Part shown: in pieces, positions 1-25,815 of the stretch | Numbering within the stretch: position 1 is the stretch's first letter | How the letters are laid out: each line of letters opens with the position of its first letter | Source: Spirogloea muscicola | Taxonomy: Eukaryota; Streptophyta; Zygnematophyceae; Spirogloeales; Spirogloeaceae | NCBI GenBank assembly: GCA_009602725.1 | Contig: WELB01000172.1 | Location: forward strand, 192,864-218,678 | Direction of reading: 5' to 3' | DNA length: 25,815 nt | Notes under the pieces: model-generated | What the model was told of the DNA's origin: nothing | The model's input: the letters and a program-made list of their open reading frames with translations, nothing else | Databases searched by the model: none | Position numbers and translations under genes: made by a program

Positions 1-60
1 CCCCCTCCCTCCCTCCCTCTTTTCCTCTCCCTCTCCCTTCTCTCCCTCTCTCTCTTTCTC
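1..60. repeat. CT-rich low-complexity tract
   Basis: Almost pure pyrimidine, starting with CCCTCCCTCCCT-type repeats and passing into CTCTCTCT. It is simple-sequence DNA with no coding signal, and could adopt a triplex-type structure. The tract runs on more weakly, as CT/CG-rich sequence, to about position 110. Confidence 0.8.
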
Positions 61-356
61 TAAACCTCGCTCTCGCTCGCTCATTCGCTCGCATGTGTGC
101 GCCCCCATGTTCCCCCCCCTTGTCCTCTCTCTTCTGTAAACCCCTACCTCATATGCCCCGCTTCGCCGTCGACCTCCCTCTCCTTCCCTCCCCAGTCCCC
201 CCCCACTATGCCCCTCCCTGTCTGTCTCAAAGTTCTGCGAGCCTTGGCCAAAGGCGTTTGTCCTCACATCCACAATCCCTGCCAGGAGTGCCGACTGGTC
301 CAGCCCCACGCTGACATCAGATGGCCTCCTCCCTCTTCCCTCTCCACCCCTGCCAG
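61..356 (+). other. Unresolved 5' region of the PIG-B gene
   Basis: No exon can be placed securely here. PIG-B proteins need roughly 100 more N-terminal residues than the first clear exon supplies, including the acidic luminal loop (H/VPDEY-type motif), and that motif is not visible. A short reading at about 229-252 (LKVLRALA) resembles the stretch that usually precedes the first clear exon, but its splice sites are not convincing. A strong polypyrimidine tract with an AG acceptor sits at 325-356, directly before the first clear exon. Confidence 0.4.
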
Positions 357-3300
357 CGGCTGGCCCCCCGGCTGCTGCAAGCGGCCATGGCCGCCGTCGG
401 CGACTTGCACCTCCACCGCCTGGCCGCTCGCCTCCATGGCCAGAGGGCTGCCGACTGGGCCGTATCCTCCTGCCTGCATACCACCACACCATCAAATAAA
501 CATAACCCGAATGCCCTATCACTTTGAACCCAAACCTGATTCTGAATCATCTTTCTGTTGCTTAATGTCAAGTTTGGTATGGAGTTGGAAGTTTAGGGTT
601 CAGAGGTTTAGGGTTCAGGGTCTAGTACGTCACTGCCAGCCCACCACATTGGTCCTTGACCGACTCCGCACCCAGCTGGCCTGCCAGCTCGCCAGCTGGT
701 TCACGCTCTTCTGCTCCACGCGTACGTTCTCCAGCTGCGCCGAGGCGGCACTGACCACCGCCGGCCTGGCGCTCTGGCCCTGGCCGCGCGCCGCCGTTGG
801 CGTACAACCCCATGATGACCGCCGGGCCCTGCGGCTCGCCGCGCTGGCTTGCGCCGCGCGGCCCACGGCCGCCATCCCCTGGGCCTTCGCTGGCGCCCGC
901 CGCCTCCTCGGCTTGGACGCTGCAGCTGCCGCGCGCTTCGTCGCCTCCAAGGTCCTGCCAGTCGCGTGCGTGCATGGCCAGTGCCGCCTTACGCTGGCCT
1001 CACTTTAGAATTATCCCACTGCTATTACACCCCAGTGTCTTATTCTCAATAAACTGGCTTCCAGGTGACGGTCATGCCGATAGCTAGCTAAATGCATACC
1101 TCATTGTGACATTGCCCATGAGCATTGGTTCCGCTCTGTCAGACTCGTCGCGCTCGTCGGCACCGTGGCGCTGGACAGCTGGATGTACGGGCGGCCTGTT
1201 GCCGTGCCCCTCGAGTTCCTGCGCTTCAACGTGCTCGCGGGCGGCGCCGCCGCCTACGGGACGCATCCCTGGCACTGGTACTTCTCTCAGGTGTGCCATA
1301 CTTGACACTATTTGCATAGCCAGCTCAAAGCGCAGGTGACAGAAGTCGGCAGCCGCCGGACCGTGCCACGCGCAGCCAGAGCGCCGGTCATGCCAAGTGA
1401 GGCTCACGAGGTGCTCGTGTTGCTGCAGGGCTTCCCGGTGATGCTCGGGACGCTGCTGCCGCTTGCTGCGCTCGGCGCCTGGTGGTCGCCCGAACGCGGC
1501 CCTGCGTGGCTTGTGCTCTGGACGCTTGCGTGCTATAGCCCCCTGGCCCACAAGGAATTCAGGTCGAGCACCTGAACCCTCACCTCCAAGTTAACACTGA
1601 GCACTGTCTTCTATCCAAACCTTGACACGATCTCATACGGCCACTTCTTGTTCCCGGGTCGTCATACTGCAGCCTATTACTAGACCGTAGACCCTAGATT
1701 GTGACTTCTCAGATTGGTGAATGTAGTTGAGCAACCCCGAACTTGGCTTAGTCGCCTGCAAACGTGAGACTTAAACCAACCCGGCACACATATTACAGAT
1801 CATTGTTGGAGTGTGCTTAATGTGGCCTTCAGTAACTTTGTGATGTAGGTCAAGTCTTGTTGGATCCTTTGCTTGACTTGCTAACCTGTTCTTTTGTGAT
1901 GAGCATATTACGAATATGATAGGAATCTGTCCAACATTCCAGAGCAAGCCAAATCCGCAGCCTAAGCGTGGCTTGGTCGCGCTCTGCTCTGTCAAAGATT
2001 TTTCAAGCAGCTGCAAGGTTTCTCGCTAAAAGCATTGCCTATTTTCTACGCAGATTTGTGCTGCCAGTGCTTCCGCTGGCGATAATGTATGCCGGCCACG
2101 CACTCGCCGTCTTGGAGGCGCGGTCATGGACAGCTGCTGGGAGGCGGAGGCAGGATGCTGGGGCAGCGGCCGCGGCAGAACTCCAAGCCAGGCCGGCGCT
2201 GACGACTGAGGCGGGCACTGTGAAGAGCGACGGCAGCTCGGTGCAGCGGTTGCCAGCCGGGCCCCACTTCTGGTCGAGGCCGTTTGCTGCATGCGTCGCG
2301 GCTCTATTCGCTACACAGATCATTCCGGGCCTCTACTTTTCTGTGGTGCACCAGGTAAAGCACTTGCCAACTTCACTACCCCACTATTCATCCCTCTGAG
2401 GCTGACGAGCTGGGCTGTTGCTCTGCAGCTTCAGACTACTTCGCCAGTCAATGTCAGGGGCTGCATTGTGCAAAAGCGGATGGTGAGCGACAGCTCCAAT
2501 CTGCTGTAGCTGTCCCTTGCACTGAAGAGCCTTGCATTCCCTACGCCGTCCTCAGAGGGGGAGCGTGGTGGTCATGGACTACCTGTCACGGGAAGCCGGC
2601 GCCGGGCGTGTGGCGGCGGTCACGTTCCTCATGCCCTGCCACTCCACGCCCTTCTACTCACACCTCCACCGCAATGTTCCCATGAACTACCTCGACTGCT
2701 CTCCTAGGTGATGCACCATGTACTGAATTCCTTGCACTTCTTCAAGCTTTATTGCACTCCCAGGTTTCACAGTGCAGCTCATAGTCTAATAGTGCACATT
2801 TAGCCTTACACTTAGTCTCAAGATGCAAAGATGTAATTTATGCAAACCCAGTGCCTGACTGCTGTGGCTAAGTACAGGGGCTTGGAGGCTGGGGCGTCAG
2901 ACTCCACCGCCTTCCTTGCCAACCCCGGTTCCTTTGTCAGAAGGCTGTACAGAAACGAGACAACCATGCCCAGCCACCTGGTCCTCTTCGACGTGGAGGA
3001 GCCAAAGCTACGAGACTTTCTTCAAGAGCGTGGGTACTCGGAGGTAAGTAGCTGCGATTCAGCTACCCGGGCACTTGATATGTCTAGGCTGCTTGCAAGC
3101 ATTGTGCTGTGGACTGAGCAAAGGAGAGCAAAGTAGACAGAAATTGCAGGCTTCTGGGGTCCCACATATGTGGCCTGTGGCTGTTATCTACATTATTTGC
3201 TTGCAGCCTCCATAAGGGCGAATGGTCTTAGTATAACAAAGGCCTGTGAGATTGTTGGTGAGAGTCTGCAGATATTGTCGATGACAATGGCATATGCAGC

Positions 3301-3478
3301 TCAGGGATTTAGAGGTCGTCACTTCTGTGGTTGAAAAGGTCATTGCCCTTGATCTTAGCTTCTTCAGAGTATATCTTCTGCTGCCCAGGCTCGCAGATTC
3401 TTTCACGCCCACTTTCCAGTCGACCGAGAACTCCAGAATTACGTACTTGTATACACACGGACGATGAGGAGGAAGTGA
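357..3478 (+). CDS. PIGB: GPI mannosyltransferase 3 (PIG-B/GPI10 family), eight exons, 5' partial
   Basis: Family role: a GT22 (Alg9-like) multi-pass ER enzyme that adds the third, alpha-1,2-linked mannose to the GPI anchor precursor, using dolichol-phosphate mannose. Exons placed by homology, GT/AG sites and matching phase: 357-461, 676-965, 1143-1290, 1429-1562, 2054-2354, 2556-2707, 2878-3043 and 3389-3478, ending in TGA. They join without a stop to about 460 residues. Family landmarks are CQLASWF (about 38-44), ARPTAAIPW (about 96-104), THPWHWYFSQ (to 181), the hallmark HKEFRF (about 222-227), MPCHSTPFYSH (about 352) and the C-terminal RRFFHAHFP. The phase-2 join 965/1143 gives the spacing expected before SWMYG. 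Human PIGB is 554 residues, so about 100 N-terminal residues are missing or lie in unrecognised exons. The residue 250-300 insert is Ala-rich and not conserved. The downstream neighbour, cyclin L, converges on it. Confidence 0.9.
592..620 (+). repeat. Telomere-like motif in a PIG-B intron
   Basis: Two adjacent copies of TTTAGGGTTCAG (592-603 and 607-620) lie inside intron 462-675. TTTAGGG is the plant/Chlorella-type telomere unit, and TTCAGGG is a one-base variant. Similar stretches occur at three other places near gene starts in this window. Confidence 0.75.
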
Positions 3479-3785
3479 CAAACGATTGAGCAATACATGT
3501 CACTCTGTACAAGGTATGGGTCCCACTGCTTCAGGCTAGTGCTTGCTGGTTGCTTGGCAAATTGCATGCTCTTGTGGGTGCCAACAACTCTTTTCATTCT
3601 TGAAATTTTATAAGTGCTGTCTGGCTGCTGACCACCCCCACCATGAATTCCTGTCATATCCACCATCTTCCTGCCACTGTTATATGCAAGTAATCACAAA
3701 GGAATACATCTGTATCCATTTACTTGATTGTTGTCTTATGTACAACATACCTGCTCTGTGCAAACAACGCGAGTAAATGTTGTGG
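3479..3785. other. 3' flank between convergent PIG-B and cyclin-L genes
   Basis: AT-richer sequence after the PIG-B stop, presumably holding the 3' UTR. I see no conserved coding signal and no clear TGTAA-type algal polyadenylation signal. The short reading frames on both strands look random. Confidence 0.5.
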
Positions 3786-3884
3786 TTATGGAGCAGATAT
3801 ATCTTTGCGAAATATCTCGTCCCTCCGCGTGGACTGGGTCTTTGGCAAGTCCCTGCCGCGATGTATCATGTGGTTGGCCAAGCT
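3786..3884 (-). CDS. Candidate last exon of cyclin L
   Basis: On the minus strand an acceptor (CTTGCAG) is followed by a 99-nt open stretch that ends in TAA, in the phase required by the donor at 4295. It would add about 32 basic residues ending in RRDEIFRKDISAP. An alternative 21-nt terminal exon at 4167-4147 (PLPKPT-stop, after CTGCAG) also fits the phase. Neither has recognisable homology. The choice rests only on splice-site quality and phase. Confidence 0.3.
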   Translation of the reverse strand, partial: SLANHMIHRGRDLPKTQSTRRDEIFRKDISAP

Positions 3885-4295
3885 CTGCAAGTCCTCAAAA
3901 GACCATGTGCGTCAGGTCTGTGCTACACTATCAGAGTGCCTTGATTACCCTCTTGTATGACTTTGGGTATATTCTGTGACAAGTTTGATGGAGGCAAAGG
4001 GGCACAGACAATATTGAGCACTCTCATGCCTGCAATGGAGGCCTGCCTGTCAAGCACTCACCTGGTCGATAATGACAATGTGTGATGCAGGGCAGGAGCT
4101 TGTGGTGTGATGCCCCTTGGGCAACTTGTCTAGCCTCAAAGCACACTCATGTTGGCTTGGGCAGTGGCTGCAGCAACAGGGCATACATAAGACAGGTTGA
4201 ACGCATCAAAGCAGACAGCTATATTTTTTGTAACACCATTTTGATCGTGCATTCAGCACGCTTTCTAAGAGTGAAGTGCTAAGGCTGTGACTTAC

Positions 4296-6154
4296 TTGGG
4301 GAATGTCTGCTGGAGGTTCCCATGCTCTCGTGGACAGCACGAACGAGGACCCGCCCTTGTTGACCTCCACATATTGAGGCTTGGGCCTTGAATACAAGTC
4401 CGCCAGCGAGGCGCAGACTTCGTCGATGCCTTCCTTGGCTGCGTCAAATGCTTGCCACCAGGGCGGGTTCTCCGGTAGGGGAATGCCTTTCCTCCGAGCT
4501 GCTGCATGGATGATTCCACAAGCTATGACCTCGCTCTTCACACGCACGCACAAGGTGGTTCTAAGACTGCAGCAGAACATAGCCACGTGCCGAAGCGCTT
4601 GTGTCAATCAAATGAATGCAGATTCTAAGCCGTAGAAATCAATAGACAAAAGACATCAAGCGCCAACATCAGTAACAAAACGAATGTGGATGAATGAAGT
4701 GGGATCCAGCAAAAGGCCTGGCACACAATTGCTGTAGATTATACTCTTGATGAAGTTGAGAATATGCATGCAACTGCTCAAGATAGACATCACAAACAGA
4801 TATTCCTGACATTCATCACTCCAGAAGTAAAAGTGCTAGGATGCCTTGTCAGCAGAATCAGCCTATCTGCTCCAGGACACCCAGTTGCCAATAGCAGACG
4901 AATGGAGTCACCATACTAGAACAGAGACTATCAATGTCACCTGTCATTAGCCAGGCTCCAAGCGTCCTGCTTGAGCTCGTCAGCAATTCCGAGCTGATTA
5001 AGGTAGTTGAAGATGTACTTGTGTGGATGCTCAACATGACACACAAATCCCATCTCCTTGAGCAAGTGCCGCTCTGTTCGTATCAGGTCCGTTTTCATCT
5101 CGTCATATTGCTGGCACAGCACCACAGCAGCAGTCTTGGTTGGTTTAGGCTACCTCCCACGTAGTATCTGTCATATAATATCAAACACCAAAGTAGAACT
5201 TTGCAGGCAGGGGCATGCACTGCAGCGACTACCTATGATTGGCTATCTCTTGCAGAGGTCGAGGAAAGGCATTGTCACCTTGGAAAGAGGCTCCAACAGA
5301 GTCAGAGGCATATTGTGCCGCCGCAGATCCACCCTGTAGAACACGTTCACAACATCGCGTATCCTCCGAGGACTCTCCTCCAGCTTTGCTGCCAGCCAGA
5401 TGCAGCTGGCCGCTACTCTCTGCAGGCAAACCATGCATTCATCAGCCAAAGGACGTTAGAAGCGCGCTTGCCAGTGCTCTTCTAGCTGCTGAGTGCTTGT
5501 TGGCGAGTGCCATCCGCACCTTGACGTTGAAGCGCTTAAAGGATTTCTTGCAGTAGAAGCGGTGAAAAAGGACCTGCCCAGTGGCCATGACCGCCTGGGG
5601 CCTGAGAGTGCAGCCTAGGTCAAGGTAGGGCAGCAGCTGCAGATATCTGCCCACGGCGCAACTTTTATTAGGGCAAAAGCTTAGGGTTCAGGAATTAGGG
5701 TTGTGAGTTTAGGAGGTAAGTACGTGAGGTGAGAGTCGCTGCTCAAGAGGTTGCAATGTAGGGTCGGAGAAGAGTTGGGGCCATGGCCAACGGAAGCGCT
5801 TCGGATTCTGCTTTCGACTGGAGGGCTGGGAGCCTTGAGCGTTCAGGTCGCCAATCTAGAGCTCCTTGTTTGCAATCATAAACGAATCCAATGTTTCAAC
5901 TGAAAAAGAAAACATCATGGACGAGAAATTGGTGCTCGCCCAGCCTGGGCGAATGTAGTCGACAGAGGAGGATACAATCGCAACAGGATGCCGGCCTCCT
6001 GCATGACATCGCAGCCATAGAGGCGGAGCTGCGCCTCCGCCTCCTCGTCGATGCCATCCCGACGCGACGGCGAGCTCCGCAGCTGCTCCGCCGTCAGGTA
6101 GAAGGTGTCGATGGCCGTGTAGATCATGGCGGCGGCGAGCGCCGGCTTTGCCAC
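4296..6154 (-). CDS. Cyclin L (RNA-processing cyclin), five clear exons
   Basis: Cyclin L binds CDK11/CDKG-type kinases in the nucleus and acts in pre-mRNA splicing and transcription. Minus-strand exons: 6154-5976, 5601-5520, 5419-5279, 5110-4941 and 4566-4296, all with GT/AG borders and matching phases, giving about 281 residues. It matches plant cyclin L closely: MIYTAIDTFYLT and SPSRRDGIDEE at the start, PQAVMATGQVLFHRFYCKKS and VAASCIWLAAKLEESPRRI (first cyclin fold), RTERHLLKEMGFVCHVEHPH, then LRTTLCVRVKSEV and IPLPENPPWWQAFDA (second fold). The start is the first Met of the open frame; the inner Met at 6127 (MIYTAID) is where most relatives begin and may be the true start. The Arg/Ser-rich tail typical of cyclin L is not visible in the window. 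A short C-terminal exon may lie at 3786-3884. The gene is divergent from the transporter gene at 6860. Confidence 0.93.
5663..5713 (+). repeat. Telomere-like motifs in cyclin-L intron 1
   Basis: TTAGGGTTCAGG (5681-5692), ATTAGGG (5694-5700) and TTTAGG (5708-5713) cluster in the 374-bp first intron (5602-5975), with another TTAGGG at 5668-5673. They lie on the strand opposite to the gene, unlike the other clusters. Confidence 0.65.
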
Positions 6155-6180
6155 TGCCAGGGGAGCCCAGGCCTCCGGTC

Positions 6181-6204
6181 CTGAACCCTAAACAAACCCT
6201 AAAT
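6181..6204 (-). promoter_or_regulatory. Telo-box-like element just upstream of the cyclin-L start
   Basis: On the minus strand it reads as two TTTAGGG units followed by TTCAG, ending 27 nt before the cyclin-L ATG. AACCCTAAA (telo-box) is an established plant promoter element. Whether this one is regulatory or only a telomere-repeat insertion cannot be told from sequence. It lies in the probable 5' UTR or promoter. Confidence 0.45.
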
Positions 6205-6859
6205 TTGATTGGCCGCCGCGGAAAACAAGTCGAGGGATGGCCGGCAGCAGATGGCGCTGGCGCGGCGGAGCAGGCGCCGAGAAGCGCGGCGGGGATGGCG
6301 GCGGGAAGCCCGCGCGGGGCGTTGCCTCTACGGCCAGCCGGGTGGAGGCCCTACAGATGGCCTTCGAAGAAAAAAAGACTGCCTTTACCTTCGTACTGCT
6401 TATTTACTTCCGTAGGACTTCAACTTTGACTGACGTACTGTCAATGAATCCAGGAGTTACTGTCAGTGTAGCACAGCCGTATTCTTATTCTTGTGAGCCC
6501 CGCTTTTACTACTTTGTATTCGCATTTGGTATCGTTTCGGGGAGCAGCTCCATGAAGTGCTCGCAGGAGTAACGCGCCGGCACACGAGAGACGCTGACCG
6601 GAGCTGATGAAAACATGAAGGTCTGCAGGAGTTCCATAACCAAATAGTAAGCCACCTATAAGCACTGCAGCCCCACCTGTGCAAGCTGCCGTCCCCACCC
6701 GCCCAGCAGGGCCTGAGACTGCGGCGTAAGGCCCGGGGCCCGGCAACGGCGGCCGGTCTTGCCGGCAAGCGGCAACGGTTGACGTGGGCCGCCCAGCTGC
6801 GCCAACTGAAGCAGCTCGTGCTGAGGATTTGCCGGCTCTTCTGGCCGCCGCGGCCAGCC
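6205..6859. promoter_or_regulatory. Divergent intergenic region between cyclin L and the MFSD1-like gene
   Basis: About 0.65 kb separates two divergently transcribed starts. The parts next to each gene (6205-6330 and 6690-6859) are GC-rich and CpG-rich, and the centre (6360-6640) is more AT-rich. No TATA box or conserved element stands out beyond the telo-like motif next to the cyclin-L start. Reading frames here are GC-driven and not supported by homology. Confidence 0.4.
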
Positions 6860-9800
6860 ATGGCGCTTGCGCGGCCCGACCTGTCTGCCAGGCACGTCGC
6901 AGCCGGCACCGTACGAGTTGCAAGTTGATTAGGGGGGTTTAGGGTTTTATAAATTTGGGTTTAGGATTTAGGGGTCATACTGTGCTCAGGCCGGCGCTGC
7001 CGCGGCGCAGCCGGCACTGTTGACGCCCTTTTATGTGTCGCGCGCCGGCCTGTGTGGCGCCAGGTGGGTGGTCCTGGCGCTGACCTCGGCCATCATGATG
7101 GGCGCCTACTTCTGCTTCGACAACCCGTCCGCGCTCAAGGAGCCCATCCAGGTCCTCTGCATGCCCCCAGTGGCGGCCTTCTAGCAGCCTCAGCCCTCGG
7201 GCTTTCACGTAGCGCGCCCCAGAAGAGCTCCCAGCAACCTGGCGGCGCGGACTGACGCTCTGTCCTCTTCTGCACAATGTATTGCTGTTCTTTGAGTTTA
7301 CGAAGCAAGTCACATAGTTGATCAATTTCCACCCCCGAGTGGGCATTGGGGTCTGTTGTGTGCACAAATCGCGATGAAGTACCTCTGACGAGCATACAGT
7401 CCAATGCCTCACAGCTCCACTGCAAGAGGTAAAACTGCAGACTGTCTACTGCAAGAGATAAGACTGCAGATTGAAAGGTTCCCTTCACTTTATCGTGCAG
7501 ACAGCGCTGGACCTATCTGACACCCAGTACAACCTGTTCTACTCGGTGTACTCCTTCCCCAACATTGTCCTCCCGCTCGCCGGAGGCATGCTGGTGGACC
7601 GCTGCGGCACCCGCACAGCCATGCTCCTCTTCACCCTCTGCATTGTCCTCGGTCTGCTCCTCAGCACCACCTTGCCTCCGATGACATTTTGCTATGGCTG
7701 GCTGCTTGGGGTCAAGGCTTTCTGTTCAGGATGCCGTTTATTACAATCTGCTGCAGAATATGTAGCAGCAGAGCGATCTTTATACCTATGCGTGCATCTG
7801 TATCTATCCATCACTGCTTCTCCACCTTTCTCCTTGCCATCATGACACTTTGTAACTTCGTCCACTGACCAGAAGGAGGCCCGACCCTCTCCTGCCCCAA
7901 TGCCGTCACTTCCGCAGGTCAAGGCATCTTCGCTGCGGGAATTTACTCTCGCAATTACCACCTGTCGCTCGCCGGCAGATTCACATATGGGCTGGGCGCT
8001 GAGTCACTCAACGTTGGTCAGTCTACCGTCCTTGCCGTCTGGTTCGCTGGCAAGGAGATGGCTCTCGCGATGGGCCTGGGCTTGACTGTCGCCAGAATGG
8101 GATCCGTCATCAACGACTGGGTATAGTCATGCACAACGATTGTTGTGCAAGAAACTGCAGCCCCCACTGTTCATACATACCTGCATGTCTCCATACAGAT
8201 GCTTCCAGCAGTATTGTCTTTTAAGACTTGCTGATATGTTGTCGAATGTGCAGGTCTGTCCTGCCATTTTCAACTACAAGCACGTCCCTTTCTTTCACCA
8301 GCACGAGCCTTCATCGGCTATCTGGTCAGGCGCTCCGCTCCAGTGATATGGTTCTGACTCATCTTCCTTCCTTCGGATGCTCAGTGGCGCACTGGTTTAG
8401 CAACATGGATGAGATGCAGTCATCGCGGCTAACAATTGCTCTCAATCAGGCCTGCCCCTCTGCTTGTGTAAGAGCCTCAAATGAGTATCACTTCTGCTCT
8501 TTACGCTCATCTGAAAAAAGGTCCAATCCCAGCAATTCTTTTGGCGGTTGTCATGGGGTCTTTGTCTACCGTGGACCCACCTGGCTGTGTTCTCTGGCTG
8601 TCATGAAGGTTTGGATTCATGGTTACCCTTATGTCCCTCGTTTGCTCCATCTCAATGCTCATCCTGGAGAACTACACTGACAAGTACCTGGCAAGGGAGT
8701 GTGCTCTTGAGCCCAAGCGGCCCCTTCTTACCTCCGAAGGCGACAAGGCCCTTGTTGCTTTGCTTGAGGTGAGGAGCTCAGTAAGCTCCCTGTCATAAGT
8801 GCAATACGAGCAACAATGACTTTCAGACCACTCTTCTCTGAGGCCTGTCCTCCTGCGCACTAGGTTATCATGATACATGGATTGAAATGCATGATTACTA
8901 ATTTTGTGAGCCAATTTGACCTGCGGATGTGTACTGGGGCATGCTTATGTGGCAAGAAGCTGATAGATTGCTTGCATTGCTTGTAAACGGCATCAATCTT
9001 TGAGACCCCTGCTGAGCACAAGTCCACACTTTTGGAGGATGTGAAAGCCTTTCCCTTTCAGCTCTGGCTTCTCACAGCGAGGTAGTCAATCAAGCCCAAG
9101 TAAAAGTAAAATGGCGTTTTGCACTTGCGCATTAATGAGAAGATAACTAGCAAGATGTTGGGTTCTGAGTCTTTCAATATCAGGATTTGTTACAGGTACA
9201 TATCAACATTGCCCAAATCATATTTCTATGGTGGGAGTCAGCAATATTCACGGTCTAATGTATGCATGCAGTTGACCTGCATTTTGCTTTATGTGAACAT
9301 CATCGACTTTTCTACTCTTTGCAGCTGTGTTACTGTGTATGCTACTGTGATTCCTTTCAATAATGTTGCTGCTGGTGTTATTATGGTAAGACAACCATGT
9401 CCAGATTGACTAGCTGTAGCTCAACCTTGTCATACAACATCTTGTCCTAGCACCAACATGACAGTGCCTGCGAGTTACTACCAATCAACAGTCTTGACCA
9501 GCAAGGTCACCCTATATGATGATCTGGACATGCCCTTATCATCATGACTCCTCTGCTTGAATGCAGGGCAAGTGGGGCCTCTCACTGCAGGTGGCAGATG
9601 GGCTCATGTCGATTCCTTATCTCATTGCGGCTTGCGTCAATCCTATCTTCGGTTCGCTGGTTGACAAGTACGGCTACCGAGCGAGGCTCTTATTTGCTGG
9701 AGCACTTGCACTTTGCTCTGTGAGCAATCTTTAATCTCTAAAAGAAATTGAATTTGCACCTTAGCCTGAAGGTTGTCAATTCTTGCTCCTCAACTACTAC

Positions 9801-10005
9801 ACGCATATGGGTGCCACACAAACATAAATCGGATAAGCTGGACACTCAGCACTTCGCAGCTTTGACAGCTCTACAAATATTAGGAAAATTGTCCAATCCA
9901 GAGCATGCCTTTAAGTGAGAGTACTTGCTTGCAGGTGCACCTGATGTTTGCACTTACATTGATCACACCATATGTACCTCTTATAACCCTCGGCCTGGCG
10001 TACAG
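6860..10005 (+). CDS. MFSD1-like major facilitator transporter, ten exons, 3' end unresolved
   Basis: A multi-pass MFS carrier. Mammalian MFSD1 is a lysosomal dipeptide uniporter; the algal substrate is unknown. Exons with matching phases: 6860-6910 (ATG), 6990-7151, 7501-7651, 7918-8120, 8254-8324, 8609-8768, 9005-9081, 9325-9385, 9567-9719 and 9935-10005, about 386 residues. Family signs, in order: GAYFCFDNPSAL in the first helix, LSDTQYNLFYSVYSFPN, the MFS loop motif GGMLVDRCGTR, QGIFAAG, RFTYGLGAESLNVGQST with VWFAGKEMALAMG, a helix followed by a charged loop ending ENYTDKYLARE, VKAFPFQLWLLT, then NPIFGSLVDKYGYRARLLF (second-half loop motif). The last helices are missing. A phase-compatible exon at 10065-10149 ends in TGA but overlaps a better-supported opposite-strand exon, so the gene may be truncated. 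Human MFSD1 is 465 residues. The start exon is short (17 codons) but opens in phase from a clean ATG. Confidence 0.87.
6929..6974 (+). repeat. Telomere-like motifs filling MFSD1-like intron 1
   Basis: TTAGGGGGG, TTTAGGG, TTTGGG, TTTAGG and TTTAGGGG follow one another across 46 bp of a 79-bp intron (6911-6989), on the coding strand. More than half of this intron is degenerate telomere-type repeat. Confidence 0.7.
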
Positions 10006-10060
10006 GTCTGCATGCACCACACACAGCTAGGCCTGATTGACTCTTTGCTTGATCTATGCT

Positions 10061-10693
10061 TCAGCATGCTGGGCGTGGTAGCATTGGCGAGTTTTCAAGG
10101 GCTGTACTCAGGAATCGCCACTCCTTGCACATACTGTGACATTCGTTGAGCTCGGAATTGGGGGCGTCATCGGTCGCATTTTCTGCAAACAGGTCAGAGC
10201 AAGCAGCAGTATTTATCAGCACAACATGACTGATACATTATGGGGGGTTGAGGAGTGCTGCAGATAAATATGACTTCCTACCTTTGCTTCTTCGTGCATT
10301 TGCACTTGGTCCTAATGACAGGCTGCAGTAGTAGGCATGATAATCGAAGGAGGCCGGGCGATGGCTCGGGCTACGCCCAAGCTGAGTTTATGCTGTGTAG
10401 CAGAGGACAGGAGAGTGAGCCAGCAGAACCCAACCGAGATTTGGTGGCGGCTGCCGGGGCTGCTGCAGTAACACTGTCCCGGTTTCTGCTGGGCGGCCCG
10501 ACCATGGCTGAAGGCGTGTTGGAGGAGGGTTGCAGGCCGCCGTAGATGAGCTTGTAATGTTGCCGGCGGTGGTTGTGCTGGCGGCATTAGTCATTGCAGC
10601 GCCGCCCATGGCAGCTGGACCGCTGCAGTCTGCAAGTTGAAAGCGGCGTGGCCGCAGGTGTGGCAGCAGCGCTAGAGTTTGTGGTAGAAGCAA
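10061..10693 (-). CDS. Unidentified Ala/Pro-rich gene A (paralogue of gene B at 15.9-17.0 kb)
   Basis: Family not recognised. Minus-strand reading aligns with gene B in the same frame over two probable exons. Exon 1 runs down to about 10440 from the open frame starting at 10693 (first ATG at 10609) and contains GRPAETGTVLLQQPRQPPPN; gene B has GRPAEAGMVSRQQLQQPLPE. The aligned donors are near 10440 in A and 16308 in B. Exon 2 starts after a conserved TTTGCAG acceptor at about 10183 and reads ELNECHSMCKEWRFLSTALE before a stop at 10061-10063; gene B has ELDNMREDWLALGEAPENP. Nucleotide identity is moderate (roughly 60-65% by eye), so the pair is old. A TATATAAG box lies upstream. Coding status is inferred from frame-consistent similarity between the two copies. 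Confidence 0.4.
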
Positions 10694-10738
10694 GGGCGCA
10701 GAGGGAGGAGCTGTCTGAGGCGGGGCTGGGGAGCCTTG

Positions 10739-10746
10739 CTTATATA
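10739..10746 (-). promoter_or_regulatory. TATA-box-like element for gene A
   Basis: The minus strand reads CCTATATAAGC, a textbook TATA box, about 130 nt before the first ATG (10609) of gene A and close upstream of its open frame. The next sequence upstream on that strand is the CT-rich tract (10783-10895). Confidence 0.4.
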
Positions 10747-10782
10747 GGGGCCGGGGTGGTCCAGGTGCTGGCTTACCACCAG

Positions 10783-10895
10783 AGGGGAGAAGGGAGAAGC
10801 GAGGGAGGGGTGGGGGCGAACGGTGAGGGGGATAAGGGAGAGGCAGAAAGGGGGAGAGAAGGGGGAGAGGGAGAAGTAGGAGACGACGGGTGTGG
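10783..10895. repeat. Purine-rich GA tract
   Basis: About 110 bp of GGGAGA/GGAGGG-type purine sequence on the plus strand (CT on the minus strand). It lies upstream of gene A in the position of a promoter pyrimidine tract and could also form a triplex. No gene is seen in it. Confidence 0.7.
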
Positions 10896-10928
10896 AGGCG
10901 AGCCCCAAAGGTCGGACGANCAAATTAC
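10896..10928. other. Ambiguous base and edge of the repeat region
   Basis: The only N of the window is at 10920, eight bases before the first copy of the retroelement C-terminal module begins. A single N next to a repeat border may mark an assembly join or an unresolved polymorphism. Confidence 0.6.
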
Positions 10929-11111
10929 TCAGTAACCCCTGCTAAGCAGCCGCAAATCAGAGAGGCTAGGGTCCTGGAAGTGGGTCCCCTGGACAGAGCC
11001 AGAGGCAGCAGCGAGGGCTCTCCCGGCACGAAGGTGCAGCGCACGGGCCATGGACCTCTGCAGCGAGACGGCCAAGCGCATGCGATACACTTGCGCCAGC
11101 GACCCTGGGGG
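10929..11111 (-). mobile_element. Retroelement C-terminal module, truncated copy
   Basis: The minus strand encodes the family's last residues, including ALAAASG-type sequence, DLRLLSRGY and a stop at 10931-10929. It is nearly identical in DNA to the modules at 18.06 kb, 18.56 kb and 23.06 kb. Nothing else of the element is attached upstream, so this is a 5'-truncated fragment. Confidence 0.8.
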
Positions 11112-11214
11112 GGGCCGCCTCCCTCCACCCCTCTCCCCGCCGGCGGGTCACGGACTGATCAGCTGACTCACTCAGCAGAGTGCAGCCCGCTGACCACTCA
11201 GCGATCAGAGGACG

Positions 11215-11321
11215 GTAGGACGCCCCAGGGCCCTATTCTTGAACGGTGTATCTCCGTGCGTATTCGCGGTCGCGGGCAAGCACTTTCTTCGAAAGTGCTC
11301 GTGGTGTAGGACGCCCCAGGG
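11215..11321. mobile_element. 75-bp insertion flanked by 16-bp direct repeats
   Basis: GTAGGACGCCCCAGGG occurs at 11215-11230 and again, identically, at 11306-11321. The 75 bp between starts CCCTATTCTTGAA and ends with an inverted repeat (AGCACTTTC...GAAAGTGCT, 11279-11299). Both ends resemble parts of the retroelement tail (CCCTATTCTCAA and GAGCACTTTCTT). The direct repeats look like a target-site duplication. Confidence 0.55.
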
Positions 11322-11329
11322 GTGCGGGG

Positions 11330-11400
11330 TTGGAAGAATCTAATACACGATCTTTCCTGGAAGAAGGGCTGGCCAAGCCAGCCCAAAAAGAATGTAAATC
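11330..11400 (-). repeat. Retroelement 3' tail with hairpin (diverged)
   Basis: The minus strand carries the tail hairpin GGGCTGGCTTGGCCAGCCC at 11384-11366, preceded by the usual ATTCTTTTT. The terminal GAGCACTTTC box lies further away, next to the 75-bp insertion. Confidence 0.7.
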
Positions 11401-11455
11401 CATTGCATGGCACAGAATGTCGATGCCAGCCGACGCAGTCGTGCGGGTAGCTTAG

Positions 11456-11512
11456 GAGAAGAAAGTGCTCGCCCATTGAGAATAGGGCTGGAAAAGCCAG
11501 CCCAAAAAAGGC
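11456..11512 (-). repeat. Retroelement 3' tail with hairpin
   Basis: A near-consensus tail in reverse orientation: AAGAAAGTGCTCGCCCATTG (11459-11478), then the hairpin at 11485-11503 and the A-run AAAAAAG. No C-terminal module is attached, so it is a solo tail. Confidence 0.8.
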
Positions 11513-12667
11513 ATTGTAGCGTCCCGCATCTCATCGTAGCTTTGCTACAGAATGCGGCTATTGTTGAGGTCTGCAGCGCTCCCAGCACTCGCGACAAACC
11601 AGCGTGCTTGGCATGCATTACGCCAGGCTAATGGTTTCGTGGCGGAGGTCTGGCACCTCAGCTTAGCTTGTCAGATATCTATATGCTCACTCGAGGATAT
11701 CTAGTATCCCCCTTAGCCAGCTCATTGCCCCGTTACCAGGACTTGTGTAAGGCTCGGATTGGCCTTCCTTTCCCTTTCATGCGCACGGCGCGCCTTCTCT
11801 CACCGCGCGACTCTTCTCTCCTCCATCATCCTGCCCACCATCGGCGCCACCTTCAGCGCCACCACCATCACTGCCGCTGCGCCAGCCGCCTCTGCCATCA
11901 CCCCAAGCGCCTCTACCATCACCGCCCAGACCTTCCTTACTGCCACCGCTCTTGCCGACCCCGACGCGCCGCCGCTCCCACCTTCGCCACAATCGCTACT
12001 TGCACTGCCATCGCCCCTATTGACCCGTCCGCGATGCCCCTGCGCCGCCAGTGGAGCTGGAGTCCAAACGACCTGAATGCTCGCTCGCCAAAGCGCTACC
12101 ACACCGAGCCCTGGTCCACGATTCCGGCGGTCGCACTTGCCGATTGTGCAGCCGTCTCCACTCTTTGCAGCCGTTCCCTTCACCTCCTCCGCCGCCTCGC
12201 CACCAGCACCGCCGATCGCCCCTCTACCGTCCCCACTGCCTACTCCACCTGCGCCATTTCTCTGCCACCCTTCTTATCCATCGCCCCAACTGCCACCACC
12301 ATCAGTGCTGCTGCGTGACCTGCGTCCGCTACTGCTCCCACCACCCCTACCTTCATATGGCAGCATTGCCATCATTGCTGCCCTCCCCCATATTATCCCC
12401 ACTGCCCAGTCCACCATTGCCACTGCCTCCCCTCCATCATCGCTCCCTTAGCTCCCTTACCATTATCCGTGCTTCCCAACCTTCTCCACCAGCATCGCCT
12501 CCCTCATCGTCGACCCTGCCGTCCTCCCGGTCGACAATTGTGCCTCCGCCTCCACTGTCGCCGCTGCCGCCTTCTCAGTCACCGTCACCGCCAACTCCGC
12601 CTTCGCCGGGACTGCCGTAGTCTTCACCTCCCTCGTCTCCACCTCCACCCACTGAGAGTCTGCAATG

Positions 12668-12730
12668 TGTAAGCATTGCCAGCGGCCCTGTAAAGGGAAG
12701 CGTGGATTTACCCAGCACAAGCGCGCCTGT
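12668..12730 (+). pseudogene. Zinc finger of copy 2
   Basis: Codons give C-X2-C-X12-H-X3-C (CKHC...HKRAC), exactly the spacing of the first finger in copy 1. In RLE-type non-LTR elements such fingers bind the DNA target. All four metal ligands are intact even though the rest of the copy is decayed. Confidence 0.75.
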
Positions 12731-13144
12731 GCGTGATTCGTCAACCATGCTGAGCACGCGCAGAATGCAGCTGCAGTGGGTGGCAGCTGAGTTGGCCCAC
12801 GACGGCACGCCCCATCAGGGCCTACGCCGCCCAGTCCTCACCATTGGCAGTGGGCTGTGGACCTAGACCTGGGCGCGGTCCACAGACAGGAGGCCCTTCT
12901 GCCCCGTTGCCATGCTTCCCGTTGGGCGTGCCCTCACCTGCATCGAGCCCTCCCCCCCAAGATGCAGCACATCGTGGCTGACCACCCCGACGTGGCAGCA
13001 TGGGAAGTCTTCATCCAGTTCCTACACTTAGTGCTTGGGTGCATACCCCGCGTGGGCCACAGTCAATTCCTCAGCCCCTCTTGAAAGGCATCTTCCAGTT
13101 CGAATGGGAAGTGGGAGGAGCTTCTGGCACAGCATGATGCCTCA

Positions 13145-14130
13145 GTGGCTGCGGCGGCAGCTAGTTGCCGTGCCTCGCAGGCAGCGGCGCCGACACCAGA
13201 CAGGGCAGCAAGCGTCCGCCGCGTTCTCCGCTTCAGACACGCAGGCACGCTATCGAGGGCCGTTCTGGCGCTGGAAGATTTGGTGCTGGTGCCGGTCAGT
13301 GGAATGGAGAATGTAGGCATGCCTTCGGGACCTCCACCCCCCACCCACCTCCCCTGCTCTTGTAGTTGGCCTCATTTGTGCTGCAGAAGGAGGTGGTCCT
13401 GGATGCTGCAGCCCTTGCAAGGCCCTGAAGCGCAGCTGCAGGTGACCCTCCCACATACTTTGAGAGCAACTGCAGGAGCTTCTGGAGGGGGACAAGGAGG
13501 ACATCCGGGCGATGCAGCAGGTGCGCCAGCACCTCTCACTGGACCACTTTCCCGCCAGAAATAACGACATGCTCTACGCAGCACCTTGCTTGCCCTCAGT
13601 AGGCGAAAGAGGGGATTCCAGACAAAAGCCACTGGAGAGATGCTCTACAGCCTGGTGGCACAGTTCCTGTGGCAGCAGCAAACTGGGCAGGCCCAGACTC
13701 TTTCCTGGAGGGCGAGAAGCGGCAATGTGGAGACCCTTTGATCTAGCACTGGCACGCGTTGAAGGGACCTGCTGGCAGACTTCTTCTACTCATTGGCCCA
13801 CGACAGTGCGCTTACGACGGCTGCTGCAGACGATACCACGCTTGTGGACCAGCAAGAGCATGTCATTGCCGCCTTCGCCACCCTCCAATGGCAGCCAGGG
13901 CAACAACAGCCTGGCCATCTACGCAGGGAATGGCATTGCTTGGTCGATGCAATGCCTGCCAACCCTCCTGCCACTGCCCGCCAGATGCCAGACACCTACA
14001 GGTGGCCTCACCCTCCTTGTGATCTACTTTGGCACTCCAGCTTTCTTGTAGGAGCAACTGCAGGCACGGCTGCTGGAGCACCTCCAGTCGGCGGACTACC
14101 TTCTGGAGCTGCAGAATATGCAGCTGGCGC
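13145..14130 (+). pseudogene. Reverse transcriptase region of copy 2 (broken)
   Basis: The frame from 13145 reads AAAAASCRAS... then RAASVRRVLRFRHAGTLSRA, matching RAASVRRALGYGHAGELSRA of copy 1. Further on, DPLADFFYSLAHDSALTT followed by AADDTTLVDQQEHVIAAFAT corresponds to copy 1 motifs B and C, with the stretch between them deleted. EQLQARLLEHLQSADYLLEL then matches EGQLRARLAEHLQ of copy 1. Several frame changes separate the blocks, so no active enzyme can be made. Confidence 0.7.
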
Positions 14131-15470
14131 TGGCACTGCATTCCAGGTGCCTTGCACAGCGCCCGCAGTACGTGGTCCGGGCCCTACCCCCCTCCCAGCC
14201 GCGCAGGCTGCGCATGCAACATTCAATGCAGGCATCCTGGCGAGCGCGGCGGCCCTCGTCCCTTGGCTCGCCGGTGCCCAACAGGCCTCCCTAAGAGTGG
14301 GCAGTGGCGGTCTGGGTTGCCGCCGGCTTGCTTGCGCCTGCAGGGTGGTGTACCTGGGCTACTGGACGCAGGTCGCCGCCCTTTTGCTCCAGCAAATCAT
14401 TTGGCTTGGTTGTTGCATGCGCTGCGGACGTGGAGACCAGTTCGCTGCTCTTCCAGGCAGCTCTCCGCTTGGCCTGCAATGTGCCGCTTGCGAACTACCT
14501 CGTTCTGGCGCAGCGGCCAATGCACCATAAGCGCACCTCATGCATACAGCCAACCTCCGAGCCCAAGCTTACTTCATGGAGAAGGTGGAGAAGGCCTCCT
14601 TCAACACGGCTGTAAAGCCCCTGCCTCCCCATCTACGCGGCCCTCAGCATGCTGGACGACATCTTCCGGACAGCCATTGTCGCCTCCATCCACCCTGCCT
14701 CAGTGGTGTGGTGCAGCGCGAGTACGGAGATCGCAGCACAGAGGCGGCGGCTTTGACGGTGCACATGCTGCGGTGCACATGAGGAGGGGAGCGGACCGGC
14801 ACGCACGACCTCCTCTGGAACACCATGTATGGTGTTTTCCTGGAGGCGGGCTACACCGTCACCATCGGTATCTCCACCGTCATGCCCATCAAATTTGGGG
14901 CAGATTGCCTTCTCCACACGCGCTGGAACAGGGCCCAAGTACATAGCAGTCACCACCAATTGCTTTGACTCCAAGAATTCCTACAATCGGTGGAGGAGGC
15001 GGGCTATGCAGTCCGCCAAGCAGCAGATGCCAAGGAGCGAAGTATGCAGATCGCCTTGCTAGCCACCACTTTGGCTGCTTGCAGTTGCGTCCACGGGGCG
15101 CTTTGGACTTGCTGATTTAAGCACTCCAGCAGCTTGCGCAGCGTGCTTTGTAATTGCCGTAAAGGGCGGCATAGCGAGCAGCCCGGCTCCAATGCTATTG
15201 GGTCACTTGCTCGAGTACAGAAGGGGCCTTGCAATCTGCAGTGGATTTTGGCGTTTGCCATGCACTTGCGCACGTTGCGCGCCTTGGCTGCTGCGTCCTG
15301 GTTTCGCAACAGAAGTTTGCCCTCTACTTAAGCTGATCTGCTGTTCTTAACTGTAGGTTACTGAGCGTCCATTTGCAGAAGTCACGGAATGTAGATTTAT
15401 CTTATTGAGCCTACTGGCCCTTTCAAGTCTTATTTGACCTTTGGGTCTTGCTTCTTACAGCCATCGCCTT

Positions 15471-15899
15471 ACTCCAGAAGAGCTGTTTGTATCCGCGCCA
15501 TAACGAGTAGCCGTCCCACCCCAAAATACTATTCCATAATAACGAATGAATGGCGCGTGTTGCGCTTATATTGAAAAATGGGGGCCAAAACAGGCCATAT
15601 GTTGATCAGGCAAAAGCTGTTGCAGAGAGTGGGGCTACACAATCAAAAGCACTTGCATATGGCACTTGCACTTGCACCAGCTGAAATTTGCAATGCTACG
15701 GCTATAGCGGTGCATATACTCACGCGGGGCAGTCCCTAGCAGACGGACTCGAACCTGCCGGCCACACACTTGCCTGCTACCAGGAAGCCCGGTCTCCTAA
15801 AAGAGAGAGCGTCCGTTCTATGGTCACTTGAAGGGAGCAAGCTCAAGTTGGCGGTGCGGGCCAACTCATCAATAACTCATATGAACAATGAGGTCTTCA
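15471..15899. other. Stretch without recognisable gene
   Basis: Moderate-GC sequence between the diverged tail of copy 2 and gene B. A GGTTCGAGTCC motif on the minus strand (15755-15745) looks like a tRNA box B, but no cloverleaf can be folded around it. TTGCAC-type short repeats occur at 15650-15680. Nothing else is supported. Confidence 0.5.
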
Positions 15900-16960
15900 A
15901 AATGTTGTCGGAAAGCGACTCCTTTGTTTACCGACAGCTAGCTGGGCCGTGTGCTCCAGCAACAGCCAACACCACGACGTGCTCTCCTTGTGGCATGCCG
16001 TCACTGGGCATTCCAAGTGGGTTCTCGGGGGCCTCACCTAGAGCCAGCCAGTCCTCGCGCATGTTGTCAAGCTCATCAATGACGCCTTCTGCAACAGCAC
16101 AAGTGCAAGCAGCAGTTGCGTGCAGCCGAACACTATCAGTCAGTTGTGGGTAACTTCTCTCCCTTGCTTCATTTGCACTTTCGTGTTGCTCATGGTAACA
16201 GGCTGCATAAGGAGGAGCACGGCTTGGGGGATGTTTGCTGGTCTGGAAATCAATCAGCTGGAATGATGCCTTCTAGCAGTGAGCTGGAAGAGTAGGCCCG
16301 CAAGCCATACCAGATTCGGGCAGCGGCTGCTGGAGTTGCTGCCGGGACACCATGCCGGCTTCTGCTGGGCGCCCAATTGCAGCCATACGTGTGCTGGTCG
16401 GGGGGCCTGCAGGCGCTTGCAGAGGGACAATCAGGCTGGCGGCTCTGGCGGCAGTGGCAGTTAGAGCAGATGCAGCAAGAGTGGGCTGTGGGCACCAAGG
16501 ACTGACGTTTTGACATGCACCGGCGTCCATTGGTGCTGGCAGCAGCCGCAGTTGCGGCTGCAGCCAGCACCAACGGCTGGGAAATGGATGCGGGGGCTGC
16601 TGACTCGCAGCGGCGGGCATTGGTGCTGGCAGCAGCCGCATTCGTGACTGCGACGGCAATTGCGGCAGCCAGCGCCACTTGCCGGGACCGGACGCGGTAT
16701 CCATGAAGTGCAGCCGCGGTCGGTGGCGCTGGCGGCAGCCGCGGCGACGAAGGCAGCGGCACTGGCGGCACCCGCAACGGCGGCGGCAGCGCCGAAGGCG
16801 GCGGCAGGCAGCCAGCACCGACGGCCGGGCACCGGGTGCGCAGATCCCGACTTGCAGATCCCGACCGTCAGTGCCAGTGGCAGTCTCAGTGGCGGATGCA
16901 GCGGCAAGTGTGGCGGCGGCGGCGGTGCCCACCACCGGCGGCTGGTGTGGGCGCAAGCAG
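15900..16960 (-). CDS. Unidentified Ala-rich gene B (paralogue of gene A)
   Basis: Family not recognised. Exon 2 on the minus strand starts after CTGTTGCAG at about 16103 and reads GVIDELDNMREDWLALGEAP, then ENPLGMPSDGMPQGEHVVV, and stops near 15941. Exon 1 is the open frame 16956-16273: very Ala/Arg/Gln-rich, then SALTATAARAAS and GRPAEAGMVSRQQLQQPLPE, ending at a donor near 16308 (GTATGG). Its last 60 residues align in frame with gene A. The upstream half consists of GC-rich repeats (period about 90-95 bp) that are absent from gene A, so the N-terminus is unreliable. An alternative exon 2 donor (CTAG|GTGAGG at about 16039) would end the similarity early. Confidence 0.4.
16525..16760. repeat. 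Degenerate GC minisatellite, about 90-95 bp period
   Basis: TTGGTGCTGGCAGCAGCCGC occurs at 16530-16549 and again at 16620-16639, with a looser third unit near 16720 (GTGGCGCTGGCGGCAGCCGC). The unit encodes Ala runs in more than one frame. Confidence 0.65.
16530..16573. repeat. 44-bp near-perfect palindrome
   Basis: The arms 16530-16550 and 16553-16573 are 21 bp each, with one mismatched pair and a 2-bp spacer (GT). It lies inside the first minisatellite unit and could extrude as a cruciform. Confidence 0.85.
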
Positions 16961-17060
16961 CTCGGCGGCGGCTGCGGCGGCGGCGGAATCCGCGGCGGCG
17001 GCGGCGGCGGCAGTGGCGGTGACGGCGGAGGCGCTGGCAGCTCACGCCGTGCGGGCTGCA
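16900..17060. repeat. GGC/GCG trinucleotide-rich stretch
   Basis: Runs such as GGCGGCGGCGG and GCGGCGGCGGCGGCGG on the plus strand give poly-Gly, poly-Ala or poly-Arg readings in different frames. This explains the long spurious reading frames here. Confidence 0.7.
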
Positions 17061-17420
17061 GGTGGGGAGTGGAAGCGGCGGTCTGTTTCGTGCTCTTAAC
17101 GTCGAGTCGTGGAGCTCTTCAAGTCGACTTCATTGGCAAAACCGGGGCAGCTAATGCTTCGAGCCTCGCTCCTCCTCTCCCCCCCGGCTCCTCTCCCTCT
17201 CTCCCCCGGGCGCGCTCGCTCGGCTTGCACCCCTCTCCCTTCTGGCGGGCGGTGGCAATGACGGCGGTTCCCCGTCGTGGGCTCAGGGGGACTTGGTCGA
17301 AAGCAGAGCTACGAGGCGGTCAACGGCTGGCGCGGGGGATGGGGCAGTATCGCGAAAGCTTCAGTCTGCGGATCGCGGCGCCATTGGCCCGCGCGCGCCC
17401 CCCCCCCCTCCATTTGCAGG
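17061..17420. other. Stretch without recognisable gene
   Basis: GC-rich sequence with CT-rich runs (17165-17210) and a C-run at 17399-17408. Reading frames are open only because of composition, and I see no family similarity. Confidence 0.5.
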
Positions 17421-17652
17421 CCTTCTCTCCGCCGATGCGGGGAGAGAGAAGGCGCGCGGGGCGCATGAATTGAAAGGGAGGCCAATTCAAGCCAATACAT
17501 TGTTCAGGCAGAGTCGAGTGCAGACTAAACAATGCTACATAACACGGAGACCTAAATCAAGGTACCTAAGATGACATTAGTACCCACTCCCCGCCGATGC
17601 GGGGAGAGGAAAGGATTGGCGCACGGGGGGGAGGACCCCCGTGTGCGCCAAT
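17421..17652. repeat. Cluster of three hairpins
   Basis: CCTTCTCTCCGC-CGAT-GCGGGGAGAGAGAAGG (17421-17452, with a bulge), CTCCCCGC-CGAT-GCGGGGAG (17587-17606, perfect 8-bp stem) and ATTGGCGCAC...GTGCGCCAAT (17615-17652, about 15-bp imperfect stem). The first two share the core CCGCCGATGCGGGGAGAG. Confidence 0.75.
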
Positions 17653-17878
17653 GACTCTGAGCTGCACTGTCACGGGCGCCCTCTCTCCCCCACTAGTCGC
17701 CGCGATGTGAGCGGGCCTGTTTGACGACGAGCTCGGCAGGGGAACCTAGGCGCGGCGAGGCCCCGCAGAGGCGACACCCCCCCAACCGCGTCCCGAGTCC
17801 GTCCTCCGTGGTGCAAGGCGGGCTGGAGGGCACACCCACAGGTCAAGCTGGCGCGGGCCCGGCAGAGGACTGGGGGCC
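17653..17878. other. GC-rich stretch upstream of the tandem repeat
   Basis: No coding similarity or repeat was recognised here. It lies between the hairpin cluster and the first 502-bp repeat unit. Confidence 0.4.
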
Positions 17879-18380
17879 TCTCCTTGACCACCTCGCCGGG
17901 CGGGGGGGGCCACCAATGCGCGGGCGTGGGTCCCACTCCAGACGGCTCACGGCCTTGTGCCACGTGGCAATGACAGAGTTGCCATGGGGCACTCGGCATC
18001 GTGTCACGTGGCACTGAGGCAGAGTCCCCAACGCCGGGCGGGGCTCTCGGCGGGAAGCCCCTCTGTGGGCGCAAGTGTATCGAATGCGCCTGGCCGTCTC
18101 GCTGCAGAGGTCCATGGCCCGGGGCGCTGCACCTTCGTGCCGGCAGAGCCCTCGCTGCTGCCTCTGGCTCTGTCCAGGGGACCCACTTCCAGGACCCTAG
18201 CCTCTCTGATTTGCGGCTGCTTAGCAGGGGTTACTGAGTAATTTGTAGCTGCTTTCTTTCTTTGTGTGCTTTGGTTTCTTAGCGCTTCCTCTGGCTTCCT
18301 CTGGCCCCCTTCTCGTTCTTTGTTCATTCTTTTTTGGGCTGGCTTGTCCAGCCCCTATCCTCAATGGGCGAGCCCTTTCT
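17879..18380 (+). mobile_element. Tandem unit 1: unknown head + C-terminal module + 3' tail
   Basis: The head (17879-18063) has no similarity to copy 1. It holds an inverted repeat of GTGCCACGTG (17957-17966 and 18005-18014). From about 18064 the sequence is the family C-terminal module: RMRLAVSLQRS-type reading, RAGRALAAASG, then SDLRLLSRGY with TGA at 18235-18237. The tail (18240-18380) has the hairpin at 18336-18354 and ends GAGCCCTTTC. The unit looks like a chimeric or non-autonomous derivative that borrowed the family's 3' end. Confidence 0.7.
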
Positions 18381-18866
18381 TCTCCTTGACCACCTCGCCG
18401 GGCGGGGGGGGCCACCAATGCGCGGGCGTGGGTCCCACTCCAGACGGCTCACGGCCTTTTGCCACGTGGCAATGACAGAGTGCCATGGGGCACTCGGCAT
18501 CGTGTCACGTGGCACTGAGGCAGAGTCCCCAACGCCGGGCGGGGCTCTCGGCGGGAAGCCCCTCTGTGGGCGCAAGTGTATCGAATGCGCCTGGCCGTCT
18601 CGCTGCAGAGGTCCATGGCCCGGGCGCTGCACCTTCGTGCCGGCAGAGCCCTCGCTGCTGCCTCTGGCTCTGGCCAGGGGACCCACTTCCAGGAGCCCAG
18701 CATCTCTGATTTGCGGCTGCTTAGCAGGGGTTACTGAGTGTCTCGTAGCAGCTTTGTTTCTCTTACTTAGCGCTTCCCCTGGCCCCCTTCTCGTACTCTG
18801 TTCATTCTTTTTCGGGCTGGTTGTTCCAGCCCCTTATTCTCAATGGGCGAGCACTTTCTTCTGTGG
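18381..18866 (+). mobile_element. Tandem unit 2: direct repeat of unit 1
   Basis: It repeats 17879-18239 at about 97% identity by eye, offset 500-502 bp, and starts exactly where the tail of unit 1 ends. Differences include GTTGCC to GTGCC, one fewer G at about 18620, and SISDL in place of SLSDL. The stop TGA is at 18735-18737. The tail hairpin is GGGCTGGTTGTTCCAGCCC (18814-18832), ending GAGCACTTTCTT. Confidence 0.8.
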
Positions 18867-18960
18867 GGCCCCCCTTCTCGTCCTTTGTTGATTCTTTTTT
18901 GGGCTGGCTTTTCCAGCCCCTATTCTCAATGGGCGAGCACTTTCCTCTGTGGGGCCCCCC
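18867..18960 (+). repeat. Third tail, tandem duplication of the tail alone
   Basis: After CTGTGGGGCCCCCC the tail starts again (TTCTCGTCCTTTGTTGATTC). It has the hairpin at 18901-18919 and ends GAGCACTTTCCT followed by CTGTGGGGCCCC once more. The CTGTGGGGCCCC spacer repeats with it, so this is a roughly 88-bp tandem copy. Confidence 0.75.
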
Positions 18961-19029
18961 CCAGGGCCGGCAAAGCCGGATATCAAATAGCTCTCGTCCT
19001 ATGCTCATTCATCTGTTCATTGGCTTGAC

Positions 19030-19215
19030 CTGCTTCACCGCCTTGCGCAGCGAGCAGCGGCCCGCCGCCACGGGCAGCAGGGCGAGCAGTCTGGCTACAA
19101 TGTCGCCGGGTCCCTCGCTCGAAGTCTTCCGGATGCGCTTGGCCATCTCTTTGCAGCGGTCCCTTGCCTTCGCGGTTCACTTGCGTGCAGGCCGGGCTTT
19201 GGTGGTATCTGGTCT
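19030..19215 (+). mobile_element. Diverged C-terminal module
   Basis: The plus strand reads SLEVFRMRLAISLQRSLAFA then VHLRAGRAL, clearly matching SLVQVYRMRLAVSLQRSMAR of copy 1 but with many changes. It lacks the ending and the tail. It sits directly before the 5' region of copy 1, so it may be the remnant into which copy 1 inserted. Confidence 0.65.
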
Positions 19216-19591
19216 TTCCGCAATTTTGCTGATCAGGTCGCGGGCGCCGCCGCCGCCGCCGCCACCCCTCTTAAACCCCGGGCCACCGTTGCCGGCGGCG
19301 CCCGCCATGGGGATCGCGGCGGCGTGCAGGCCCCCTCCCGGCCCTGCCCCTGCGCCGGCTCCCGCTGCCACCGTCGCTCCCGTCGCCGCCGCGTTGCCCG
19401 CCGTCGCCCCACCCGCACGGTCTCGGCGCCGCCTTCGGAGCCGGAGTCCCGAACTTCCCCCGGCCAAGTTCGCGTAGGCGCAGCGGTTTCTCGCCCTCGC
19501 CGCCTTCCATGCCGCCACCACGCCATCTCCGCCACAGCCCCGCCTTCTTCCGCCGTCGCCACCCTCGCCTGCGAAGCCCCCGAGCGCGCCG

Positions 19592-20467
19592 TGCCCCACC
19601 TGCCCGCTGGACTTCGCAACTCCCCATGGCGTCTCCGTGCATCGGCGACACTGCAAGGGGCATGCCAGCCCCACCGGCACTCCGCCCCCCGCGGCCGTCG
19701 CGGCTTGCAGCACCATCGTCCCGGCCCTGGCATCTACTCCGGCGGAGCATACCACGGAGCATTACATGGAGGCCACTACTCTATCGCCTCCCGCCCGAGA
19801 GAAGTGTCGGGCACAAACGTTGTCGCCTACACCCCTGAGATGCGAGGGGACCCGCGAGGTGACCACGCTCCTCCATCCTCAGGGTATTATGCCCCATGTG
19901 CTCGGCCCTGACGACCCTGAGTATGCTTCTCCGTCGACAGAGGTGCAGCAGCCGCTACCGCCCGCCGAGCCGTTGTCACCACAGCCGCCGTCGTCCCCAC
20001 CGGCCCCACCTCCCCCGACGCCGCCTTCCCAACTATCCGCCATCCCGCCTCTCGAGCCGCCCAGCCTTCCACAGTCGGCGCCATCGACGCCGCCCCCATC
20101 TCCGCCGCCTCCACCCCCGCCGAGCGAGCCGGCTCCACCATCTTCGCCCCCACCTCTCTCGCCCGACCCGCCACGGCGCCAGCTTTGCCAGAGGACCTTC
20201 ACCACGCGGTCCGGCCGGTCCAATCACCAGCGAACTTGCACGTGCACCAACAACCGTGCGGAGGAGGCGCGGAGCGCAGCGGCGGCGGGTGGTCGTTGGG
20301 GCAGACCAGGCAGGCCTCCCGCGCCATCCCCGCCCACGCCTCACCACACTGGCAATGGCTGGCAGGCCTCGACCTGGCCGCAATTCACTGCCAGGCGGCC
20401 CTGCCGCTCCTTCGCCACGTTCCGCTCCGGGCGCGTTCACACCTCCACCGCGCACTCCGCCCGGTGA
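19592..20467 (+). pseudogene. Copy 1 N-terminal region: two zinc fingers and Pro-rich linker
   Basis: One open frame. Finger 1 (19592-19654) is C-X2-C-X12-H-X3-C (CPTC...HRRHC). A linker of mostly Pro, Ser and Ala follows (about 19930-20170). Finger 2 (20186-20239) keeps C, H and C with the same X12 and X3 spacing, but the first Cys position is Arg (CGC, one base from TGC). These fingers are expected to recognise the insertion target. After about 20280 the homologous protein continues in another frame (HWQWLAGLDLAAIHCQAAL), so a frameshift lies near 20280. Confidence 0.75.
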
Positions 20468-21664
20468 CACAGCGGACTTCGCGGACCACAGGGACGAGGC
20501 GGCGTGGAAGTTGTTCATCCTCTTCCCCCGGCTGTTGCTGGGGCGGCTCTCTCCCGACAGCCGCAAGCAGGGACAGCAGCCCCTCTTGGAACGCGTCCAG
20601 TTGTTCGAGAGTGGGCACTGGGAGGAGCTCCTGGCGAGGCACGACGCAGCCGTGGCCGCGTCCGCGGCCAACCGTGGTGGCCTAGGGGCAACACACGAAC
20701 GGGCGGCCAGCGTCCGCAGGGCTCTTGGCTATGGCCACGCAGGTGAGCTTTCCCGGGCGGTGCAGGCCCTGGACGATGCGATGCTGGCGCCAACCAATGC
20801 GGCAACCCGGGCGGCTCTGGACTCCCTCCACCCCCCGGCCAGCTCCCCCTTGCCACCGTGGTTGGCCGCGTTCGCCCCGCCGGAGGAGGTGGTCTTGGAA
20901 GCCGACGCCCTCAAGAAGGCTCTCCAGACCAGCCGTCGCGCAGCCGCTGGCGGCCCCTCCCGCATGCTAACTGAGCATTTGCGGGAGATCTTTCTCGAGG
21001 GTGAAGCGGCAGACTTCAACGCGCTGCTGCAGATCTGCCAGCATATGGTCCGAGACAATGTGTTGGCCAGCATCCGCGGCGTACTGTGCACCAGCGCGCT
21101 GCTCGCCCACAACAAGCCGAGCGGGGGAAACAGGCCCATTGCCATTGGGGAGGTCCTGTATCACCTGGTGAGCCGCGTACTCTGGCAGCAGCATGCAGGG
21201 CCGGCGCAGGTGCACATGGCGCCACACCAGTACGGCGTGGGGCTGCGGAGTGGGGGCGAGGCCGTCGTCCACGGGGTTCGTGCGACCTTGGACCAGCACC
21301 CGGGGTGGCTGGTGCTGGCCGTTGATGTGAAGGATGCCTTCAACACTGTGGAGCGCGCCAGTCTTGCGGAGGAGCTCCGGGCATCCTTCCCCTCCTGGTA
21401 CCCATTCTCCGCTTGGGGTACGGTCAGCCCAGCGACCTCCTCTGGCGGACAGGGGGTGATCAAGTGGAGGTCCTGCAGTCCCAAGCGGGTACGCGGCAAG
21501 GGGACCCCCTCGCCAGCTTCTACTTTGCGCTCGCTCACCACTGGGCTCTGCAGGCTACCGCGGCGGCACACCCAGGAGTCCTACTCCCCACCTTCGCGGA
21601 CGATACCACCATAGTCGGCCCTCCAGAAGACGTGGCGGCGGCCTTCGTCACCTTCGAGCTGTAG
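20465..21664 (+). pseudogene. Copy 1 reverse transcriptase region
   Basis: The frame entered near 20465 reads DEAAWKLFILFPRLLLG, RAASVRRALGYGHAGELSRA, NKPSGGNRPIAIGEVLYHLV (RT motif 1-2 region) and LAVDVKDAFNTVERASLAEE (motif A with catalytic Asp, about 21315-21375). Near 21395 the homology moves to another frame: LRLGYGQPSDLLW, QAGTRQGDPLASFYFALAHH (motif B) and TFADDTTIVG (motif C, FADD at 21593-21604). A TAG at 21662-21664 interrupts FEL-LATLGLS, where a CAG Gln codon is likely in the ancestor. Catalytic residues survive although the frame does not. Confidence 0.85.
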
Positions 21665-22650
21665 CTGGCAACCCTCGGCCTGTCCACCCGGGCGCCGAAG
21701 TGCACGGCTTGGTCTCCCTGCGGCCTCCCACCCACCCTAACGCTGCCCACCAGATGCCAGACTCCAGCAGATGGCTTCCCCCTGCTGGGGGTCCCCATCG
21801 GCTCGCCGCCCTTCGTGGAGGGCCAGCTGCGAGCCCGCCTTGCGGAGCATCTTCAGCCTGCGGCCCGGCTTCCCGAGCTGGACGATATGCATCTGGCGTT
21901 GGCCATGTTGACCAAGGCCATTGGGCAGCGGCCCCAGTACTTGACGCGAGTCACTCCGCCGTCCCCAGGGGCGTTGGCGGTGTACACGGATTTGGACGCA
22001 GGCGACCTTGGTGGCCCTGGTCCGCCAACAGGGCTTCCTCCAGTCGCCAGCCGCTATCCACCAGGCGGCGCTACCCCTCAGCCACGGTGGTCTCAGCCTG
22101 CGCCCGCTCGCCCGTTCTTGCCGGGCTGCATACCTCGGCAGCTCAGCGCAGACTGCTGCCTCCGTGGCCCAGCGCTTCATGGTCCACGGCCGGCGTGTAC
22201 TGGAGCAGGCGGTGGAGGAGGTCGACATGGGCGCGCTGCCGTTCCAGGTGTCGCTTCGCTCCGCCCACCAGGAGCTGCTCGCGGCGCACCCGGACCTGGC
22301 AGGCCAGGCGGTCTCCTTTGCGCGCCTTGCGTACACCGCTGACGTGCGCGTCCAAGCGCGATTCGCGGCCGTGGTCAACAAGGCCGCCTACACCACCGCC
22401 GTGCTGCAGCTCCCCGAGGCCGACCTGCGCGAGCGCGCGAGACTTCAATCGGCCTCCTCCCCGGGGGCAGCGGCGTGGCTTAGGGCCCTCCCCATCAATG
22501 ACGCCCTCACTCTCCCCGATGAGGTATTTCGCACTGCCGTCCACCGGTTCCTGGGACTGCCGCCTCCATGTCTCCAGGGTGTGCGTCAGTGTGTATGCGG
22601 CGAGCGAGAGGCCGACTCTGGGGAGCTGGCCGCTCATGTTCTCGCCCACC
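21665..22650 (+). pseudogene. Copy 1 post-RT (thumb/connector) region with Cys/His patch
   Basis: EGQLRARLAEHLQ and LDDMHLALAMLTKAIGQRPQ are in one frame (from about 21815). The homology then moves to the frame from 22008: QAALPLSHGGLSLRPLARS, AYLGSSAQTAA, FARLAYTADVRVQARFAAVV. It ends with CVCG (22590-22601) and HVLAH, the Cys/His patch that precedes the endonuclease in RLE elements, here imperfect. Blocks of the same order occur in copy 2 (for example AHTANLRAQAYFMEKV). Confidence 0.7.
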
Positions 22651-22653
22651 GGT

Positions 22654-23212
22654 GGCGAGCGGACAGCGGCTCACGACCGTCTCCGCGATGCGATGCATGG
22701 CATCCTGGTGGAGGCTGGCTTCTCGGTGGCAGCGGAGCAATCCGGCGTCATGCCGCTCCAGGAAAGGGCCGACGATCTCCACGCCCGTCGCGTAGACCTG
22801 GTCGCCACCCCACAGGCGGCAGGCCACGTCTTCTCCTGGACGTGGTGACTACCGACGCATACGACCGCTCACACCCAGTCGCCTGCGCCGCTCGGGCTAA
22901 AGAGCTCAATTTCGCCGACCATCCGCGGGAAGCCGAGTTCTTCCCGTTGGCGATTGACACCATGAGGCGCTGGGCGCTCGGTGGCTCGAGCTGCTCACCC
23001 AGCTCGCCCGCCACACGATCGCCCGTAGCTTCCATGGGGAGCCAGTAGTATTTCCTGCAGCTGGGTCGCTGGTGCAAGTGTACCGCATGCGCCTGGCCGT
23101 CTCGCTGCAGAGGTCTATGGCCCGAGCGCTGCACCTCCGCGCCGGCAGAGCCCTCGCTGCTGCCTCTGGCTCTGGCCAGGGGTCGCACTTCCAGGAGCCT
23201 AGCATCTCTGGC
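22654..23212 (+). pseudogene. Copy 1 restriction-like endonuclease and C-terminal module
   Basis: GERTAAHDRLRDAMHGILVE and ARRVDLVATPQ are in one frame. They are followed, after a shift near 22820, by RPRLLLDVVTTDAYDRSHPV and ACAARAKELNFADHPREAEF, then FFPLAIDT. This fits the RLE pattern R-x-D ... D-V ... K, with Val where a Pro usually precedes the Asp. After another shift near 22970 come RWLELLTQLARHTIARSFHG, AGSLVQVYRMRLAVSLQRS and RAGRALAAASGSG to SISG. The normal end (SDLRLLSRGY) is cut off here at about 23212. Confidence 0.75.
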
Positions 23213-23332
23213 TTTGTTTCTTTGTGGTGCTTCTTTTCTTAGTGCTTCCCCTGGCCCCCTTCTCGTTCTTCGTTCATTCTTTCTGGGCTGGCTTTTCCAG
23301 CCCCTATCATCAATGGGCGAGCACTTTCTTTG
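23213..23332 (+). repeat. 3' tail of copy 1
   Basis: The T/C-rich lead CCTGGCCCCCTTCTCGTTC precedes the hairpin GGGCTGGCTTTTCCAGCCC (23285-23303) and the terminal box ATCAATGGGCGAGCACTTTC (ending about 23328). In target-primed reverse transcription the 3' UTR structure is what the RT recognises, which would explain why the stem is kept in every copy. Confidence 0.8.
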
Positions 23333-23376
23333 GCGGCGGCCTCCGGCTTCTGTTCGGGCGACGTCTTTCTGCCTGC

Positions 23377-23510
23377 TAGCTACTCAGACTTGCATCCACC
23401 AACTAGAGGTTACTGAGAGTCCCCTTGCTGCTGTCTCAGTCCTTGGCACTCCGGCTCCTTCAGACCTTATCCATGCCTTTGGGCTGGCCTCTCCCAGCCA
23501 CCAGTTAATC
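23377..23510 (+). mobile_element. C-terminal end plus tail, subfamily 2
   Basis: YSDLHPPTRGY with TGA (GGTTACTGAG at about 23407-23416) is followed by a tail with hairpin GGGCTGGCCTCTCCCAGCC (23481-23499). It is the plus-strand partner of the minus-strand copy at 24590-24725, so the two form a large inverted pair. Confidence 0.7.
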
Positions 23511-23580
23511 TGGTCGCGCTTGCTCATTCTTCTTTGGGCTGGCTTGTCCAGCCCCTATCCTCAATGGGCGAGCCCTTTCG
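23511..23580 (+). repeat. Retroelement tail
   Basis: GCTCATTCTTCTTTGGGCTG, hairpin at 23536-23554, then CTCAATGGGCGAGCCCTTTC. It is almost identical to the tail of tandem unit 1, including the GAGCCC variant, and lies directly after the subfamily 2 copy. Confidence 0.75.
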
Positions 23581-23819
23581 CTTGCGAAGCAAGGCAACGG
23601 CTGTAAGAGGGCAGCCCCCAGAAAAGGTACAAAGCAGCTTTTCTGATGTGGCACAAGGCTGTGAAAGGGCCAGCCGAAATGGAAATGACAAGGTCTCCAA
23701 AGAGTAGCTCTGCCAATGGGGGCAAGGGCTGTGAAAAGCCTGCCCGAAAAGAATTGACGGAGGTTTGAAGGGGCCAGATGACGGAGGAGCCTAGATGCGC
23801 CATGACAGAGTGGGTGTAG
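23581..23819 (-). repeat. Degenerate tail-like sequences
   Basis: Three GGCTGT...GCC-type sequences in reverse orientation (near 23599, 23650 and 23726), each followed by an A-rich run (CCAGAAAAG, CCGAAATGG, CCCGAAAAG), look like worn tail hairpins. The stems are imperfect. No gene is present. Confidence 0.4.
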
Positions 23820-24092
23820 GATGGACTACTCAGTAGCTACAAGTGAGGAGCCTCAAATCGAGACAGACTAGCTGCCGGAAAGCAATCCCCCTGACAAAAG
23901 CCAGATTCTGCAGCGAGAGCCCAACCAGCGCGCAGATGCTCACCCGTGGGTACGGAGCTTCCCTCTGCTTCGTCTCGTATTTTGTAGTGTAGTCCTTTTT
24001 CGGCACCTCTTTCTTTGTCTTTGGACAGTATCCATTCCTTTTGGGCTGGTTTTGCCTGCCCCTCTTCTCTACGGACGCGCACTTTCGATGCT
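23820..24092 (+). mobile_element. Tail-bearing element, subfamily 3
   Basis: A CTACTCAGTAGCTAC...GTGAGGAG start leads to a tail with TTTGTAGTGTAGTCCTTTTT, CACCTCTTTCTTTG and GGGCTGGTTTTGCCTGCCC (24043-24061, stem mismatched), ending GCGCACTTTC. A related sequence in reverse lies at 25585-25760. No protein-coding part is attached. Confidence 0.55.
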
Positions 24093-24582
24093 AGGAAAGT
24101 GCTCGCCCATTGAGGATAGGGGCTGGAAAAGCCAGCCCAAAAAAGAATGAACAGAGTACAAGAAGGGGGCCAGGGGAAGCGCTCAGAAAACAAGCACACA
24201 AAGAAACTAAGCAGCTACGAATCACTCAGTAACCCCTGCGAAGCAGCCGCAGCTCAGAGATGCTAGTCTCCTGGAAGTGGGGCCCCTGGCCAGAGCCAGA
24301 GGCAGCAGCGAGGGCTCTGCCGGCACAGAGGTGCAGCGCGCGGGCCATAGACCTCTGCAGCGAGACGGCCAGGCGCATGCGGTACACTTGCGTCAGCGAC
24401 CCGGCTGCAGGAAAGGTTACCGGCTCCTTATGGAAGCGACGGGCGATGGTGTGGCGGGCGAGCTGGGTGAGCAGCTCGAGCCACCGAGCGCCCAGCGCCC
24501 CGTGGGTGTCAATTGCCAACGGGAAGAACTCGTCTTCCCGCTGATGGTTGGCGTACTTGAGCTCTTTAAGAGAAAGCGCGGC
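24093..24582 (-). mobile_element. 5'-truncated retroelement copy with intact C-terminus and tail
   Basis: On the minus strand: KELKYANHQREDEFFPLAID, then GALGARWLELLTQLARHTIA, SLTQVYRMRLAVSLQRSMAR and SELRLLRRGY, with the stop at 24228-24226, all in one frame. The tail follows, with the hairpin at 24138-24120 and the terminal box at about 24096-24114. This is the least damaged C-terminal module in the window and gives the reading frame missing in copy 1. It begins right beside the tail of the next element, so the two are head-to-tail. Confidence 0.8.
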
Positions 24583-24589
24583 CAGATTG

Positions 24590-24800
24590 ACTGGTGGCTG
24601 GGATAGGCCAGCCCAAAAGAATGGACAAAGTCTGAGGGAGCCTGAGTGCGAACGACTAGGACTAAGACATCAGCCAGGGAACGCTCAGTAACCTCTAGAC
24701 AGGAGATGCAGGTCCGAGAAGCTAGCCCGAGCGGCGCAGGCGACCGCATACCCAGCCTTGGCGGCACATTTGGCTGGGTGTGAGCGGTCGTATGCTAAGC
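24590..24800 (-). mobile_element. Retroelement fragment: RLE end, C-terminus, tail (subfamily 2)
   Basis: The minus strand reads AYDRSHPAKCAAKAGYAVAC, then AARASFSDLHLLSRGY and a stop at 24687-24685, then a tail with hairpin at 24614-24596. AYDRSHP-ACAARA is RLE sequence (compare copy 1), joined straight to the last ten residues; the whole middle of the module is missing. A second C-terminal end (SISDLQLLS) abuts it at about 24800-24826. Confidence 0.65.
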
Positions 24801-24926
24801 AGCTGCAGATCAGAGATGCTAGGCGTGGCCCGGAAGGGGCAAAGAGAGAAGCGGCTGCTGATATTAAAAGAATCGGCTGTAAACTGCCAGCCAGATGCAT
24901 GCAGGTGTTCATGACGGAGCCAAAGA

Positions 24927-24990
24927 AGAAAGTGCTCGCCGATAGAGAAGAGGAGCTGGCAAAGCCAGCCCAAAATAGTATGGACAAAGA
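24927..24990 (-). repeat. Retroelement tail (minus)
   Basis: AAGAAAGTGCTCGCCGATAG, then the hairpin CTGGCAAAGCCAG region (24953-24971) and CAAAATAGTATGGAC. One stem pair is changed (GAGCTGG against CCAGCCC). Confidence 0.65.
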
Positions 24991-25109
24991 GTTTGAAATT
25001 GCAAACAGAGTGAACAAGGTCGGAGCAAAGCAGGGGGGCTCAGGGGCCACCACCAGCGGCTTTGACAATCTGACCGCTCTGACCCACAACCTTGTTTTCG
25101 GGCTAGCTT

Positions 25110-25590
25110 TGGCCGAGCTGCTCAACCAGCTGTCGCGCCACGCTATCTCCCGCCGCTTCCATGGGGAGCCGGTGGACTTAAATGCTGCCGGCTCCCTGGC
25201 GCAGGTGTATCGCATGCGCTTGGCCGTCTTACTGCACCGTTCCATGGCTCGCGCGCTGCACCTCCGCGCCGGTCGAGCCCTTGCTGCCGCCTCTGGCCCT
25301 AGCCGAGGGCGAGCGGACCGGTTCACACGACCTCCTAGGAGACGCCATGCAGGGTGTGTTGCTGGAGGCCGGCTACAAGGTGGCTGTGGACAATACGACA
25401 ATTCTGCCCAATCCAGCGGGGCGCCGATGGACAGCGTCACACCCGCCGCGCTGACCTAGTTGCCAAACCGCCCGGGGGAGGTCCGCGTATCATTGCAGAT
25501 GTGGTGACTGCAGATTGCGTCGACATTGTCGACTCCGCAAAGTGGGCGACGCTCGCCGGGCACGCGGTCGCTTTGGCGGCTCGGAGTAAG
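25110..25590 (+). mobile_element. Mosaic retroelement fragment: C-terminal module followed by RLE
   Basis: The first part reads ELLNQLSRHAISRRFHGEP, SLAQVYRMRLAVLLHRSMAR and RAGRALAAASGP (to about 25305). It then runs directly into GERTGSHDLLGDAMQGVLLE (about 25308-25370), TRRADLVAKPPGGGPRIIAD and VVTADCVDIVDSAKWA. In copy 1 the GERT/RLE block precedes the C-terminal module, so the order here is reversed, as from two joined fragments or a tail-to-head junction. The RLE block preserves R-x-D...D-V. Confidence 0.65.
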
Positions 25591-25815
25591 AAAGAAGGTG
25601 CTCGCCCATTGAGAAGAGGGGCTGGCAAAGCCAACCCAAAAAGAATGGACAATGTTCAAAGCCAAAGAAAGAGGTGCTGAAAAAGGACTACACTACAAAG
25701 TGCAAGATGGTGCAGAGGGAGATGCAGATGGCTGCTCAGTATCCACGTGTGAGCAACAGCAGATCAGAGTAACTCGGAGCAGGAGAAGCGGCACTTTGCC
25801 GAGACCCGGAAGCAG
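25591..25815 (-). mobile_element. Tail-bearing element, subfamily 3 (minus), runs off the window
   Basis: GAAAGAAGGTGCTCGCCCAT, a hairpin near 25618-25636 (GGGCTGGCAAAGCCAACCC, one mismatch), then GAAAGAGGTGCTGAAAAAGG and ACTACACTACAAAG. The last parts match the reverse complement of 23960-24020. Sequence after about 25760 is unassigned. Confidence 0.55.

Follow-up and report, generated by a model that had tools for sequence, protein, structure and literature searches.

What is the short hairpin-bearing tail that recurs on both strands of a 25,815-nt stretch of Spirogloea muscicola DNA (contig WELB01000172.1; this whole stretch is referred to as the window)? The analyses described below make it quite likely that a group of related non-LTR retrotransposons (LINEs), probably RLE-type (R2-like), carries this repeat as its conserved 3' terminus, and that the repeat forms an RNA hairpin from which the reverse transcriptase (RT) starts.

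Tail copies and their position after LINE coding sequence

The initial annotation listed 13 places for the tail and counted at least a dozen repeats, a count that holds: with a profile built from six copies, 12 of the 13 places score at least 18.5 bits. Specifically, this profile gave 13 matches of at least 17.9 bits, six of them its own seeds, corresponding to the 12 listed places and one additional diverged tail (C1), while the top score in 40 shuffles of the window, the single N being read as A, was 11.7 bits. The remaining place, 23481 (B2), is weak with this first profile (5.9 bits, E 0.22); its similarity to B1 confirms it (81% identity over 157 nt, E 8e-39), and a sequence-only model assigns it 13.7 bits (E 0.0011). 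In addition, the exact pattern GGGCTGG-N5-CCAGCCC is present at eight of the 13 listed places and in none of 100 dinucleotide shuffles. Two places, 11366 and 11485, fall outside the interval to which the repeat had been assigned. Together with C1, which is supported, and C2 to C4, which are weak, the tails amount to 17, all drawn from this one window. The features are as follows.

18312..18383 (+): tail A1, 107 nt past RGY-stop
18790..18862 (+): tail A2, 85 nt past RGY-stop
18870..18948 (+): tail A3, forms an 87-bp tandem duplication with A2, of which it is the second copy
23262..23331 (+): tail A4, terminates the longest element copy on the 3' side; the stop region is deleted
23458..23521 (+): tail B2, with a variant 3' half, 73 nt past RGY-stop
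23512..23581 (+): tail A5, tail-only, adjoining the 3' end of B2
24019..24088 (+): tail A10, one stem mismatch, 95 nt past an RGY relic whose stop is lost
24093..24162 (-): tail A6, 96 nt past RGY-stop, tail-to-tail with A10
24567..24636 (-): tail B1, 80 nt past RGY-stop, nested in LINE coding sequence
24926..24995 (-): tail A9; an upstream ORF end was looked for and none found
25592..25660 (-): tail A8, 108 nt past RGY-stop
11459..11510 (-): tail A7, tail-only, homology beginning just 5' of helix P2
11360..11396 (-): tail A11, tail-only, without the 3' half
23699..23769 (-): diverged tail C1, 92 nt past DLRLLTCSY-stop (read by eye)
23627..23699 (-): diverged candidate tail C2, weak, found by eye (sequence-only model E 0.59)
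23572..23642 (-): diverged candidate tail C3, weak, found by eye only
15418..15490 (+): diverged candidate tail C4, weak, of the older RT copy, 86 nt past VGY-stop
19240..23331 (+): longest element copy, with C2H2-like fingers, RT and RLE-like C-terminus; frameshifted, 5' limit approximate
11700..15500 (+): relative of the same element, older and more decayed, limits approximate
17879..18860 (+): two head-to-tail units of ~502 and ~480 bp, each a 190-bp non-LINE head followed by LINE C-terminus, UTR and tail

The place of the tails after an open reading frame can be read directly in the window. Nine of the 17 are found 73-108 nt past the same conserved protein C-terminus (...SDLxLL(S/T)RGY-stop) or a relic of it, and A4, where the stop region is deleted, is a tenth tail behind LINE coding sequence; tails lying mainly apart from retroelement sequence, which would have spoken against a retroelement signal, were thus not what we observed (10/17 follow LINE coding sequence). 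The statement that every retroelement fragment ends in the tail does not hold, as only five of eight LINE C-terminal coding motifs run into a same-strand tail, the weak C4 included. No same-strand tail follows the coding ends at 19130 and 25211, and the coding end at 11084(-) is broken by the N at 10920, 8 nt past the stop.

The conservation of the tail is equally evident when coding sequence, UTR and tail are compared separately (z from 100 shuffles each). Between A6 and A8, the coding parts are 69% identical (z 6.1), the UTRs 56% (z 0.0) and the tails 85% (z 15.6). Among the sub-families A, B and E, UTR pairs give z values from -0.8 to 2.3, whereas the tails are 67-85% identical, with z from 3.2 to 15.6. 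The lowest values belong to the B2 tail against A (z 3.2-3.4, the best UTR comparison reaching 3.3), and comparisons of the C4 tail range from z 1.2 to 4.3. Since the UTR is hardly alignable between sub-families and the tail is conserved, the tail is, as judged from these alignments, probably a selected signal. Its persistence across A, B and E and its place after the ORF end lend good support to the suggestion that the element carries it as a signal in its 3' UTR, and this signal is most likely the RNA where reverse transcription by the element's own enzyme begins.

The tail hairpin

The fold of the inner helix is apparent in the window itself: the tail RNA is predicted to contain a helix, P2, formed by GGGCTGG/CCAGCCC around a loop of 5-6 nt. 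In A-type tails, an outer helix absent from the initial annotation, P1 (TTGTYCATT with AATGGGCRA), probably encloses P2 across a pyrimidine-rich internal loop; the indications for P1 are suggestive only. On the 3' side, the hairpin is followed by GCACTTTC, a single-stranded end that often carries TTCT. In the sense strand, a T-run precedes the hairpin on its 5' side, and because of this position a reading of the hairpin as a transcription terminator was set aside.

The loop variants are as first described and, in the sense strand, consist of CTTTT variants in 11 A tails and CCTATC/CCTCTC in the two B tails. Exceptions in the stem are one mismatch in A10 and the missing outermost pair in B1 and B2. 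In nine aligned A rows, 3/126 stem cells depart from the consensus, compared to 8/45 loop cells (Fisher p 0.0012, with copies that are non-independent), in agreement with the initial view of a stem kept while its loop changes. The GCACTTTC end is conserved like the stem in the same rows (3/72 cells off consensus, p 0.67). Over 13 rows, P2 is paired in 96.7% of cells, and compensatory changes in its stem, the test originally put forward for a selected structure, number zero.

As for the outer helix, P1 and P2 together are paired in 94.4% of cells of the nine A rows, compared to 31-59% when the strands are slid. P1 shows two double changes in these rows, one of them in the decayed copy A10; as many are reached by 29 of 500 shuffles. 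P1 is part of the predicted fold in seven of 17 copies (A2, A4, A5, A6, A8, A9 and C1); A1 and A3 are predicted to form an alternative outer helix using the 3' strand of P1, and P1 is not folded in the predictions of A7, A10, A11, B1, B2, C2, C3 and C4. P1 is no better conserved than the loop plus internal loop (17/162 vs 25/189 cells off, p 0.51). Folding z scores of ten of the 17 copies, which count both for and against structure, split into four from -3.4 to -2.5 and six from -1.5 to +0.1. Aligned with A6, B1 and A8, the four C candidates give a 5-bp consensus helix without covariation. The proposal of a selected RNA structure is less secure than that of a 3' UTR signal, P1 adding weak support and P2 remaining without compensatory change.

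The absence of covariation in P2 would also be expected if the tails were conserved through recent shared ancestry alone, around a functionless hairpin. The great mutual likeness of A1-A6 and the origin of A2/A3 in a local 87-bp duplication point in the same direction. Nevertheless, neutral ageing would not yield a tail that is kept across A, B and E next to a UTR that can hardly be aligned, and we consider this explanation unlikely. The combination of a kept end, a lost UTR and a shared ORF end offers a way to distinguish selection on the tail from common descent alone.

The parent element, tail-only copies and joins

The copies differ in their start points and share a common 3' end, the 5' truncation pattern of LINEs. 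RT similarity was detected as Pfam RVT_1 in two adjoining frames (E 6.9e-5 and 3.1e-4, both under the curated cut-off); an AlphaFold model of one RT piece had a mean pLDDT of 43 and was discarded. RLE-type LINEs, taken here as CRE, R2, R4, NeSL and HERO, have N-terminal zinc fingers and are not known to carry an N-terminal APE endonuclease. In the window, the N-terminal C2H2 match is weak (E 0.096), and the APE endonuclease gave no match in the scanned frames of these broken copies. The C-terminal motifs GERTxxHDxL (RT1, RT2 and D) and RRxDLV and DVVTxD (RT2 and D), recognised by eye, are presumably an RLE signature; the region had no Pfam match and no relevant PDB match, and it is from these motifs that we infer the endonuclease type. 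The insertion of B1 into LINE coding sequence shows a 2-bp overlap, TA, and no long target-site duplication. An assignment to R2 by insertion site was rejected, as B1 does not occupy the 28S rDNA R2 site; rRNA families are not among the seven Rfam matches found in the window up to E 1. Two of these seven are miRNA models covering the inverted A10/A6 pair, and the other five lie at 16.5-16.7 kb; all score far under the gathering score and were read as chance or inverted-repeat matches.

Searches with the tail pattern returned 0 matches in both the viral contig and the genome contig collections. In viral contigs, the RT piece and the RLE-like alignment gave 11 and 32 pattern-matching stretches, respectively, none confirmed as a relative. 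PDB sequence searches yielded no RT or RLE match; a trypanosome surface glycoprotein (E 0.014) was read as a chance match, and six weak matches were to imine reductases, an oxidoreductase and IF-1 (E 0.063-0.86). A start signal in the tail would be of an expected kind, seen here in an element family that may be undescribed.

We infer a mechanism in which the element's RT would bind the tail hairpin, and the pyrimidine-rich 3' end would be led into the RT active site for priming at the nicked target. cDNA synthesis would then start at the tail and often stop early, generating 5'-truncated copies that retain it.

Tails do occur alone, as had been noted, in A5, A7 and A11. The idea that such copies are extreme 5' truncations suits A7 and A11; A3, A5, C2 and C3 each come immediately after another tail, which makes joining or duplication equally likely for them. 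All in all, extreme 5' truncation would account for tail-only copies, as would the making, joining or duplication of a second copy where an older tail ends.

SINE-like riders, also suggested initially, have a sole candidate here, the pair of units at 17879-18860. Both carry a nearly identical non-LINE head of 190 bp ahead of LINE end and tail, an arrangement that a non-autonomous family sharing the LINE tail could show, the tail-only copies being further members. However, within the window the head is confined to these two adjacent units, which are ~98% alike up to the stop codon (7 differences in ~360 columns), much as a local tandem duplication would be; moreover, a tRNA gene search of the window found none and the tail-only copies show no common body. 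We consider a SINE-like family unlikely.

The joins between tails are of two kinds, head-to-tail (B2|A5 and A2|A3) and inverted tail-to-tail (A10/A6 at 24086/24095, A5/C3 at 23579). Both could arise if the tail acted at the DNA level, as a target or recombination site, instead of as an RNA signal, with insertion or recombination at older tails. Nine of the 17 tails lie less than 100 nt from another, compared to a random mean of 3.3 in 14.9 kb (P 0.011), a count that takes in the weak C2 and C3 and the plain A2/A3 tandem duplication. This P shifts with the distance and background chosen, being 0.13 at 75 nt, 0.044 at 90 nt and 0.003 at 120 nt on the 14.9-kb background, and 0.12 at 100 nt on an 8-kb background. 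In addition, the place after the ORF end requires no target role, and we regard a purely DNA-level site as rather unlikely.

A combined scheme, in which the hairpin tail would be both RT start signal and DNA landing site and an RLE-type lineage would build self-targeted, Zepp-like clusters, is in our opinion quite improbable; if true, it would mean such clusters arising from an unrelated endonuclease class. Under that scheme, head-to-tail joins would reflect re-use of the site or template jumping, and tail-to-tail joins the inverse orientation. A second site would be codon K of AARAKEL in the element's own coding sequence, which B1 would have entered in sense and A8 in antisense orientation.

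Comparison with known LINE tails and clusters

Stringent-type LINE/SINE tails occur in eel and in plants, the latter in the L1 lineage ME1 of maize and sorghum. The tail described here resembles stringent-type tails, its 3'-end hairpin being conserved between A, B and E while the rest has diverged. Dualen carries APE besides RLE in one element; here, the scanned frames of these broken copies gave no APE match. Chlamydomonas SINEs are described as sharing tails with RandI LINEs, SINEX-2_CR ending in (CTTT)n and others of the set in (ATT)n (PMC3747384); by description, the former resembles the CTTTCTTCT end of our element.

According to the same account, the last 45 nt of the maize/sorghum L1 lineage ME1 diverge by 0.144, compared to 0.570 overall, and CGAG lies 3' of the stem, while plant L1-clade elements mostly end in poly(A) (PMC3747384). 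CGAG follows the stem here as well (GGGCGAGC), possibly by chance; in contrast to plant L1, our element has a CTTTCTTCT-like end and no APE domain in the frames scanned. Zepp of Coccomyxa/Chlorella, placed among L1 LINEs (PMC8226300), is reported to form arrays, mostly of 3' ends, of nested, 5'-truncated copies (PMC8226300, PMC3446292). Nested, 5'-truncated LINE copies in arrays consisting largely of 3' ends are found here too, from an element that, unlike Zepp, has no poly(A) and no APE match in the frames scanned.

R2Tg is described as binding an element of its 3' UTR that folds into a pseudoknot and R2Bm one with two hairpins (PMC12222951), and the R2Bm structure resolves on the protein a 40-nt core of the 248-nt 3' UTR (PMC10499050). 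Our element differs in its ~65-nt tail at the extreme 3' end, whose hairpin is probably nested in an outer helix, in the location of its sole resolved insertion site (B1) outside rDNA, and in the lack of a sequence match to R2 structures in the PDB searches. It resembles R2 in its weakly matched N-terminal C2H2-like fingers, its RT and, by eye, its RLE-like C-terminus and, like R2Bm and R2Tg, would use a structured 3' UTR RNA as start signal. In conclusion, the tail represents a concrete ~65-nt RNA candidate start signal for what may be an undescribed RLE-type LINE group. Three sub-families (A, B and E) and probably a fourth (C) offer natural variants of it, and compact start signals of this kind bear on the understanding of target-primed reverse transcription.

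Retroelement copies and tail copies in the window

Within the window (25.8 kb, 59% G+C, a single N), the region from 10.9 to 25.8 kb consists largely of nested, broken copies of non-LTR retrotransposons (LINEs), including the following two.

About 19240 to 23331, + strand: longest element copy, with zinc-finger-like motifs, reverse transcriptase and C-terminal part
11.7-15.5 kb: older relative, GERTxxHD being common to both

In the longest copy, the zinc-finger-like motifs were matched with E 0.096, and Pfam RVT_1 recognised the reverse transcriptase across a pair of adjoining frames (E 6.9e-5 and 3.1e-4; neither match reaches the curated cut-off). The C-terminal part carries the motifs GERTxxHD, RRxDLV and DVVTTD, which we take to be marks of a restriction-like endonuclease (RLE); no match to an APE endonuclease was found in the translated frames scanned. 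The single N, at 10920, interrupts a LINE copy 8 nt past its stop codon and is probably an assembly junction. The sole ORF of the first 11 kb given to Pfam is part of an MFS transporter gene (7471-7845, + strand; PF07690, E 2.7e-8).

The initial annotation had named 13 places carrying a short hairpin tail, and the tail is present at all of them (A1-A11, B1 and B2). A profile built on six tail copies gave 13 matches of at least 17.9 bits, six being its own seeds, against a maximum of 11.7 in 40 shuffled windows; these matches correspond to 12 of the named places and to a diverged copy, C1. The other named place, B2 (23481), reached merely 5.9 bits with this profile; it shares 81% identity with B1 over 157 nt and was recovered by a sequence-only model (E 0.0011). 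A structure model built on nine copies recovered these nine together with A7, A11, B1 and C1 (all E <= 2.1e-4), the next-best match being 11252-11289 (+), with E 0.1. The further diverged copies C2, C3 and C4, assigned by eye and context, are weak, so that 14 of the 17 listed tails are supported. Two possible 3'-terminal remnants, AGCACTTTCTTC and CGAGCACTTTC, lie tail to tail at 11274-11303, as weak matches (E 0.27 and 5.3 with the six-copy profile, E 0.1 with the structure model).

Association of the tails with the end of the ORF

A conserved protein end, (F/I/Y)SDLxLL(S/T)RGY-stop, or its relic, is found 73-108 nt upstream of the hairpin in nine of the 17 tails.

Spacing between ORF end and tail
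A1: 107 nt
A2: 85 nt
A6: 96 nt
A8: 108 nt, from listed positions, the search stretch having passed the contig end
A10: 95 nt, stop lost
B1: 80 nt
B2: 73 nt
C1: 92 nt, DLRLLTCSY-stop, by eye
C4: 86 nt, VGY-stop

Upstream of A4 there is LINE coding sequence with the stop region deleted, and seven tails (A3, A5, A7, A9, A11, C2, C3) do not have their own ORF end. The C-terminus SDLxLL(S/T)RGY-stop is common to sub-families with different 3' UTRs.

Sites of the ORF C-terminus
18229
18729
23408
24234 (-), variant RRGY
24693 (-)
25744 (-)
10937 (-)
15356, variant VGY

A C-terminal coding motif occurs at eight places, five of which lead into a tail, the weak C4 among them. Because no tail is reached from 19130 and 25211, and the place at 11084 (-) is interrupted by the N at 10920, the claim that every retroelement fragment ends in the tail proved too strong.

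Pairwise comparisons, each with 100 shuffles, covered seven ends from sub-families A, B, E (represented by A8) and C. The coding ends resemble one another across sub-families (z 3.2-6.7), the UTRs, from stop to tail, hardly do (z -0.8 to 3.3), and for A, B and E the resemblance returns in the tails (z 3.2-15.6, 67-85% identity). Among these tail pairs, B2 versus A were the weakest, scoring no higher than the top UTR pair; the tail of C4 was weak as well (z 1.2-4.3). Because the tail stays alike while the adjoining UTR is lost, these sequence comparisons are best explained by a putative cis-signal under selection.

Predicted RNA structure of the tail

The inner 7-bp stem GGGCTGG/CCAGCCC (P2) is paired in 96.7% of cells over 13 rows; the compensatory changes looked for in it did not appear, double changes being zero in these rows, and RNAalifold returned from them the seven P2 pairs and no further pairs. 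The proposal of a stem kept while its loop varies held in part: in nine A rows, 3/126 P2 cells are off consensus versus 8/45 loop cells (p 0.0012); conservation as high as in the stem is, however, also seen in the single-stranded 3' end (3/72).

In folds of single copies, an outer helix (P1), pairing TTGTYCATT with AATGGGCRA and enclosing a pyrimidine-rich internal loop, formed in seven of 17 (A2, A4, A5, A6, A8, A9, C1). A different outer helix, using the 3' strand of P1, was favoured in A1 and A3, and P1 was not folded in the remaining eight. Over nine A-type rows, P1 and P2 are paired in 94.4% of cells, versus 31-59% when slid. The covariation count, on nine A-type rows with A7, A11 and the B and C tails left out, gave two double changes in P1 (A9, U-A to A-U; A10, U-A to G-C), matched by 29 of 500 shuffles; the percentage paired was reached by 27/500 and the covariation score by 26/500. 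C1, aligned by hand, keeps a P1-like helix with C-G replaced by A-U. Several observations speak against the structure. Three P1 pairs are broken in A10, and P1 is not more conserved than the loops (17/162 versus 25/189 differing cells, p 0.51). When ten of the 17 copies were compared with shuffles, four gave z -3.4 to -2.5 and six z -1.5 to +0.1.

Termini, clustering and comparison with known systems

The A tails terminate in GCACTTTC or a near variant with no poly(A) after it, and TTCT follows in four of the ten ends inspected (A1, A2, A7, A9). B1 is inserted within LINE coding sequence, where its flanks overlap by 2 bp (TA) relative to an uninterrupted copy, and therefore there is no long target-site duplication. 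The antisense A8 meets coding sequence at the same codon as B1, the K of AARAKEL, as judged by eye from translations, the DNA alignment at this junction being poor. The junctions of these two opposite-sense tails lie at 24568-24571 (-) and 25590-25592, and a target preference is a possible reading of the common codon.

A distance of 120 nt separates A7 from A11, and the DNA around them gave no further match to the LINE references used. An 87-bp tandem duplication includes A3, A5 directly follows B2, C2 and C3 follow C1, and the pairs A10/A6 and A5/C3 abut tail to tail. For nine of 17 tails the nearest other tail is within 100 nt; with random placement this number averages 3.3 over 14.9 kb (P 0.011) and 5.7 over 8 kb (P 0.12). 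Because P depends on the background and also on the distance chosen, an attraction between tails is no more than suggested. Head-to-tail joins could be yielded by template jumping of the reverse transcriptase, which passages of PMC8857657 describe for R2 in vitro, its authors doubting the need for it in vivo; such joins could also come from duplication or from a site being used again. At 17879-18860, two head-to-tail units are about 98% alike from a 190-bp non-LINE head through the stop codon and have clearly different UTRs, so this mosaic is not explained by a simple recent duplication.

All together, the initial annotation was mostly right, and we consider it quite likely that the tail is the LINE 3' signal it had proposed. 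Related systems are treated in portions of the literature on conserved 3' hairpins in LINE/SINE pairs (Ohshima 2013, PMC3747384), R2 3' UTR RNA binding (PMC12222951, PMC10499050), Zepp clusters (PMC8226300, PMC3446292) and RLE clades (PMC4640811). In the parts of the literature our searches returned, no comparable combination was met for algae or for RLE elements, which is no proof of absence. The tail signal is of an expected kind, and the element group may be undescribed.
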